Source: Syntrophus aciditrophicus SB
Lineage (GTDB): Bacteria > Desulfobacterota > Syntrophia > Syntrophales > Syntrophaceae
Assembly: GCF_000013405.1 (NCBI RefSeq)
Contig: NC_007759.1
Location: 1,861,001-1,925,000, forward strand
Direction: 5' to 3'
DNA: 64,000 bases
The position numbers and the translations under genes were made by a program. The notes below the pieces were generated by a model. The model was given only the letters and a program-made list of their open reading frames with translations, had not been told where the DNA came from and did no database searches. Shown here piece after piece: positions 1-64,000 of this stretch. Each line of letters begins with the position of its first letter. The stretch's first letter is position 1.

Positions 1-1
1 G

Positions 2-709
2 ATCCTGCACGATGTCTGCCTGCAGAATCTTCCGGTTGTTTTCGCTCTGGACCGGGCGGGTTTCGTCGGAGAAGACGGTCCGACTCATCACGGCCTCTTT
101 GATCTTTCCTATCTGCGGTCTATCCCGAACATGGTCGTCATGGCTCCCAAGGACGAAAACGAGCTGCAGCATATGCTGCACACTGCCGTCGCCTGCGGAA
201 AACCGGCAGCCGTACGCTACCCGCGAGGAAGCGGCGTCGGCGTGACAATGGACTCCCAGCCGTTTTCCCTGGAACTCGGAAAAGGAGAAGTGCTTTGCGA
301 AGGTGGGAGTCTGGCTATCCTGGCTGTCGGAGATCCGGTTCATCCAGCTCTAACCGCCGCCGTCCAACTCAGGGAGGAAGGAATTTACGCCACGGTAGTC
401 AACGCCCGGTTTGTCAAACCTCTGGACAGGGAACTCCTTTTGAGAATCGTGCGGTCCTTCAAAAAAATCCTGACCGTGGAGGAAAATGTCCTCACGGGGG
501 GATTCGGCAGCGCTATTCTGGAATTTCTTGAAGAAAACGATATCCATGGAATCCAGGTCAAACGGTTGGGAATCCGGGATGAATTTGCCGAACAGGCCAC
601 ACAGGCCGAGCAGCGCAGGCTTTACGGCATTGATGAACAGGGGATTGCTGCCGCTGTCCGGTCGATGATGAACATGGGCAGATCGTCCCAGATGGAGGCC
701 TGCCTTTGA
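2..709 (+). CDS. dxs: 1-deoxy-D-xylulose-5-phosphate synthase, C-terminal part
   Basis: This is the C-terminal third of a DXP synthase; the reading frame is already open at base 2, so the gene begins outside the window. Dxs condenses pyruvate and glyceraldehyde-3-phosphate with thiamine diphosphate, the first step of the MEP isoprenoid pathway, in the cytoplasm. Seen here: the transketolase pyrimidine-binding segment (LDRAGFVGEDGPTHHG) and the C-terminal transketolase domain with GGFGSAILEFL. It ends 35 bp before tlyA and three genes' length before ispH, so two MEP steps share this operon. Recognition is firm; only the N-terminus is missing. Confidence 0.95.
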   Translation: MLHDVCLQNLPVVFALDRAGFVGEDGPTHHGLFDLSYLRSIPNMVVMAPKDENELQHMLHTAVACGKPAAVRYPRGSGVGVTMDSQPFSLELGKGEVLCEGGSLAILAVGDPVHPALTAAVQLREEGIYATVVNARFVKPLDRELLLRIVRSFKKILTVEENVLTGGFGSAILEFLEENDIHGIQVKRLGIRDEFAEQATQAEQRRLYGIDEQGIAAAVRSMMNMGRSSQMEACL

Positions 710-744
710 TATGTCTTCCGATTCGGATTTTCTGACCATTTACC

Positions 745-1578
745 ATGGGAAGTAGAGAAGAAAAAATCCGTCTGGACCTGCTCCTGGTGAACCGGGGTCT
801 GTCGGCAAGCCGGGAACGGGCCAGGGCCCTCATTCTATCCGGCGCCGTCCTGGTGGACGAAAAACCCGCGGACAAGGCGGGGGCGCTCGTATCCTGCGCG
901 GCGTCTGTAAGGATCAAGGGAAAGGATCACCCCTACGTAAGCCGCGGCGGACTGAAGCTCAAAGGCGCTCTCGATGCCTTTCAAATCGATGTCCGGGATC
1001 TCGTCGCTCTTGACGTCGGGGCTTCCACCGGCGGCTTCACCGATTGTCTCCTTCAGGAAGGCGCACGCCGGGTCTATGCCCTGGACGTGGGGTACGGCCA
1101 GCTGGCATGGAAACTTCGCACCGATCCCCGGGTCATCTGCATCGAAAGGACGAATATCCGTTATTTTGACGGCACAGGTATGGACGTTCCGGTGGACCTG
1201 GTAACCATCGACGCCTCGTTCATCTCTCTGAAGCTGGTTATCCCTGCCGCGTTGAAATTTCTTGGGGAGGGAGGTCTCCTTCTCGCCCTGATCAAGCCTC
1301 AATTTGAAGTGGGAAAAGGCCAGGTGGGGAAAGGCGGCGTGGTCCGTGAACCCGCACTCAGGCAGAACGTTCTGAACGACCTGACGGCCTTTCTCCGGGA
1401 CATGGGTCTGGAAGTGTTGGGATCGATCGTATCCCCTCTTCCTGGTCCCAAGGGAAACAGGGAATTTTTTGTCTCTGCCCGGCTGCCGGAAGAAAAACTT
1501 TCATTTCCCGGTCGGCTGGAGTCTTCTCCTGCAAGTCAGGAAACCGCTCAGGACAAGGAGCTGTTGTCAAAACAATGA
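745..1578 (+). CDS. tlyA: TlyA-family rRNA 2'-O-methyltransferase / hemolysin A
   Basis: 277-residue protein of the TlyA family, SAM-dependent 2'-O-methyltransferases that modify 16S/23S rRNA (some homologues were named hemolysins). An S4 RNA-binding domain occupies about residues 8-65. The family signature YVSRGGLKLKGAL follows at about 64-76, and an FtsJ/RrmJ-like Rossmann domain starts with the SAM-binding motif ALDVGASTGGFTD (88-100). The length is normal. Placement directly after dxs is common in proteobacteria. The last codons overlap the ispH start by 4 bp, indicating translational coupling. The exact methylation target cannot be read from the sequence. Confidence 0.9.
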   Translation: MGSREEKIRLDLLLVNRGLSASRERARALILSGAVLVDEKPADKAGALVSCAASVRIKGKDHPYVSRGGLKLKGALDAFQIDVRDLVALDVGASTGGFTDCLLQEGARRVYALDVGYGQLAWKLRTDPRVICIERTNIRYFDGTGMDVPVDLVTIDASFISLKLVIPAALKFLGEGGLLLALIKPQFEVGKGQVGKGGVVREPALRQNVLNDLTAFLRDMGLEVLGSIVSPLPGPKGNREFFVSARLPEEKLSFPGRLESSPASQETAQDKELLSKQ

Positions 1579-3308
1579 GTGTCTTTCTCGCAAAGACGGC
1601 AGGGTTCTGCATGGGCGTCAAACGTGCCGTGGATACGGTTCTGGATATCGCCCGCCACAAGGGATCGGAAAAAATCTATACCTACGGTCCTCTGATTCAC
1701 AATCCTCAAACTGTCGAATTCCTGAGGGAAAGAGGAATTATTCCCATTAAGGATATCGAGGCCCTTTCTGCATCGGATCAAAATGCGGCCATCGTCATCC
1801 GAGCTCATGGCATCTCGCCGAGCGAACGAAAGAAGATCCGGAATAAAGGGCTGCGGATCATCGACGCAACCTGTCCGAAAGTCACCCATGTCCAGGCGAT
1901 TATCCGGCAGCATGCCGCAAAAGATTACAACATCCTGATCATCGGTGACGGCGACCACCCTGAAGTCAACGGCCTTCTCGGACATGCCGGCGGTCATGGC
2001 CGGGTCATCGGCAGCCTCCAGAACGTTGAAGAACTTCCGATTATGGAAAAGGTCTGCGTCGTTGCCCAGACCACTCAAAACGTTGAAGAATATGCTGCAA
2101 TCGTCCGCCGGATCCGCGATCGATTTCCGGAAACCGTCGTGTTTAATACCATCTGTGATTCCACGGAACAGCGGCAGGCTGAAGTTCGCGAACTTGCCGC
2201 CAGAATGGAGGCCATGGTGATCGTGGGCGGCAGGAACAGCGCCAATACACGGCGTCTGGCCGCCCTGTCCTCTCAGCAGGGCACTCCGACCTTTCATATC
2301 GAGACAGCCGATGAACTTAACGACGCGAAACTGGCTCCCTATGACCGGATCGGACTTTCTGCCGGAGCCTCCACGCCCAACTGGATCATTGACCGGGTTG
2401 TCGACCGCATTGCGGAACAGCAGAGGAAAAAGAAAAATAAGGGGAAGGGACTGCTGAAGCTCTGGACCCTTTCAGTGAGGACCGATCTCTATTCCGCCCT
2501 TGGGGCGGCTTGTCTGTCCCTGACCGCCATGCTTCTGGAACGGGTCCCGGTGAATATCCTTTTCCTTCTGATCACCGCCCTATATGTCCATGCGATGCAT
2601 ACCTTCAACAGGTTTTCGAACCGAAAGACGTGCAGCATCGGTTCCTTCCGCGAAGAATCCTACCTGAAGCACGAGAATTTTTATCTTTCCGGAGCGCTTG
2701 CCTCCATGCTGCTCTGTCTTGGTCTTGCCCTGAGTCATGGGATGCGGACCTTTCTTCTGCTTTTTTTCATATCGGGGTTGGGCATTCTCTACAATCTGCC
2801 CATCTTTCCCGCAAAATGGAGATATCGCAGCTTAAAGGATCTGCCCGGATCAAAAAACATCTCCATGGCCATGGCGTGGGCCACTGTTGTTGCCATCCTG
2901 CCCGGCATGGAGCGGGGGTTGTTTGTTTCGCCGGGAATTGCCATCGCCTTTCTTTTCACCATGGGCATCGTGTTTATCCGTTCCTCTCTTTCGGATATTC
3001 TGGATATTCAGCGCGACAGGCTGATTGGCAAGGAAACGATTCCCGTGCTCATCGGCAGAGAACCAACACAGGTTCTCCTGACAATACTGTCCATTTTTAT
3101 TTTTTTTCTACTGATAGCGGGTGCGTCCGCGAAATGGACTCCATCGCTTTCACTGGTCCTTCCGGCCAACTTATTTTATGTATGGATTTGTTTTAAACTT
3201 TGTGATAGAAGGGCGTCGTTTTCCGGGGTTGTTCTGGAGGGTCTTCTGGAAACCAGCTATATTATCGCCGGGTTGAGTTCACTGCTGTGGTGCGCCCTAT
3301 CCCGTTAA
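1575..3308 (+). CDS. ispH: IspH (HMBPP reductase) fused to a UbiA-family prenyltransferase-like membrane domain
   Basis: 577 residues, about twice the usual IspH length. Residues 1-280 are a complete IspH/LytB, the Fe-S enzyme making IPP and DMAPP from HMBPP. The three cluster cysteines are at 12, 100 and 194, with His42, His78, His128 and Glu130 at the active site. After a Lys-rich linker (about 284-296), residues 300-577 form a polytopic membrane domain of UbiA type: KDLPGSKN near 421 and an Asp-rich second motif DILDIQRDRLIGKETIP at 474-490. The first Asp motif is degenerate (FNRFSNRK near 344-351), so prenyl transfer by this half is uncertain. The fusion would place the isoprenoid producer at the membrane next to a possible consumer (inference). 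Confidence 0.88.
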   Translation: MSVFLAKTAGFCMGVKRAVDTVLDIARHKGSEKIYTYGPLIHNPQTVEFLRERGIIPIKDIEALSASDQNAAIVIRAHGISPSERKKIRNKGLRIIDATCPKVTHVQAIIRQHAAKDYNILIIGDGDHPEVNGLLGHAGGHGRVIGSLQNVEELPIMEKVCVVAQTTQNVEEYAAIVRRIRDRFPETVVFNTICDSTEQRQAEVRELAARMEAMVIVGGRNSANTRRLAALSSQQGTPTFHIETADELNDAKLAPYDRIGLSAGASTPNWIIDRVVDRIAEQQRKKKNKGKGLLKLWTLSVRTDLYSALGAACLSLTAMLLERVPVNILFLLITALYVHAMHTFNRFSNRKTCSIGSFREESYLKHENFYLSGALASMLLCLGLALSHGMRTFLLLFFISGLGILYNLPIFPAKWRYRSLKDLPGSKNISMAMAWATVVAILPGMERGLFVSPGIAIAFLFTMGIVFIRSSLSDILDIQRDRLIGKETIPVLIGREPTQVLLTILSIFIFFLLIAGASAKWTPSLSLVLPANLFYVWICFKLCDRRASFSGVVLEGLLETSYIIAGLSSLLWCALSR

Positions 3309-3349
3309 ACAAAAGAAGTGAGCGACCCTTGTGTTTGCAGGAGTGTCCC

Positions 3350-3940
3350 GTGAAGAGAAGATACTGGAACGCTTTCATTGCCCTTTTCCTGATTCTGATG
3401 ATTTCCGCGTGCGGAGGATTGCGTTATTCACAGGTCGACACCGAGGCCGGAAATTTTCACCCGAGACGTCTGGGTGTTCTTCCCGTCGACGTGGGGACTT
3501 ACGAAGAAGCACGAGGAACCGTTGATCAAATGATCGCCGGGGTGCTGACCGAAAAGAAGTGGTTCAACGATGTTGTGGCCGGGGATGACATCAACCGTCA
3601 ATTCCATGCGAATGAAGAATTCCGCGCGGTCATGACCGACTACATGGCCAAGCTCAAAACCGTTAATTTTTCCGATCCCCAGCTCAGCGCAAGGATCGGC
3701 GAACTGTGTCAGGTTGATTCTTTTCTTGTCGTTTCCGTTGATTATTGGAATTACACGACCGAAAACGGAGACAAAGTGGGAAAGGTCAGTCTGGGCATCA
3801 AAATGATTCAAGCGGAAACGGGAAAAGTCCTTTGGAAGGCGGGCCATTTCCGGGCAGAAAAATACCGGTTCATCAAACCTGAGCTGCTGAGTGTGGCCAG
3901 AACCCTTTTCAGGGAGATGATCGGTTACATGCCTCGCTGA
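3350..3940 (+). CDS. Putative outer-membrane lipoprotein
   Basis: 196-residue lipoprotein. The GTG at 3350 is chosen because GGAG lies just upstream and the product then opens with a textbook lipoprotein signal: MKRR, a hydrophobic run, and lipobox ISAC with the lipidated Cys at residue 21. The mature part has the alpha/beta pattern of small peptidoglycan- or outer-membrane-associated lipoproteins (a 'RRLGVLPVD' strand early and 'VDSFLVVSVDYW' later), resembling the DUF799/LpoB-like group, but I cannot assign a family with certainty. It lies 41 bp after the IspH-UbiA gene and may be co-transcribed. Function unknown. Confidence 0.8.
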   Translation: MKRRYWNAFIALFLILMISACGGLRYSQVDTEAGNFHPRRLGVLPVDVGTYEEARGTVDQMIAGVLTEKKWFNDVVAGDDINRQFHANEEFRAVMTDYMAKLKTVNFSDPQLSARIGELCQVDSFLVVSVDYWNYTTENGDKVGKVSLGIKMIQAETGKVLWKAGHFRAEKYRFIKPELLSVARTLFREMIGYMPR

Positions 3941-4024
3941 ACGAGAGCGAAAAAGTGCGGACAGACGGATTTAACCGTTTGATCCCGAATCGCGAGATGC
4001 GGTTCAATCTAAGGGGGTACACTC

Positions 4025-4246
4025 ATGAAAGATAAGGTACAGGAAGCCATCGATCAGGTCCGGCCGGGCCTTCAGGCAGACGGCGGAGATGTGGAACTGG
4101 TTGACGTGACCGAGGATGGCGTGGTGAAGGTCCGACTTGTCGGTGCATGTCGTGGATGCGCCATGTCTCAGATGACATTGAAGATGGGGATCGAGCGTTT
4201 TCTGAAGGAAAGAATTCCTGAAGTCAAGGAAGTGGTTGCAGTCTGA
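4025..4246 (+). CDS. NifU C-terminal-domain Fe-S scaffold/carrier protein
   Basis: 73-residue stand-alone NifU C-terminal (Nfu-type) domain. Such proteins bind a [4Fe-4S] cluster through a CxxC pair, usually as dimers, and pass it to apo-proteins. The pair is Cys42 and Cys45 in ACRGCAM, and the preceding [14 protein letters not shown] stretch is the family signature. A ribosome binding site (AAGGGGG) precedes the ATG. The neighbour is a small ferredoxin, a likely client or partner. Family identity is secure; the specific recipient is not known. Confidence 0.92.
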
Positions 4247-4322
4247 GCGATTTAGCCCCATGATTCGTTGCCCGTTTAGGTTGATGGGTCATGATAGAAT
4301 TAAATTAAAAGGAGATAGAATT

Positions 4323-4502
4323 ATGGCGTATGTAATTACTGATGATTGTGTGGCTTGTGGTTCCTGTCAGGATGTTTGCCCCGCAGGAGCAATCAGCGAG
4401 GGGGAAGACAAGTATGTAATCGATCCAGCCGTCTGCACCGACTGTGGAACCTGTGCCGAACAATGCCCGGCTGAAGCCATTGTGCCCGGCGAAGAGAAGT
4501 AG
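4323..4502 (+). CDS. 2[4Fe-4S] ferredoxin
   Basis: 59-residue clostridial-type ferredoxin, a soluble low-potential electron carrier. Two CxxCxxCxxxCP motifs are complete: Cys9, 12, 15, 19 and Cys38, 41, 44, 48. An AAAGGAGAT ribosome binding site lies 7-10 bp before the ATG. Such ferredoxins serve pyruvate:ferredoxin oxidoreductase, hydrogenases and electron-bifurcating enzymes in strict anaerobes, which fits the proposed syntrophic anaerobe. A terminator follows immediately, so this gene ends its transcription unit. Confidence 0.96.
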   Translation: MAYVITDDCVACGSCQDVCPAGAISEGEDKYVIDPAVCTDCGTCAEQCPAEAIVPGEEK

Positions 4503-4524
4503 TCTGTTCTCAGGAACCAGATCA

Positions 4525-4575
4525 AAAAGGGGGATTCACTTTACGGCCGGGAATGCGGAAGTGATCCCCCTTTTC
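4525..4575 (+). terminator. Intrinsic terminator after ferredoxin gene
   Basis: Inverted repeat AAAAGGGGGATTCACT (4525-4540) and AGTGATCCCCCTTTT (about 4560-4574), 15 bp with one bulged base, a loop of about 19 nt and a T-rich tail. It closes the Fe-S unit before tmk. Confidence 0.85.
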
Positions 4576-4712
4576 CTTTATTTTCATGAGTTATCTTTCC
4601 ACTCAATAAGTTTTACACTGTTGTCCCACGCAATCCCTGTCGAATCTTAGAATTTCCATTTCAATCGTCGAAAACAAATTCCAGGCAGCAGGAAAAGGCA
4701 AGGCAATCGGTC

Positions 4713-5372
4713 ATGGCATATTTTATTTCCTTCGAAGGCATTGAAGGGTGCGGGAAAACAACCCAGCTCAAACTGGCGGCGCAATATCTCAGGACGTTGA
4801 AAATTCCCGTTGGGACCACGGAAGAGCCAGGCGGCACACCGCTGGGCAAAAAGATTCGAAATATTCTTCTTAACCGGGGGCCCTTCGAGATCTGCGCTGA
4901 AGCGGAAACGCTGCTCTTCGTTGCCGCACGCGCTCAGCATGTCCGGGAGGTCATTCTGCCTTCCCTCGCCAGGGGCCAGTGGATCCTCTGTGACCGCTTT
5001 TCCGACGCCACTGCGGTTTATCAGGGTTGTGTCCGGGGCATTGATGAGGCATGGATTCGTCAACTGGATTCCTTTGCCACGTCTTTCCTCAAGCCAAATC
5101 TCACCCTCCTGTTTGATCTGCCGGCGGAAACGGGACTTCACCGGGCTATGCAGCGTATGACCGGCATTCCGGAAAACTCACGTGAAGATCGATTCGAGCA
5201 GGAAGGTCTGAACTTTCATGAGAAGATCCGCGAAGGCTATCTCGCTCTGGCACGACAGGAATCTGAGCGCTTTCGAATCATTAACGCGGCAGCGGACATT
5301 CCTTCGATCCACCGCGAGGTGTGCCGTCACCTCGATGTCCTGAGACAGCAACCCGAAGCCGGCTTACCATAG
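4713..5372 (+). CDS. tmk: Thymidylate kinase
   Basis: 219 residues, normal for dTMP kinase, which phosphorylates dTMP to dTDP in the cytoplasm. The P-loop GIEGCGKTT is at residues 9-17, the DR(F/Y) motif occurs in WILCDRFSDATAVYQG, and the lid region with RFEQEG follows. It starts the conserved block tmk-holB-ricT-metG seen in many deltaproteobacteria and Firmicutes. The start is set by the family-typical opening FISFEGIEG. Confidence 0.96.
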   Translation: MAYFISFEGIEGCGKTTQLKLAAQYLRTLKIPVGTTEEPGGTPLGKKIRNILLNRGPFEICAEAETLLFVAARAQHVREVILPSLARGQWILCDRFSDATAVYQGCVRGIDEAWIRQLDSFATSFLKPNLTLLFDLPAETGLHRAMQRMTGIPENSREDRFEQEGLNFHEKIREGYLALARQESERFRIINAAADIPSIHREVCRHLDVLRQQPEAGLP

Positions 5373-5496
5373 AATCAGGAGTAGCTGGGAATCTCCGGTT
5401 TTTTTCAGGCCACTATTTTCATCTGCGCTTCATTTCCGGCCGCATCGCTGCATCAGGCAGCAAAGAAACCCGCTTCAGATAATGGAGGCATTTCTC

Positions 5497-6471
5497 ATGT
5501 CATTCAAGGACATCCTCGGTCACGCGAAACCCATAGGCATTCTTCAGAATGCCATACAACATAATCGTATGGCCCATGCCTATCTGTTCCATGGAATGGC
5601 AGGCGTAGGGAAACTCACCCTTGCCCTTAATTTTGCCAAAGCGCTGAACTGCCTGCAGGGGGCCTCCGATGCCTGTGACTGCTGCATTTCCTGCATAAAG
5701 ACCGATCATCGCAATCACCCGGATATCGAAATGATTGAAGCTGAGGGTCAGTACATCCGGATCGATGCCGTAAAAGACCTTCAGGAGCGGATGAAATTCA
5801 AACCTATGGAGGGGAAGAAGCGCGTCGCCATCCTCGTGGACGCCGACCGCCTGAATAATGCCGCAGCCAACGCTCTGCTGAAAACCCTCGAGGAACCATC
5901 ACCGGCCAATATACTGATTCTGGTAACCGACAGACCCTACCAGCTTCCCATAACGATTCTTTCACGATGTCAACAGATCCGCTTCAATCCTCTTGCTCAG
6001 GAAATAGTAACCACTCTGCTCCACGAGCGTTTTTCCGTCGAAAACACCCAGGCCGGACTTCTGGCTGCCGCCTCCGGGGGAAGCATAGGCAAAGCCCTGG
6101 ATCTGAACCGCGAAGCTTATCTCACTTTAAAGAACGAAGTCCTGAACTTCATCGCCGGAATTTCTGCGGATTCATCCCTTCATCGATTAACTTTTCTTCG
6201 TTTTTTAAGCGACGACAAGAGAGACATTATGGACAAACTGGACATCCTGAGAACCTTTTTCCGTGATGTCCTGATCCTTAGGGAGACGGGAAGGGCAGAA
6301 GGACTCATGCACCAGGACCGTGTTGACCAGATTACCGCCTTTGCAGGGAAACGCACCACCGGGGACATCCTGACTGCCATCCGGGCCATTGATTCGGCGG
6401 AACGTCGGCTGATACAGAATACGAATAAATCGTTGACTTTAGAGGTCATGATGTTTAAACTCGCGCTCTGA
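5497..6471 (+). CDS. holB: DNA polymerase III subunit delta'
   Basis: 324-residue clamp-loader subunit delta' (AAA+ fold), part of the complex that opens the beta clamp. The ATG at 5497 is preferred over 5482 because GGAGG lies 8 bp upstream and the protein then opens with the family start SFKDILGH. Visible: Walker A-like GMAGVGKLT, a four-cysteine zinc module (CLQ...CDCCISC), DADRLNNAAANALLKTLEEP, and the SRC sensor-1 motif (TILSRCQQIRF). It lies between tmk and ricT as in related genomes. Confidence 0.94.
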   Translation: MSFKDILGHAKPIGILQNAIQHNRMAHAYLFHGMAGVGKLTLALNFAKALNCLQGASDACDCCISCIKTDHRNHPDIEMIEAEGQYIRIDAVKDLQERMKFKPMEGKKRVAILVDADRLNNAAANALLKTLEEPSPANILILVTDRPYQLPITILSRCQQIRFNPLAQEIVTTLLHERFSVENTQAGLLAAASGGSIGKALDLNREAYLTLKNEVLNFIAGISADSSLHRLTFLRFLSDDKRDIMDKLDILRTFFRDVLILRETGRAEGLMHQDRVDQITAFAGKRTTGDILTAIRAIDSAERRLIQNTNKSLTLEVMMFKLAL

Positions 6472-6667
6472 TCAACAGATGACCGCAAAACGGCTTTATT
6501 CCAAACCTATATCAAAGGGCGCTCTTCGTCGGCTTCGCGATCGGTTTTCATATATGCGTCGGGGTTCGCGTGTTGCGCTTATACCCGGCCATTTTTAAAG
6601 CATTCCTGATCCGGAATTTGAAGTTGTATTGATAAAAAAAAGAAAATTTCGGGAGATTTTGCAACCT

Positions 6668-7417
6668 GTGCATAAAAATATTATCGGTGTCAGATTCAAG
6701 AAAGAAGGAAAGATTTACAGCTTCGATGCGGGAGATCTCAATCTCAAGATCAAAGACCAGATCATCGTTTCAACGGAAGATGGCCTGTCCATGGGAACTG
6801 TGATTACCAGCATTACAAACCAACCCGAAGGCAACCTGCCGCCCAATCTGAAGCCTGTGGTTCGCAAAGTAACGGAAGAAGACCTCCTCATACAGAAAAA
6901 CAACAAGATCCTCGAAAAAGGCTGCTTCTCGTTCTGTGCGGAAAGAATCAGGATCCGGAATCTTCCGATGAAGCTGATCGATGTGGAGTGTCTTTTTGAT
7001 AAAAGCAAAATCATTTTCTATTTCACGGCGGAAAACCGGGTGGACTTCAGGGAAATCGTCAAGGATCTGGCCCAGAAGTACAAGACAAAAATTGAACTGA
7101 GACAGATCGGAGCACGACAGGAGGCCCGGATTATCAAAGGAATGGGGGTCTGCGGCCGGGAAATCTGCTGTGTCAATCTACTTCATAACCTGGACCGGGT
7201 TTCTGTGAAAATGGCCAAGGAACAGAATATGTCGCTCAATCCTGAAAAGATTTCCGGGTTATGCGGTCGTCTCATGTGTTGTCTGGCCTATGAATACGAT
7301 TCCTATCGCGAACAGAAAAAAGAAAAAAGCGTATCGGGCCGGAAAGATAAAGACGGCCCCCCCAAACCGGGAGATGGGGAAAAGACGCCTTTGGAACCGG
7401 CTGCTGTTGAACATTGA
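6668..7417 (+). CDS. ricT: PSP1-domain protein, RicT/YaaT family
   Basis: About 249 residues. The PSP1 C-terminal domain carries four clustered cysteines, CGREICC and GLCGRLMCC, the ligands that in the Bacillus YaaT/RicT complex take part in Fe-S binding with RicA and RicF and affect RNA processing and development. In a Gram-negative without sporulation the role is not established. I place the start at the GTG at 6668: GGGAG is 12 bp upstream and the family's opening (KNIIGVRFKKEGKIY) begins there. An upstream TTG at 6629 would add 13 basic residues. The Lys/Glu-rich C-terminal tail looks disordered. Confidence 0.88.
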   Translation: MHKNIIGVRFKKEGKIYSFDAGDLNLKIKDQIIVSTEDGLSMGTVITSITNQPEGNLPPNLKPVVRKVTEEDLLIQKNNKILEKGCFSFCAERIRIRNLPMKLIDVECLFDKSKIIFYFTAENRVDFREIVKDLAQKYKTKIELRQIGARQEARIIKGMGVCGREICCVNLLHNLDRVSVKMAKEQNMSLNPEKISGLCGRLMCCLAYEYDSYREQKKEKSVSGRKDKDGPPKPGDGEKTPLEPAAVEH

Positions 7418-7443
7418 GTGTCTTCTGTGTAGAAAGGATTTTT

Positions 7444-9348
7444 ATGGAAAAAACGTTTTACATCACAACGCCAATCTATTATGTCAATGCTTCTCCGCAT
7501 ATCGGTCATGCCTATACCACCATCGTTGCCGATGTTCTGGCCCGTTATCACCGTCTTTCGGGACACCGGACGTTTTTCCTGACAGGCACGGATGAACACG
7601 GGGACAAAATCGCCGAGGCAGCGGAAAAAAACGGCATTTCTCCCAAAGCCTACGCGGACCGGATCAGCAGTCAGTTCAGAAATCTCTGGCCTGAACTTTC
7701 AGTCAGCAACGATTATTTTATTCGGACAACAGACGCCAATCACATTGCCACGGTTCAGGCGATTCTCTCCAAGGTTTACGAAGCCGGCGATATTTATTTC
7801 GGTCATTACGAAGGCTTTTACTGTGTCGGTTGTGAACGCTTCTATACCGAAAAGGAGCTCATTGACGGAAAATGTCCGGATCATCAGATGGAACCGGAAT
7901 TTCGCAAGGAAAGCAATTATTTCTTCAAAATGAGCAAGTACCAGGACTGGCTGATTTCGCATATCAAAGCGAATCCCGATTTCATCCGGCCTGAACGTTA
8001 CCGCAATGAAGTTCTCGCCTTCCTCAGGGAGCCTCTGGAAGATCTCTGTATTTCCCGGCCAAAATCCCGGCTCGCCTGGGGGATTTCCCTTCCCTTCGAT
8101 GCAAATTATGTCACCTACGTCTGGTTTGACGCCCTGATCAACTATATCACCGGGCTCGGCTACCCTGACGGAGAGAATTTCCACACGTTCTGGCCGGTCG
8201 CACAACACCTGATCGCCAAGGACATCCTTAAGCCGCACGGCATTTACTGGCCCACGATGCTGAAGGCCGCCGGAATCGAGCCTTACAGACATCTCAATGT
8301 CCACGGCTACTGGAATGTCGACCAGAGCAAGATGTCCAAGAGCCTCGGAAATGTCATCCGGCCTCTTGATCTGAAGGACAAGTACGGACTGGATGCCTTC
8401 CGTTATTACCTCCTGCGGGAGATGGTCTTCGGCCTGGATTCCAGCTTCAGTGAAGAAGGATTTGTCCAGAGGGTCAATGCGGATCTGGCCAACGATCTGG
8501 GAAATCTTGTCAGCCGGGTAACGGCCATGGCTGTTAAATACTGCAAAGGAAGCGTTCCGGCGGCATCATCAGAGGCAGACACGATTCTTTCCAGTACGGC
8601 AGTCAGGGTGATTCAGGAAGTGGAGGCGTCGTTCCGGGAGCTGACTTTCCACAAGGCCCTGATGTCCATCTGGGATCTGATCAATACGGCAAACCGCTAC
8701 ATTGTGGAAAAGGAACCATGGAATCTGGCCAAGGATCCGGCAAATCAGGGCACACTCGATGACGTGATCTATTCACTGCTGGAGACATTGCGGATTGTTT
8801 CGGTTCTGATCGCCCCGTTCATGCCGGGATCTTCCGTGAAGATCATGACCTCACTGGGCATCGCCAATCCGGAGCTTCAAAATTTCGACATGATTCGCAC
8901 CTGGGGAGGTCTTGCCGCCGGTCAAACCCTGGAACGCGGTGAAGCACTTTTCCCCCGGATTGATTACAAACCGGACGAGGGTGCCGCCGAGATCAAAGCC
9001 ACTCCCCCTCCCCCGCCGATCAAGCCGGAAGTTTCCTATGAAGACTTTGAAAAGATTGATCTGCGGGTCGCCCGGATTCTCGAAGCCGAAGCCGTTCCGA
9101 AATCAGCCAAACTTCTGAAGCTCAAGATCGACATCGGAGAAGAAAGGACGATTATCGCCGGTGTCGCCAAAGACTATACGCCGGACCAGCTGGTGGGAAA
9201 ATCCATTGTCATCGTGGCCAATCTCAAACCAGCCAAGCTGATGGGAATCGAATCCCGGGGCATGCTTCTCGCCACGGATGCAACAGCAGGCGGAATTACC
9301 GTGCTCGCCTTCGACAGGGAGCCGATAACGGGCTCGAAAGTCCGGTAA
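7444..9348 (+). CDS. metG: Methionyl-tRNA synthetase with C-terminal tRNA-binding domain
   Basis: 634-residue class I synthetase charging tRNA-Met. The HIGH motif is PHIGHAY (His19-His22). A zinc knuckle has Cys127, Cys130, Cys144 and His147, KMSKS is at 296-300, and the anticodon-binding helical region follows. After a Pro-rich linker (TPPPPPIKPE) a complete EMAPII/Trbp111-like tRNA-binding domain runs from about residue 535 to the end, giving the long, dimer-forming MetG form. The ATG at 7444 has AAAGGA upstream. It ends the tmk operon. Confidence 0.96.
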   Translation: MEKTFYITTPIYYVNASPHIGHAYTTIVADVLARYHRLSGHRTFFLTGTDEHGDKIAEAAEKNGISPKAYADRISSQFRNLWPELSVSNDYFIRTTDANHIATVQAILSKVYEAGDIYFGHYEGFYCVGCERFYTEKELIDGKCPDHQMEPEFRKESNYFFKMSKYQDWLISHIKANPDFIRPERYRNEVLAFLREPLEDLCISRPKSRLAWGISLPFDANYVTYVWFDALINYITGLGYPDGENFHTFWPVAQHLIAKDILKPHGIYWPTMLKAAGIEPYRHLNVHGYWNVDQSKMSKSLGNVIRPLDLKDKYGLDAFRYYLLREMVFGLDSSFSEEGFVQRVNADLANDLGNLVSRVTAMAVKYCKGSVPAASSEADTILSSTAVRVIQEVEASFRELTFHKALMSIWDLINTANRYIVEKEPWNLAKDPANQGTLDDVIYSLLETLRIVSVLIAPFMPGSSVKIMTSLGIANPELQNFDMIRTWGGLAAGQTLERGEALFPRIDYKPDEGAAEIKATPPPPPIKPEVSYEDFEKIDLRVARILEAEAVPKSAKLLKLKIDIGEERTIIAGVAKDYTPDQLVGKSIVIVANLKPAKLMGIESRGMLLATDATAGGITVLAFDREPITGSKVR

Positions 9349-9483
9349 TTTCAATTAGACATCAATGTTAAATCGGCGTTGGCTCCTTTATCGTCTGCTC
9401 CACATACTTGCCATGTGAGCCCGAGTCACCACCTGAACATAGTCGGCCCGATATCGTTTTTGATCTTAAATTGTCATAGTTTC

Positions 9484-9541
9484 ATAAAAAAAGAGAGCCG
9501 GCCGGGCTCCATAAAAGGGTTTACCCGGACCAGCTCTCTTT
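9484..9541 (-). terminator. Terminator in the convergent metG/aldolase gap
   Basis: Stem AAAGAGAGC (9490-9498) pairs with GCTCTCTTT (9533-9541), strengthened by an inner CCGGG/CCCGG. On the minus strand it is followed by seven T's, so it mainly terminates the aldolase gene. It may act weakly on metG read-through from the other side. Confidence 0.75.
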
Positions 9542-9607
9542 CAAAATCCATTTACCTTACATTCAATTTTTCAATTTCAATTCGTCGCTTTGAATCGCTG
9601 AACACTC

Positions 9608-11005
9608 CTATTCCGTCAAAGCCGCGGGAATCTGCAAAGGAACATCCACTATCTGAATTTGTCGGCGAACCACGGCTTCGGTATTCGCCACATTCAATTT
9701 CCGGAAAAGAAAGGCGAACTGGTTTTCCAGTTCCTGGCTGATCTGCTTGCGAGTTTCCTCCGGAAGATTCCAGAGTTCCTGTTTGAATGGACCAAAACCC
9801 TTTTTGCGTGTTTTGTAAATAAACTGTTCTTCCGTGTCCTTTTCCTTTTTCTCGTCCCTCAACTCTTTCTGAAGATAGTCATAAATGCGCTGCCGTAAGT
9901 CAGCTGGAAAATGCGCGCTGTCGTAAATGATGTTCTGAAAACCGGTGGCCAGATGAATTTCCGCCGTGCCGATCGCCGGAAATCGATCAAAAGCCTCGTC
10001 GGGCAATGTGGAGGCGCCGTGCTGAACGGCGCCGGAAAGACCATAGCGGCTGCGGGCGACTTCGGACAGCTTCTCCAGGACTTCAAAATCCAGTTTCACC
10101 TGGGCCACGCTGCCATCGGCCAGGGGAACCCCGCCATGTGTCGTTCCCGTCTGAACGCTGATTTTGCTGATTCCCTTCAGGTTCGCCCCGTACTTTTTCA
10201 GGGAATCCAAGTAGCCGTCCATGTAAGCCTGAAGTTCCTCAACGGTACTGTTTTTACCTCCTACTTCACCGATTTCTCCCCCTACGGAAATAGTAATGCC
10301 GGCGGGTTCCAGGTCGCGTATCACAGCGGTCAGTTCTGCTGCCAGAGCATAGTTCGTTTCCTGTTGTTCACTGATGGTAGGCTTTGAAAGATCGACAAGG
10401 GTGGAAGTATCAATATCGATATTATAGAAACCAGCCTCGATAGCCTCCCAGATCAGGTCCTTGACTCCCTTCACTTCCTTTTCCGGGTCTCCGGCAAATT
10501 TTTTGGCATTCACCTGGAAATGATCCCCCTGGAGAAAGATGGGGCCGCGATATCCTGTTTTAATGGCTGCCGCGGTCACCGCGCTCGTGTATTCAACAGG
10601 CCGCTGCAAGGTATAACCGATCTCGGAACGGGCGATTTCGAAAATAACAGGCCCGACGGAATTTTTCAGGGCTGCACGGAAGATCGCCTGAGCCACGTCG
10701 TAGGTCATGGTCCGGATATTGATGGCTGGAACCGTGAAACCCGTCACTTCCTTTCGTCCCATAGCTTCGTACAGGGACTGGATGGAGGAAGATACGATTC
10801 CAAGGGCCACAGCACTTCTCCTGATCAGCCATGATGCGGCATCTTTTACTTCCTGAACAGGACTGAATGCCATCGTGTAAATCAGATCATCGATAAGAGA
10901 TTTTCTCAATGCCCCCTCATCCAACACATTGACCTGGCCATCAGCTGTCTCGAGGATACTCTTGTATCCCTTTTTCATTGCGCTCACGTTCTCATAAATC
11001 ATCAT
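9608..11005 (-). CDS. Large class II (zinc) aldolase, fructose-bisphosphate aldolase family
   Basis: 465 residues, well above the roughly 285-360 of ordinary class II FBP aldolases. The (beta/alpha)8 core shows the family's metal and substrate residues: FLQGDHFQVN (zinc His), GGEIGEVGG, GTTHGGVP and VQHGASTLPDEAF. An N-terminal extension (about 1-80) and a charged C-terminal extension of about 100 residues (from KEKDTEEQ) are extra. The start at 11005 has GGTGAG upstream; the frame stays open 25 codons further but without support. With fbp 4 kb away this suggests gluconeogenic hexose formation, but the substrate could be another ketose bisphosphate. Confidence 0.82.
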   Translation of the reverse strand: MMIYENVSAMKKGYKSILETADGQVNVLDEGALRKSLIDDLIYTMAFSPVQEVKDAASWLIRRSAVALGIVSSSIQSLYEAMGRKEVTGFTVPAINIRTMTYDVAQAIFRAALKNSVGPVIFEIARSEIGYTLQRPVEYTSAVTAAAIKTGYRGPIFLQGDHFQVNAKKFAGDPEKEVKGVKDLIWEAIEAGFYNIDIDTSTLVDLSKPTISEQQETNYALAAELTAVIRDLEPAGITISVGGEIGEVGGKNSTVEELQAYMDGYLDSLKKYGANLKGISKISVQTGTTHGGVPLADGSVAQVKLDFEVLEKLSEVARSRYGLSGAVQHGASTLPDEAFDRFPAIGTAEIHLATGFQNIIYDSAHFPADLRQRIYDYLQKELRDEKKEKDTEEQFIYKTRKKGFGPFKQELWNLPEETRKQISQELENQFAFLFRKLNVANTEAVVRRQIQIVDVPLQIPAALTE

Positions 11006-11289
11006 TCTCACCTCTGATTTCTTTCTCCCTGTTTCAACTCTGCTGTCACGCCTGCCAGGCAATCCCTGACCGCAGAACATTCATCACTTGCGGCATCAGT
11101 TGATTAATACCGCACTACGAACTGCAAATTGAACCGACATGTATTTTATTTTTCCCATTCTTAAACTTGAAATCAAACTTGCACTTCATCCTGTGACGGA
11201 TGCGGGTCATTCCCTTTTTCCCCTTTTATGATTCCGGTTCCACCAATCTGTTTCAATCCTCCCTCAGATACGAAGCTGTTTTTATAAGC

Positions 11290-11322
11290 GAAAAGGGAAA
11301 CACTCTTTTGTCTTTCCCTTTG
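11290..11322 (-). terminator. Probable terminator after HD-domain gene
   Basis: AAAGGGAAA (11292-11300) pairs with TTTCCCTTT (11313-11321) around a 12-nt loop; the minus-strand tail is TTTT. It lies just past the stop of the HD gene. The rest of the 11006-11352 gap shows no gene and no strong promoter box. Confidence 0.5.
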
Positions 11323-11352
11323 ATGTCAATAGCCTGTTTTTGTCATATTTAT

Positions 11353-11985
11353 TTAAACAAACTGCCTTGCTGCATACTCCCGCGCCGGAAATACAAGATG
11401 AACATCTCCCGAGAAACTTTCAAACAGAGAATTCCCCGGCTCGCCATCCGCTTTCTCCCTGAAAATAGAGGCCAGGTTGTGATAATACCATGCCTGTTTT
11501 TCCTTACCCCGGTTAAATTGTGACCAGATCAACTCACCCAGGCGAGCGGAGTCTTTCTGAATCGACCTGATATTATCAAGTTTATCCGCACAGGAAAGCA
11601 GAAGGACATCCATCGGCGCAGTCTTCAAAGCGCTCAGTGTATGATGCTTTCGTTCTTCCCAGGAAACGGCCTTGTCGGGTTCTGACGCGGCTTCAACCAG
11701 CGCGGCCACATCATTGCCAAAGTTTTCCCTGATTTCTTCAAGGCTTACAGGCGCATCCTCTACCGTATCATGCAGTATGCCCGCCGTTATGACTTCCTCG
11801 TTGCAGCGACACTCCGTCAGAATATCCGCTACCTGCAGTGGATGAAAAATGTAAGGAATTCTCGTGATCTTTCGATACTGCCCGGCATGGGCTTGAACTG
11901 CAAATTCTATGGCCTTTAAAATCATGGAATTACTTGCACCGGTTGAGTGAAGGAGGGTTGAAGCGCTGCCTTTGTATATGGACAT
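11353..11985 (-). CDS. HD-domain phosphohydrolase (MESH1/SpoT hydrolase-like)
   Basis: 210 residues. The N-terminal 150 form an HD hydrolase of the RelA/SpoT hydrolase-like group (small alarmone hydrolase or MESH1 type). AVQAHAGQYRK and IPYIFHPLQVADIL supply the first His, GILHDTVED the HD pair, and LLLSCADKLDNIRSI the last Asp. These residues bind Mn2+ and cleave the 3'-pyrophosphate of ppGpp in characterised members. No synthetase or regulatory domain is present. The start could also be Met21 (11925). Function as a ppGpp hydrolase is a family inference; it may act on other nucleotides. Confidence 0.82.
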   Translation of the reverse strand: MSIYKGSASTLLHSTGASNSMILKAIEFAVQAHAGQYRKITRIPYIFHPLQVADILTECRCNEEVITAGILHDTVEDAPVSLEEIRENFGNDVAALVEAASEPDKAVSWEERKHHTLSALKTAPMDVLLLSCADKLDNIRSIQKDSARLGELIWSQFNRGKEKQAWYYHNLASIFREKADGEPGNSLFESFSGDVHLVFPAREYAARQFV

Positions 11986-12436
11986 AATTAACTTGTACCT
12001 TTATAAATTGCCGTAAATCTTACCCTGAAACGCGCTGAGCTGCAACACCTTTCTCCGCTTCAATATGGATTGAGCCCTGAGGTCTGCGCCTCAGTCATCA
12101 TTAATCCATTTCATTCAACATTCGTCTTGCGGAACAGTAATGCATCAAGTATAAACACAAATTCGATGTCAGGTAATTCAGGGTTATGTGTTCCGATTCT
12201 ATTTGAAGGGAAGATCAGCGACATATCATTTTTTTCCAGGATATGTTTTTACCTGAGCCATCCGTTCGATACCAGATTCAGCGAAATTCTTTCCTGAATT
12301 TGAGGTTATCAAAAGCACCCGGTCCCGCATGAAAATCGACCTGGTTGAACCTCGGAAACCGGAGATAATAAAGAGGTCATCTCGATTTAAGAGCAAGAAA
12401 ATAACTAACGATCGCCCCCGGCAATCGGACAATAAG
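11986..12436 (-). other. Intergenic region, possible small gene remnant
   Basis: No intact gene is supportable. On the minus strand two short frames (about 12330-12229 and 12236-12121) read as plausible protein if joined by a frameshift, but there is no ribosome binding site or recognisable domain. The upstream part probably holds the promoter of the HD gene. Confidence 0.25.
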
Positions 12437-12727
12437 TCAGAGGCTTGAAGCCAGCATTCCCGCCAGCATTCCCAACCCCGTAACGATAAGCAGCCCGGAA
12501 ATCGAGAATGGCCCGGTCACAGCTTCGATGATATGCCTGAACAAGGTAGGGTAAACATAAAAGACGACCAGGGAAACAGCGATTACCGGAAGAATGATCC
12601 ACTGTGATCGTCCGATCCATATTCTTTCAATAAAAAGCGAAACCAGATTCATGATCAGTACGAAATAAAGCAGATTAAAAAGAATCAGAAACGCTGTTCC
12701 AATGCCGGTAGAGGCGATTGCGTTCAT
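12437..12727 (-). CDS. Small membrane protein with three predicted helices
   Basis: 96-residue hydrophobic protein with membrane helices at about 10-32, 43-60 and 73-93, separated by short polar loops (ERIWIGRSQW). AAAGGAG lies 8 bp before the ATG, which supports real translation. I do not recognise a family. It stands alone between an HD hydrolase and a lipoprotein gene on the other strand. Function unknown. Confidence 0.7.
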   Translation of the reverse strand: MNAIASTGIGTAFLILFNLLYFVLIMNLVSLFIERIWIGRSQWIILPVIAVSLVVFYVYPTLFRHIIEAVTGPFSISGLLIVTGLGMLAGMLASSL

Positions 12728-12924
12728 ATTGCTGTCTCCTTTATTTTCCTGATGTTAATATAATGTCTCACATCGTTGCAGGCAAGCTGTGCCGGGAAAA
12801 ATCATCTTCGAACTTGCTTAAAAATATAGCGTGATTTTTCTATCATCCAGTGTCACCCGTGTCCGCAGCGTTCACAAACGGCCCATCATTCCCAAGCCGG
12901 TCCGTCAGAAGGAGAATATTTTCC

Positions 12925-13389
12925 ATGAGAATACATCTGAACAGAAAAAGAAGTAGATTATGTTACACGTCCTTCGCGGCGTTTCTTCTCGCCTTCATGT
13001 GCATAGCAGCCTGCGGCGCGCAGATCGGACAGACTGTCATATCCGAACCGGATGAGTACAGCAACAACTATGAAGCGAAAGAGAAATTCATCCTAAGGGC
13101 TGTTGCCAGAGTATTTAAAGAAAAAAAAATGGGAAGCAATGTCCGGATTGATGAGGAGAACCGTATCGTGGAAACGGATTTTCTGACTCAGAATGACTGG
13201 AGGACAAAGAGTCTTGCCCGGATCAAACCACTCAACTGGAAGGAAAGTGAAGTGACCCTTTCCGTGATTACGGAAAAGAGAACCGAGTCAGGCTGGGAAA
13301 TGCGCCGCCTGCTGGAAAAAGAACAATACGTGAAGATTTTTGATACGATCGAGCTGAAGATTTATGAAGAAATGTATAAAATGGAATAA
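12925..13389 (+). CDS. Putative lipoprotein
   Basis: 154 residues beginning at an ATG with AAGGAG about 10 bp upstream. The N-terminus is a lipoprotein signal: basic MRIHLNRKRSR, a hydrophobic stretch, and lipobox CIAAC (about residue 30). The mature part is charged, with alternating beta-like segments (VRIDEENRIVETDF, EVTLSVITEKR), compatible with a small periplasmic domain. No family is recognised; function unknown. Confidence 0.72.
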   Translation: MRIHLNRKRSRLCYTSFAAFLLAFMCIAACGAQIGQTVISEPDEYSNNYEAKEKFILRAVARVFKEKKMGSNVRIDEENRIVETDFLTQNDWRTKSLARIKPLNWKESEVTLSVITEKRTESGWEMRRLLEKEQYVKIFDTIELKIYEEMYKME

Positions 13390-14088
13390 TAAATAACCCC
13401 CGGCCCCCCTCCAATGGGGGAAATGTCCCATCGGGCAGTCGTTCCATCAACCAGCGTCAAGAGACTTGAGCAATGGGAGAACGAAGCCGGGGTATATCAC
13501 CAGAGAGATTCAGCCGTCCGCTCTATGAGTCACCACCGCACCCTGAATAGAGTTTACAAGATACACGGCTGATTCCCATCGGATTTCTTCAAAAGAGCAG
13601 CTTCCATCCCACAACTGGAAGAAAGTAAAAAAATCTCGCTATAACTGACAACGCACTAAAACTCACAACACCTGCTCGAAAAACGAAATAATTACGTCGG
13701 AAAGTATCTGATTTTCAAAATTTTATCGCGCCAAAGAGAACCGCGGGTGCCGTCTTGTCTTCTGACTGGAGTCGCTTCCAAAAAACTTGGTCTATTTAGG
13801 GTGATCATCACCACCAAGACCCTCTGCTTCTCTTCTCATTCAAATCCAGTAACCTGACTCACAACGTGCATCGCAGTATCTCTTTGGCTTCTTTCAGTAT
13901 TAAAATAATACTTCCTGATACTTTTGTCAAATATTTATTATAAATCAATAATCATTAATATATCATTCTACTTTCATTATATTTTCCATTATAAGAGATT
14001 TAATTTATCTTTGTTGACATAATTCAAGTTGACTTGACATTTTAATCTGTTATCATTTTGCAACATTTACATAAATCACATATGCCTT
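13390..14088 (+). other. 700-bp intergenic region, GC-rich palindrome then AT-rich promoter zone
   Basis: No coding frame is supportable. The left end has a C-rich/G-rich palindromic stretch (13394-13420) whose outer bases (ACCCCCGGC) recur inverted near 13485. About 13785-13815 carries CTTGGT and ACCAAG around GGTGATCATCACC, an operator-like dyad of unknown meaning. From about 13900 the sequence becomes very AT-rich and leads into the promoter of the Nif3 gene. Confidence 0.4.
14029..14056 (+). promoter_or_regulatory. Sigma-70 promoter for the Nif3-family gene
   Basis: TTGACT (14029-14034), a 16-bp spacer and TATCAT (14051-14056) in an AT-rich tract. Transcription would start about 26 nt before the ATG at 14089, leaving a short leader with no obvious Shine-Dalgarno sequence. 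Confidence 0.55.
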
Positions 14089-14847
14089 ATGGAACTTGAA
14101 CGCATCACCGACTATATCGATTCCTACCTGGACATCCACTCCTACCATGACGATTCAGCAAATGGCCTGCAGGTTGAAAACACAGGAAATGTAAAAAAAA
14201 TCGGCCTTGCCGTCGATGCCTGCCACGAATCTATCTCCAGGGCCTGCAGAGCGGGATGCGATCTGCTCATCGTGCATCACGGCCTGTTCTGGGGCAGCCA
14301 GCAACTTATTGTCGACAATCATTACCAGCGAATCCGGGCTCTTATCATGGCCGATCTGGCCCTGTATGCCGCCCATATCCCGCTGGATGCCCATCCGATA
14401 ATCGGCCATAACCGGGTCATCGCAGAGCATCTTGACCTTGAAGACATCGAACCCTTTGCCCTGCATCATGGTAAACATATCGGTGTAAAGGGGCGGTTCA
14501 GGCAGTCCGGCTCACGCGCCGAAGCAGCGATCTGGATTGAAAAGGAACTGGGCGCCTGCAGGGGACTTCTGGAGTTCGGTCCGGAAACCATTTCTACGGT
14601 AGCCGTAGTTGCCGGCTCGGCAACCGATATTGAACTTTTCAGGGAATTGAAACGCGACGGAATTGATTTTTTTGTCACCGGCGAGCCCAAGTACGCCGCT
14701 TATCATATGGCTAAAGAGTTTGGTCTGAATATTTTTTACGGCGGCCATTACCAAACGGAAACGTTCGGTATCAAAGCATTAGGTGAGCATCTGCAGAGGC
14801 TGTTTGCAATCCCCGTTGTTTTCATGGATACACCCTGCATCTTCTGA
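14089..14847 (+). CDS. Nif3-like dinuclear metal-centre protein
   Basis: 252 residues, the short form of the Nif3/YbgI/YqfO family: toroidal hexamers with a di-metal site. Metal ligands are visible in LLIVHHGLFWG (two His), HIPLDAHPIIGHN (His/Asp), and near the C-terminus GGHYQTETFG (His, Glu). The long form's extra PII-like insert is absent. The substrate of the family is unsettled (some members are called GTP cyclohydrolase-like). The frame begins MELERITDYIDSYL, the expected family start. It precedes fbp by 94 bp and may be co-transcribed. Confidence 0.9.
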   Translation: MELERITDYIDSYLDIHSYHDDSANGLQVENTGNVKKIGLAVDACHESISRACRAGCDLLIVHHGLFWGSQQLIVDNHYQRIRALIMADLALYAAHIPLDAHPIIGHNRVIAEHLDLEDIEPFALHHGKHIGVKGRFRQSGSRAEAAIWIEKELGACRGLLEFGPETISTVAVVAGSATDIELFRELKRDGIDFFVTGEPKYAAYHMAKEFGLNIFYGGHYQTETFGIKALGEHLQRLFAIPVVFMDTPCIF

Positions 14848-14941
14848 AATCGACTTCGCGCCGTTCCCGAAAGCGGCGCATTGAGGTGCGCGGCAGCACA
14901 GTTTCTGCAACGATTTTTTAACAGTTTTACAGGAGGGTTTT

Positions 14942-15940
14942 ATGCCAATAGAGTTCGAACAGACATTTCGCAATTTTTTAATGGAGCATCAGGAAAAGTA
15001 CAACCGCACCTACCACTTCCTGATTCTTATGGATTCCATCATCACAGCGGCCCAGCGCATTGAGCTGTATTATCGCACCGGCGCGCTCAAGGGAAATCTT
15101 GGCATGGCGGGCTCAATCAATGTACAGGGCGAAAGCGTCATGAAGATGGATGATATCGCCAATGAAATCGTACTCCACTATCTGGCGGCAAGCAATCGCG
15201 TAATTCAGGTTGTGAGCGAAGAAAGCGATGACATCGTCGATATGAACAAGGACGGCGGCCGCTACTTCGTATATTTCGATCCACTCGACGGATCCTCAAA
15301 TGTTGCCCATGGCCTGCCGGTCGGGTTTCTGTTCGGCATTGCCAAGCGCAATCTGGACGGCAATATGAAGGGTCCTGAAGATTTTCATCTCCGCGAAGGC
15401 AACGATTATATCGCTGCGGGCATGTTTGTCATTCCGACGGGCATGTTCACGCTGGCTCTTCGCGATGCGGGCTGCTGGCGCTTCCATGCCGACGAAACGG
15501 CGACGTATGTCAAACCCATGCGCATGACCCTGCCCGACGATCCCAAAAAATGGGAATTATCATTCAATTCGGCCAATACGACCGTCTTCAGCGAAAAAGT
15601 CCAGAGTTGGATTCAGGTCAATATAAGTAAATACAAGTTTCGTTATATCGGAGCGCTTGCCGGTGACTTTCACCGGCTGCTCACAAATGGCGGCCTGTTC
15701 ATGTATCCGGCAATCGTCAAGCATCCCGATCCAAAAGAAAACCGGCCCCAGGGAAAACTGCGGCTTCTGTATGAGGCAAATGTCGTGGCTTTTATGTGCC
15801 GGGAAGCCGGCGGCGACGCCATTGATGAAACCGGGACGCGCATTATGGAAATCAAACCGGCCGGTCATCACCAGCGCACGACGCTGTATGTGGGTTCCAA
15901 GCCCATCATCGATGAACTTGCCTCCCTGTTCAAGAGTTAG
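14942..15940 (+). CDS. fbp: Fructose-1,6-bisphosphatase, class I
   Basis: 332 residues, normal class I FBPase length. It hydrolyses fructose-1,6-bisphosphate to fructose-6-phosphate, the committed gluconeogenic step. Metal and phosphate motifs are present: VSEESDD, FDPLDGSSNV and, near the end, REAGGDAIDETGTRIMEI. ACAGGAGGGTTTT before the ATG is a strong ribosome binding site. A syntroph growing on acetate-level substrates needs this step, consistent with the aldolase nearby. A strong terminator follows. Confidence 0.96.
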   Translation: MPIEFEQTFRNFLMEHQEKYNRTYHFLILMDSIITAAQRIELYYRTGALKGNLGMAGSINVQGESVMKMDDIANEIVLHYLAASNRVIQVVSEESDDIVDMNKDGGRYFVYFDPLDGSSNVAHGLPVGFLFGIAKRNLDGNMKGPEDFHLREGNDYIAAGMFVIPTGMFTLALRDAGCWRFHADETATYVKPMRMTLPDDPKKWELSFNSANTTVFSEKVQSWIQVNISKYKFRYIGALAGDFHRLLTNGGLFMYPAIVKHPDPKENRPQGKLRLLYEANVVAFMCREAGGDAIDETGTRIMEIKPAGHHQRTTLYVGSKPIIDELASLFKS

Positions 15941-15964
15941 CGCTGCACATTTCTCAAAAGCTGC

Positions 15965-16000
15965 GGAATTCGTCTGATAATTCAGGCGAATCCTTTTTTT
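15965..16000 (+). terminator. Intrinsic terminator after fbp
   Basis: GGAATTCGTCTGA (15965-15977) pairs with TCAGGCGAATCC (15982-15993) with one bulge and one G-U pair, a 4-nt loop, then seven T's (15994-16000). Confidence 0.88.
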
Positions 16001-16226
16001 CGGATCGACAGCGACATTCTTTACGACAGAGGATTTCGGTGCCGCGACTGGAGGGAATATTTAAGCAGTGGAAATTACTCTGCCCCACCCTGCTTTCACA
16101 TCGATAAGCAGGAACGCCCCTTTTAATGTATGAAGGAACAATCATGGAAAAAGAGAACACTCCGCGGATCATAAACATGAACCCGGCCATGAGTTTGATC
16201 TGTATCATGAAGATCGCGCCTTTCAT

Positions 16227-17243
16227 TCATCCAGCCGCAGGCGGGGAATCCTTGCCAGATGACGGCTTCGCCGGACTTCCCGGCACCCACCCGGAAAATG
16301 CCTCTTCGGCGGCGATTTCTTTCGGCAAGCGCCTTGTCTTGATAACGGATACCAGCATGGAACCACCGATCAGAAGGGCCGTGACGAGCAGGGCGGCCTC
16401 GGTGGGAATGACATTGCCGAAAGAAGCGTTGACCAGCATTTTCGCCCCAACCACCATGAGAACCATTGACAGGCCATACTTTAGGTAGTGAAACCGGTGT
16501 ATCATTCCTGCCAGAGCGAAGTAGAGAGCCCGTAGACCCAGGATGGCGAAGACATTGGACGTATAGACGATAAACGGATCATCAGTAATGGCAAAAATGG
16601 CCGGGATGGAATCAAGCGCAAAAACAACGTCGGTGACTTCTACCAGGATCAGTACCAACATCAACGGCGTCAGGTAGAGAAAACCTTTTCTGCGGATAAA
16701 GAACCGGTGGCCCTCATAGTTTTCCGTAACACGGAAATGCCGGCGGATCAGAAGGATCAGCCGGTTACCCTCCATGTCGGGTTTCCGGTTGATCGTCGAC
16801 AGCATCTTAGCGCCGGTAAAGATTAGAAAGGCGCCGAAGAGATAGATGACCCAATGGAAGGAATCGATGATTGACGCGCCTGTCAGAATCAGGACGGCGC
16901 GCATCACCAAGGCTCCCAGGATGCCCCAGAACAGAACTCGGTGCTGGTAATGTGCCGGCACCGCAAAATGGCTGAAAATCAGGACGAAGACAAAAATGTT
17001 ATCGATGCTTAGACTCTTCTCCAGCAGGTAACCGGTAAAGAACTCAACCCCCGCATTCGCACCAAGGAAATAATAGACCCCGGTGCCGAACAGCAGTGCC
17101 AGGACGAAGTAGCCTAGGCTGAGCAGGAGGGCTTCTCTAATCCCAACCTTCCTGTTATTCCGATGGAGCAGGCCAAGATCCAGGGTCAACAGAATCAGGA
17201 CAAAGAGATTAAAGCCGATCCACATCCAGAGTGAGCTCTCCAT
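16227..17243 (-). CDS. TerC-family integral membrane protein (Alx-like)
   Basis: 338 residues with about nine membrane helices. It matches the TerC/Alx family, linked to tellurite resistance and, in better-studied members, manganese efflux or metallation of exported enzymes. Family hallmarks: the Asp-containing helix FTGYLLEKSLSIDNIFVFVLIF and LVEVTDVVFALDSIPAIFAITDDPFIVYTSN. The ATG at 17243 has AGGAGG 6-7 bp upstream. I looked for the Mn2+ riboswitch (yybP-ykoY) that often precedes this family and did not see its conserved boxes. The ion specificity is not known. Confidence 0.9.
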   Translation of the reverse strand: MESSLWMWIGFNLFVLILLTLDLGLLHRNNRKVGIREALLLSLGYFVLALLFGTGVYYFLGANAGVEFFTGYLLEKSLSIDNIFVFVLIFSHFAVPAHYQHRVLFWGILGALVMRAVLILTGASIIDSFHWVIYLFGAFLIFTGAKMLSTINRKPDMEGNRLILLIRRHFRVTENYEGHRFFIRRKGFLYLTPLMLVLILVEVTDVVFALDSIPAIFAITDDPFIVYTSNVFAILGLRALYFALAGMIHRFHYLKYGLSMVLMVVGAKMLVNASFGNVIPTEAALLVTALLIGGSMLVSVIKTRRLPKEIAAEEAFSGWVPGSPAKPSSGKDSPPAAG

Positions 17244-17463
17244 TATACCTCCTGCTTGTGGGCTCGCCGAAAAAACTGTGGCCATTTCCAATGGCTGATT
17301 TTCCAGTCCCGCAATCCACATTCATGCCCTACTGACAGCCTGACGGAAATGGAAGACTCTTAATTTGCCCCATGACCGAATGTGGGACGCTCCGGCCTGA
17401 TCCCGACTGGCGGTGTTTATTCAAAGTAGCGGTCAAGCGGGGATCAATGATAAAGCCCTCCCT

Positions 17464-18243
17464 TCAAAACCGGTAGCTAAGCTCCAGCATGTGCATATCT
17501 GCTCCCGTGGTATGATCGCCGTTGATGCCTGCGTCGGAATAGTGCATATATCGGTATCCCGCCCCGAGCCGTTCGAACAGCGGAACACCAACACCCGCCG
17601 TCAGGGCAAATTGGAAATATCCGCCATAGTCTTGCGTTCCAAAGCGATGTCTGCTGAGCAAAGCTCCTCCGGCTCCCATATCTAAAGTAAACTTACCATC
17701 CTGACTACCAAGGAAAACCAGGGGGATCAGAGAAACAACCAATGCGGTTTCCCCCGCTCCATAAAGAGCGCCGGCACTGCCCATCAGCCTTGTGCCCAAT
17801 CCCCAGCCTGACGGGGAATACCATGCCCAGGGCATCCTGACATTCGTTGACACACCATACTCCCAGAACTCTTCCGGGGCCTTGTCTCCCAGCAAGTCAA
17901 GGCGTGAGACGGTTGCCCGTAAAGTGACGCTTACCAACCTCTGTCTGGGGGAAAACAGCCCATTCCCGGCATTCTTAAGATTCGCGGTTCTATCAGAATC
18001 GTTTTCATGGAAAATACTCGCAAAAGACTCATAGCCTGATGATCCGCCTTCGGTTGAAATGATGGTTTCTATGTCTGGTTTAAAGCCTTCGATATCTTGA
18101 GAGGCATTTGCCCTGGGGTCGCTGGAAGCCATCGAGACGGATTGATGTGGATTCCTGGGAATGACAGCGCAACCATACAAACAGAAAATGGCGATCAAAG
18201 CCAAAGGGAAAGACTGCTTGAATAAAAGATAAATGCCTTTCAT
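17464..18243 (-). CDS. PagL-like lipid A deacylase-family protein with lipoprotein signal
   Basis: 259 residues. The C-terminal 150 form an outer-membrane beta-barrel pattern ending in the aromatic LSYRF. Near the end MHYSDAGIN matches the HxSN core of PagL (acyloxyacyl hydrolase/lipid A 3-O-deacylase), whose His and Ser are catalytic. The Asn is Asp here, and the catalytic Glu has no clear equivalent, so activity is uncertain. The N-terminus is a lipoprotein-type signal (CLYGC). A polar stretch of about 70 residues separates it from the barrel, longer than in typical PagL. The ATG at 18243 is preferred over a TTG at 18264. Confidence 0.65.
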   Translation of the reverse strand: MKGIYLLFKQSFPLALIAIFCLYGCAVIPRNPHQSVSMASSDPRANASQDIEGFKPDIETIISTEGGSSGYESFASIFHENDSDRTANLKNAGNGLFSPRQRLVSVTLRATVSRLDLLGDKAPEEFWEYGVSTNVRMPWAWYSPSGWGLGTRLMGSAGALYGAGETALVVSLIPLVFLGSQDGKFTLDMGAGGALLSRHRFGTQDYGGYFQFALTAGVGVPLFERLGAGYRYMHYSDAGINGDHTTGADMHMLELSYRF

Positions 18244-18587
18244 TGAGTTTCCCACTGTTGCCAAACATCCCCGATCTGGATTTCAGCCTCATCAGGATCA
18301 CTTCTTTTGGGGATGTCTGTTATAAAGCTTGAACAATCGCTGTTTTTAATTTATCACGCATGAGCCCGACATTGAAATACGCCTGACAGGCCAGATACGA
18401 TGATTTTGCTCGCCCCGCTCTACGCCCAGCCAGGGCAACGGCGATCGCTTCCCCACTCAAAGACAGGCACGATTTCCAGTTGATCATGAATTTTCCGGTC
18501 ATGCCGCTGTTTCTTCTTTCCGGGACGCTTTTACCTCCCCAGAACCTGCCGAAGGCCATAGCGCAATTATTGATAATGCCCTGCCCT
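18244..18587 (-). other. Intergenic region between helicase and PagL-like genes
   Basis: A 79-codon frame exists on the minus strand (18320-18559), but it lacks a ribosome binding site, is rich in Arg/Ala typical of non-coding GC-rich DNA and matches nothing I recognise. I do not call it a gene. No terminator with a clear T tract is seen. Confidence 0.3.
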
Positions 18588-19829
18588 TCACTTTCTGGAT
18601 TTTTTCGTCTTTCTTTTTGTCTTCAGCCATGCCTCATGTTCTTCGATAAGCGCTTCGACGCCGGTTTTCGCACTGGAGGCGCCCAGTGTCAGCCCATAAT
18701 CTTTTTTCCCGACCTTTACGACTTCAATCTCTTTATTCAGAAACTGCTGGATTTCCTGCAGCCGCATTTTCTCATCCGAACTGCAGAAAGAAAGCGCGAT
18801 GCCCTTGTTGTCGCCCCGACCTGTCCTTCCCACGCGATGGACATAGTTTTCCGCCTTTTCGGGCAGATCGTAGTTGATCACATAATTCACATCGGGAATG
18901 TCGATGCCCCGCGCGCTGACGTCCGTTGCAATCAAAAGATTGCATTCCCCCTCCTTAAATTTGCGCATCACGCTGGTTCGCTCCGCCTGGTCCTTTTCAC
19001 CGTGGATGGTCAGCGAGTGGAGCCCGACCCGCTCCATGGCCCGGGCGACCCGCTCCGCGCGAATCCGGGTTCGAACAAAGACGATGACTTTGCTTTCCTG
19101 ATTCTCTTTGAGAAACCGTTCGAGGAAAAACCGCTTGTCGTCCATCTCGACGAACATGACCGCGTGGGTCACATTCGCGGATACGGGATCTTCGGGAGAG
19201 ATCTGGATGCGGATCGCCGTGCCTTTTACCTGCGAAAAAGCCAGCTTCTTGATTTCCGGATTAATGGTCGCCGAGAAGAAAAGGGTTTGATGCTTTTTAT
19301 GAAGCATTCTTTTGACAAACTTGATGTCCTCGATAAATCCCAGGTCCAGCATGTGATCGGCTTCGTCCAGGACCAGAGTCTCGATGCGGTCCAGACGAAT
19401 ATGTCCCTGATGGATGAGATCGAACATCCGCCCCGGGGTGGCAATGAGGATATCGATGCCATCCTGAAGCTTCCGAATCTGTTCATCCTGTTCGACACCG
19501 CCGATCAAAGGAAAAGTCTTCACCCGGGTATGCTTCGCCAGACCGGCAAAGACCTCCCCGATCTGCATGGCCAGTTCCCGGGTGGGAACCAGCACGATGC
19601 ATTTGATTCCAAAAACCCGCTTACTGCTCTTTTCCCGGTGAATCCGGTCGATCAGAGGAATGGCGAACGCGGCTGTCTTGCCCGTTCCCGTCTGGGCGAT
19701 GGCTAACACATCTTCCCCCTTCATGATTGAGGGGATGGATTTAAACTGGATATCCGTCGGCCTCCTGAAGCCGAGCTGCGCGAGGTTCTGTTTGATGGCC
19801 TCGGAGATGGTGTAATTCTCGAATTTCAT
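18588..19829 (-). CDS. DEAD-box ATP-dependent RNA helicase (RhlE-like)
   Basis: 413-residue core DEAD-box helicase. Motifs in order: Q-motif (F-RPTDIQ), motif I AQTGTGKTAAF, Ia PTRELAMQIGEV, Ib TPGRMFD, motif II DEAD (VLDEADHMLDLGF), III SAT, then HVRT-type motif IV (VIVFVRTR), V TDVSARGIDIPDV and VI HRVGRTGR. The lysine-rich tail (KTKRKTKKSRK) is typical of RNA-binding extensions. It unwinds structured RNA in ribosome assembly or decay; which process is not shown. Length and motif order resemble RhlE/CshA-type enzymes. Confidence 0.93.
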   Translation of the reverse strand: MKFENYTISEAIKQNLAQLGFRRPTDIQFKSIPSIMKGEDVLAIAQTGTGKTAAFAIPLIDRIHREKSSKRVFGIKCIVLVPTRELAMQIGEVFAGLAKHTRVKTFPLIGGVEQDEQIRKLQDGIDILIATPGRMFDLIHQGHIRLDRIETLVLDEADHMLDLGFIEDIKFVKRMLHKKHQTLFFSATINPEIKKLAFSQVKGTAIRIQISPEDPVSANVTHAVMFVEMDDKRFFLERFLKENQESKVIVFVRTRIRAERVARAMERVGLHSLTIHGEKDQAERTSVMRKFKEGECNLLIATDVSARGIDIPDVNYVINYDLPEKAENYVHRVGRTGRGDNKGIALSFCSSDEKMRLQEIQQFLNKEIEVVKVGKKDYGLTLGASSAKTGVEALIEEHEAWLKTKRKTKKSRK

Positions 19830-20283
19830 AATTCCTCAAATTCTTTTATTTATTGTAAATACCGTTGAATCCGGATAAAAGCAATTTCAATATTTGAGAA
19901 AGAAATCGCAGAAATTTATGATGCCGCGAACAGTATAATTCAGAAACTCGACAAGGCGTATTATGGACGGGATCAATCTGAAAATTTCACGTCGAATTCT
20001 CTTCCATATTAAATGCTTATGTTGGTATGCCGAAAAATCCGAATACATTTTCAATTCAGGTAAGGCCAGAATCATGTTATAAAAACACTCGAAATCCAGA
20101 GGGATGCAGGATCTTATCATAACGAACCGGCAGGGCGGCATGCCCGGACGCTCCGCATCCTCTTTGCGAAAGCACCTGCCGGTTGGAGATGCTCTTTCCG
20201 AAATCCACGATCAGTGCTGGAAAGCATAGCGCTAACGCGTAACATAAGTTGCTTTTTATCCGCAGAAAGGACGGCTGAAAAAA
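19830..20283. other. Intergenic region with a 10-bp inverted repeat
   Basis: AT-rich near the helicase start (its promoter side). AACCGGCAGG (20125-20134) recurs inverted as CCTGCCGGTT (20175-20184) with a 40-base loop and no T tract. No gene is supportable. Confidence 0.35.
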
Positions 20284-23200
20284 ATGAGCTGGCGCACCTG
20301 GTTCACTTCAAAGAACGTCAAAGAATCCATTAAAAGGCCTTGGATTCGAAAGGCAGCATACTCCCTGATCGGCTTTTTTGTTTTGTTTTCCCTTATTCTT
20401 TTTTTCGCAGGGCCGCCTCTGCTCAAATCCTATCTAACCGACAGCCTCTCTCGAACACTCGGACGCAAGGTCAGCGTGGGAGCGGTCCATGTGAATCCTC
20501 TGAAGTTGTCCATGGCCGTCGACGATTTTTCCCTTGCGGAACGCGACGGGAAAACACCCTTTATCTCTTTCAAGCAGGCGTACATGAATGCGCAGCTGGC
20601 ATCGATTCTGTTCGCCGGGCCGGTGCTCAGCGAAATCCGTTTGACGCAACCCTATGTGAATCTGGTGCGCACGGCGAATAACACTTACAATTTTCAGGAC
20701 ATCGTCGACCGCCTCAGCACCCCCCCCACCGAGTCCCAACAGAAGCCATCCAAGCCGATGCGCTTTTCCCTTAACAACATCCGCATCACTCAGGGACGAA
20801 TTGAATTCGACGACAGGCCTAAATATCGCCGGCACGAGATTCACGACCTGAGCCTTGCGATCCCGTTTCTATCCAATCTGTTCTATCGCGTAGATAAATA
20901 TATCGAGCCGGAGTTTTCCGCTGTGGTCAACGGCGCGCCTTTCCACCTTACCGGAAAAAGCAAACCCTTCGATGCCGATCGCGAGGCTTCCCTCAATCTG
21001 AAGCTCAACCGGCTTGGCCTCAGCGAGTACCTGACATATGTGCCGAAGAAGCTCCATTTTTCCCTTCCCGGAGGCACGCTTGACGCGGATATCAAGGTCG
21101 CCTTTGTCCAGCCCGAAGACAAGGCGCCGTCGCTCCAGCTCTCCGGCGCTGCGTCCCTGAACAATCTGAAACTGGAGGAAGCGAAGGACACGCCGACCGT
21201 CCGCCTAAAAAGTCTGAATGTCAGCCTGGAAAGTATCGAACCCCTGGTCAAACGATTTACCGTAGATAGAATAGCCGCGGATCAACTGGAGCTTTACGTG
21301 CGCCGGGACCGGCATGGACGGATCAATCTGGCCAATCTTGTCGAACCAGACGAAAAAGATGAAAAGGAACCATTGCCCTATTTTCTCATAAGGTCAATGA
21401 GTCTCAATTCCGCAGTCGTGCATGTGCGTGACGAACAAAGGGTGAAGCCCTTTGAGACGATCCTGAAAGATATCCGTCTGACCGTCCGCAATCTGACCAG
21501 TGAGAAAGAAAAACCGGGGCAGTTGGATCTGAATCTTGCGGGTCCGGAGCAATCATCGCTGAAAGCGACTGCCGACATCGTGCTGGAGCCGCTCTCAGTC
21601 AGCAGACTGAACCTTCAGATTGCCGATCTCCGGATTCCGCAGTCCGGCTCTAATACCGATATGGTCCGCATCGGGCTGTTCGGCATCGCCGGCGGCGCCT
21701 TCGAACTTGACCGGCGCAGTGTCTCCGCCGATGAAATCTCCATCGCGAAAAGCCGGGTCAATATTCAGCGGAACAGCAAAGGCGCCGTGAATTTGAGTGA
21801 AATTGCCGGCGGCAGAGACACGAAGATAGAGGCCAAGGCCGCCAAAGCAGCGGAAGGAAAAACGGCCGCCAAGGCATCGCCTTGGCAGTACGGCGTGAAA
21901 AAGGTCGCACTGAACGACATTGGGGTGCACTGGGAGGATCAAATGCCGTCAGCAGGAACCGCCGAGATTGGAATCGAGAAAATTCAGGGTCGTATCGATA
22001 ACATCTCGTCCGTTCCCAATTCAGCGGCAAATCTTTTCTTGAAGGCCAGGGTAAGTCCCCGCGGCAACGTGGATGTGACCGGTCCAGTAATCATGGCTCC
22101 CAGGATGTCCGTCAGGCTTCAAGTAAAGGCTGACGGGCTGCCCATTCTGCCTGCCCAGCCTTACTTTGCTGATCGGGTAAACATCCGCGTGACCAGCGGC
22201 GCTGTCGGCGTCCGGGGAAATCTTTCCGTGCAGCAGGCAGAACAGACACAGATTCAATATCAGGGCGACATGCAGGTGAACCGGTTTGCAAGCGTTGACA
22301 AAGTCAACAGCAACGACTTTCTGAATTGGGAAACCCTGCATTTCAACGGCGTGAAAGTATCCACGGAACCGGTGAACGTGGCCATTCGGGAGGTTTCGCT
22401 GAGCAATTTCTACTCGCGCCTGATCATTAATCCTGACGGATCAATCAATGTTCAGCATGTCACGGGCAGTAATGAAGAAAGCAGGCAGGCCATAGCGGGC
22501 AAGGGCGGAGCAGTGCCTCCGACGACGGCGTCTCAGGAACCGGTGGATAACAAACCGGAGACGCCGAGTGAAAGGACGGCGGTCCCGAACTCAGAAGATA
22601 AAAAATTGGAGAAGGCAGGAGCACAGACGGCGCCTGTCCCGATAAAAATAAATCGAGTCACCCTCCAGGGCGGTCGAGTCAATTTCTCCGACCGATTCAT
22701 CAAGCCGAATTACAACGCCAATCTTGTCCAGATCGGCGGGCGGATATCGGGACTGTCTTCGAATCTGGCAACCACGGCTGACTTGGAAATCCGCGGCAAG
22801 GTAGATAACTCGGCTCCTGTGGAAATTCTCGGTAAAATCAACCCTCTTTCCGGGAATCTGTTTCTGGATCTGGCCGCTTCTGCAAAGGGCGTCGATCTGC
22901 CGACTGCGACACCCTATTCCGCTCGTTACGCGGGCTATCCAATCATCAAGGGAAAGCTTTCCATGGATGTAAAATATTACATCGAAAACCGCAGACTCCG
23001 TGCGGAAAATCGTGTCATGCTCGACCAGCTCACCTTCGGCGAAAAAGTCGAGAGCCCCCGCGCAACCAAACTGCCGGTGCTTCTCGCGGTGGCCCTGCTC
23101 AAGGACCGCAACGGCGTGATCGACGTCAACCTGCCCATTTCCGGTTCACTGGATGATCCGCAATTCTCGGTAGGCGGCATCATCTTGAAAGTCATCATCA

Positions 23201-23841
23201 ACCTCATTACAAAAGCCGTGACCGCCCCCTTCGCCCTGCTGGGCAGCCTGTTCGGCGGTGGCGAGGAGCTTTCTTTCATTGAATTCGAACCCGGCCGTGC
23301 TGATCTGGATAAAACCGCGAGGGAAAAGATCGCATCTCTGTCGATGGCACTGGAAAATCGTCCGGCTTTAAAGCTCGACATTACAGGAAGAGTCGATCCT
23401 TCATCTGATACGGAGGGGCTGCGGCGCAGGATCATGGAGCGTAAGGTCAAAGCGGTGAAATTTCAAAGACTGGTAAAGCAGGGGAACGCTCCATCCAGTC
23501 TTGATGAGGTGCGTATCGATCCGGCCGAATATCACAGGCTGCTGAAGCAGGTGTACAGCCAGGAGAAATTCCCAAAGCCGCGCAACGCGATTGGTCTGGC
23601 AAAGGACCTGCCTGTTCCGGAAATGGAAAATCTTCTTCTTTCGCATATCACCGTGACGGATGACGACCTGCGTCAACTGGGAATCCGCAGGGCGCGGGTC
23701 GTCTCCGACGCCATTGTCAAGGCCGGCGATGTCGCTGCGGAACGGGTATTCATTCTGGAACCGAAGCTCAAGATCGAGGCCGGCGAAAAAGGCCCCGCCG
23801 AAAAAGCCCGGGCCAGCCGGGTCGATTTTTCCCTGAAGTAG
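20284..23841 (+). CDS. AsmA-like / DUF748 envelope protein, very large
   Basis: 1185 residues. A cytoplasmic N-terminus (about 1-22, basic) leads to one membrane helix (about 24-44) and a long periplasmic part of repeated beta-strand units such as FSLNNIRITQGRIEFDD, LNSAVVHVRDEQ and INRVTLQGGRVNFSDRF. These are typical of DUF748/AsmA proteins, which bridge the periplasm and are linked to outer-membrane lipid transport or assembly. An Ala/Glu/Pro-rich linker lies at about 735-790. The end (FIEFEPGRADLDKTAREKI..) resembles an OmpA-like peptidoglycan-binding module. An AGAAAGGACGG ribosome binding site precedes it. Precise role unknown. Confidence 0.85.
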   Translation: MSWRTWFTSKNVKESIKRPWIRKAAYSLIGFFVLFSLILFFAGPPLLKSYLTDSLSRTLGRKVSVGAVHVNPLKLSMAVDDFSLAERDGKTPFISFKQAYMNAQLASILFAGPVLSEIRLTQPYVNLVRTANNTYNFQDIVDRLSTPPTESQQKPSKPMRFSLNNIRITQGRIEFDDRPKYRRHEIHDLSLAIPFLSNLFYRVDKYIEPEFSAVVNGAPFHLTGKSKPFDADREASLNLKLNRLGLSEYLTYVPKKLHFSLPGGTLDADIKVAFVQPEDKAPSLQLSGAASLNNLKLEEAKDTPTVRLKSLNVSLESIEPLVKRFTVDRIAADQLELYVRRDRHGRINLANLVEPDEKDEKEPLPYFLIRSMSLNSAVVHVRDEQRVKPFETILKDIRLTVRNLTSEKEKPGQLDLNLAGPEQSSLKATADIVLEPLSVSRLNLQIADLRIPQSGSNTDMVRIGLFGIAGGAFELDRRSVSADEISIAKSRVNIQRNSKGAVNLSEIAGGRDTKIEAKAAKAAEGKTAAKASPWQYGVKKVALNDIGVHWEDQMPSAGTAEIGIEKIQGRIDNISSVPNSAANLFLKARVSPRGNVDVTGPVIMAPRMSVRLQVKADGLPILPAQPYFADRVNIRVTSGAVGVRGNLSVQQAEQTQIQYQGDMQVNRFASVDKVNSNDFLNWETLHFNGVKVSTEPVNVAIREVSLSNFYSRLIINPDGSINVQHVTGSNEESRQAIAGKGGAVPPTTASQEPVDNKPETPSERTAVPNSEDKKLEKAGAQTAPVPIKINRVTLQGGRVNFSDRFIKPNYNANLVQIGGRISGLSSNLATTADLEIRGKVDNSAPVEILGKINPLSGNLFLDLAASAKGVDLPTATPYSARYAGYPIIKGKLSMDVKYYIENRRLRAENRVMLDQLTFGEKVESPRATKLPVLLAVALLKDRNGVIDVNLPISGSLDDPQFSVGGIILKVIINLITKAVTAPFALLGSLFGGGEELSFIEFEPGRADLDKTAREKIASLSMALENRPALKLDITGRVDPSSDTEGLRRRIMERKVKAVKFQRLVKQGNAPSSLDEVRIDPAEYHRLLKQVYSQEKFPKPRNAIGLAKDLPVPEMENLLLSHITVTDDDLRQLGIRRARVVSDAIVKAGDVAAERVFILEPKLKIEAGEKGPAEKARASRVDFSLK

Positions 23842-23940
23842 CATTCCTGCATCAGAACGGCGACGATATGATGTCAATCATTTACATTGTTTTCTTCCGG
23901 GTTGAATCATAAGATGATCGACTCAGTAAGGAGAATGAAG

Positions 23941-25143
23941 ATGAACGGGAAACGGGTTCTTGCGACCGGCCATGCCATGAGAAAAGCGCTTTGCATCCTT
24001 TTAATCCTTCATCTTTCTGCGGCAACGGCTTCATGCACACAGCAGCAGACTGGCGGAAAACCGCAGGCCGTGGAGGATGTCTTTCTTCCCGATGGCGATG
24101 GAATCAAGGTCGAGGTCTGGGTCGAAAACCTGAACGTGCCCTGGTCCCTGGTCTTTCTTCCCGACAAAAGGGCTCTCGTCAGTGAAAGATCAGGGAAAAT
24201 ACGTCTGATCATCAATGGAAAGCTGGAGTCGCATCCTTATGCGACGGTTGACGCGGTACGGATCGGCGAGGCCGGCCTTATGGGACTTGCCATGCACCCG
24301 CGGTTTCCGGCAGAACCTTATATCTACGCCATGTATACGGAGCAGAAAAAAGGAGCTCTGCGAAATCGCGTCGTCCGATTTCGTGATCACGGCAGGACAG
24401 GAAGTTTCGACAGGGTCATTCTCGACGATATTCCCGGCGGGAGATTCCATGACGGTGGACGGATCGCCTTCGGACCGGACGGGATGCTTTATGTGACAAC
24501 CGGAGAGAATTTCAATGCCGATTTAGCCCAGGACAGATCATCCCTCGCCGGAAAAATTCTGCGGATAAGCCCGGATGGAGAAATTCCTGCGGATAATCCC
24601 TTTAAAGATTCACCCGTCTATTCTTACGGCCACAGAAATCCTCAGGGGCTTGCCTGGCAGCCGGAAACAGGCAGGCTTTTCGAATCCGAGCACGGACCGT
24701 CCGGGGAATTTGCCCATTTTGGGCATGATGAGATCAACAGGATCGTCAAGGGAGGCAATTACGGCTGGCCCCTCGTTATCGGCGCACCGGAGATTCAACC
24801 ATACATCGATCCCCTTATTGTCTGGAAGGAAGCCACTCCGCCCGGGGGCATTGCCTTTTACAACGGGACGTTTCTTCCTCATCTGAAGGGCGACCTCTTT
24901 GTCGCGACTCTCAAAAGCAGGGCGCTGATTCGCGTCAGGTTTGATGGAGATACAAAGATCAGCCGCATTGAACGCTGGTTTTCCACTGATTTTAAAAAGG
25001 GAAAGTATGGAAGATTGAGGGATGTCGTTACAGGTCCGGACGGGGCGATTTATTTCACCTCAAGCAACAGGGACGGAAGAGGAGATCCTCTGCCCGGCGA
25101 TGACAGGATCTATCGAATTCTCCCGATAAGCAGCAGGCAATAA
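23941..25143 (+). CDS. PQQ-type sugar dehydrogenase family (aldose sugar dehydrogenase-like), lipoprotein
   Basis: 400 residues of the soluble glucose/aldose sugar dehydrogenase (GSDH/YliI) six-bladed beta-propeller family. Motifs include VPWSLVFLPD, GEAGLMGLAMHPRF, FHDGGRIAFGPDGMLYVTTG (the family's active-site His), YSYGHRNPQGLAW and NYGWPLV. The ATG at 23941 has AAGGAG 7 bp upstream; the frame extends further but without support. A signal with lipobox TASC makes it a periplasmic lipoprotein. Whether PQQ is the cofactor in an anaerobe is unclear; some relatives use none or act on other sugars. Confidence 0.86.
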   Translation: MNGKRVLATGHAMRKALCILLILHLSAATASCTQQQTGGKPQAVEDVFLPDGDGIKVEVWVENLNVPWSLVFLPDKRALVSERSGKIRLIINGKLESHPYATVDAVRIGEAGLMGLAMHPRFPAEPYIYAMYTEQKKGALRNRVVRFRDHGRTGSFDRVILDDIPGGRFHDGGRIAFGPDGMLYVTTGENFNADLAQDRSSLAGKILRISPDGEIPADNPFKDSPVYSYGHRNPQGLAWQPETGRLFESEHGPSGEFAHFGHDEINRIVKGGNYGWPLVIGAPEIQPYIDPLIVWKEATPPGGIAFYNGTFLPHLKGDLFVATLKSRALIRVRFDGDTKISRIERWFSTDFKKGKYGRLRDVVTGPDGAIYFTSSNRDGRGDPLPGDDRIYRILPISSRQ

Positions 25144-25423
25144 GCAGGTCACCGGAATGCTCTGTTCCTGACGGCATAGTGAAAATCTCAGCTCAGTTTC
25201 CTGACATTCCCGACAATTCTGAACTCCGAAACCGATGAAATACGGACAGCACGATCCGTCTTTTCCAGGCCTGGGATTTACCGCTTGCAGTGATTTTATT
25301 CACCTTCGTTAAAATACTGGTTCAACGCGGCCAAAAGGGCGGTTTTTTCCAGGGCGACTTTGGTCTGATGCTCCGCCTGGGATTAAGGCGCCTGAATTTT
25401 ATCTTCCGGCTTTGGCTTCTTTG

Positions 25424-26236
25424 TTACTCTTTGACAGACGTGCAGCCGGGATTCTGTTTGACCATTTCCGGATAGCGATCGCCTGCATTCTGAAGTTTCT
25501 TCTGAAGAGTGTATGCGTCGCGGATTTCGATGAGATGTTTGATCTCCCTTACAGTCTGTTCGTACTGATCCAGAATGGCGGGCAGATAGGGATTTCGAGT
25601 GAGGATCTCGGAATACATGCGTGCGTTGTGACTGAACACTTCCTTGATGATAAGGATTTTTTCCTCGAAAATCGGAGTCGTGAAGGGTTTTAGCTTCTGG
25701 ATATCCGTATCCAGCGCTTCCATAACCATTCCGAAGATTATGGTATTGAAATGATTCAAGCCCTGGATGATGCTCATGAATCGATCATGCTCCTCAGGAG
25801 TGGTCTCCACCAGACAGGCTCCATTCTTTTGCAGGAGCGTCTTCAGCCAGGCGAGCCATGATCCGTTTCCGGTCCGTGCCGGGCAGAGAACGAAGGAATA
25901 GCCATTCATTGACGGAACTTCAGGTCCAAAAAGGGGATGACAGCCGATTACGTCGCAATCGGCACAGCTCAGCATGGCCGCTACCGGCTCAGCCTTGAGG
26001 GAAGTGATGTCCATAAGCAGAGCTTCCTTTGCCATAACGGGCCCGATCTTTTCGATCACGTCTACCGTGGCACTGATAGGTACGCTTACAACGACGACCT
26101 GACACCTCGCTCCCATCTCGTCAAGACTCATTCCCTTATCGATATCGGAAATATGGACTGTGTGGCCTTCCATTTCAAAAAAACGGGCAAACCAACGCCC
26201 CATATCCCCCTTGCCGCCGATGATGCCGATTTCCAT
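25424..26236 (-). CDS. tyrA: Prephenate dehydrogenase
   Basis: 270-residue TyrA-type dehydrogenase, converting prephenate to 4-hydroxyphenylpyruvate with NAD(P)+ for tyrosine. N-terminal Rossmann motif GIIGGKGDMGRWFARFF; substrate-side motif CHPLFGPEVPSMNGYSFVLCP (His and Gly of the active site); helical C-terminal dimerisation domain with QGLNHFNTIIFGMVMEA. No chorismate mutase or ACT domain is attached. It is the last gene of the 15-kb aromatic cluster, downstream of aroC. The phenylalanine-branch enzyme prephenate dehydratase is not in the window. Confidence 0.93.
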   Translation of the reverse strand: MEIGIIGGKGDMGRWFARFFEMEGHTVHISDIDKGMSLDEMGARCQVVVVSVPISATVDVIEKIGPVMAKEALLMDITSLKAEPVAAMLSCADCDVIGCHPLFGPEVPSMNGYSFVLCPARTGNGSWLAWLKTLLQKNGACLVETTPEEHDRFMSIIQGLNHFNTIIFGMVMEALDTDIQKLKPFTTPIFEEKILIIKEVFSHNARMYSEILTRNPYLPAILDQYEQTVREIKHLIEIRDAYTLQKKLQNAGDRYPEMVKQNPGCTSVKE

Positions 26237-26399
26237 GGTTCCGCCGTATTCCTCCTTGATCGAATATCCTGTCAGAGCACTCTTTGGGGTGTCTGGTTCC
26301 CGGCTCTTCGATTTTTTCGTTTATGATATCAATTTTTTCCCTGTTCCCCGCAGCCGTCGAATCTCCCCGGTCAAGGCCCTGCTTTATCGCAGCGATCAC
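26175..26399 (-). other. Possible short ORF bridging aroC and tyrA
   Basis: A 74-codon frame starts at an ATG that overlaps the aroC stop (ATGA) and runs 62 bp into tyrA in another frame. Only residues 1-50 are outside tyrA. GNREKIDIINEKIEE resembles the first helix of an AroQ chorismate mutase (REKIDEINEKI), so this could be a decayed mutase segment once joined to tyrA. It may equally be chance. Confidence 0.2.
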
Positions 26400-27460
26400 A
26401 GGGTTACAGCCTTCTGCCGCAGGAGGAAATCCGCCAGGACAATCTGCACCATCGCCTCGCAGACGGGAATGATTCGTGGAATCACGCAGACATCATGTCT
26501 GCCGCCGATCGACAGCGTTACCGGGTTGCCCTCCCTATCGACGGTCTTTTGAGAGCGGGAAATGGACGGAATGGGTTTGCAGGCCACACGCATGTTAATC
26601 TGCTCCCCATTGGTGATTCCCGCCAGAATTCCACCGGAAGCATTAGCCAGAAAGCCGCCGGGACTCAGAGGATCGTTGCTTTCCGATCCCTTCATGCCTG
26701 CTACAGCAAACCCGGCGCCGATTTCTACGCCTTTAACGGTACCGATGCTCATGAGAGCGCCGGCCAGCTGTGCATCCATCTTGTCGAAAACAGGCTCCCC
26801 AAGACCAGCCGGGCATCCTCTCACAACAATGCCTACAATCCCGCCCAGGGAGTCTCCAGCATTTCGGGCCTCTTCCAGGCGTCCCGTCATCCTGCGTGCC
26901 GCTTCCTGATCCGGACAGCACAGGGGATTTGCCAGAGATTCCCTGTTGACTGTCGTCCCGCTTTCGGAGATAGAAACCCCGCCAAGAGCGATCGTATAGG
27001 CCAGAACATCAATTCCGGCAGCCGCCGTCACCAGTGCGGCCACGGCACCGGCCGCCACACGCGCCGCCGTCTCCCGTCCCGAAGCCCGGCCCCCTCCCCG
27101 ATGATCCCGGAGGCCATACTTTTTGAAATAGGTGTAATCCCCGTGACCGGGACGAAAGATGTTGCGCAGGCCGTCATAGGCCCCGCTGTTCGCATCCCGG
27201 TTGCGGATCAGCAGTGCAATGGGCGTTCCCGTCGTTCTCCCTTCAAACACGCCTGAAAGGATTTCAATCCGGTCAGTCTCCTGCCTGGGCGTCGCAAAGG
27301 CCCCGACACCCGGTTTTCTACGGTCCAGTGCAGCCTGAATGTGCTGTTCCGACAGTCCGAGTCCCGGCGGGCAGCCGTCAATCACCGCGCCGATGGCGCC
27401 GCCGTGCGACTCTCCCCAGGTCGTCACCCGGAAGACGTTTCCTATGGTATTTCCCGACAT
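26396..27460 (-). CDS. aroC: Chorismate synthase
   Basis: 354-residue chorismate synthase, which converts EPSP to chorismate with reduced FMN. The N-terminal signature TTWGESHGGAIGAVIDGCPPG, the GRASGRETAARVAAGAVA stretch and the C-terminal RHDVCVIPRIIPV are complete. GGGG lies 7-8 bp before the ATG. Cluster position: 55 bp after aroK and just before tyrA, so the common precursor and the first branch enzyme are made together. Confidence 0.96.
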   Translation of the reverse strand: MSGNTIGNVFRVTTWGESHGGAIGAVIDGCPPGLGLSEQHIQAALDRRKPGVGAFATPRQETDRIEILSGVFEGRTTGTPIALLIRNRDANSGAYDGLRNIFRPGHGDYTYFKKYGLRDHRGGGRASGRETAARVAAGAVAALVTAAAGIDVLAYTIALGGVSISESGTTVNRESLANPLCCPDQEAARRMTGRLEEARNAGDSLGGIVGIVVRGCPAGLGEPVFDKMDAQLAGALMSIGTVKGVEIGAGFAVAGMKGSESNDPLSPGGFLANASGGILAGITNGEQINMRVACKPIPSISRSQKTVDREGNPVTLSIGGRHDVCVIPRIIPVCEAMVQIVLADFLLRQKAVTL

Positions 27461-27515
27461 GCTTTTATCCCCGGTTACTGATGAAGTTTTTATGATTCTC
27501 GTTCAATATTTTATT

Positions 27516-28103
27516 TTAAACATTGAACCTTTGTGACTGAAATCGGCGCAGAATTTCATCGACAATTTCCGCAGTCGATATCTGAGAGGTGTCAATAATC
27601 TGATCCGCCAGCACTCTATATATGGGCATGCGCTGCTTCAGAATCTCCGTCGTTTCTTTTCTCATAGTCTCTTCAGATATTTCAGTCGAAGCCTTACCCG
27701 AAAAGGACGGTCTTTGTTCCCGGCTTGCGGGATCGTTCAATATCCGTCGGACAATAATCTCTTCCGAAGCCGTCAGCAGGACGACCCACCCCAGAGATTT
27801 CAACACCTCGGCATTTTTCGGATCCAGCACCGCGCCGCCCCCTGTCGCCAGAACGCAACGACGCAATCCGTCCAGAGATGAAATCGCCGCTCTTTCCCTC
27901 TCCCGGAAAAAGGCCCAGCCTTCCCTGGCAACCATATCCCGAATGGATCGTCCTTCCCGCTTTTCGATCAGGACATCGGTATCATGAAAAGGCCGGTGCA
28001 GTCTTCTGGCAAGTTCCTGTCCGACAGAAGTTTTGCCTGTTCCCCGATAGCCGATGAGGATAATGTTCCGGTCGTCATTCTCGGTCTCGGTCATTCGAAT
28101 CAT
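27516..28103 (-). CDS. aroK: Shikimate kinase
   Basis: 195 residues, phosphorylating shikimate at O3. Walker A GYRGTGKTS (18-26), DTDVLIEKREGRSI (shikimate-binding Asp and Arg) and GGGAVLDPKN (GGG motif) are present. A lid segment carries the essential Arg (REQRPSF). It starts 12 bp after the aroA stop with AAAGGG upstream. Met4 (28094) is an alternative start; the extra acidic N-terminus is short. Confidence 0.94.
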   Translation of the reverse strand: MIRMTETENDDRNIILIGYRGTGKTSVGQELARRLHRPFHDTDVLIEKREGRSIRDMVAREGWAFFRERERAAISSLDGLRRCVLATGGGAVLDPKNAEVLKSLGWVVLLTASEEIIVRRILNDPASREQRPSFSGKASTEISEETMRKETTEILKQRMPIYRVLADQIIDTSQISTAEIVDEILRRFQSQRFNV

Positions 28104-28115
28104 CTGTGTCCCTTT

Positions 28116-29375
28116 TTAAGCCAGTTTCTTGAGTTCATCCCAGAATCCGGGAAAGGATTTCCGCACACAGTCACGATCCGCTATGTTGATCTCTGGAACG
28201 ACGAGTCCAGCCACGGCAAAGCTCATGGCGATCCGATGATCATTGTAAGTCTCGATATCACCGCCATGGGGATGCCCGCCGTCGATAATCAGGCCGTCCA
28301 GCGTTTCCTGCGCGGCGATTCCAATCCTCGACAATTCCCTGGCCAGGGCAGCCAGGCGGTTGCTCTCCTTGATGCGCAGATGAGCAGCCTCTGTAATGAC
28401 GGTGCGTCCCGACCGGAACGCGGCAAGAACAGCCAGCGACGGCACCATGTCCGGGATGTCTCCCATGGGAAGGATCAGATCGCCGGCGTGCAGCTTTTCG
28501 CACGCCACTTCCACGCCTTTCTCGTTCCAAGATACGGCGCAGCCCAGATTCTGCAGAATTTTCAGGAAACGGGCGTCACCCTGTGAGCTTTCCGCCGTCA
28601 GACCGGGCACCTGGACTCGCCCCAGCCCCAGGGCCGCGGCAAGGAAAAAATAGGAGGCGCTGGAGAAATCTCCTTCAATGTCAAAGGACTGCGCCACATA
28701 TGATTGGCCGGCAGCGACAAAAAACGCTTTTCCATATTGCCTTCCGACAGAGATCCCGAAGTGTTCCATCACCTTAAGGGTCATTTCGATATAAGGCTCG
28801 GAGACGGTCCGGCCGGCGAGCATTATTTTTACGTTGCGTGCCGCATAGGGACTGCTGATAAGCAGGGACGAAATATACTGGCTGCTGTCCAGATCGGCAA
28901 AGAAAGCACGCCCTCCGGGAAGTCCCCGCGTCGTAATGTGGATAGGAGGACATCCCGGATTTTCAGGCGTATCGATGAATACGCCCATGCAGCGCAAAAC
29001 CTGCAGCAGCGGCTCAACCGGCCGTTCTCGAAGACGGGGTGACCCGTCAAGGACAAAGCCTCCTTCCCCAAGACAGACCAGTGTGGTCAGAAACCGCAAC
29101 GCCGTTCCATTATTTCCCAGATAAATCCTCTGATCGGGAACTTGAAGACGACCTCCGGTGCCGGTAATCCGGATTTCACTTCCTTCAACCTGAATGAACG
29201 CTCCCAGAAGTTCCAGGGCTTTCATGAGATACCGGGTATCTTCCGCGATCAGGGCATTCCGCAGCAGGGATTCACCGTTCGCCAGTGCCGCAATGGTCAA
29301 AGCCCGTTGTGTGATGCTTTTCGATCCGGGGACTTGAAGAATTACCCTTCGATTTGATCGATTGTCAGGACTCAT
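28116..29375 (-). CDS. aroA: EPSP synthase (3-phosphoshikimate 1-carboxyvinyltransferase)
   Basis: 419 residues of the normal two-domain EPSP synthase, joining PEP to shikimate-3-phosphate. Visible: VPGSKSITQRALTIAALANGES at the start (substrate Lys and Arg), LGNNGTALRFL (the NAGTA/NGT-A-R site, here GNNGTALRF) and RIKESNRLAALARELSRIG. The ATG at 29375 overlaps the aroE stop by 4 bp with AGGAG 5 bp upstream; the open frame extends upstream but inside aroE. Confidence 0.95.
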   Translation of the reverse strand: MSPDNRSNRRVILQVPGSKSITQRALTIAALANGESLLRNALIAEDTRYLMKALELLGAFIQVEGSEIRITGTGGRLQVPDQRIYLGNNGTALRFLTTLVCLGEGGFVLDGSPRLRERPVEPLLQVLRCMGVFIDTPENPGCPPIHITTRGLPGGRAFFADLDSSQYISSLLISSPYAARNVKIMLAGRTVSEPYIEMTLKVMEHFGISVGRQYGKAFFVAAGQSYVAQSFDIEGDFSSASYFFLAAALGLGRVQVPGLTAESSQGDARFLKILQNLGCAVSWNEKGVEVACEKLHAGDLILPMGDIPDMVPSLAVLAAFRSGRTVITEAAHLRIKESNRLAALARELSRIGIAAQETLDGLIIDGGHPHGGDIETYNDHRIAMSFAVAGLVVPEINIADRDCVRKSFPGFWDELKKLA

Positions 29376-30250
29376 CTCTGCTCCTTTTCCGCTTTCTCCA
29401 GTTGATTCCGCACAACCTGCCGCATCAGATCCACCGGGGGCTCCAGTCCGGTCCACAATCGAAATTGCGCCGCGCCCTGTTCAACAAACATCTCCACTCC
29501 GGACAGGACCGTACAGCCGGCCCGCTCCGCTTCCCGCAGAAGCCGTGTACGCAGGGGGGTGTATATCACATCGGCGACCAAACTGAAACGGCTGAGCACT
29601 GCGGAAGGGACGGGAGAAACCTCCGTATTCGGCGTCATCCCGACAGGAGTCGTGTTGATCAGAACATCGCCCTGCAGGGTATCAATTTCCGTCAAGGGGT
29701 AAGAAGGGCATCCGAAATCATCAGCAAGTTCGCGTCCGCGTTTTTCGGTGCGATTGACCACCACAGCCCCTCCTCCTTCTCCAAGGATTCCGTACAGGGC
29801 CGCCCGCGCCGTCCCGCCCGCGCCCAGAACGACAAAACGCCGACCCCGGATCGATGTCACGCTTCGCAAAGCCCGGATCAGTCCCTCCCAGTCCGTATTG
29901 GCACCCACAAATCCATCGCCCCGTCGGATCAGTGTGTTCACGGCGCCGATGGAACGTGCCTGCTCATCAATATCATCAAGAAATGACATGATGTCTCTTT
30001 TGTAGGGAATCGTCACGCTGGCCCCCCGGAATCCCTTCCGTTTCAGATCAACCATGGCCTGACTCAGATCGGAAACGTCCCAGGCTTCATATCGACCTTC
30101 CAGATGAAGATGTTTCAAAGCGGTGGAATGCATGAGGGGGGAAAGACTGTGCCCGACCGGATGGCCAAGCAGTGCGAGGAGAATCGGAGTTCGGAATGAA
30201 TCCGGGAGAGTTGTCCCTAAGGGGCTAAAGTCATCAGGGGAGTTGTTCAT
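29372..30250 (-). CDS. aroE: Shikimate dehydrogenase
   Basis: 292 residues; reduces 3-dehydroshikimate to shikimate with NADPH. Substrate motif GHPVGHSLSPLMHSTAL, catalytic Lys in SVTIPYKRDI, and NADP-binding GAGGTARAALYGIL followed by VVNRTEKRG (Arg for the 2'-phosphate). The ATG at 30250 has GGGAGG upstream and lies 17 bp inside the end of the preceding aroD fusion gene, so translation is coupled. Confidence 0.95.
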   Translation of the reverse strand: MNNSPDDFSPLGTTLPDSFRTPILLALLGHPVGHSLSPLMHSTALKHLHLEGRYEAWDVSDLSQAMVDLKRKGFRGASVTIPYKRDIMSFLDDIDEQARSIGAVNTLIRRGDGFVGANTDWEGLIRALRSVTSIRGRRFVVLGAGGTARAALYGILGEGGGAVVVNRTEKRGRELADDFGCPSYPLTEIDTLQGDVLINTTPVGMTPNTEVSPVPSAVLSRFSLVADVIYTPLRTRLLREAERAGCTVLSGVEMFVEQGAAQFRLWTGLEPPVDLMRQVVRNQLEKAEKEQR

Positions 30251-31352
30251 CGACAGCCTCCCCGTTTCCCGTCTGAACTCGGTGCGCCTTCCGGAAACCT
30301 TCCTTGCTTTTAAGTTCCTCTGAGGTGTTGCCACCCAGAATTTCAAGTATCCTGAGCAGTTCCGCCGCGGTCAGTTGACCTGGAGCCGTAGCTGATTCCT
30401 GTCCCAGCGAAGCGAATGTAAAATGCGCCCCCAGGAGAGGCGACATGACCCGGCTTATCTTTCCCAGTTCTCCCATGGAGAAGGCGACAATTTCCTGTCC
30501 TTTCCCCAGAGACCATGGAATGAGCCGCAATACGCGAAGGTTATCGGCCATCGTACGGGCAAAGGTGACAATCTTGATGACACGCGCCCCGGCTTCCCGG
30601 CAGCCCCTCCAGAGATCCTCCAGGGCGGCATCGGAGGGCGTTTCATGAAAATTGTGGCAGGAAATAATAAGCTGCGTTCGCCCGAGATGTTCCGCGATAA
30701 GCTCATTTAACGAATCCCGCAGGACTGGAGACGTGGACAATTCAATATCCACGTAATCGACACCCAGCAGAATTGCCTCCTTCAACACGGCAATCCGCGC
30801 TTCCTCAGCTATTTCTTCCCCGGGCGTCTGAAGGCTTCCGCTTTCTTCCCTTCTGCGGTGGGTTGCCACGATCTTGACGGGAAAGGGGTTTCTTCGAATC
30901 TCCCCGACCAGTTCCTTCAGGCTGCCTTCTTCGATCAGATCCAGCCTCAGTTCCAGCAGGTCCGCAAGAGGCGCAGCCGCGTGAATCTGTCGAATCGCCT
31001 CATCCCGCTCTGATCCCACGACAGGAATGCAGATCCTTACCCTGCCCAGCCCTTCCCGTTTCTGCCAGGGAAGAAGCGAAGTCATCAGCGTATTCTGCAG
31101 GTAGCGGGATGCGGCCACCACGTGGCCAAAAATTGCGGAGAGCACGGAAACCGGCATTGGACCGTTATTATAGTGCGCGAGTCGGCTGTAAACCTGTTCC
31201 TCCTGCACCGGATCATAGATTTCCATCCCCAGGTCGGCTTTTGTCCTTCCGATTTCCAGGGCCAGAACAGCCCTTTCATTGAGAAGTTGAACAATCCTGT
31301 TGTCCATGTTCTGAATGGATTTCCGAAGATCATCCAGAGATCGGCCGGTCAT
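30234..31352 (-). CDS. aroD: Chorismate mutase (AroQ) fused to type I 3-dehydroquinate dehydratase (AroD)
   Basis: 372 residues, two enzymes in one chain. Residues 1-90 are an AroQ chorismate mutase: R10, R27, K38, D47, E51 and Q86 line up with the E. coli active site. Residues 104-335 are a type I dehydroquinase with His233 (SCHNFHE), Schiff-base Lys260 (ARVIKIVTF) and the ELRLD and VDIEL barrel strands. The two reactions are not consecutive: dehydroquinase is step 3 and mutase acts on the end product chorismate. The hydrophilic tail after about 340 overlaps aroE. It overlaps aroB by 4 bp. Confidence in both domains is high; co-regulation or channelling is only a guess. Confidence 0.92.
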   Translation of the reverse strand: MTGRSLDDLRKSIQNMDNRIVQLLNERAVLALEIGRTKADLGMEIYDPVQEEQVYSRLAHYNNGPMPVSVLSAIFGHVVAASRYLQNTLMTSLLPWQKREGLGRVRICIPVVGSERDEAIRQIHAAAPLADLLELRLDLIEEGSLKELVGEIRRNPFPVKIVATHRRREESGSLQTPGEEIAEEARIAVLKEAILLGVDYVDIELSTSPVLRDSLNELIAEHLGRTQLIISCHNFHETPSDAALEDLWRGCREAGARVIKIVTFARTMADNLRVLRLIPWSLGKGQEIVAFSMGELGKISRVMSPLLGAHFTFASLGQESATAPGQLTAAELLRILEILGGNTSEELKSKEGFRKAHRVQTGNGEAVDEQLP

Positions 31353-32443
31353 GCTTTCATTTCCTCCAGAACTTTTTCCAGATGAGATTTTTCGACGCCC
31401 TTAGTGATAAAGGGTATGCCGATTTTTTTCAACAGCACGAAGGGCAGTTCGCTCCCTTCCTTCTTTTTGTCCATCTGGAGACGCTCCAGCACATTTGATT
31501 GCGGAAAACTTTCCGGAATGCGAACAGGAAGGCCGAGGTCGCGAATCATGTTTTCGATTCGATCTCTTTCCTCCAAAGACAGATAACCGGACTGGACTGA
31601 AATGCCTGAAGCAGCGATCATGCCCAGGGCGACAGCCTTTCCGTGAGCAAGGGTAAAATTCGAGGAGGCCTCCAGGGCATGGCCGATGGTATGACCATAA
31701 TTGAGGATGCGGCGAAATCCCGATTCCTGCTCATCGATTTCCACGACCCCTTTTTTAATCCGACAGGACTGTTCAATGACCTTTTTCAGTACCTCCAGGT
31801 TTCTTTCTCGTATAGCCGGAACTTCCCTTTCGAGCAGCTCAAAGAATCCCGGTTCGTCGATCACCCCGTATTTTACGATTTCCGCCACACCGTTGAGATA
31901 TTCATCATCGGAAAGAGTTTCCAGGAATTTCAGGTCGGTAAAAATCCGCTTCGGCTGATAGAAGGTTCCCAGGAGGTTCTTCCCCTGCGGCAGATTGACA
32001 GCCGTTTTTCCGCCGATGCTGCTGTCCACCTGTGCCATCAGCGTCGTGGGTATCTGAATAAAAGGAACGGAACGCATGTAAATTGAGGCGACAAACCCTG
32101 TCAGATCGCCCACCACTCCGCCGCCAAGGGCAAGCAGCAGAGAATGACGATCGACTCCCCGCTCCAGAAGCCGGGAGGTAAGGGCAAGGACGGTATCCAT
32201 GGTTTTCGAGCCTTCGCCGGCGGGAAATTCGAGGAGTTCAGCCGGCAGTCCCAATTCCCTGAGCTTTTCGAGAAACGTCTTACCATACAGTCCGGATACA
32301 TTGGAATCGGTAACGATGACGTAACGGTTTGCCGGATGCTCTTTCGCGATCAAAAGACCGATGCGATCCTGGAAATCATAACCGATACAAATTTCATGAG
32401 TCTCGGAGAGGCGTTTGTCCAGATGAACCTTGATCCTCTTCAT
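31349..32443 (-). CDS. aroB: 3-dehydroquinate synthase
   Basis: 364 residues, normal AroB. It cyclises DAHP to 3-dehydroquinate using NAD+ and a divalent metal. Motifs: [25 protein letters not shown] (nucleotide binding), [18 protein letters not shown], and metal ligands in [12 protein letters not shown]. It overlaps both neighbours by 4 bp (ATGA), so aroF, aroB and the aroD fusion form one translationally coupled unit. Confidence 0.96.
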
Positions 32444-33468
32444 GCCGGCACCTTCGTCGTCATATTCAGTACATATTCCATTGTTTTAAGCTCTTCCATC
32501 AGCTCATAGAACTTCTCCGGTGTGAGAGACTGCGCACCGTCACAGAACGCCTTTTCCGGCTGAGGATGCATCTCCACAATCACTCCGTCCGCGCCGACGG
32601 CAAGCGCCGCCCGACTCAGTGGGATGACATATTTCCAGTGCCCCGTCGCATGACTGGGATCGATGATGACCGGCAGATGGGTCAGTTCCTTCAGCACGGG
32701 CACGGCGCTGATGTCCAGGGTATTGCGCGTTGCCGTCTCAAAAGTCCGTATCCCCCGCTCACAGAGGATCACCTGGTCATTGCCTGCGGACAGGATATAC
32801 TCCGCGGACATCAACAGTTCCTCTATAGTGGTCATCATCCCTCTTTTCAGGAGAACGGGCTTGCGTGATCTGCCGATTTTTTTCAAAAGAGCAAAGTTCT
32901 GGACATTCCGGGCTCCCACCTGAAGGATGTCGGTATAGGCCTCAACCAGGTCCAGGTCCTCGGGATTCACGATCTCCGTCACCACGGGCAGCCCTGTTTT
33001 TTCACGGGCTTTCGCGAGCAGTTTCAAGCCATCCTCTTCCATCCCCTGAAAACTGTATGGCGATGTCCGGGGTTTAAAGGCACCCCCGCGCAGAATCCGG
33101 CCTCCGCCCTTCCGGACGATGTAGGCGCTTTCCAGCAACTGTTCCTCGCTTTCTACGGAACAGGGCCCGGCCATGACAACGAATTCTCCCGAGCCGATCC
33201 GGACATCACCCACATGGACGACAGTATCCTCCTCTTTTGCCTCTCGACTTGTCAGCTTGTACGGTTTACGGATCGGGACAACCTTTTCCACGCCGGAAAG
33301 CGCGGCCAGATATTTCAGTTCCTCTCCACCGCGCTCACCCCCTACAGCCTTGACTACCGTCTGTTCCGTGCCGTTGGAACGATGAGCCCTGTATCCAATG
33401 GACTCCACCCAGCGGACGACATGATCGATCTGAGTTTCCGTTGCGTTTCTTTTCATGACGATAATCAT
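32440..33468 (-). CDS. aroF: DAHP synthase, type I-beta with N-terminal regulatory domain
   Basis: 342 residues; condenses PEP and erythrose-4-phosphate, the first committed step. An N-terminal ferredoxin-like/ACT-like domain (about 1-75, [18 protein letters not shown]) precedes the barrel. It has the layout of the Thermotoga-type AroA-I-beta enzymes, where this domain mediates Tyr/Phe feedback. Barrel motifs: [35 protein letters not shown] and [13 protein letters not shown]. The ATG at 33468 has AAGGAG 9 bp upstream; the frame stays open into the upstream hairpin, which is not coding. First gene of the aro half, behind an attenuator-type leader. Confidence 0.95.
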
Positions 33469-33521
33469 GAGATCGTTCTCCTTTTCTTGCCTTTTCCGAT
33501 TTCGAACGGAAAAAGCATCAA

Positions 33522-33558
33522 CAAAAATGGCCACGGTGCTGTCTGCCGCCGTGGCCAT
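33522..33558 (-). terminator. Second aro leader terminator
   Basis: Perfect 10-bp stem: ATGGCCACGG (plus-strand 33527-33536) and CCGTGGCCAT (33549-33558), 12-nt loop. On the minus strand it is followed by TTTTTG. It lies between the first leader terminator and the aroF ribosome binding site, so transcripts passing the first hairpin meet a second one. Confidence 0.8.
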
Positions 33559-33563
33559 AAACC

Positions 33564-33601
33564 GAAAAAGCCATGGGCAGCGTCTGATCTGCCCATGGCT
33601 T
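33564..33601 (-). terminator. First aro leader terminator (attenuator)
   Basis: Perfect 13-bp stem: minus-strand 5' arm AAGCCATGGGCAG (33601-33589) and 3' arm CTGCCCATGGCTT (33580-33568), 8-nt loop, followed by TTTTT. It begins about 20 nt after the stop codon of the aromatic leader peptide, the usual position of an attenuator. Confidence 0.88.
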
Positions 33602-33645
33602 GGTGTTTTAATCTATTAGTTCAACCCACCCGAAGCAATGGACAG
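33589..33645 (-). promoter_or_regulatory. Predicted antiterminator of the aro attenuator
   Basis: The leader-peptide codons at 33645-33633 read CTGTCCATTGCTT, the same as the terminator 3' arm except for two bases. They can pair with the terminator's 5' arm (33601-33589) in 11 Watson-Crick pairs, one G-U and one mismatch, with a 31-nt loop. This structure and the terminator exclude each other. The segment starts 8 nt after the last control Phe codon. A ribosome stalled in the aromatic run would leave most of it free, while one at the stop codon would cover it. Confidence 0.7.
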
Positions 33646-33713
33646 ATCTTCAGAAAAAAATACCAATAATAGCTAAAATACTTGGAATTGTTTCTTTCGA
33701 CTGCTCTGTCCAT
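33621..33713 (-). CDS. Aromatic leader peptide controlling the aro operon
   Basis: 30-codon leader peptide with the control run YFSYYWYFF at codons 12-20: four Tyr, three Phe, one Trp and a Ser. It is preceded by an AGGA ribosome binding site 8 bp from the ATG, and a promoter lies about 90 bp upstream. It is followed after 20 nt by an intrinsic terminator. Density of aromatic codons this high is what ribosome-mediated attenuators use. Its position directly before DAHP synthase implies that shortage of any aromatic amino acid opens the shikimate genes. No homologue was searched for. Confidence 0.85.
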   Translation of the reverse strand: MDRAVERNNSKYFSYYWYFFLKICPLLRVG

Positions 33714-33803
33714 CACGTTTTCCTGTCTCCGCTCCCCCTCTTTTAAGGGGAATCTTGCAGCGTCCCCGCCCGTATCCTCTTCATACAATTTCGAATGGTG
33801 GGA

Positions 33804-33832
33804 ATCAAATCATAAAGCTGCTGCCTTGTCAA
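33804..33832 (-). promoter_or_regulatory. Promoter of the aro half of the cluster
   Basis: On the minus strand, TTGACA (33832-33827), a 17-bp spacer and TTTGAT (33809-33804), just past the trpA stop. Predicted start near 33797, about 84 nt before the leader-peptide ATG. It gives the shikimate genes their own transcript apart from trp. Confidence 0.6.
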
Positions 33833-33843
33833 GAGGAATATGA

Positions 33844-34641
33844 TTATTCCTGCATCGCTTTTTTGATCTCCCGGGCAAAGGACGAGACCCTCGCTGCCAG
33901 TTCGGGACTGTCCGCATTTTCCGCTATCAGCCTCACAAAAGCACTGCCGATGACGATTCCGTCCGCCAGAGAAGCCAATTCCCGAGCCTGCTCCGGCGTA
34001 GAAATGCCAAATCCGACGACAAGCGGAAGATCCGAATGCGTCCGAATTCTTCTGATCTCCCGCTCGACGTTGTCCCTTGATGGTGTGGCCGTTCCAGTCA
34101 CCCCTGTAATGGAGATGTAATAAATGAATCCCTGTGCCCTGCGGGCGATCCGACACATCCTTTCCTCCGATGTCGTCGGGGCGATCAGGGTAATAAAGTC
34201 CAATCCTTTTGAGTCCGTTTTCCCGCGAAGTTCTTCCGCTTCTTCAAGAGGAAGATCGACCACAAGCAGACCATCGACGCCGGCGGCCTTAGCGCGCTCC
34301 GCAAAACGCTCCGTGCCGTACGCGTAGATGGGATTGTAATAGCCGAAAAGAACCACCGGGAGATCGATGATCTTTCGCAGGTCTTGAATCATGTCGAGAA
34401 TCCGGCTCAACGTGGTCCCTGTTTTCAGGGCCCTCTGGGCCGCGGCCTGAATGACAGGGCCGTCCGCGGTGGGATCGGAAAAGGGAACACCGATTTCCAG
34501 GATGTCCACTCCTCCTTCCTTCAGGCCGACGAGGATTTCCCGGGTTTTATCCAGATCGGGGTCACCAGCCGTCACATAGGCCACCAGGGCCTTTTCCCCT
34601 CTTTCTTTCAGACGCTGGAATGTCTGCGCTATCCTGTTCAT
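33844..34641 (-). CDS. trpA: Tryptophan synthase alpha subunit
   Basis: 265 residues; cleaves indole-3-glycerol phosphate to indole. Catalytic Glu in [16 protein letters not shown] and Asp in [11 protein letters not shown]; phosphate site [10 protein letters not shown]. It begins 4 bp after trpB and is the last gene of the trp half; the aro promoter lies right after its stop. Confidence 0.96.
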
Positions 34642-34645
34642 GGGT

Positions 34646-35839
34646 TCATTGTACCTCCATCTGTCTGGCGATCACTTCCGCATCCTTGTCTCCCCTTCCG
34701 GAAAGATTGACCACGACAAGCTGCTCCCGTTTCAGCGTCGGAACCAGCTTCATGGCATAAGCCAGGGCATGAGCGCTCTCCATGGCGGGAATGATCCCTT
34801 CATACCGGGAAAGCGTCTTGAAGGCCTCGACTGCCTCCTCATCCGTTACCGCGACATAGGAAGCCCGGCCGATATGGGAAAAATAACTGTGCTCCGGACC
34901 GACACCGGGATAATCCAGTCCTGCGGCGATGGAATAAGCATCCCGGATCTGGCCATGCTCATCCTGAAGCAGAAAGGTGCGATTGCCATGGAGCACTCCC
35001 ACGCGTCCGGCGCTGATGCTGGCGGAGTGGAGCGGAGAATCCAGCCCTTTGCCGGCCGCCTCGACGCCGAACATCGCCACATTTTCTTCCCCGCGGAAGG
35101 GATAGAAGAGCCCCATGGCATTGCTTCCACCGCCGACACAGGCGATCAGGATATCCGGATATCTCCCTTCCTTCCTGAGGATCTGTCGTTTGACCTCCCG
35201 ACCGATCACGCTCTGAAAATCCCTGACCATCATGGGATAGGGATGGGGCCCGGCTGTAGTTCCAATGACATAAAAGGTATCCTGAACGGCGGAAACCCAG
35301 TATCTCATCGCCTCATTCATGGCATCCTTGAGTGTGGCCGTCCCGGAAGAGACAGGAATCACCTCCGAGCCGAGGATCTTCATGCGGAAGACATTTGGAG
35401 CCTGCCTCCGGATGTCTTCTTCCCCCATGAAAATGCGGCATTCCATGCCGAACAGCGCAGCCACCGTAGCCGTTGCCACGCCGTGCTGACCCGCCCCCGT
35501 TTCCGCGATGACCTTCTTTTTTCCCAGCCGTCTGGCCATCAGCGCCTGCCCCAGGGTGTTGTTGATCTTGTGTGAACCGGTGTGATTCAGATCTTCCCGC
35601 TTCAGATAGATTTTCGCTCCGCCCAAAGCTTCCGTCAGCCTCTGAGCAAAATAAAGCGGCGTAGCCCTTCCTGAATAATCCTGAAGATAGCGGGAATATT
35701 CTTCCCGGAAAACCTTGTCCCGCCGAGCCTGACGATAGGCTTTTTCCAGTTCAATCAGAGCAGGCATCAGCGTCTCAGCGGCATAGCGTCCGCCGAAAAT
35801 TCCGAAGTGCCCGCGTTTATCCGGTAATAACCCTTTCAT
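34646..35839 (-). CDS. trpB: Tryptophan synthase beta subunit
   Basis: 397 residues, TrpB1 type; PLP enzyme joining indole and serine. PLP-lysine in [14 protein letters not shown], the [12 protein letters not shown] loop and the phosphate-binding [15 protein letters not shown] are intact. A 154-bp gap separates it from trpF upstream, holding only a small AT-rich palindrome (TTTCCTTTTTAAAAGGAAAA). Confidence 0.96.
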
Positions 35840-35993
35840 TTTCTTTCACCTTATCTCTGTCATGGTTCCGGTTTCCTTTTTAAAAGGAAAATGCTTCCCC
35901 GGACTCGATCTCAGTTTCTTGATGTTTCTCTTTTGTACGCCCGCTTCCCTGTTGTCATGGCACCCTGATATCGTCTTTCAATAGGAATTGGAA

Positions 35994-36686
35994 TCAGATT
36001 TTCTCATCCGTCCGCTCAAAAATGCGGAATCTCTCCGGTTCCTTCCTTTCTTCTTCCGTTTCCCTTATCCCCTGATACCGCCGGACGGCGGCAAGAACGG
36101 CACGGATTTTTTCCGGATCCTTGATGCCGGGAGCGGACTCCACCCCGCTGTTGATGTCCACGGCATGAGGCAAAACGTTCTCAATGGCAGTCATGACGTT
36201 TTCGGGATTCAAACCGCCGGCCAGGATCAGAGGAAAGCGTTCCCGGATCCGTCTTCCCAGCTCCCAGTTTGAAATTCCTCCCGTCCCCCCATAGAGAGCC
36301 CCTTCCCGACGGTCCAGCAGGAACGCCCGGCAGGAGTACCGGTCCAGAACCGCCAGGTCTGCTCCGTTCCGGGGGGATACGGCCCGGATCAGCATAGGGG
36401 CGGGAAACCGCCTGCAATAATCGGGGTTCTCATCACCGTGAAGCTGCACCAGATCCAGTCCGCAAATATGATAAATTTCCTTCACCTTTTCAACAGCTTC
36501 GTTGACAAAAACTCCAACGCGGATCACTTCCGGAGGCAGCCGACGGATCAGTTCCCTCGCCTTTTCGGGTGGAAGATAACGGGGACTGCGGGGATAAAAA
36601 ATAAATCCCAGGGCGTTCGCACCGTTTTCCGCGGCGACGAGCGCATCAGACAGTCGGGTCATGCCGCAGAATTTGATCTCCGTCAT
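35994..36686 (-). CDS. trpF: Phosphoribosylanthranilate isomerase
   Basis: 230 residues; Amadori rearrangement of PRA to CdRP. KFCGMTR (catalytic Cys) at the start, LVQLHGDE, ILAGGLNPENV and the DINSGVESAPGIKD phosphate site (catalytic Asp). The C-terminal 25 residues are charged and beyond the normal end. Overlaps trpC by 4 bp; the two activities are separate proteins here, not fused as in E. coli. Confidence 0.94.
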   Translation of the reverse strand: MTEIKFCGMTRLSDALVAAENGANALGFIFYPRSPRYLPPEKARELIRRLPPEVIRVGVFVNEAVEKVKEIYHICGLDLVQLHGDENPDYCRRFPAPMLIRAVSPRNGADLAVLDRYSCRAFLLDRREGALYGGTGGISNWELGRRIRERFPLILAGGLNPENVMTAIENVLPHAVDINSGVESAPGIKDPEKIRAVLAAVRRYQGIRETEEERKEPERFRIFERTDEKI

Positions 36687-37477
36687 GACACCGCATCTTC
36701 CTTTCCCAGCAACTGCCGCAATTTTAGCCCGATATCCGGGGCAGTCATCAGGGTTTCTCCGATCAGGAAGGCGGTGATGCCCGCGGACATCATCCGCTGG
36801 ACATCTTCCCGGGAACGGATTCCACTTTCCGTGACGACAAACCGGTCCCCCGGAATGGAGGAAACAAGCTCCAGAGTGGTGTTCAGATCGGTTATGAAAT
36901 TTTTCAGATTCCGATTGTTGATGCCGATAATTCCGGCGTTCGCCCTCACAGCGCGCTCCAGTTCCTCATGGTCATGAACTTCAACAAGTGCCGCAAGCCC
37001 CAGGGTACCGGCCAGATCGAGATACTCCCGCAACTGTCTGTCCTCCAGCATCCCGACAATCAGGAGAATGGCGTCTGCCCCGAGCATTCTTGATTCATAG
37101 ACCTGCCAGGAATCGATGATGAAATCCTTGCGGAGGACAGGCAGACCGACGGTGCGGCGGATGACATTCAGATAGAATTTTTCTCCCCCGAAGAATGGCC
37201 TGTCGGTCAGCACCGAGATGGCCGCCGCTCCGTTTCTTTCGTAGATCTCCGCAACCACAGCGGGGTCGAGACCCGCCCGCAGCAGCCCCTTCGACGGAGA
37301 ACGGAATTTCACCTCTGCAATTACGGCACACTCCCGGCCTGTCAGTGCACCTTTGAAGTCCCTGCATGGAGGCCGATCCTGAGCCATTTTTTTCAGTTCG
37401 TCGAGAGGAAGTGATTTTTTGAGCTGGTCAATATCCGCCCTTTTCACCTCAAATATCTGTTCAAAAATCGATATCAT
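36683..37477 (-). CDS. trpC: Indole-3-glycerol phosphate synthase
   Basis: 264 residues; closes the indole ring from CdRP. VIAEVKFRSPSKG (catalytic Lys), LPVLRKDFIID (second Lys), LVEVHDHEELERA and GINNRNLKNF are present. The ATG at 37477 has GGGAG upstream and suits the family start; the frame is open 12 codons further back. Confidence 0.95.
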   Translation of the reverse strand: MISIFEQIFEVKRADIDQLKKSLPLDELKKMAQDRPPCRDFKGALTGRECAVIAEVKFRSPSKGLLRAGLDPAVVAEIYERNGAAAISVLTDRPFFGGEKFYLNVIRRTVGLPVLRKDFIIDSWQVYESRMLGADAILLIVGMLEDRQLREYLDLAGTLGLAALVEVHDHEELERAVRANAGIIGINNRNLKNFITDLNTTLELVSSIPGDRFVVTESGIRSREDVQRMMSAGITAFLIGETLMTAPDIGLKLRQLLGKEDAVS

Positions 37478-37509
37478 CCTGTTCTCCCGTTTTTTTGACT
37501 CGGCGAGAT

Positions 37510-38520
37510 TCAACTGTTGCTCATTTCTATGAGTTCCTGAAGTTTTCTTGCGGCCTTCCCACTGTCAATGCAATCCGCGGCAATCGCCAGGCCTTCCTTC
37601 AGCGTTCCCGCCTTTTCACCCGCCATGATGGCCAGCGCGGCATTGAGGAGGACGATGCTGCGGCACGCCCCGTCTTTTCCCGTCAGAACATCCCGCGCAA
37701 TCTGGGCATTGAGCGACGAATCGCCGCCGACGAGATCCTTTCCGTCGAAGGTTCGGCCAAAGAGATCGATAGGATCGATGTTGTAAGTCGAAATGATTCC
37801 CTCTTTCAGTTCCGAAACGCGTGTCGGCCCCGTAACTGTCGCCTCGTCGAGACCATCGGAACCGTGAACGACGAATGCGCGCCGCGCTCCCAGATTTTTC
37901 AGAACACCGGCAAACATCTCCGTCAGTTTCGCATCATAAACACCGATAAGCTGGGCGTTGGCTCCGGCCGGGTTGGTCAGGGGGCCAAGCATGTTGAAAA
38001 TGGTGCGAACCCCGATCTCCCGCCGGGGCCCAACGGCGTACTTCATGGCGCCGTGAAGTTTGGCAGCAAAAAGAAAGCCGATTCCGATCTGCTGGACACA
38101 CTCTTCAACAATTTCAACCCCGGCACTGATGTTGACCCCCAGAGCCTCAAGCACGTCGGCGCTGCCGCAGGCGCTGGATACGGCTCGGTTTCCATGCTTG
38201 GCCACCGTAATCCCCGCCGCAGCAACCACAAAAGCCGCGGTTGTGGAGATATTGAACGTATTCATCCTGTCACCGCCGGTGCCGCAGGTGTCCACAATGA
38301 CCGGCGCCCGGGCATCGATGCGCGTCGCTTTCTGCCGCATGCTCCGGGCCGCCCCGGTGACTTCTTCCACAGTTTCACCTTTCATCCGCAGGGCCGTTAT
38401 GAATGACCCGATCTGAGCCGGCGTCGCTTCACCCTCCATAATGTCATTCATTGCCGCCGTCATTTCCGCTTCGTTGAGATTGACACCTTCGACCACCTTT
38501 GCAATGGACTCTTTAATCAT
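37510..38520 (-). CDS. trpD: Anthranilate phosphoribosyltransferase
   Basis: 336 residues, the usual stand-alone TrpD. PRPP site VDTCGTGGDRMNTFNISTTA, KHGNRAVSSACGSADVLEALG and the FVVHGSDGLDEATVTGPT segment are complete. The ATG at 38520 has AAGGAG 7 bp upstream. It is separate from trpG, unlike the fused E. coli form. Confidence 0.96.
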   Translation of the reverse strand: MIKESIAKVVEGVNLNEAEMTAAMNDIMEGEATPAQIGSFITALRMKGETVEEVTGAARSMRQKATRIDARAPVIVDTCGTGGDRMNTFNISTTAAFVVAAAGITVAKHGNRAVSSACGSADVLEALGVNISAGVEIVEECVQQIGIGFLFAAKLHGAMKYAVGPRREIGVRTIFNMLGPLTNPAGANAQLIGVYDAKLTEMFAGVLKNLGARRAFVVHGSDGLDEATVTGPTRVSELKEGIISTYNIDPIDLFGRTFDGKDLVGGDSSLNAQIARDVLTGKDGACRSIVLLNAALAIMAGEKAGTLKEGLAIAADCIDSGKAARKLQELIEMSNS

Positions 38521-38595
38521 ATTCAAACTCCTTCCCTCTTTTTTATTCATTTTTTTTCAGGTTTATTATTTTCCCCTTTTCCGGATCTTCGATAT

Positions 38596-39222
38596 TCAAG
38601 CGCACGCTGTTGCAGCCCGGAATTCTTCGGATTGTCCGCTTTCCTCATTGTCTGCCGCAAGCATATTCAGAAAGTTTCTCAGAATACGCTTGCCGTTGGG
38701 GGTGAGAATCGATTCCGGATGAAACTGAATGCCCTCTACGGGGAAATTCCGGTGTCGAATTCCCATGATCTCGCCATCCTCCGTTTCCGCCGTCACTTCA
38801 AAACAGTCCGGTAGGGAATCCCTTTTGATGATCAGAGAATGATACCGGCCTGCCGTAAAAGGTTTCGGCAACCCTTTGAAGATGGTTTTCCCATCATGGT
38901 CGACTTGAGAAGTTTTACCATGCATGAGCCGATCGGCCCGGACAACCTCGGCGCCGAAGGCATAGCCGATCGACTGGTGCCCCAGACAGACGCCCATAAG
39001 TGGGATCTTCCGATAAAAGGCCCGGATCACGTCCACCGTAATTCCCGCTTCCCTGGGACTGCAGGGCCCCGGTGAAAGGAAAATCGCCGCCGGTTTCATG
39101 GCCTCGATTTCATCCAGCGAAATCTCGTCGTTGCGATAGACCCGTACATCTTCCCCCATTTGTTTCAGGTACTGAACCAGATTAAAGGTAAAAGAATCAT
39201 AATTGTCGATCATCAGAATCAT
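38596..39222 (-). CDS. trpG: Anthranilate synthase glutamine amidotransferase component
   Basis: 208 residues; supplies ammonia from glutamine to TrpE. Class I triad: Cys79 in [14 protein letters not shown] and the His/Glu of [14 protein letters not shown]. It could also serve p-aminobenzoate synthesis, but the place between trpE and trpD argues for trp. The C-terminal 15 residues are variable. Confidence 0.95.
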
Positions 39223-39283
39223 CTTGTTTTTCCTCGTTTCTTTATCTTTTTTGCGTTTGTTTAATTATCAGGGAATCCCCCGC

Positions 39284-40768
39284 TTAGATTTCAAAACCCG
39301 ACACCGCCAGTTCCACGGCTCGGCGCATCGCTGCAGCCTTGTTCTCCGTTTCCTGGTATTCCGCCTGCGGATCGGAATCGGCAACAATGCCGGCGCCCGC
39401 CTGAATGTACATTTTCCCGTTTTTCAGCAGCATCGTCCGGATGGTAATGCAGAAATCCATATTTCCTGAAAAGCTGAAATACCCGACCGCTCCACCATAA
39501 GGTCCCCGTCGGACCGGTTCCAGTTCATCGATGATTTCCATGGCCCGGATCTTGGGAGCTCCCGTCAGCGTTCCGGCGGGAAAGGCAGCCTTCAGGACGT
39601 CAAAGGCATCCCGGCTGTCGTCCAGCTGGCCCTGAATGGAGGAAACGATATGCATGACATGAGAGTATCGCTCGATAACCATCAACTGTGTGATCTGGAC
39701 GCTTCCGGTGCGGGCGATCCGACCCAGGTCGTTCCGACCCAGATCCACCAGCATGACATGCTCCGCCCGTTCCTTCGGATCATCCAGGAGTTCATCGGCC
39801 AGCCGCCGGTCTTCCTGTTCCGTTCTGCCTCTCGGGCGCGTTCCGGCAATGGGCTTTAGCTCGACAATACCCTCTTCCAGGCGGACCATGACTTCCGGCG
39901 AGGAACCGATCAGGACCATATCTTTCATTTTCAGGAAGAACAGATAAGGCGAGGGATTGATAAACCGGACCGCCCGATACAGATCAAGGGGATCCAGGGA
40001 CGTTTCCCCTTCGAAACGCTGGGAAAGCACAACTTGAATGATATCCCCGGCCCGGATGTATTCCTTGGCACGCTCCACGCTGTTCCGAAATGCCTCGGAT
40101 GTCATGTTCACGGTAAAATCCACGGGGGACGGCCGCGTAGATTCACGACAGGCTCCGCTTGACGGGATCTGCAGCAGAGCCGCCATGGCGTCGATTTTCC
40201 CGATGGCCTCCCCGTAAAGGTCCTGAAGGTTCTGCTCCCCATCGACATGCACACAGGCCACCACTTTTATCGTGTGTCGAACCCGATCAAAAATGATCAG
40301 CGTGTCCGTCAGAAGAAAAACAGCCTCGTCGGTGTGCAGATCATCCTTCGTGGAAGCAGGAAGGCGTTCGAAAAAGTTGACCATCTCATACCCCAGAAAT
40401 CCGACCGCTCCGCCATAAAATCTTGGCAGACCCTCGACGGAAACGGGGGAATATTGTTTCAGCAGTTCTTTGAGATACTGAAGCGGATTGCCCTGATGAT
40501 CATGACGAATCGTTCTGTTCTGCTCTTCAATGAGGACCTCTGCCCCTCGAACCCGGAAAACAAGACGGGGGTCAGCACCTAGAAAAGTATAACGTCCCCA
40601 TTTTTCTCCTCCTTCCACACTCTCCAGTAGAAAGGCATAAGGCTGTTCACGAAGCTTCATGAAAACGGAAACCGGGGTTTCAATATCTGCCAGGATTTCC
40701 CGATAAAGGGGAATAAGATTTCCTTCTCTGGTAAGTTTCTTAAATGTTTCATAATCAGGTGTATGCAT
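39284..40768 (-). CDS. trpE: Anthranilate synthase component I
   Basis: 494 residues; makes anthranilate from chorismate. The N-terminal feedback element AFLLESVEGGEKWGRYTFLG (LLES, tryptophan-binding) is intact, and the catalytic half shows IAGTRPRGRTEQED, HVMLVDLGRNDLGR, GTLTGAPKIRAMEIIDELE and RGPYGGAVGYFSFSGNMD. A GAGGG ribosome binding site lies about 10 bp upstream. First structural gene of the trp operon, 140 bp after the end of the leader peptide. Confidence 0.96.
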   Translation of the reverse strand: MHTPDYETFKKLTREGNLIPLYREILADIETPVSVFMKLREQPYAFLLESVEGGEKWGRYTFLGADPRLVFRVRGAEVLIEEQNRTIRHDHQGNPLQYLKELLKQYSPVSVEGLPRFYGGAVGFLGYEMVNFFERLPASTKDDLHTDEAVFLLTDTLIIFDRVRHTIKVVACVHVDGEQNLQDLYGEAIGKIDAMAALLQIPSSGACRESTRPSPVDFTVNMTSEAFRNSVERAKEYIRAGDIIQVVLSQRFEGETSLDPLDLYRAVRFINPSPYLFFLKMKDMVLIGSSPEVMVRLEEGIVELKPIAGTRPRGRTEQEDRRLADELLDDPKERAEHVMLVDLGRNDLGRIARTGSVQITQLMVIERYSHVMHIVSSIQGQLDDSRDAFDVLKAAFPAGTLTGAPKIRAMEIIDELEPVRRGPYGGAVGYFSFSGNMDFCITIRTMLLKNGKMYIQAGAGIVADSDPQAEYQETENKAAAMRRAVELAVSGFEI

Positions 40769-40794
40769 GCTTGACTTTTCCCTCTGCTGAAAAA

Positions 40795-40826
40795 TAAAAA
40801 GGCCGTGAAATTCTTCACGGCCTTTT
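40795..40826 (-). terminator. Second trp leader terminator
   Basis: Stem AAAAGGCCGTGAA (40826-40814) and TTCACGGCCTTTT (40809-40797) on the minus strand, 13 bp with a 4-nt loop, ending in a T-rich run (TTTTTATTTT). About 27 nt before the trpE start. Confidence 0.85.
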
Positions 40827-40848
40827 ATCCCAACCCTGTTTTCTAAAA

Positions 40849-40889
40849 CAAAAAAGCCGTGGAGGTTCCTGGGAGCTTCTCCACGGCTT
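40849..40889 (-). terminator. First trp leader terminator (attenuator)
   Basis: Stem AAGCCGTGGAG (40889-40879) and CTCCACGGCTT (40864-40854), 11 bp, 14-nt loop, followed by TTTTTTG. It starts about 20 nt after the trpL stop. Its 3' arm plus T tract (CACGGCTTTTT) can also pair over 11 bp with the 5' arm of the next hairpin, which would disable both terminators. Confidence 0.85.
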
Positions 40890-40909
40890 CAGTTTTTATC
40901 TGTTAACTC

Positions 40910-40957
40910 TTACCGGCGGACAAACCCCTGTATTGAGGCCTGCCACCACCAGTTCAT
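40910..40957 (-). CDS. trpL: trp leader peptide
   Basis: 15-codon peptide MNWWWQASIQGFVRR with three consecutive Trp codons (40951-40943), the hallmark of ribosome-mediated tryptophan attenuation. It lies about 70 nt downstream of a promoter and is followed by two terminators before trpE. The ribosome binding site is weak (GAGAGA). When charged tRNA-Trp is scarce the ribosome should stall at codons 3-5. Confidence 0.9.
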   Translation of the reverse strand: MNWWWQASIQGFVRR

Positions 40958-41033
40958 GTTTATAATAAAATCTGTCTCTCTCATTTTTTCCCTGATCGTT
41001 TTAATATTAACAAGTAACATCCAATGTTGTGAT

Positions 41034-41063
41034 CTTTTAGCAGGAAAAAAGGAATACTGTCAA
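41034..41063 (-). promoter_or_regulatory. trp operon promoter
   Basis: Minus strand: TTGACA (41063-41058), an 18-bp spacer and TAAAAG (41039-41034). Predicted start near 41027, about 70 nt before trpL. No clear TrpR-type palindrome was found around it; only a lone GTTAAC sits at 40903-40908, downstream of trpL. Confidence 0.6.
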
Positions 41064-41148
41064 GGATATTTTTTCGAACTCAAATCACGTGCCCATTGCC
41101 GTCCATCATTCCTGCAGAAAGCAAATCTATCGATAATTCAATATGTTC

Positions 41149-41178
41149 TTGACAGGGTTCGGGGGCTGCACATATAAG
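41149..41178 (+). promoter_or_regulatory. Promoter of cdaA
   Basis: TTGACA (41149-41154), an 18-bp spacer and TATAAG (41173-41178), divergent from the trp promoter. Start predicted near 41185, about 58 nt before the ATG. Confidence 0.65.
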
Positions 41179-41242
41179 ATAATCATGGATGTAAAATCAG
41201 GCCGACAGATTCCATAATCTTCAAGGTGCAGAGAAGGACATT

Positions 41243-42742
41243 ATGCTGACACGCCTCTGGCCGATACTGAAAAGCTTTCAGATTCAGGATATTCTTGACA
41301 TCGCCATTATCACTGTCATGATTTCAGCACTACTGATCTGGTTTAAGGACAGGGCATCCCGATTTGTTCTTTTCGGCATCGGTGTTCTGGGTCTTATCTA
41401 TATCCTGGCCCGTTTCTTCCAGCTCTATCTGACAACCCTCGTATTGCAGGGCTTTTTTGCCATTTTTCTTTTCGTAATCGTCGTCATCTTTCAGGAAGAT
41501 CTTCGACGGTTTTTCGAAAGACTCGCCCTCTGGGGGCGCTTCAAAATCAGCCTGCGCGACGTGGCTTCTTCCCATTCCAGTGCGGAGATCATCGCCCATA
41601 CCGCCGCAAATCTTGCCCGGCAGCGCATCGGCGCCCTGATGGTCATTGCGGGCAACGAACCTCTGGACCGACATCTGACCGGGGGAGTCCGACTGGATGG
41701 CCTTCTCAGCGAACCCCTCCTTGAAAGCATTTTTGACCCTCATTCCAAGGGTCATGACGGCGCAATAGTCATTCGGGACGACCGTATTGAACTGTTTGGC
41801 TGTCATCTTCCGTTGACCAGCAACATCCCTCCCCACAGTCGCTATGGCTTGCGTCATACTGCCGCCCTCGGCCTGTCCGAAAGATCCGACGCCCTCTGCA
41901 TCGTTGTTTCAGAAGAGAGAGGCACTCTATCCCTCGCACAGGGTGAGCAGTTGAATCAGGTTGAAAACGCGTCCGAACTGAGGAGCGCCCTGGAAGACTT
42001 TTATGCCCGTAATGCCCCTCCACGACCACAACATCCCGTTCTTGCCTGGCTGAAGGAAAATCCCAAGGAAAAAGTCATTGCCTTTGTTCTTGCCATCATT
42101 CTCTGGCTTACGTTCGGTTATCAGAGGGACTCGGTCCGAAGGGATTTTACCGCTCCCATTGAATACGTCAATCTCGCTCCCGACTGGGTGCTGGAAGGCA
42201 CCAGGAACACCGACGCCGTAGTCACTCTTACCGGATCATCCCAAGCTTTCAGGCTCTTGAATCCGGAAAGGCTCAAGGTTTCCATTGATCTCGCAAAAAC
42301 TCAACCCGGGAAGCAGGAAATCTCATTGACCGGAGACCTGGTCACAGTTCCTCCAGGCCTGACTGTAGTCGGAATCAAACCGGAACGCATAACGATCACG
42401 GCGTCGCGATTTACCGCCGTGACTGCTTCCATTGAAGCGGTTGTCAAGCTGCCTTCCAACGACTGGATCGTGCAGAGGACCACTCTTATACCGTCTTCCG
42501 TCAGAATTCTCATACCCTACAGAGAGCGATCCAGGCATTTCCAGCTGAAAACGGAACCCATTTCCCTGCATCCCACAACAGATGCTCAGACCCACACCGC
42601 CATTCTGATTATGCCAGCGGAAGTTCGTCTCGAAGGCGGTAAAATACCTGAGGTCACAGTCAACGTAAAACTGAAAAAAAGGATCAGCACACATCCTTCA
42701 CAAGCCCCAAGACCTTCCACGGAGATGACGGAAGATGGTTAG
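41243..42742 (+). CDS. cdaA: Diadenylate cyclase CdaA fused to YbbR (CdaR-like) domains
   Basis: 499 residues. The N-terminal part has three membrane helices (about 15-34, 38-60, 64-85) and a DAC domain with DGA (172-174) and RHT (204-206), the ATP-binding and catalytic motifs for making c-di-AMP. From 278 a further membrane helix (VIAFVLAIILWLTFGY) begins a YbbR-repeat region running to about 480. In most bacteria CdaA and its YbbR-domain regulator CdaR are separate adjacent genes; here both are one chain, probably with the YbbR part outside the membrane. Its stop overlaps corA by 8 bp. Confidence 0.92.
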   Translation: MLTRLWPILKSFQIQDILDIAIITVMISALLIWFKDRASRFVLFGIGVLGLIYILARFFQLYLTTLVLQGFFAIFLFVIVVIFQEDLRRFFERLALWGRFKISLRDVASSHSSAEIIAHTAANLARQRIGALMVIAGNEPLDRHLTGGVRLDGLLSEPLLESIFDPHSKGHDGAIVIRDDRIELFGCHLPLTSNIPPHSRYGLRHTAALGLSERSDALCIVVSEERGTLSLAQGEQLNQVENASELRSALEDFYARNAPPRPQHPVLAWLKENPKEKVIAFVLAIILWLTFGYQRDSVRRDFTAPIEYVNLAPDWVLEGTRNTDAVVTLTGSSQAFRLLNPERLKVSIDLAKTQPGKQEISLTGDLVTVPPGLTVVGIKPERITITASRFTAVTASIEAVVKLPSNDWIVQRTTLIPSSVRILIPYRERSRHFQLKTEPISLHPTTDAQTHTAILIMPAEVRLEGGKIPEVTVNVKLKKRISTHPSQAPRPSTEMTEDG

Positions 42743-43802
42743 ACCCGGGAAAACCCGATCGGGGAAAGTGGGCCTGCCGCCTGGTTCCCTCGTTCATATC
42801 GGGGAAAAAACTGCGGAAAAGACGAAAATCTCACTGATTCATTATAATGAACAGACTCTGCAGAGGATGGACATCCAGCAGATATCCGCTTGTGCTTCCT
42901 TTCTTCAAGAAACGGGAATCAGCTGGATCAGCTTCGAGGGCATTCCGGAAATTCCCGTCCTGGAAGAGCTCGGTTTGAAATTCGGCCTCCACCCTCTGAC
43001 CCTCGAAGACATCCTGAACACGGACCAGCGTCCGAAAATGGAGGATTATGGTGATTACCTCTATATCGTGCTGAAGATGTTCTACTTCGACAATCCAGGA
43101 AAAGTCGACATTAAATCGGAACAGATCAGTATTATTTTAGGCGCCAATTTTGTGATTTCCTTCCAGGAACAGGCCGGCAGCATATTTCAACCCATCAGAG
43201 AACGACTCGACAATGCCAGAGGACGGCTGCGTAGAAGCGGCCCGGATTATCTGACCCACGCGTTGATTGACGCAATTGTGGATCATTACTTTCTTATTCT
43301 TGAAAATTCAGGGGAAAGAATAGAACTGCTCGAACAGGCACTGATTAAAAGCCCCTCTGCCGGAATGCTTGATACCCTGCAGGGGCTGAAGAAAGAGATG
43401 ATCCTGCTGCGAAAGTCACTCTGGCCTCTCCGGGAGATGATCAGCACCATGGAGCGATCAGAATCCCCGTTGATAAGCAAATCGTCCGTTGTTTATTTCA
43501 AGGACATTTACGATCACACCATCCATATCATCGACACCCTGGAAACCTTCAGGGATATGCTGTCCGGCATGATGGACATCTACCTTTCCAGTATAAGCAA
43601 CCGGATGAACGAAGTTATGAAGGTGCTGACCGTCATCGCGACTCTCTTTATGCCGCTGACCTTCATCGCCGGGATTTATGGCATGAATTTCAAATATATG
43701 CCGGAACTGGAGTGGCGGTGGGGCTATGCCATGGTATGGGGAATTCTACTGACCATCGCGGGTCTTATGGTGCTCTACTTCCGCAGAAAGAATTGGTGGT
43801 AA
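42735..43802 (+). CDS. corA: CorA magnesium/cobalt transporter
   Basis: 355-residue CorA-type divalent cation channel. A large cytoplasmic alpha/beta and helical domain precedes two C-terminal helices. The first ends with the selectivity motif YGMNF (GMN) and is followed by the loop KYMPELEWRWGY; the chain ends in basic RRKNWW. The pairing with a c-di-AMP synthase suggests joint control of ion balance and envelope state (inference). The N-terminal 25 residues are basic and variable. Confidence 0.95.
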   Translation: MVRPGKTRSGKVGLPPGSLVHIGEKTAEKTKISLIHYNEQTLQRMDIQQISACASFLQETGISWISFEGIPEIPVLEELGLKFGLHPLTLEDILNTDQRPKMEDYGDYLYIVLKMFYFDNPGKVDIKSEQISIILGANFVISFQEQAGSIFQPIRERLDNARGRLRRSGPDYLTHALIDAIVDHYFLILENSGERIELLEQALIKSPSAGMLDTLQGLKKEMILLRKSLWPLREMISTMERSESPLISKSSVVYFKDIYDHTIHIIDTLETFRDMLSGMMDIYLSSISNRMNEVMKVLTVIATLFMPLTFIAGIYGMNFKYMPELEWRWGYAMVWGILLTIAGLMVLYFRRKNWW

Positions 43803-43850
43803 CTGTTCCGCCTGTCGTTTTCGGGTTTACGGACACACCCCACCGGCGTA

Positions 43851-43878
43851 TTGAAGAAACTCCATCTCAAAATATAAT
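43851..43878 (+). promoter_or_regulatory. Promoter of the flavin reductase gene
   Basis: TTGAAG (43851-43856), a 16-bp spacer and a perfect TATAAT (43873-43878). The start would fall near 43885, about 65 nt before the ATG. Confidence 0.6.
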
Positions 43879-43949
43879 GAATAGTCAGAGAGATACAACC
43901 GGTACTTAAAGCTTTATATGGAAACAACTTCTTAGAATCCGAGGCGATT

Positions 43950-44429
43950 ATGGAAAAATCATGGCAGGATGTGCTCGACAGGTTTCATTATGGGATTTAC
44001 CTGATCACAGTTTCATCAAAAGAAGGATATAACGGCATGATTGTCTCCTGGGTAACCCAATGTTCTCACGAACCGCCTCTCATTGCCGTGTCGATCAGGA
44101 AAAACCGTCTCTCTCATGAACAGATTCTGAAATCAGGGATATACTGCCTTAATGTCCTGCCGAAGGAATCCATCGCTGTAATCAAACAGTTCAAGATTGC
44201 AGACTGGAAGAAAAAATTCGATGCAGTCCGATACAACCCGTCGCAGAACGGTCTTCCCGTACTTGACGACTGTATTGGATATCTGGACTGTACTCTGGAA
44301 AAGACAATAGATACGGGCGATCACACCCTCTTTGTCGGGAAAACCATCGGGGGAGCCGTCATTAACGGGGACAAAACGATGACCCTGTCCACACGGGACT
44401 ATCAGGGCATATATCGGGGAACTCAATAA
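43950..44429 (+). CDS. Flavin reductase-like (FMN-binding split barrel) protein
   Basis: 159 residues of the flavin reductase/ferric reductase-like family. The opening RFHYGIYLITVSS, the FMN-binding NGMIVSWVTQCSHEPPLIAVSIRKN and SGIYCLNVLPKES match. Such proteins bind FMN and pass electrons from NAD(P)H, or, in anaerobes, from rubredoxin. Its own promoter and an isolated position give no pathway. Substrate unknown. Confidence 0.88.
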   Translation: MEKSWQDVLDRFHYGIYLITVSSKEGYNGMIVSWVTQCSHEPPLIAVSIRKNRLSHEQILKSGIYCLNVLPKESIAVIKQFKIADWKKKFDAVRYNPSQNGLPVLDDCIGYLDCTLEKTIDTGDHTLFVGKTIGGAVINGDKTMTLSTRDYQGIYRGTQ

Positions 44430-44619
44430 CCCCCTCTCATTCCGCACCAGGAAATTCATTTCAGGGTAAATCCACTTTTCCATGGATGATGCCGGATTAC
44501 GCAGACGATTGATGTTTTGTGCTTCCTTCTGAACAGGACAAGAACGGGCAAGGCTATCGAAGGTTAGAACGAAATACCGCGGATACACATCGGGGCAGGA
44601 ACGCTAAACCTTAGGTTAA

Positions 44620-44874
44620 ACTCTTAATATTTTTTTCATTTCGTCATCCATACTTCCTGCTGAATTCATTCTTTTTATCTTGCTTTCATGTGGACACCAT
44701 TCCATGGACCGAATTTTCGTGGAAATTCAATATAAATAGATTTATCTATTTGTTATCATTAACGTTATCGATTGCACAAATCTTATGCAAGTCGATCAAT
44801 AGTCGTAGTTATTGCTTACTTATCCCTTTTGTCAACAGAGTTATCCACAGACTTTTCCACAGACCTGTGGATGT
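44620..44874. other. DnaA-box cluster beside an AT-rich tract (candidate origin-like site)
   Basis: In the gene-poor gap 44430-45056, TTATCCACA (44841-44849, perfect DnaA box) and TTTTCCACA (44853-44861, fits TTWTNCACA) are 12 bp apart, with a weaker inverted copy TGTGGATGT (44866-44874). A strongly AT-rich stretch (about 44620-44800) adjoins. This is the layout of a replication origin or a DnaA-controlled promoter. dnaA, dnaN and gyrB are not nearby, so origin function is uncertain. Confidence 0.45.
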
Positions 44875-45056
44875 TGAAATCTCTCATCCTTATCCTTACT
44901 CTAATATCTTAATTTTTCACTGTTCGGGGCAGATTCCCGATACCGGCAAAGGAAAACGGTTTGAAAAGATAAAAAATTTCTTTTTTTTTGAAATTTCTGC
45001 GCTAAAAGGGAGTCTGTCCGAGGAATATATGTGCCGCAGCAAAAGGGGTTATGAAG

Positions 45057-45302
45057 ATGGATACGGAAATCATTTTCTGGAAAGCGATCGAATTGGAACC
45101 GGGGTGTGAAATGGTGCTATCCTTTACCACCAGGGAGGCAAGAAATGCCGCGGCAAATTCACTCAAAATTCGGCGTCGGCTGATGTTTCAGGAATACAAT
45201 CTTTTTGAAGCTGAATATCTCTCGATTGAAGAGGATGAAGACCCTCATGGTGCATACCTTATTAGAATCATGAGGAATTTTAATCCCACAGCGTGTGCGT
45301 GA
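45057..45302 (+). CDS. Small conserved-looking protein of unknown function
   Basis: 81 residues. GGGG 8 bp before the ATG at 45057 supports this start over an in-frame ATG at 45051. The sequence is amphipathic alpha/beta (MDTEIIFWKAIELEPGCEMV, then MFQEYNLFEAEYLSIEED), with no membrane segment. No family recognised. It follows the DnaA-box region. Confidence 0.55.
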   Translation: MDTEIIFWKAIELEPGCEMVLSFTTREARNAAANSLKIRRRLMFQEYNLFEAEYLSIEEDEDPHGAYLIRIMRNFNPTACA

Positions 45303-45399
45303 ACTCACTTTGAGAAATATGGAAATATAATGAAGAATCTGTTTCCTGATGGCTGTCTGTTTCGGGTTCAAAAATTCCACCTGAAATAGAAGTGGAAGG

Positions 45400-45903
45400 T
45401 CACAGCCCGAGCTGCTTCATCATTTCACGCATGAAAGCGGGAAAATCAGAAGGCTGCCGGGACGTGACCAGATTGGAATCAACAACCACTTCCCGGTCCT
45501 CATAGAGTGCGCCTGCCCTTTTCAGTTCGGCAGCCACTGTTTTATAGCAGGTGGCGCGTCGTCCCTCCAGAAGGCCGGCACTGATCAGGATCTGCGGCCC
45601 GTGACAGATAGCGGCGATGGGTTTGTTCCGCGCAGAGAAATACCGTGCTATCTCCAGAGCCTTCTGCTCTTTTCTCAACAAAGCCGGCGCTTTCCCGCCA
45701 GGCAGGACCAGGATCGCATAATCGGAAGGATCGACCTCATCAAGGGTTTTATCAGCGACCACTTCATATCCGTGTATACCCTTGATTGCACCTCGCCTCA
45801 GGGAAGCTACAACGACTTCGACGCCCACTTCCTTAAGCCGGTAATATGGAAACAGCAGCTCGGAGTCCTCAAATTTGTCCGCACTCAGAATCAAGGCTTT
45901 CAT
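45400..45903 (-). CDS. DJ-1/PfpI-family protein
   Basis: 167 residues of the DJ-1/PfpI class I glutamine-amidotransferase-like fold. The nucleophile Cys with adjacent His lies in AAICHGPQ, and VLPGGKAPALLR provides the nucleophile-elbow partner. Members act as proteases, glyoxalase/deglycases or chaperones; YhbO/PfpI-type stress proteins have this length. The ATG at 45903 has GGAGGGG upstream; the frame is open further without support. Confidence 0.92.
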   Translation of the reverse strand: MKALILSADKFEDSELLFPYYRLKEVGVEVVVASLRRGAIKGIHGYEVVADKTLDEVDPSDYAILVLPGGKAPALLRKEQKALEIARYFSARNKPIAAICHGPQILISAGLLEGRRATCYKTVAAELKRAGALYEDREVVVDSNLVTSRQPSDFPAFMREMMKQLGL

Positions 45904-46202
45904 ATCCCCTCCAAAAAACGCGGATTTTCTCTCCGCTCTGTCAGCCATTCTATTCAGGCTGGTTTTCAACGATGTTCCAGTTCCATGTTTCTAATCAAAA
46001 CTCATTCTCAGGATCGCGTCCGGTCAACTCTCATCATTAGTCTCAGTTTACTTATTTTGATCGGAGATCTCAATATGGTTTCCTGGTTCCGATCTGACGA
46101 GTCGCTTTGAGGAGCACAACCGGGAACACATTGACCATTAATATAAGTATTTAATTTATATATTGATTCCAGATATTCCCTGTTCTTGACTTTTCAATCC
46201 TG

Positions 46203-46358
46203 TTGAGAGAAAGTAAAATCGAACTGATTAAAGAAGCTCCTGCAAGATTTTTCAATTATCGTCCATATTTCGACGGACTCTCAATTTCGCACACCTCTGA
46301 GGCAGACGCCCAGCATATGCGGACTCTGTTATTTGACGCTGATGGAAAGCAGGTTTAA
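46203..46358 (+). CDS. Possible 51-residue protein with TTG start
   Basis: A short frame beginning with TTG reads as convincing protein (KIELIKEAPARFFNYRPYF, later DGKQV) without rare-codon clusters. It lacks a strong ribosome binding site and a known family. It could be a small gene or the relic of a longer one. The rest of the 45904-46439 gap is AT-rich with nothing else supportable. Confidence 0.3.
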   Translation: MRESKIELIKEAPARFFNYRPYFDGLSISHTSEADAQHMRTLLFDADGKQV

Positions 46359-46439
46359 AATCATAAAATAAACATTACTCTTTGTTTGCAGGGTAAGATG
46401 GCAGCATTTTGAATGCCGCTCTACATGCGGAGGTAGAAC

Positions 46440-47202
46440 ATGAAAAAGATAACAGCTTGTATAGCTTCAGTCATAGTGATGCTCTTCACAAGTCCTGTAA
46501 TCGACCAGGGCATTCGGTCAAGGCGGACATCGCGCCGGAGGCGGCTCTCATGGAGGAAGTCCTGTGTATCGCGGGAGCAGCCCTCGAACCGGAAGCCCTG
46601 GCTATCGCGGAAGCAGTCCTCGAACCGGAAGCCCTGGCTATCACAGAGGCGGCAGTGTTTATTACCGCGGATTCAGACCTTACACGAGACCTCCTTTTTA
46701 CCGCGGCGGAAGCCCTTATGGCAGTCGTTATCATGGTCGGGCTGGTTATTATTATCCCGGAGGTCGTTATTACGGCCGGGGAGCATATCATCATAGAGCT
46801 TACTGGCACGGAAGTGTCTGGATTGGCGCCGGGTTTGGCTGGTACGGATGGGGGCCGTCATGGTGGTGGGGTTACCCGTACTATTCATATTATTATCCAT
46901 ACTATTATGTCCCGTATTATTCTTATTACTATCCTTACTACGCAGTCCCGCCCACGGTGCAACCGGCCCCGGACCCGTCAACAGAAAAGCACTTTATATA
47001 TCCACGAGAGGGCCAGAGTGAAAAGCAACAGGCGGAAGATCAATATCAGTGCCACCGCTGGGCGGTTGAAAAAACCGGCTTTGATCCAACAACAGTCAAG
47101 CCGGGAGAACAGGAAGGTCAGAGCCAGGCGAATCGTTTATTGAATGACTACTGGAATGCAATGAGCACCTGCCTCGACGCTCTCGGGTACACAGTGAAAT
47201 AA
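46440..47202 (+). pseudogene. Tyr/Gly-rich secreted protein, frameshifted in the signal peptide
   Basis: The ATG at 46440 gives a good signal peptide start (MKKITACIASVIVMLFTSP). The mature protein, however, is in the next frame from 46501: AFGQGGHRAGGGSHGG, two copies of a 12-residue repeat, a Tyr/Trp-rich stretch (GYPYYSYYYPYYYVPYYSY) and a conserved-looking end (EDQYQCHRWAVEKTGFDP). Removing one A at about 46499-46500 joins them with a clean signal-peptidase site (TRAFG-Q). Either the gene is broken, the read has an error, or the shift is programmed. The GTG at 46564 could restart translation but without a signal. Confidence 0.7.
46567..46638 (+). repeat. 36-bp tandem repeat, two copies
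   Basis: Two adjacent 36-base units (46567-46602, 46603-46638) differ at two positions and encode YRGSSPRTGSPG twice. A third, diverged unit seems to begin at 46639 (YHRGGS). A repeat-number-variable segment inside the secreted protein. Confidence 0.8.
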
Positions 47203-47317
47203 TTGCATTCAATAAAACTATCATCTGTGGTGGATATTTAAAGACGCGAATCCATAAATGATCGGAGCCGGGTTTGCATATATTATTTCAATGTTTCCAG
47301 CGTGACAAAGGAGGTTT

Positions 47318-47767
47318 ATGCCGCGAGTCAAGATAGACTTACCGGATACATTCGATTTCTCAACGGATATTCGCCTGCGTTTCCGCGATATCAACGCGGG
47401 GCGGCATTTGGCCCACGACGCCGTCCTCTCCCTGGCTGAAGAGGCACGCTTCCTCTTTCTGGAGCATTTTGGCTACGCTCATTTGAACATCGAGGGGTAT
47501 GGGTATGTTGCCGCAGATGCCGCCGTTGTTTACAAATCGCAGGCATATTTCGGGCAGGTGCTCCGGATCGAGGTGGCTGTCCGGGATTTTAAGCGAAAAT
47601 CCTGTGATTTTGTTTATCGGCTCAGCAACAGGGAAACCGGACAAGAAGTGGCCCGCGCCAAAACCGGCATCGTTTTCTTTGATTACGAAACCCAGCAAGC
47701 GGTGATTGTTCCCGAAAGGTTCCGATCAAGGTTCGAAAGCAGAAGTCTATCCGCTCATAAAAATTGA
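47318..47767 (+). CDS. Hotdog-fold acyl-CoA thioesterase (YbgC/4HBT-like)
   Basis: 149 residues of the 4-hydroxybenzoyl-CoA thioesterase/YbgC group. The active-site region is RFRDINAGRHLAHDAVLSLAEEARF, where the family's Asp (D in RDINAGRH) and Glu sit. AAAGGAGG precedes the ATG. It hydrolyses an acyl-CoA; benzoate-degrading syntrophs carry many such enzymes, but the substrate is not shown. Confidence 0.85.
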   Translation: MPRVKIDLPDTFDFSTDIRLRFRDINAGRHLAHDAVLSLAEEARFLFLEHFGYAHLNIEGYGYVAADAAVVYKSQAYFGQVLRIEVAVRDFKRKSCDFVYRLSNRETGQEVARAKTGIVFFDYETQQAVIVPERFRSRFESRSLSAHKN

Positions 47768-47888
47768 AAAAATATAACATCAAGCGCGTGGAATGACGAT
47801 CAATTAACTTTCCCTGACCAGAAGTGAGTCGACAGTCTTCCGTTACTCCCAGGGCGATACTTTGTCAGAAATCTCTATCAGCAGAAAG

Positions 47889-48308
47889 TCATTCACCGAT
47901 GATCTTCACAAGCACCCTCTTTCTCCTTCTTCCGTCAAACTCGCCATAAAAGATCTGTTCCCAGGGCCCAAAATCCAGTTTCCCCTTCGTGATTGCAACA
48001 ACAACCTCTCGCCCCATGATTTGTCTTTTCAGATGGGCATCGCCGTTATCTTCCCCTGTTCGGTTATGCTGGTATCTTGAAATCGGTTCATGCGGCGCAA
48101 GATTCTCCAGCCATTTTTCATAGTCCTGATGCAATCCAGACTCATCATCGTTTATGAAGACGGAAGCTGTGATATGCATGGCATTGACCAGAACCAGCCC
48201 CTCGGATACGCCGCTTTCATTCAGGCATCGATTTACGTGATCGGTAATGTTGACAAACCCTCTTCGCACGGGTACATTGAACCACAATTCTTTGCGATAA
48301 GATTTCAT
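47889..48308 (-). CDS. yjbQ: YjbQ/UPF0047 family protein
   Basis: 139 residues, full length. Hallmarks: [55 protein letters not shown] (conserved His/Asn/Asp) and [18 protein letters not shown]. One E. coli member has weak thiamine-phosphate synthase activity, so the family is often labelled secondary thiamine-phosphate synthase; the true role is unsettled. Stands alone, transcribed away from the PNPOx-like gene. Confidence 0.93.
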
Positions 48309-48447
48309 GACCCTTCCACCCCCATGTTTTCATCGTCGGTATTTTAAGAAACGAACATAAAATTCTGTGAAGTTGCTTTTTTAACACGGTTTTAAAACAA
48401 ACATACAGATAAAAAACTTTGTCTGCCTCACTGGCATAGGAACTTAT

Positions 48448-49062
48448 ATGATCTTCGGAAAAAAGGAAAATGTCTCCACTCTGGATGACGTTCTCGAATC
48501 AAGTTGGAGGCTTCTCCATGAAGGTGCTCGTAACTTCAGGGACCCGTTCCACCAGGCAACCCTTACCACCATGGACGGCAACAAGCCTCAGAGCCGGATC
48601 ATCATTCTGAGAGAGTTTATAGAAGAAAACAGGACCCTGATCTGTCACTGTGATGCCCGGGGTTCCAAGGTTTCACAGATCCGGGACAATCCCAATGTAA
48701 GCTGGCTCTTCTATAACTCCGACAAGTGGCTGCAACTGCGTCTTTCCGGAACAGCTTCGGTCCATACCGACGACAAAACGGCTGAATCACAATGGGAAAA
48801 GGTGCCCTTTCATCATCGAATCAACTACTGCGCCGAAATCCCGCCAGGCTCCCCCACGGAAAAGCCGACTTCGGGAATTCCTGATTTTCTTCGGGATAAA
48901 GCACCGAAAATACTTGACATCCCGGAGGCCCGTAAAAACTTTGCCGCTATTGTCTGCCGATTCAATGAAATGGATTGGCTGCTGCTGAAATTGACGGGGC
49001 ACATCCGAGCGAAATTTACCTGGAAAGACAATCGAAGAGACGCATCCTGGGTTATTCCCTGA
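48448..49062 (+). CDS. Pyridoxamine 5'-phosphate oxidase-family flavoprotein
   Basis: 204-residue FMN-binding split barrel of the PNPOx-like type. FHQATLTTMDGNKPQSRIIILREF (FMN phosphate site), KVSQIRDNPNVSWLFYN and WLQLRLSGTASVHTD are diagnostic. The C-terminal PNP-binding part (MDWLLLKLTGHIRAKFTW) differs from PdxH, so it is probably a general flavin-dependent oxidoreductase rather than vitamin B6 synthesis. Confidence 0.87.
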   Translation: MIFGKKENVSTLDDVLESSWRLLHEGARNFRDPFHQATLTTMDGNKPQSRIIILREFIEENRTLICHCDARGSKVSQIRDNPNVSWLFYNSDKWLQLRLSGTASVHTDDKTAESQWEKVPFHHRINYCAEIPPGSPTEKPTSGIPDFLRDKAPKILDIPEARKNFAAIVCRFNEMDWLLLKLTGHIRAKFTWKDNRRDASWVIP

Positions 49063-49433
49063 TCACCGAACTATGAATCTCGATGATCCTAAAATGTTGA
49101 ACTCCATCAATCCGCCTTATTGAGATACTCTTCTTGAATTTAATCCGACATTATTAGACATACGAAAATCAGTAATGATCGTACGTGAAGGCAGTGTCAT
49201 TTCCTCTTTCAGAGCAGGTCTCAGAACCGGGGCCATTTGCCCGCCGGGACCAACCGTGTGAACGCATATCCGGTATTTTTTGAACAAGTCTATTCAGGTC
49301 ATTTCCGGGATATCGGACTTAAGAATCATTCGGGGAACAAACGGGAATCAAAGGCTGTGATAGCCATAGATTAAAATCGATAAATTTTTGTCATGGATTT
49401 TTTACAGTTATACTCATATGTGCTGAGCAAACA
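49063..49433 (+). other. Intergenic region with a weak promoter
   Basis: No gene is supportable. Near its end TTGTCA (49388-49393) and TATACT (49409-49414) are separated by 15 bp, a possible promoter for the next gene. The rest is moderately AT-rich with no repeat. Confidence 0.35.
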
Positions 49434-50372
49434 ATGACAGAGCGCATACAAGCCGCGGACGATCTTCTTCTCAGATGGCATGAGCTGGAGCGTCACACTG
49501 AACGGCTGAAAAATGATCTGATCCGGATGGATACGGATATAGACCTTAAAAAGGCCGAGTCAGCCTATGCGTCGCTGATGCGTCTGTATGTTATGCAGCT
49601 TTCTTTGCGGGCGCAGGCGGAAGACATTATTCAAACAATTCCGGATTACGATCCGGATTATGAACTGGCATCAGAAATTCGAATCCTTATTGCGCTCATC
49701 GAAATTCTTTTCTCACCGAGATTTGACATAACAGGAAAATATGGGAAAAGCGTGGCTGAGGCATTTCGCGACTCAGGAATTCCCTTATCCCGCCAGCTCG
49801 CATTCCTGGTTCTGGCGGCATTTTGCGAACTGTATCTGCAGCATGCCAAAAATAAAAATGCCATATTTCCGCTGAACGAATGGCTCTGCTTCAAATCAGT
49901 ATGCGCTCAGTGCCTGTCTGATTATCTGGATTGCATCGATCAAATCTGTTCTGTCTATGATCAGCATTTGTCATTCAGCAAAGATTTGGCGTCCCATGAA
50001 GAAATCACCCTGGCCCTCAAGGAACTCGTCAAGATTGGCTGGGAGAGACACCAGGGCCTCCGGATAGCAAAATTTCTGTATCAGCGTGCACATGGGCAGG
50101 AAACGGAGGAGGACGAACGCGTATTGTCAGAAGAGGTGCGAAACAATTTAGCGAAGTTCAACATTCGCCTCAAACGAAGGATGAAGCTTACCTGCATAAC
50201 AGGCTTCGTTTCCGGATATTGCACGGAACGTGGCTGCCCGAAGCGTTTTGTTGTACAGGCGGAGATTCGCAATCAGTTGAGAGCGCTTGAACCGGCCATC
50301 TGTCCGGAATGTGGTATTGCAATCATCCCCGAGAAAATCATGACAATCCTAAAAGGTGAACTCAAAGAGTAA
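49434..50372 (+). CDS. Unknown helical protein with C-terminal zinc-ribbon-like motif
   Basis: 312 residues, mostly helical and soluble. Residues 8-55 could form a coiled coil (LERHTERLKNDLIRMDTDIDL). A hydrophobic Cys-rich middle (FAVLAAFCELY..., FKSVCAQCLSDYLDCIDQIC) follows. At the C-terminus four Cys (GYCTERGCPKR and ICPECG) suggest a small zinc ribbon. No family is recognised. Good coding character and codon use like its neighbours argue it is real. Function unknown. Confidence 0.7.
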   Translation: MTERIQAADDLLLRWHELERHTERLKNDLIRMDTDIDLKKAESAYASLMRLYVMQLSLRAQAEDIIQTIPDYDPDYELASEIRILIALIEILFSPRFDITGKYGKSVAEAFRDSGIPLSRQLAFLVLAAFCELYLQHAKNKNAIFPLNEWLCFKSVCAQCLSDYLDCIDQICSVYDQHLSFSKDLASHEEITLALKELVKIGWERHQGLRIAKFLYQRAHGQETEEDERVLSEEVRNNLAKFNIRLKRRMKLTCITGFVSGYCTERGCPKRFVVQAEIRNQLRALEPAICPECGIAIIPEKIMTILKGELKE

Positions 50373-50504
50373 GTTTCCGTCAATCATTGAATTTTCGTAA
50401 CTGAAAGTTACTCTGTCCCTATATGGTTATCTCCGGGCAAATGTAAAAATAGAGAGGCCTGAAATTCAACTTTCATCCCTTCCATATCCTTCATGAGTAT
50501 TATC

Positions 50505-50533
50505 TTGACAGGAAAAACTGTTATTAATAAACT
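50505..50533 (+). promoter_or_regulatory. Promoter of the 2-hydroxyacid dehydrogenase gene
   Basis: TTGACA (50505-50510), a 17-bp spacer and TAAACT (50528-50533); start near 50540, about 47 nt before the ATG. Confidence 0.65.
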
Positions 50534-50586
50534 CCGTGCCGCAACAAAGAAATTTCCATCACATGAATAAAAAAGGAACTTCGTTG

Positions 50587-51516
50587 ATGAACATCCGCGT
50601 ACTTGCCACCTCTACACTGGTCGGTCCATACATCGACGAATTAGGACTGCGCTTTCCTGAATTATGTGTCGCTCCCTGTCGGTCTTCTGCCTGGAAAGCG
50701 GGGCTCGCCAGCGCGGAAGCCCTCATCGTTCTTTTATCCGAGCCACTGACCGAAGCGGACCTGGACCTTTGTCCGAACTTGAGGGTCATCGGCACGTACT
50801 CTGTGGGAATCAACCACCTTCCCATCACCTCTTGCCAGTCCCGCGGCATCCGCATAGTAAACACACAGGGAGTCTTAACGGATGCCACGGCCGATCTGGC
50901 CTTGACACTCCTTTTGTCCCTTACCCGACGGGTACGGGAAGGTGAAGCACTCGTGCGGTCCGGTCATTGGAAGGGCTGGGCTCCCGATCTCCTCCTGGGA
51001 ACCGGTCTTACAGGAAAGACGTGTGGAATTCTCGGCTCCGGTCCTATCGGCCGGGCTTTTGCGCGGCGAGTCTGGGCCATAGGCATGAAGGTCATCTTCT
51101 GGAACCGGGAAGGCAATCAGAAACCGGTGGATTTCGGAGTGGATATCGCTGCGCGTCTGCCTCTTGATGAGCTGCTGCGCCAAAGCGATGTGCTCTCCCT
51201 GCACTGCCCGCTGACGGATACGACTCGCGGCCTTCTCAACCGCGAGAAGCTGGATCTGCTGCCCCATGGAGCCTTTCTCATCAACACGGCCCGGGGCGGA
51301 ATACTCGATGAACAGGCGGTTATGGAACTTCTTCACCAGGGAAAGATCGGTGGTGTCGGTCTGGACGTCTACGAGAATGAACCGGATCTGGATCCCCAGT
51401 GGCTTGTGGCACCGCGAACCGTGCTCCTTCCCCACCTTGGTTCTGCGACTCTCGAGACGAGGGAAGCGATGGCGAAGTTGCTCTGCGATGGGATCGCTGA
51501 ATCCCTGCTGACCTGA
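50587..51516 (+). CDS. D-2-hydroxyacid dehydrogenase
   Basis: 309 residues of the D-isomer-specific 2-hydroxyacid dehydrogenase family. NAD-binding GILGSGPIGRAFARR, catalytic Arg in LINTARGGILDEQAV, Glu in GVGLDVYENEPDLDP and His in LLPHLGSATLETR are all present. The substrate might be glyoxylate/hydroxypyruvate, lactate or phosphoglycerate; the short length and lack of an ACT domain argue against a full SerA. The ATG at 50587 fits the family start MNIRVLATS. Confidence 0.9.
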   Translation: MNIRVLATSTLVGPYIDELGLRFPELCVAPCRSSAWKAGLASAEALIVLLSEPLTEADLDLCPNLRVIGTYSVGINHLPITSCQSRGIRIVNTQGVLTDATADLALTLLLSLTRRVREGEALVRSGHWKGWAPDLLLGTGLTGKTCGILGSGPIGRAFARRVWAIGMKVIFWNREGNQKPVDFGVDIAARLPLDELLRQSDVLSLHCPLTDTTRGLLNREKLDLLPHGAFLINTARGGILDEQAVMELLHQGKIGGVGLDVYENEPDLDPQWLVAPRTVLLPHLGSATLETREAMAKLLCDGIAESLLT

Positions 51517-51660
51517 AACGAAGCCGAACCGGGCATTGGATGCAATACCAGGGGAGATTCTCGATCTGCCAAGATTATCGCACATGATCATACAGGCTGC
51601 TGTTGCCCTGATAACGACATGATCTCTCGAGCGTCATTTTAATTTTCCGAGGTCCTCTTT

Positions 51661-52527
51661 TTGAAGAATGTCTTCATTATCACCCCAAGTTATCTGATCC
51701 GGAAAAAGCGCGACTTCAACCGCGGGATCAGACAGCTCTTTTCACTGGGTTTTAATGTCCTGAATCCGGAATTCCCGATCGCTCCTTCATCGCCGCAAGA
51801 AAAAGCGAATCAGATACACAGGGCTTTTTCCAACCCCGATGTCGATGTGATTCTGGCTCAGAGGGGTGGATACAGCGCAATGAAAACCCTGCCGTTCATC
51901 GATTTCGATTTCCTGAAGAAACATCCCGGAATTCTTGCCGGTTTCAGTGATGTAAGCGCTTTGCTCAATCCCATTTCCGAGCACACCGGACTGGTTACGC
52001 TCCATGCCCCGATGGTAGCCAATCTTGGAACTCCGACAGCCTTTACGGTCAGGTCCTTTATGAACGCCGTTAACGGGTGGCCCGAAAAAAACCTCTTCAA
52101 AGGCGCCCCGTTGAAGGTCTTCAATCCCGGTTTTGCCAGGGGCATTTTGAAGGGCGGCAATCTCGTCACCCTGACGGCTCTGATGAATACAAAATGGGAA
52201 ATCGACACGGATCGATCGATTCTTTTTTTTGAAGACGTCGACGAAAAACTCCATCGGGTCGATCGCTGTCTGACCCAGTGGATCCTCGCCGGAAAATTCG
52301 ACGGCGTTCAGGCTGTCATTCTCGGAAATTTCCGTGGAATCAGAAGCAGGCAGGTTTATGAGATTCTTGCCTCACAGATGGAAATAACGATTCCTGTTAT
52401 TTCCTGTCCCTGGATCGGCCACGTTCAGAACAAGATCACCCTTCCGGTCGGAGCACAGGTGGAGTTGAATACGGAGAGGAAGAGTCTCGTTATCACCGAG
52501 CTCTCCCTGCCTGGAGTCCGATCATGA
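51661..52527 (+). CDS. LD-carboxypeptidase, peptidase S66 family
   Basis: 288 residues, TTG start at 51661 (GAGG upstream). S66 serine peptidases trim D-Ala from murein tetrapeptides (LdcA) or cleave related substrates. Nucleophile Ser in GFSDVSALL, RGGYSAMKTLPFIDFD upstream, catalytic Glu in FFEDVDEKLHRVDR and His in WIGHVQNKITLPVG. Overlaps spmA by 4 bp, linking it to the SpmAB pair, itself connected to cell-wall or spore-core functions. Confidence 0.9.
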   Translation: MKNVFIITPSYLIRKKRDFNRGIRQLFSLGFNVLNPEFPIAPSSPQEKANQIHRAFSNPDVDVILAQRGGYSAMKTLPFIDFDFLKKHPGILAGFSDVSALLNPISEHTGLVTLHAPMVANLGTPTAFTVRSFMNAVNGWPEKNLFKGAPLKVFNPGFARGILKGGNLVTLTALMNTKWEIDTDRSILFFEDVDEKLHRVDRCLTQWILAGKFDGVQAVILGNFRGIRSRQVYEILASQMEITIPVISCPWIGHVQNKITLPVGAQVELNTERKSLVITELSLPGVRS

Positions 52528-53099
52528 ACATGATCTGGTTGATCCTGATCTCGGTCAGCATCGTTTTCGCCGTTTTTACAGGAAACTTGGAACCCTTTAC
52601 CAAAGCGATATTCGATGGCGCCAAATCGGCGGTGGAAACATCCCTGTACCTGCTGGGCATCGTATCAGTCTGGATGGGAATCACCAGGATTCTGGAAGAC
52701 TCCGGGTTGATTTATCGGATCGCCCATGCATTCCAGCCGATCATTTCCCGGCTTTTCAAAAACATCCCGGGGGACCACCCTTCCATTACCGCGATCACCC
52801 TCAATGTCCTGGCCAATCTCCTGGGACTTGGCAATGCCGCCACCCCTCTGGGAATCAAAGCCATGCAGGAACTCGATACCCTTAACCCGGACAAAGGGGC
52901 AGTCACATTTGAAATGATGATTTTTGTTATCCTGAACACCGCCAGCATTCAGTTGATTCCCTTTACAGTAATCGGCATCCTTGCAGCCTTCGGCGCGGAA
53001 AATCCGGCAGAGGTCGTTGTGCCGGTATTGATCGCCACGTTCATTTCAGCGGCAACGGCACTGATTATCCTCTTCTCTTTCAGGAAGATCCTTAAATGA
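52524..53099 (+). CDS. spmA: Spore maturation protein A homologue
   Basis: 191-residue membrane protein of the SpmA/nucleoside-recognition (Gate) family, about five helices. NVLANLLGLGNAATPLGIKAM is the family signature. In Bacillus SpmA and SpmB help dehydrate the spore core, yet both are widespread in non-sporulating Gram-negatives, where their transport role is unknown. Overlaps spmB by 4 bp. Confidence 0.92.
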   Translation: MNMIWLILISVSIVFAVFTGNLEPFTKAIFDGAKSAVETSLYLLGIVSVWMGITRILEDSGLIYRIAHAFQPIISRLFKNIPGDHPSITAITLNVLANLLGLGNAATPLGIKAMQELDTLNPDKGAVTFEMMIFVILNTASIQLIPFTVIGILAAFGAENPAEVVVPVLIATFISAATALIILFSFRKILK

Positions 53100-53626
53100 T
53101 TGAGCATGTCAGTTATCTATCCCTGATTATTATTCCCCTGTTCATTCTGTTCACGGTGCTTTACGGAACGTTTAAAAAAGTCCGTGTCTATGATTCCTTC
53201 GTTGCCGGAGCAAAAGAAGGTCCGGGTATCATCCTGAACATTTTCCCCTACCTGTTGACGATTTTTGTCGCTATTAAATGTTTTCAGGCTTCGGGAGCCT
53301 TCGATTGCCTCAGAAATATTTTTTACAGCGCCTTCGCTTTTCTGGATATCCCGATCGAAGTCATCTCCATGGCTCTTATCAAACCTCTTTCCGGCAGCGC
53401 ATCAACCGCGCTGTTTACCGACATCGTCAAAACAGCCGGACCGGATTCGACAGCAGCTCGAATGACCGCCGTGATCATGGGCAGTGCGGAGACGACCTTT
53501 TATGTTCTTGCTGTTTATCTTGGAGCAGTCAGCATCAGCAGAACGCGCTATCTTGTGCCCGTCTGTCTGGCTGCCGATTTCATCGGAATCATTGTCTCCA
53601 TCATCGTTGTGAGGTTGTTTTTTTAA
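53096..53626 (+). CDS. spmB: Spore maturation protein B homologue
   Basis: 176 residues, five membrane helices, SpmB family. Signature LIKPLSGSASTALFTDIVKTAGPDS and MGSAETTFYVLAVYLGAV. Works with SpmA as a probable two-part membrane complex. Directly followed, one base later, by the amidotransferase gene. Confidence 0.92.
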   Translation: MIEHVSYLSLIIIPLFILFTVLYGTFKKVRVYDSFVAGAKEGPGIILNIFPYLLTIFVAIKCFQASGAFDCLRNIFYSAFAFLDIPIEVISMALIKPLSGSASTALFTDIVKTAGPDSTAARMTAVIMGSAETTFYVLAVYLGAVSISRTRYLVPVCLAADFIGIIVSIIVVRLFF

Positions 53627-53627
53627 C

Positions 53628-54323
53628 ATGTGCCGGCTTCTTGGCATCACGAATTTCGAATTTTCAAAGCATCAGCAGATCGTCCTGAACTTCTGCGAAC
53701 TCGCCCGCAGCGGCATGGTCATGAAAGGTGATCCTCCCGGACATGCAGACGGATGGGGGGTGGCATTTTATCAAAACGGGGAACTGGAAGTTTATAAAAG
53801 CGGCGGCAACCTCCTCGAAGAGACAGATCAAGCCCTGGAACTTCTCAGCAAAACCCGCGAGTGCCCGGTTGTGATCCTTCATCTGCGCAAATCCGCCTGG
53901 AAAAACACCACTTCGTTCCGGCACGCCCATCCCTTCCGATACGGAAATGTCGCTTTTGCCCATAACGGCACGGTCTACGATTATAAAGAACTGATTCCAG
54001 ACATCACGCCTTCCGTTCTTCGCAAAGACGCTCTTGATACGGAAGTTTTTTTCCATCATTTCATGAGGAATCCCTCTCCTGAACTGGGGAAGGCCTTTCT
54101 CCATACCGTGTCTTTGATCAAAAGCCTCTGTCGCTATTCTGCACTCAACTGTCTTTTCAGCGACGGGCTCAAACTGTTCGCTTACCGGGATTATTCCAGG
54201 GAACCGGCCTACTATTCCCTTTTTAAAGCATTCTCCGGGAACTCATGTTTTATTTCTTCCCAGACTCTTGATAAAATCACCTGTTGGGAGTTGATGAAAA
54301 AGGAAGAGTTTCTTGTGGTATAA
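53628..54323 (+). CDS. Class II glutamine amidotransferase (YafJ-like)
   Basis: 231 residues beginning MCRLLGI, with Cys2 as the N-terminal nucleophile after Met removal. GHADGWGVAFYQNG, HLRKSAW and FAHNGTVYDY form the Ntn-type glutaminase site. No synthase domain is attached, as in E. coli YafJ and the egtC group; the ammonia acceptor is unknown. Co-directional and adjacent to spmB, so likely the last gene of this operon. Confidence 0.88.
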   Translation: MCRLLGITNFEFSKHQQIVLNFCELARSGMVMKGDPPGHADGWGVAFYQNGELEVYKSGGNLLEETDQALELLSKTRECPVVILHLRKSAWKNTTSFRHAHPFRYGNVAFAHNGTVYDYKELIPDITPSVLRKDALDTEVFFHHFMRNPSPELGKAFLHTVSLIKSLCRYSALNCLFSDGLKLFAYRDYSREPAYYSLFKAFSGNSCFISSQTLDKITCWELMKKEEFLVV

Positions 54324-54392
54324 CTGTACGGAACGGAGAATGAACGGCGAATCCCGTTGCTGAAAAGGGCATGATGAAGAGATTCCTCTTTT

Positions 54393-54815
54393 TTATGTCG
54401 TCAGAGCTTTCGCTCTTTCCTGAATGATGATGTCTTCTTCTCTGAGAACCTCGATGGAGAGTCCATGTGGCATTGGACGCCCGTCAGCGTTTACATGGAC
54501 AAAGGAGATAAAGCCATCGACAACGAATTCATCGTTTTTGCTCTTAACGACCTTCACGTAAGAGACAAGTCGGGTCTTACCGGTAAGAACCACCTTGGAT
54601 TCAAAGCGAAGGACGGTGCCCTTTGGAACAGGATTTTTAAAAAGCATCCCATGAATATTGACACAAACGATGTTTTCCGGCGCGGTCAGATTGGCGGCGG
54701 CAATAAAGCCGGCTTCGACAAACCACTTAGCCCCTTGACCGGCAAAGAGGGTGCCGTGATGATTCAAATCTGAACCCATAACAACATGATGTATTTCATA
54801 AGTTTTTAAGACCAT
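54393..54815 (-). CDS. Acyl-CoA thioesterase, hotdog fold (YciA/BFIT type)
   Basis: 140 residues. SDLNHHGTLFAGQGAKWFVEAGFIAA holds the family's Asn/His and Asp-equivalent catalytic region, and FVHVNADGRPMPHGL is the typical end. Such enzymes hydrolyse acyl-CoA with medium or short chains. Convergent with the amidotransferase gene; a short weak hairpin lies in the 69-bp gap. Confidence 0.88.
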   Translation of the reverse strand: MVLKTYEIHHVVMGSDLNHHGTLFAGQGAKWFVEAGFIAAANLTAPENIVCVNIHGMLFKNPVPKGTVLRFESKVVLTGKTRLVSYVKVVKSKNDEFVVDGFISFVHVNADGRPMPHGLSIEVLREEDIIIQERAKALTT

Positions 54816-54906
54816 ATGTCACCTTCCCTTGTTGGCTGTCTTTAGACAGAATTACCGGCAAGGGCGTTATCCGCCCTCTTGCACAGCCCTCTCTGATTCC
54901 TCCCTC

Positions 54907-55530
54907 TCAGGGATAATCTGAACTGTTAGAATTAACCAGAATGAGCCGTTTTTCCATGTCCTGCTTTGCTGCAGGATGTCGATTATCATGAGGGTTTTCT
55001 AAGAATATCTCTAATAATTCCTTTAAATCATCTAATTTGATCCTTACGGCGTCTGACACCCATTCCGATAAGGAAATCCCCTTATAAGCTACCAACATTT
55101 TAAGTATATTTGATGTTTCACTGTCTAAACGAAAATTAAATACTTCAGAGTTTTGTCGAGAAATATTTTTATCCTTATTCTCATGAGCATTGATTTGACG
55201 AATATTAGACCTTCGGGAGAAATAATCATTAATTTTATGATGTAATTCATGATCTGTATGATCTTTGAGAACTGAAATAATTTTCGTAGGATTTCCACGG
55301 AAATATTCCAGTAATGCATCCTTAAACTCTTCAATATCATTGAAGCCGAGTCGTTTTCGACAAGCGTCCCCTATTGTTTGATATGTTGTCTGATAACTTC
55401 TCGCGACTTCCTTTATCCCGACATTGATGGATGAAGTTATTGATAAGCCGCTAAAATAACGTCTTTTTGATATTTCGATGACCTCTAATACCTGGTCAAC
55501 TGTTTTTGACCGGAGCTTATTCGTTATCAT
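54907..55530 (-). CDS. AT-rich unknown protein with ribbon-helix-helix-like end
   Basis: 207 residues. Residues 30-70 look like a helical DNA-binding unit (GIKEVARSYQTTYQTIGDACRKRLGF). Residues 128-165 (EVFNFRLDSETSNILKMLVAYKGISLSEWV) resemble a ribbon-helix-helix/CopG-type segment. Base composition is lower in GC than its neighbours, suggesting transfer. No partner toxin is adjacent. Function unknown; a regulator is the best guess. Confidence 0.55.
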   Translation of the reverse strand: MITNKLRSKTVDQVLEVIEISKRRYFSGLSITSSINVGIKEVARSYQTTYQTIGDACRKRLGFNDIEEFKDALLEYFRGNPTKIISVLKDHTDHELHHKINDYFSRRSNIRQINAHENKDKNISRQNSEVFNFRLDSETSNILKMLVAYKGISLSEWVSDAVRIKLDDLKELLEIFLENPHDNRHPAAKQDMEKRLILVNSNSSDYP

Positions 55531-55596
55531 GGATATTGTCCCTTATCACTTTTGCGGTCATATGGCGATCCCTTGCCTTAATCGGCCTTTTTTTAA

Positions 55597-55670
55597 ACAA
55601 AGGCGGATTTTTTTATTTTTTGGTGAGGAGGTGGCGGCACCTTCCACATCCTCACCTAATCCGCCTTTGT
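55597..55670. repeat. Nested palindromic element
   Basis: Outer arms ACAAAGGCGGATT (55597-55609) and AATCCGCCTTTGT (55658-55670) are perfectly inverted. Inside, GGTGAGGAGGTGG (55622-55634) and CCACATCCTCACC (55644-55656) pair with one mismatch. A T-rich 12-base stretch makes the structure asymmetric. It may be a REP/MITE-like element, or the terminator of the small gene at 55708. Confidence 0.7.
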
Positions 55671-55707
55671 GTAAAGTGGAGCGGGTTTTTATTATTTGAT
55701 GATCATA

Positions 55708-56028
55708 TTAAAATAATAAAGAACCATATTGTTTTTTCGAATTATAAGCTATCTGATCAGCGATTTTGATTTCTGCCAGTCCTATCAGAATGAGGACCGA
55801 AAACAAAACGATCCAAGAGTTGGTTTTATCTCCACTTGAAAAGATTCCCTGGTCGGACAGGTTCGAAGCGACATGGCTCTGAGTAATATAGGCAGGATTT
55901 TTCAGCGGTTCACTGGATGACGACGAGTTGCCGGTCAATGATGCGGATGCGGCGCCAGCCTTCAGCAGAAACAGAATAAGGAAAACCAGAAACACACCCC
56001 GTGTTTTACTTCTTAAATTGTTTTTCAT
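55708..56028 (-). CDS. Small exported membrane protein
   Basis: 106 residues. The ATG at 56028 has GGAGG 9 bp upstream. A signal peptide (MKNNLRSKTRG, hydrophobic run, KAGAASAS) is followed by a Ser-rich segment and one C-terminal membrane helix (WIVLFSVLILIGLAEIKIA). The layout resembles short-motif anchored proteins, but no sorting motif is recognised. Function unknown. Confidence 0.6.
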   Translation of the reverse strand: MKNNLRSKTRGVFLVFLILFLLKAGAASASLTGNSSSSSEPLKNPAYITQSHVASNLSDQGIFSSGDKTNSWIVLFSVLILIGLAEIKIADQIAYNSKKQYGSLLF

Positions 56029-56266
56029 GATGCGATCCTCCAATCGCTTTTATTTTTTTAAGATAACTATATCAACATACGTGCCACCCGGAGCAATAAG
56101 CGGCAATAATGGATAACATGATGATTATATTCATGATTATCTTATTGATGAAATGATGGCTGTCCGACCGGCGCCGGATTTATCTGCCATATATGATGGT
56201 TTCCAAATTATTTGTCGGGCAGGTTATTTCGGGTTCTGGAAGATGTGACTATATGGAGGAAATATT

Positions 56267-57799
56267 CTAAGGGGTTCCAGGTCTTTTGATGCCGAGCTTC
56301 TTCATACGAGCCCTCAGGGTATTCGGCTGCAGATCAAGGATCTGTGCAGCTCCCCGGGGGCCTTCAATTCTCCAGCCGGTTTGTTGAAGCGCCTTCAGTA
56401 TGTGTTCCCGCTCTGCGTCTGCCAGTGTTTCTCCCGATCCTGTGGAGAAAGACTCATCCCCACGAATAGAAGAATCCAAAGGGATGGCGTCAATCTTTTC
56501 TGCAAGCTGAAGTTCAGAACCTTCACTGACTATTACGGCCCGCTCCATAACATTAATCAGCTCGCGCACATTTCCCGGCCAGGCATAGTTTTTCAGAGAT
56601 TCCATGATCTTTGCGGGAATCCTTTTAATATCTCTGTTGTGACTCTTGCTGAATTTTGCCACGAAGGCCTTCACGAGAAGCGGGATGTCTCCCTTCCTGT
56701 CTCTCAAGGGAGGGATATTGATGGGAAAAATATTGAGTCGGAAATAAAGATCCTGTCGAAAACGGCCTTTCTTTATCTCTTCCTGGAGATCGCGGTTGGT
56801 GGCCGCGATGATCCGGACATCAACCTTTATCGGATGAGGGCTGCCGATGCGCTCGAACTCTCCCTCCTCTATGACCTTCAGGAGCTTAGCCTGCAGTTCC
56901 ATCGGCACCTCACCAATCTCGTCAAGAAAGATGGTGCCATTATTGGCAAGCTCGAAGCGGCCGATCTGCCGTGCCGTGGAGCCGGTATACGCGCCCTTTT
57001 CTCTGCCGAAAAGTTCGCTCTCAATGAGGTTTGCGGGAAGGCTGGCGCAGTTAACATTCACAAAGGGCCTGTCTCGGCGGTCGCTTTCCCGGTGGAGAAA
57101 GCGGGCGAAGATCCCCTTTCCGGTTCCCGTCTCGCCGGCGAAGAGCACCGTCGTCTTGCTGGGGGCAACCTGCCGGATCTTGTGAATGGTGGATTTTATT
57201 ACATCGCTGGCGCCGATGATTTCGCCAAAGCCCTCTTTTAACTTGATTTCATCGCGCAGATAGATATTCTCGGCTTCCAGCTGGTCCTTCAGTCTCTTAA
57301 TCTCATCAAAGGCTTTCGCTAACTCAGCCTCCAGACGATGTTGCTCTGTAACATCCCGAGCCATGGATTGGATTGATATGAGCTTCCCCTTCGAGTTTAA
57401 CAGCACGGAGTTGTACCACTCACAAATGATGACTGAGCCGTCCTTGCGATAGTTCCGGTTTATGTGGATGTTGCTGGTCCGGCGCGATGCGAGCATCTCG
57501 GCGCTTAATTCGGCGACATGGTGCATATCGTCTTTGTAAACCCATTTCAACTGGTCGATCCTTTTGCCCATCACCTCCTCGGCATTCCAGCCGAAAATCT
57601 TCTCGGCCTGATTCGACCAGTAGGTAATCTGGAAGCGGTTGTTAAATTCCACAACCGCCAGAGGCGCATTGTCGATGTGGAAATTAAGCCGTTGCAAGGT
57701 TTCATTCAGTCTGTTCTCAGTCTGTGTGTATTTTAATGATTCTTTCTCTAGAACTCTGACTCTTTTTTCCAGTTCTTCATAAGTGGGTTTTCTGTTCAT
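56267..57799 (-). CDS. PAS-domain sigma-54-dependent transcriptional activator
   Basis: 510 residues. The start [21 protein letters not shown] is a coiled coil very common in deltaproteobacterial PAS proteins; GGAG lies 9 bp upstream. A PAS domain (about 45-165) and a coiled coil lead to an AAA+ domain: Walker [11 protein letters not shown], Walker [12 protein letters not shown]-finger region. The sigma-54 contact loop reads GAYTGS instead of GAFTGA. A Fis-type helix-turn-helix ([22 protein letters not shown]) ends it. There is no receiver domain, so the PAS ligand is the input. Target genes are unknown. Confidence 0.92.
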
Positions 57800-58093
57800 G
57801 CTGAATGGCTCCAGTGCAGAAAGCGGGCTTTGACCCTGGGTGCCTGTCCCCTTGATTTCTGCTTCCTTTTGCATATTTTTCTCAATTCATCAAACAAATA
57901 TTACGGCCATTGCTGAAGCAACCTGGAACTTCTAAAAAATCATCGGTCACTGCTTCCAACTTAGTAAATGGAGTCGATTGTCGGCAGCTCTCAAATTTAA
58001 CCCTGCCCAGATTCACGATCCCGGGATGAAATGTAAAATAGTGCAAATATCCTGCTGCTCATTTTTCGGCCAGAAAAGAAGCTTGATCAAGAC

Positions 58094-58122
58094 TTGACAA
58101 ACATGATTTCTTGATGCTTAAT
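58094..58122 (+). promoter_or_regulatory. Promoter of the ktr operon
   Basis: TTGACA (58094-58099) with TTAATG about 18 bp downstream (58118-58123). The start would fall near 58128, exactly where the riboswitch aptamer begins. Confidence 0.5.
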
Positions 58123-58126
58123 GCAT

Positions 58127-58252
58127 GGCGCTTAATCCTCGATTCAAGAGGAGCGGGGGACCCGTTCTCCTGGGGCGTATCGCCATTTGGCGTAGGGCAC
58201 CTCTTCGGCCCGAGCCCGTCAGCTAACCTCGCAGGCATCGATGAGGGGACTC
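58127..58252 (+). promoter_or_regulatory. c-di-AMP riboswitch (ydaO/yuaA class)
   Basis: Conserved blocks of the ydaO/yuaA motif occur in order: CGCTTAATC (58129), AGCGGGGGACCC (58152), TGGGGCGTATCGCC with GGCGTAGGGC after it, and GCCCGTCAGCTAACCTCGCA (around 58214-58233), ending GATGAGGGG. These are the aptamer segments that bind c-di-AMP. About 190 nt separate it from the potassium transporter start. No clean terminator was identified there, so the switching mechanism (Rho, translation or other) is open. c-di-AMP normally turns these genes off. Confidence 0.88.
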
Positions 58253-58440
58253 TCCCGGAGTGCTTCCGGAGGACACTCCTCCAATACAAGACTTCGGGGT
58301 TTTATGCATCTTTTTGTCCCCCAATTCGCTGAAGGCCAGTCCGCGTCATCCGGGAATAATGATTCCAACCCTCACAGTCGGCCGTTCAGCGGTTTATTGC
58401 TTCTCCCTTCCTGTATGCCGGGTGTTTCCGAGGTTGCTCA

Positions 58441-59811
58441 ATGAGACTGACGGCATTGCAACTTAAAATGTCCATATCCGGTTATCTGACGCCGGCAAGA
58501 AGCTTTATTTTGAGTTTTGCCGCCGTTATCCTGGCTGGAACACTGCTGCTCTGGTCGCCCTTTTCCTCGAGCGGTAAACCCCTGAGTTTTATCGACGCCC
58601 TCTTTACCTCTGCCTCCGCGGTCTGCGTAACGGGACTGGCCGTCGTCGATATCGGCAGGGATCTGTCTCTTCCCGGACAACTCATTACCCTTCTGCTCTT
58701 TCAGATCGGTGGATTGGGGATCATTACCTTTTCCGTGCTTTTCTTCGGAATTATGGGACGGGGTATATCCTTCCGCGGGCGGGAGATTGTCCAGTCGACT
58801 TTTCTCCATACCCCCCGACGGGATTTTTTTATGATCCTCAAGTGGGTTTTGCTCATGACCCTGATTATCGAATCCATAGGAACACTCTTGCTGTTTTCCC
58901 GTTTCATTCAGGATTTTCCTCTTCCCAGGGCCTTGTATCTTTCTGTTTATCACGCGGTGTCCGCCTTCAATAACTGCGGATATTCCCTCTTTTCCAACAG
59001 TCTTATGGATTATCGCTCCGACTGGATCGTCAATTTGACGATAATGAGTCTGATTGTGCTGGGCGGTATCGGATTTATTGTCCTCTATGAGATCATTTCC
59101 AGAGTGCGGGGTAATCAGAAAAAACTATCCCTGCACAGCCGGATCGCCCTTTTGATGACCGGCTTTCTCATTCTTCTTGGAGCTGTTCTGTTTTACTTTT
59201 TTGAAATGCATCATGTTCTAAGGGGGGCATCCTGGCAGGAAAATCTGCTGGTTTCACTTTTTCAGTCGGTGACATCCCGAACGAGCGGCTTCAATACGGT
59301 GGATATCGGTCAACTGACAAATGCCACGATCCTGCTGTTAATGGGCCTTATGTTCATCGGCGCTTCTCCGGGTTCAACGGGGGGAGGCATCAAGACCACA
59401 AGCTTTACCCTGCTGCTGATGATGATCTGGAACCGTATCCAGGGGAGCGAACAGGTGACCATCTTCAACCGCAGCATCCCCGAAGAAATTACGACCCGCA
59501 CGATTTCCATTGTTTTTGCCTCAGCCTTTTCCGTCGCGCTGATCTCATCGATTCTTCTTTTCGGAAGCCCGGACTCTCTCCCCCCGGCAAGCAGCCGGCA
59601 CTTATTTGTGGAGTATGTCTTTGAAACCGTTTCAGCCTATGGAACGGTGGGGCTGTCCATGGGAATAACGGCAAAACTGAGTGAACTCCAGAAACTGGCT
59701 ATAATCCTCATGATGTTTGCGGGGCGTGTCGGTCCCCTGACCCTCGCCTTTGCCTGGAGTAAATCGAAAAGGAAAATCATCTATGCGGAAGAATCCGTGA
59801 TGGTGGGATAA
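58441..59811 (+). CDS. ktrB: TrkH/KtrB-type potassium transporter, membrane subunit
   Basis: 456 residues, a four-repeat (M1-P-M2) potassium channel-like transporter. Pore loops with selectivity glycines: TSASAVCVTGLAV, SAFNNCGYSLF, SVTSRTSGFNTVD and ETVSAYGTVGLSMG. GASPGSTGGGIKTTSF is the intramembrane gating region. GAGG lies 7 bp before the ATG. Its length and pairing with a single TrkA-N/C partner suggest a Ktr-like system. It sits behind a c-di-AMP riboswitch. Confidence 0.94.
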   Translation: MRLTALQLKMSISGYLTPARSFILSFAAVILAGTLLLWSPFSSSGKPLSFIDALFTSASAVCVTGLAVVDIGRDLSLPGQLITLLLFQIGGLGIITFSVLFFGIMGRGISFRGREIVQSTFLHTPRRDFFMILKWVLLMTLIIESIGTLLLFSRFIQDFPLPRALYLSVYHAVSAFNNCGYSLFSNSLMDYRSDWIVNLTIMSLIVLGGIGFIVLYEIISRVRGNQKKLSLHSRIALLMTGFLILLGAVLFYFFEMHHVLRGASWQENLLVSLFQSVTSRTSGFNTVDIGQLTNATILLLMGLMFIGASPGSTGGGIKTTSFTLLLMMIWNRIQGSEQVTIFNRSIPEEITTRTISIVFASAFSVALISSILLFGSPDSLPPASSRHLFVEYVFETVSAYGTVGLSMGITAKLSELQKLAIILMMFAGRVGPLTLAFAWSKSKRKIIYAEESVMVG

Positions 59812-59820
59812 GGAGGAAGC

Positions 59821-60474
59821 ATGGGAACGAAACGGGTTGTCGTTATCGGATTGGGCATCTTCGGCTTCAACATCGTAAAGGATCTTTATGAAGTCGGTTT
59901 CGATGTGATCGCCATCGACAAAAGCAAGGATGCGATTCAGCGGGTTAAGGATTGCTCCACGAAGGCGATTCTGGCCGACGGTCTGGATGGGGAAGTCATG
60001 GATATGATCGGGCTTCAGGAAGATGACATCGTCATTATTTCCTTCGGAGAGGATCTGGCGGCCAGCACCCTGATCACACTGCATATGAAACAGCTGAAGA
60101 TCAGGAATATCATTGTTAAGGCCCCCAATGAAGAGCATAAGCTGATTCTGGAAAAAGTCGGTGCAACGGAAGTTATTATTCCGGAAAAAGAAATCGCACG
60201 CAAACTCGTAAAAAGTCTTGTCTCCCCCAACGTCCTTGATTATCTGCCCCTCACCGAAAATTATATGATTTTTGAAATGGCGCCTCCCACCAGCTTTTAC
60301 GGAAAGACCATTGCGGAACTGCAGCTGCGCAACCGTCATCATATTGAAGTCATCGCCATACGGGATGTCGTTACCGATCATATCACCATGGTTCCCGGGG
60401 CTGATTTTGTTGTCAAGGACGGTGATGTTCTTCTTGTTATCGGCAAAGAGAAGGATATTCAGAAGATCAAGTAA
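59821..60474 (+). CDS. ktrA: KtrA/TrkA potassium transport regulatory subunit
   Basis: 217 residues: RCK_N Rossmann domain (VVVIGLGIFGFNIVKDLYEVGFDVIAIDKS, nucleotide site) and a C-terminal RCK_C/TrkA-C domain (ELQLRNRHHIEVIAIRD). It gates the membrane subunit in response to ATP/ADP; the RCK_C domain is where c-di-AMP binds in several KtrA proteins. AAGGAGG precedes the ATG, 9 bp after ktrB. Confidence 0.95.
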   Translation: MGTKRVVVIGLGIFGFNIVKDLYEVGFDVIAIDKSKDAIQRVKDCSTKAILADGLDGEVMDMIGLQEDDIVIISFGEDLAASTLITLHMKQLKIRNIIVKAPNEEHKLILEKVGATEVIIPEKEIARKLVKSLVSPNVLDYLPLTENYMIFEMAPPTSFYGKTIAELQLRNRHHIEVIAIRDVVTDHITMVPGADFVVKDGDVLLVIGKEKDIQKIK

Positions 60475-60668
60475 CCATTGCCGACACCTTCGCATTATGG
60501 TTCCAGGTGCCGTGCATGCTGCCGGAAGGTTTTCTGTGTTGAAATGCTGATAAAACTGAGAGACTGCTGACAGGATAACAATCATTGTCCTGCAATGCTT
60601 CCTGGAGACGGGATTATAAACGGCTCTGTCTTTTCATGTGTATTTTCAGCAAAAAAGCCTTCACCTTT

Positions 60669-62039
60669 TCAGGACTTCAATCCGTATTTCTTCAGCTTAT
60701 AGCGCAACATCCGTTCACTGAGTCCCAGCATTTCAGCGGCCCGGGTCTGATGATCGCCCGCTTTTTCCATGGCGTCCTGGATCATCTGCTTTTCGAGATT
60801 CTCTATGGCGCCCCGAAGCCTTCCCTCTCCTTCTTCCGGCACTCCACCGGAGGTGGCAACCAGAGTATCTTCCCGGAAGGGCAGGTCTTCCATGTAAATG
60901 ATCTCATTGCGGGCGATGACCACGGCCCGCTCGATGATGTTTTCCAGTTCCCGGACGTTTCCGGGATAATCATATTTCATGAGAAGATCCCGGGCCTCGC
61001 TGCTGATCCCCGAGATCTTCTTGCCGTTTTCAGCGGCAAAGCGCTCCAGAAAATGATCGATCAGGGCAGGGATATCTTCCCGTCGCTCACGAAGAGGCGG
61101 AATGGACATAACCACCACATTCAACCGGTAATAAAGATCTTCCCGGAATTTTTCCTCCTTGACCATGGTTTCAAGATCGCGGTTCGTGGCGCTGATGATC
61201 CGGACATCGGCGCGGATGTTCGTATTACCGCCGACCCGCTGAAATTCCCGTTCCTGGAGGAAACGCAGAAGTTTGACCTGCACGGGCATCGTCAATTCAC
61301 CGATCTCATCAAGAAATAGGGTGCCACCGTCAGCCTCTTCGAACCGTCCGATCCGCCGCGACGTCGCCCCGGTAAACGCGCCCTTTTCATGGCCGAACAG
61401 TTCACTTTCAATGAGACTTTCCGGTAAGGCTCCACAATTTACCGTAATAATCGGCCTGGTGGACCGTGGACTGAGCTGATGAATCAATCGGGCCAGGAGT
61501 TCCTTTCCTGTGCCGCTTTCTCCCTGCAGCAGAACCGTGGCGCGACTGGATGCCACCCGGGCGGCCATGCTTGTGAGTGCCGCCATTTTCTGGCTGGTGA
61601 AAATAATCGCATCCGTGGTAACCCCCTGATCCTTCAATTGACGACGCAGGATCTCATTTTCACGAATCAGGGTCCGCCGCTCCGCAACACGGTCGAGAAG
61701 CAGAAGGAGTTCATCGAATTCCAGGGGCTTGGTGATGTAGTCCACAGCGCCGGCTTTCATCGCGTCCACGGCGGTTTCGATTGTTCCATAGGCGGTGATG
61801 ATCACGACATCCGTTTCCGGATTGAGGCGTTTCACCTCCTGCAGGACCTGCATTCCGTCCATGCCCGGCATCTTGTAATCCAGCAGGACAAGATCAAAGG
61901 CCCCGCCCGCTATGGACTGCACCGCTTCTTCGCCACTGGCCGCCTCTTCGACAGTATGGCCTTCTTTAAGAAGAAAATCACGGAGCATTTCACGCTGAGA
62001 CTGGCCGTCTTCCACGACCAGGATATTAAGACTCTTCAT
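60669..62039 (-). CDS. Sigma-54-dependent response regulator (NtrC/ZraR type)
   Basis: 456 residues. Receiver domain (1-120, phospho-acceptor Asp54 in [13 protein letters not shown]), AAA+ domain with [12 protein letters not shown], a perfect GAFTGA loop, [11 protein letters not shown], and a Fis helix-turn-helix ending [24 protein letters not shown]. It activates sigma-54 promoters when phosphorylated by the upstream kinase, 23 bp away. Target promoters were not identified in the window. Confidence 0.95.
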
Positions 62040-62062
62040 GTTACCCTTCAGGCTTGAATATT

Positions 62063-63853
62063 CTATGTTGCCATATTTGTTGATTTATCCTGCTTTCGTT
62101 CTGCAGGAAGGATGAGCTCGAAGGTCGTTCCCACCTTTTCCCGGCTCAAAACCCGGATTTCCCCGCCATGGCCGCGAATGATCTCATGCGCGAGGGACAA
62201 CCCCAGCCCCAGCCCCTTCTGCTTGGTCGTGTATTCCGGATTGAAAATCTTTTTCACTTCCTCTTCGGTCATTCCGCAACCGGTGTCCGCGATGCGAATG
62301 ATCCGACGATGACGGTCCTCATTCGACAGGGAAATCGTAATGGAACCTCCACCGGAGATGGACTCCATGGCATTTTTTACGAGGTTGAAAAGGGCCTGCT
62401 GAAGTTTATCCACATCCATGGGAATGATGACCGGCTCATCGCTCCATTCCGTTTTCAGTGTAATTCCCCGGGATTCGGCCTCCTCCCGGATCAGGTCCGT
62501 CATCTTCCGCAAAACTTCGGTTACGGAGTAATCCCGCATATCCAGACGGCGGCTTTTGGAAAAGGTCAGAAATTCCTCGATAATTCCGTTCAATCGTCGG
62601 ATCTCATCCCGAATCACACCGGCCATGTTCTGAAATTCCTCGGCCTTTTCGGGCTCCGCCGGCATAAATTCCCGTTTGAGCCGTTGACTGGCCATGCTGA
62701 TGGCATTGAGGGGGTTGCGGATCTCATGAGCCACTCCCGCCGCCAACTGGCCGAGAGACGACAACCGTTCCGCCTTTTCCAGGCGCCGCTCAAATTCAAT
62801 GATCCCGGCAAGATGCCGGTTCTGGTTGTGATAGAGAAGCCACATGGCAAGCAGGGCCACCAGAACGGTGAAAATGAGAGAGACAAACATATTCCTGCGG
62901 TTCTCGGAAAGGATCTTCTCAGCGCTGTCCCGCTTCAATCCGATCCGGGCAATTCCTCCCGCCCGGTCGCTGATCTTGAAGGGAGCCGTAATGTCCAGAA
63001 TCGGTTGATTATCAAACTTCATCTTCCGTGTTTCCACAGCCTTCCGACCATACAACACGTTGTAGAAAGCCTGGTCGAGTCTCTTTGAAGTTCCGGGAAG
63101 ATTTCCTACCTGCCCCAGCAACTTTCCTTCGTGGTTCATGACGACCAGATAAACCATTTCCTGTCCTTCTCCGAGTTTTTCCATTGCTTTCTCAACGGAT
63201 ACCCTCAGTGCCCAATACCGGAGAGAGTCCTTTTCCAGGGCGATCACCACTGTTCCGCTGCCATCTTTTCTTCTCAGCGCGACAAAATTGATACCCTTCT
63301 TTTTGAGTGAGGAAATGAGATTTTCGCCGCTTGACAAGGGGGGCTCTTTTGATCCCGGATTGCTTTCTCCAGCAGAAGGTCCTTCAGGTCGACTCTGAAA
63401 AACGACTTTCCCGTCCTTGTCCATGACCGCAATCAGCCAGAGGCTTTCACGTAGAGCAATATTTCTGAGATATTCATTACTTATCTGTTCCGCCTGCCAC
63501 TGCTCATCCACATCCCGGCCGATTCCCGCCAGCGAGGAGGTCAGCCAGTGCTGCGGAGCAAAGGATTCCTCCTGCAAAGGGGTAAAAATAGGTACGTTTT
63601 CGCGTTGGCTGGCTTGAATAAGATTCTTCAGGTTTTCTTCCGACACTTTTCTCACAACACTGATTGTTGAAAGTCCCTGATTCTGCATGAATCCTGTGAG
63701 CGTCCGGTCGCTTCGGCGGAAATCCATGATTCCCATGAAAAGAATCAAGCCGATAAACACGGCGCAGACAATCGCCACGGCAATGGGCTGCAGAAAAGAA
63801 CGCTCATGTCCGGGCAGTGAGTCCTGCCAGATAATTTTTTCTTCTTGCTTCAT
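62063..63853 (-). CDS. Sensor histidine kinase partner of the response regulator
   Basis: 596 residues. Membrane helices at about 22-44 and 333-355 enclose a roughly 290-residue periplasmic sensor with PAS/Cache-like character (LWLIAVMDKDGKVVFQS, VYLVVMNHEGKLLGQVGN). A HisKA domain follows with the phospho-acceptor in AAGVAHEIRNPLNAISM, then the N box (QQALFNLVKNAMESIS), IADTGCGMTEEEV and GLGLGLSLAHEI. The ATG at 63853 has AGGA 8 bp upstream; the frame continues 18 codons further back. This is the ZraS/NtrB-like layout. Signal unknown. Confidence 0.93.
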   Translation of the reverse strand: MKQEEKIIWQDSLPGHERSFLQPIAVAIVCAVFIGLILFMGIMDFRRSDRTLTGFMQNQGLSTISVVRKVSEENLKNLIQASQRENVPIFTPLQEESFAPQHWLTSSLAGIGRDVDEQWQAEQISNEYLRNIALRESLWLIAVMDKDGKVVFQSRPEGPSAGESNPGSKEPPLSSGENLISSLKKKGINFVALRRKDGSGTVVIALEKDSLRYWALRVSVEKAMEKLGEGQEMVYLVVMNHEGKLLGQVGNLPGTSKRLDQAFYNVLYGRKAVETRKMKFDNQPILDITAPFKISDRAGGIARIGLKRDSAEKILSENRRNMFVSLIFTVLVALLAMWLLYHNQNRHLAGIIEFERRLEKAERLSSLGQLAAGVAHEIRNPLNAISMASQRLKREFMPAEPEKAEEFQNMAGVIRDEIRRLNGIIEEFLTFSKSRRLDMRDYSVTEVLRKMTDLIREEAESRGITLKTEWSDEPVIIPMDVDKLQQALFNLVKNAMESISGGGSITISLSNEDRHRRIIRIADTGCGMTEEEVKKIFNPEYTTKQKGLGLGLSLAHEIIRGHGGEIRVLSREKVGTTFELILPAERKQDKSTNMAT

Positions 63854-63919
63854 CTCGGTTTCCTGCCGCTGTATTGCGAAGAGTATCCATAAGATCTTTT
63901 CAAGCACCCCGCGTCCGAC

Positions 63920-63947
63920 ATCTTAGGTTGATCCATAAAAAAGTCAA
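63920..63947 (-). promoter_or_regulatory. Promoter of the two-component operon
   Basis: Minus strand: TTGACT (63947-63942), a 16-bp spacer and TAAGAT (63925-63920); start near 63913, 60 nt before the kinase ATG. A GGTTGA/TCAACC dyad overlaps it and might bind a regulator. Confidence 0.55.
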
Positions 63948-64000
63948 CCCCTTTTCAATTTTCTTTCTGTTGGATTCGAATGCAAATGAGCCTGATTCGA

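What the first reader, a model, noticed from the sequence alone, without database searches (positions are those of the whole stretch)
33564..33832. Pan-aromatic leader-peptide attenuator in front of the shikimate operon
Seen in the sequence: a promoter right after trpA, a 30-codon leader with YFSYYWYFF (Tyr, Phe and Trp codons together), and 20 nt later a perfect 13-bp terminator before aroF. The leader codons at 33645-33633 copy the terminator 3' arm with two changes and can pair with its 5' arm (33601-33589), giving mutually exclusive antiterminator and terminator. Known attenuators (trp, phe, his) sense one amino acid each. This one would sense general aromatic starvation and gate the entry enzyme and all shikimate steps. 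I know of no described equivalent, but did not search.
Basis: partly seen in the sequence, partly recalled or inferred. Interest (0 to 1): 0.88.

Follow-up and report, generated by a model that had tools for sequence, protein, structure and literature searches.

The report
Pan-aromatic leader-peptide attenuator before aroF
Upstream of the shikimate operon of a Syntrophus bacterium, a short leader gene rich in tyrosine, phenylalanine and tryptophan codons can switch the RNA between stop and go shapes; the same switch is conserved in nearly every relative examined in its order and in many other families of its phylum, so it is very probably a real sensor of aromatic amino-acid shortage, although no experiment has tested it yet.

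Summary
A 30-codon leader (YFSYYWYFF), a 13-bp terminator and a competing leader segment are all present. Of about 145 Syntrophales sequences upstream of aroF, all but about 5 carry such a leader. It occurs in other families of the phylum too, and 82 of 91 distinct Syntrophales leaders hold Phe, Tyr and Trp. A partner-swap test on 42 divergent leaders shows covariation for 1:2, 2:3, 3:4, 4:5 and 5:6 and for none of nine non-adjacent pairs. The likely mechanism is ribosome-mediated transcription attenuation. OFF is 1:2, 3:4, 5:6 (two terminators). ON is 2:3 plus 4:5, formed when a ribosome stalls on aromatic codons. This is a known kind: multi-amino-acid leaders and an experimental aroF attenuator (Corynebacterium aroR, Phe-Tyr-Phe) exist, so 'no described equivalent' is too strong. 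The Phe+Tyr+Trp sensor, the tandem terminators and the phylum-wide spread look new. The same RNA layout with Phe-only, Trp-only, Tyr-only or Leu-rich runs precedes matching genes elsewhere. No expression data were available.

The parts
33827..33832 (-). -35 element TTGACA
   Evidence: exact TTGACA in about 33 of 41 divergent relatives
33804..33809 (-). weak -10 element TTTGAT, 17 nt spacer
   Evidence: relatives often show TTTNAT at the same spacing
33721..33724 (-). Shine-Dalgarno-like AGGA, 7 nt before the leader ATG
   Evidence: read directly
33621..33713 (-). leader ORF, 30 codons plus stop
   Evidence: conserved in relatives
33654..33680 (-). control codons Y F S Y Y W Y F F
   Evidence: relatives average 7.1 aromatics per best 9 codons; 645 in frame against 117 and 153 in the other frames
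33705..33716 (-). segment 1 (over the leader start codon), pairs with segment 2
   Evidence: MFE, 12 bp; swap test 1:2 z -6.9; overlaps the start codon in 76 of 79 relatives
33633..33648 (-). segment 2, inside the leader codons after the aromatic run; pairs with segment 1 or segment 3
33586..33601 (-). segment 3: 5' arm of terminator 1 plus 3 loop bases used by the antiterminator
33568..33601 (-). terminator 1 (3:4), 13 perfect base pairs followed by T run
33568..33580 (-). segment 4: 3' arm of terminator 1; can pair with segment 5 when freed
   Evidence: (4:5 z -5.3)
33527..33558 (-). terminator 2 (5:6), tandem hairpin followed by a T run
   Evidence: (73 of 81 relatives)
32440..33468 (-). 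aroF, DAHP synthase type I (PF00793), first gene of the regulated operon
25424..32443 (-). aroB, aroQ-aroD fusion, aroE, aroA, aroK, aroC, tyrA

Best explanation
A ribosome-mediated transcription attenuator that senses charging of the aromatic tRNAs. Transcription starts at the TTGACA promoter and a leader peptide is translated. If Phe, Tyr and Trp tRNAs are charged, the ribosome reaches the stop codon and covers segment 2, so terminator 1 (3:4) forms; any read-through meets terminator 2 (5:6). If the leader is not translated, 1:2 forms, hides the leader start codon and also leaves 3:4 free to form. If an aromatic aminoacyl-tRNA is short, the ribosome stalls in the Y/F/W run upstream of segment 2. 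Segment 2 then pairs with segment 3, which frees segment 4 to pair with segment 5, disarming both terminators in sequence, and the aroF-aroB-aroQD-aroE-aroA-aroK-aroC-tyrA operon is transcribed. Shown: anatomy, conservation, covariation of the five pairings, frame-specific aromatic codons. Inferred: translation, stalling, termination, and a separate response to each of the three amino acids.
For: Leader with 5-8 aromatics in 9 residues upstream of aroF in all but about 5 of about 145 Syntrophales sequences. 82 of 91 distinct leaders hold F, Y and W; aromatic codons 645 in frame against 117 and 153. Partner-swap test on 42 divergent leaders: 1:2 z -6.9, 2:3 -6.4, 3:4 -10.8, 4:5 -5.3, 5:6 -10.1 with 0 of 5000 permutations each; nine non-adjacent pairs about 0. 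Per-pair counts for 2:3, 3:4, 5:6 exceed shuffles. Spacing is constant: run to stop 36 nt, stop to T1 21 nt, T1 to T2 10 nt. RNA available behind a stalled ribosome up to segment 5 folds as 2:3 plus 4:5; with a ribosome at the stop it folds as 3:4 plus 5:6. Two relatives (L045, L053) read segment 2 in another frame but keep its RNA sequence. Specificity series in the same lineage: Trp-only leaders before trpE, Phe-only leaders before an aroF-pheA fusion, all three before the common pathway. The element recurs in other families of the phylum: 26 of 31 leaders there hold F, Y and W.
Against: No RNA-seq, reporter or in-vitro data. Segment 1 lies at the start codon rather than under the control codons, so what keeps 1:2 open while the ribosome stalls downstream is not obvious (a queued initiating ribosome is one possibility). 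With complete RNA the 3:4 and 5:6 fold is more stable, so the ON state must be kinetic. The fixed-column pair count supports 4:5 only weakly, and outside the order the control pair 3:6 also scores (z -4.3). The C. glutamicum aroR attenuator with Phe and Tyr codons responded only to Phe (PMC11802643).
Confidence: 0.92

Rival explanations
1. Only one or two aromatic amino acids are effectively sensed (for example Phe and Tyr); the single Trp codon is incidental and the trp operon's own attenuator handles Trp.
For: Only one Trp codon of nine in this leader; a separate WWW attenuator stands before trpE; C. glutamicum aroR responds to Phe only (PMC11802643).
Against: At least one Trp codon is kept in 83 of 91 distinct leaders of the order and in 28 of 31 leaders elsewhere in the phylum, although Trp has a single codon.
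Confidence: 0.27
2. The terminators belong to the trp operon end and the leader is a by-product; there is no regulation of aroF.
For: In Syntrophus the leader follows trpA directly.
Against: trpA is found upstream in only 8 of 145 loci, yet leader and terminators are kept; a TTGACA promoter lies between trpA and the leader.
Confidence: 0.02
3. The leader is an arrest peptide of the TnaC type: the peptide itself stalls the ribosome in response to a free aromatic compound.
For: The leader C-terminus (VCPSLRR) is conserved within the order.
Against: The conserved C-terminus is the RNA of segment 2: two relatives keep the RNA in a different frame, and other families of the phylum have other C-termini with matching changes in segment 3. 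The aromatic run varies in order and number.
Confidence: 0.04
4. The attenuator is real, but the second hairpin is not a regulated terminator; it is a processing or stability element and 4:5 has no role.
For: T2 is missing in 8 of 81 leaders and in several families of the phylum; column-wise covariation of 4:5 is weak.
Against: Swap test 4:5 z -5.3 while 3:6 is 0.0; a T run follows; an unregulated terminator in front of aroF would silence the operon.
Confidence: 0.35

Closest known systems
Corynebacterium glutamicum aroR-aroF attenuator (Neshat et al. 2014, described in PMC11802643; predicted in PMC4046766)
   Same: Leader peptide with aromatic codons before the DAHP synthase gene, transcription attenuation
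   Different: Phe-Tyr-Phe only, no Trp; Phe limitation acts but Tyr does not; distant phylum; no tandem-terminator chain described in the text read
E. coli trpL and pheL attenuators
   Same: 1:2, 2:3, 3:4 logic with ribosome stalling at control codons
   Different: One amino acid each; control codons lie in segment 1; one terminator. Here segment 1 is the start-codon region and segment 2 lies inside the leader codons
Histidine (hisL) attenuator with six segments A-F, and ilvGMEDA or thr leaders sensing several amino acids (general knowledge)
   Same: Alternating chain A:B, C:D, E:F against B:C, D:E; and one leader sensing several end products
   Different: In his only the last hairpin is a terminator; ilv and thr sense non-aromatic amino acids
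uORFC-13-1 motif upstream of aroF in Acholeplasma (PMC8632094)
   Same: Leader ORF with Phe codons and a terminator before aroF
   Different: Only Acholeplasma and environmental sequences, Phe run only, 24 representatives
trpE leaders of the same Syntrophales genomes
   Same: Leader with control codons, terminator pair in tandem, similar hairpin sequences
   Different: Trp codons only; 1:2 and 4:5 do not show significant covariation there

Membership tests
Ribosome-mediated (leader-peptide) transcription attenuator | Short translatable ORF with a cluster of codons for the operon's end products | tested here: met
Ribosome-mediated (leader-peptide) transcription attenuator | Intrinsic terminator between leader and first structural gene | tested here: met
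Ribosome-mediated (leader-peptide) transcription attenuator | Mutually exclusive antiterminator that uses the terminator 5' arm, supported by covariation | tested here: met
Ribosome-mediated (leader-peptide) transcription attenuator | Operon encodes synthesis of the sensed amino acids | tested here: met
Ribosome-mediated (leader-peptide) transcription attenuator | Derepression on limitation of the charged tRNA, dependent on leader translation | not testable with these tools
   No expression data available
Trp_leader, His_leader and other curated Rfam leader families | Match above the curated threshold | tested here: not met
   no match for this element above gathering score
T-box or riboswitch | Rfam match to T-box or a riboswitch in the aroF leader | tested here: not met
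Arrest-peptide (TnaC-like) regulator | Conservation of the peptide rather than of the RNA | tested here: not met
C. glutamicum aroR element | Homologous RNA sequence | not tested
   The aroR sequence was not fetched; only its description was read

The most novel reading that the evidence does not exclude
A phylum-wide attenuator family with an interchangeable codon cassette: one RNA layout of six alternating segments with two tandem terminators, in which a Phe+Tyr+Trp run reads total aromatic status for the shikimate operon, while copies with Phe-only, Trp-only, Tyr-only or Leu-rich runs control other genes. Those genes include ones usually filed as catabolic (a tyrosine phenol-lyase-like enzyme, indolepyruvate ferredoxin oxidoreductase), which would then serve amino-acid supply.
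Probability: 0.5. Interest if true: 0.75.

Novelty: new variant of a known kind. Interest (0 to 1): 0.66.

Why it matters
A single RNA switch that integrates three end products would explain how these anaerobes, many of them uncultured, gate the common aromatic pathway. The tandem-terminator chain is a testable extension of the classic attenuator. Because the codon run names the amino acid, the same layout at other loci gives direct functional hypotheses for poorly annotated transporters, ligases and oxidoreductases.

Tried and rejected
Rfam at gathering and at relaxed thresholds gave no match for this element. A trp-terminator artefact was rejected from gene order in relatives. The first terminator finder often picked T2 as T1 and its shuffle scores for 1:2 were uninformative, so it was redone. 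Column-based counting of 4:5 was weak, probably because the pairing register varies. The swap test outside the order is partly confounded by clade: control 3:6 scored too. Literature: ten searches of an open-access library only; key older papers (Vitreschak 2004, Panina 2001, Neshat 2014) were not read, so a prior description cannot be excluded. The attenuators listed for tyrA supraoperons in PMC1173090 are structure predictions, with no leader peptide named in the passages read.

Full report
What is there. The window lies in a single-contig genome of 3,179,300 bases. From memory that is the size of the Syntrophus aciditrophicus SB genome, and the nearest named relatives are Syntrophus MAGs at 90% AroF identity. 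On the minus strand the order is trpE-G-D-C-F-B-A, then an intergenic region, then aroF, aroB, an aroQ-aroD fusion, aroE, aroA, aroK, aroC and tyrA. All seven shikimate steps are in this run of genes.

The intergenic region holds TTGACA (33832-33827), a weak TTTGAT 17 nt later, a leader ORF (33713-33621, MDRAVERNNSKYFSYYWYFFLKICPLLRVG) with AGGA 7 nt before the ATG, and a 13-bp perfect hairpin with a T run (33601-33568). Three things were missed: segment 1 (33716-33705, over the start codon) pairs with segment 2 through 12 bp; the antiterminator extends into the terminator loop, 33648-33633 with 33601-33586, 15 of 16 pairs; and a second hairpin with a T run lies at 33558-33527.

Chance. The leader is the only place in six frames of the 64 kb with 8 aromatic codons in 9, against none in 10 dinucleotide shuffles. 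The region folds at z = -6.1.

Conservation. Sequences upstream of AroF orthologs were read in 60 Syntrophales genomes plus 80 named loci, which overlap in part. Apart from paralogs and truncated contigs, about 5 of about 145 lacked a leader with at least 5 aromatics in 9 residues. Of 91 distinct leaders 82 contain F, Y and W, and aromatic codons are in frame 645 times against 117 and 153 in the other frames (the 9-codon window was chosen in frame, which favours that frame somewhat). Spacings are narrow: run to stop 36 nt, stop to T1 21 nt, T1 to T2 10 nt. TTGACA stands before the leader in about 33 of 41 divergent relatives.

Covariation. For each pair of segments I compared the duplex energy of the genome's own partners with that of partners swapped between genomes. 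In 42 leaders thinned to below about 72% similarity, own partners were better for 1:2 (z -6.9), 2:3 (-6.4), 3:4 (-10.8), 4:5 (-5.3) and 5:6 (-10.1), with 0 of 5000 permutations reaching the observed mean. The nine non-adjacent combinations gave z between -0.3 and 1.1. This includes 3:6, which should behave like 4:5 if T2 were merely a copy of T1. Hairpins 3:4 and 5:6 were used to find the segments, so for those two the result is partly by construction; 1:2, 2:3 and 4:5 were not selected for. Column-based counts agree for 2:3, 3:4 and 5:6 and are weak for 4:5. Segment 1 overlaps the start codon in 76 of 79 leaders, and two relatives read segment 2 in a different frame while keeping its RNA sequence, so the RNA and not the peptide is conserved there.

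Mechanism. With a ribosome stalled in the aromatic run, RNA transcribed up to the end of segment 5 folds as 2:3 plus 4:5. With a ribosome at the stop codon, or with no ribosome, 3:4 and 5:6 form. The ON state is therefore kinetic, as in classic attenuators. An open point is that segment 1 is at the start codon, not under the control codons; a queued initiating ribosome could hold it open during a stall.

Specificity series. In the same order trpE leaders carry WWW or WWWW only. An AroF paralog fused to prephenate dehydratase with an ACT domain carries Phe-only leaders. The common-pathway operon carries all three. This is what codon-specific sensing predicts.

Spread. Elsewhere in the phylum 31 leaders were analysed; 26 have all three aromatics, with different C-termini and different terminator sequences but the same pairings. 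There the clade structure confounds the 4:5 test.

A covariance model of the leader and T1 also finds further loci in Syntrophales. These are Phe leaders before a periplasmic binding protein of ABC-transporter type and before an AMP-dependent ligase, Leu-rich leaders before leuA and a 2-oxoacid oxidoreductase gamma subunit, a Trp leader before an indolepyruvate oxidoreductase alpha subunit, and Tyr leaders before a tryptophanase/tyrosine phenol-lyase family enzyme in Syntrophus, this genome included. Their mechanisms were not tested one by one.

Comparison with the known. This works like, and meets the sequence-level criteria of, a leader-peptide transcription attenuator. The nearest described case is aroR-aroF of C. 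glutamicum (Phe-Tyr-Phe, Phe-responsive; PMC11802643, PMC4046766); a Phe-run motif before aroF is known in Acholeplasma (PMC8632094). Six-segment alternation is known in his and multi-amino-acid leaders in ilv and thr (general knowledge). What I did not find described is a Phe+Tyr+Trp leader, the pair of regulated terminators in tandem, or its spread through this phylum. The library searched is open-access only, so this is not proof of novelty.

Verdict. Real, most likely functional, a new variant of a known kind; interest 0.66.

Noticed in passing
window 40983-40797 (minus strand): Classic trp attenuator before trpE: leader MRETDFIINMNWWWQASIQGFVRR, then two tandem terminator hairpins; WWW leaders and tandem hairpins are conserved in the order.
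   Followed up: yes
L278 (own genome, 992448-992574, plus strand); L275, L276, L313: Tyr-run leader (SRYYYFYYYYYNMMRL) and hairpins before a beta-eliminating lyase that matches tryptophanase and tyrosine phenol-lyase models. A Tyr-starvation switch here would suggest Tyr synthesis from phenol, or a TnaC-like control.
   Followed up: partly
L258-L261, L263-L265, L267-L270, L272-L274 and most of L282-L305 (Syntrophales): Phe-only leaders with the same RNA layout before a periplasmic binding protein (PF13458), suggesting a Phe or aromatic uptake system.
   Followed up: partly
L299, L302, L308, L310: Phe-leaning leaders (not found at L308) before an AMP-dependent acyl-CoA ligase; possibly phenylacetate activation for Phe salvage.
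   Followed up: partly
L320: Trp leader (KFWWWQW) before an indolepyruvate ferredoxin oxidoreductase alpha subunit; suggests a role in Trp supply rather than breakdown.
   Followed up: partly
L306, L307, L311, L312, L314, L321; L304, L309, L316, L317: Leu-rich leaders before a 2-oxoacid:ferredoxin oxidoreductase gamma subunit and before leuA.
   Followed up: partly
L262, L285: WWWW leaders before a Phenol_MetA_deg family (PF13557) outer-membrane-type protein.
   Followed up: partly
L252, L253: Phe-only leaders before an AroF-PheA-ACT fusion protein.
   Followed up: yes
window 33558: The longest aroF ORF starts inside terminator 2; the conserved start is ATG 33468, so an annotation using 33558 would be wrong.
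   Followed up: yes
window 58119-58252 (plus strand): c-di-AMP riboswitch (RF00379), the only Rfam hit in the window.
   Followed up: no
L012 139-1123 (minus strand), L191 421-594: Cobalamin riboswitches close to aroF loci in relatives.
   Followed up: no
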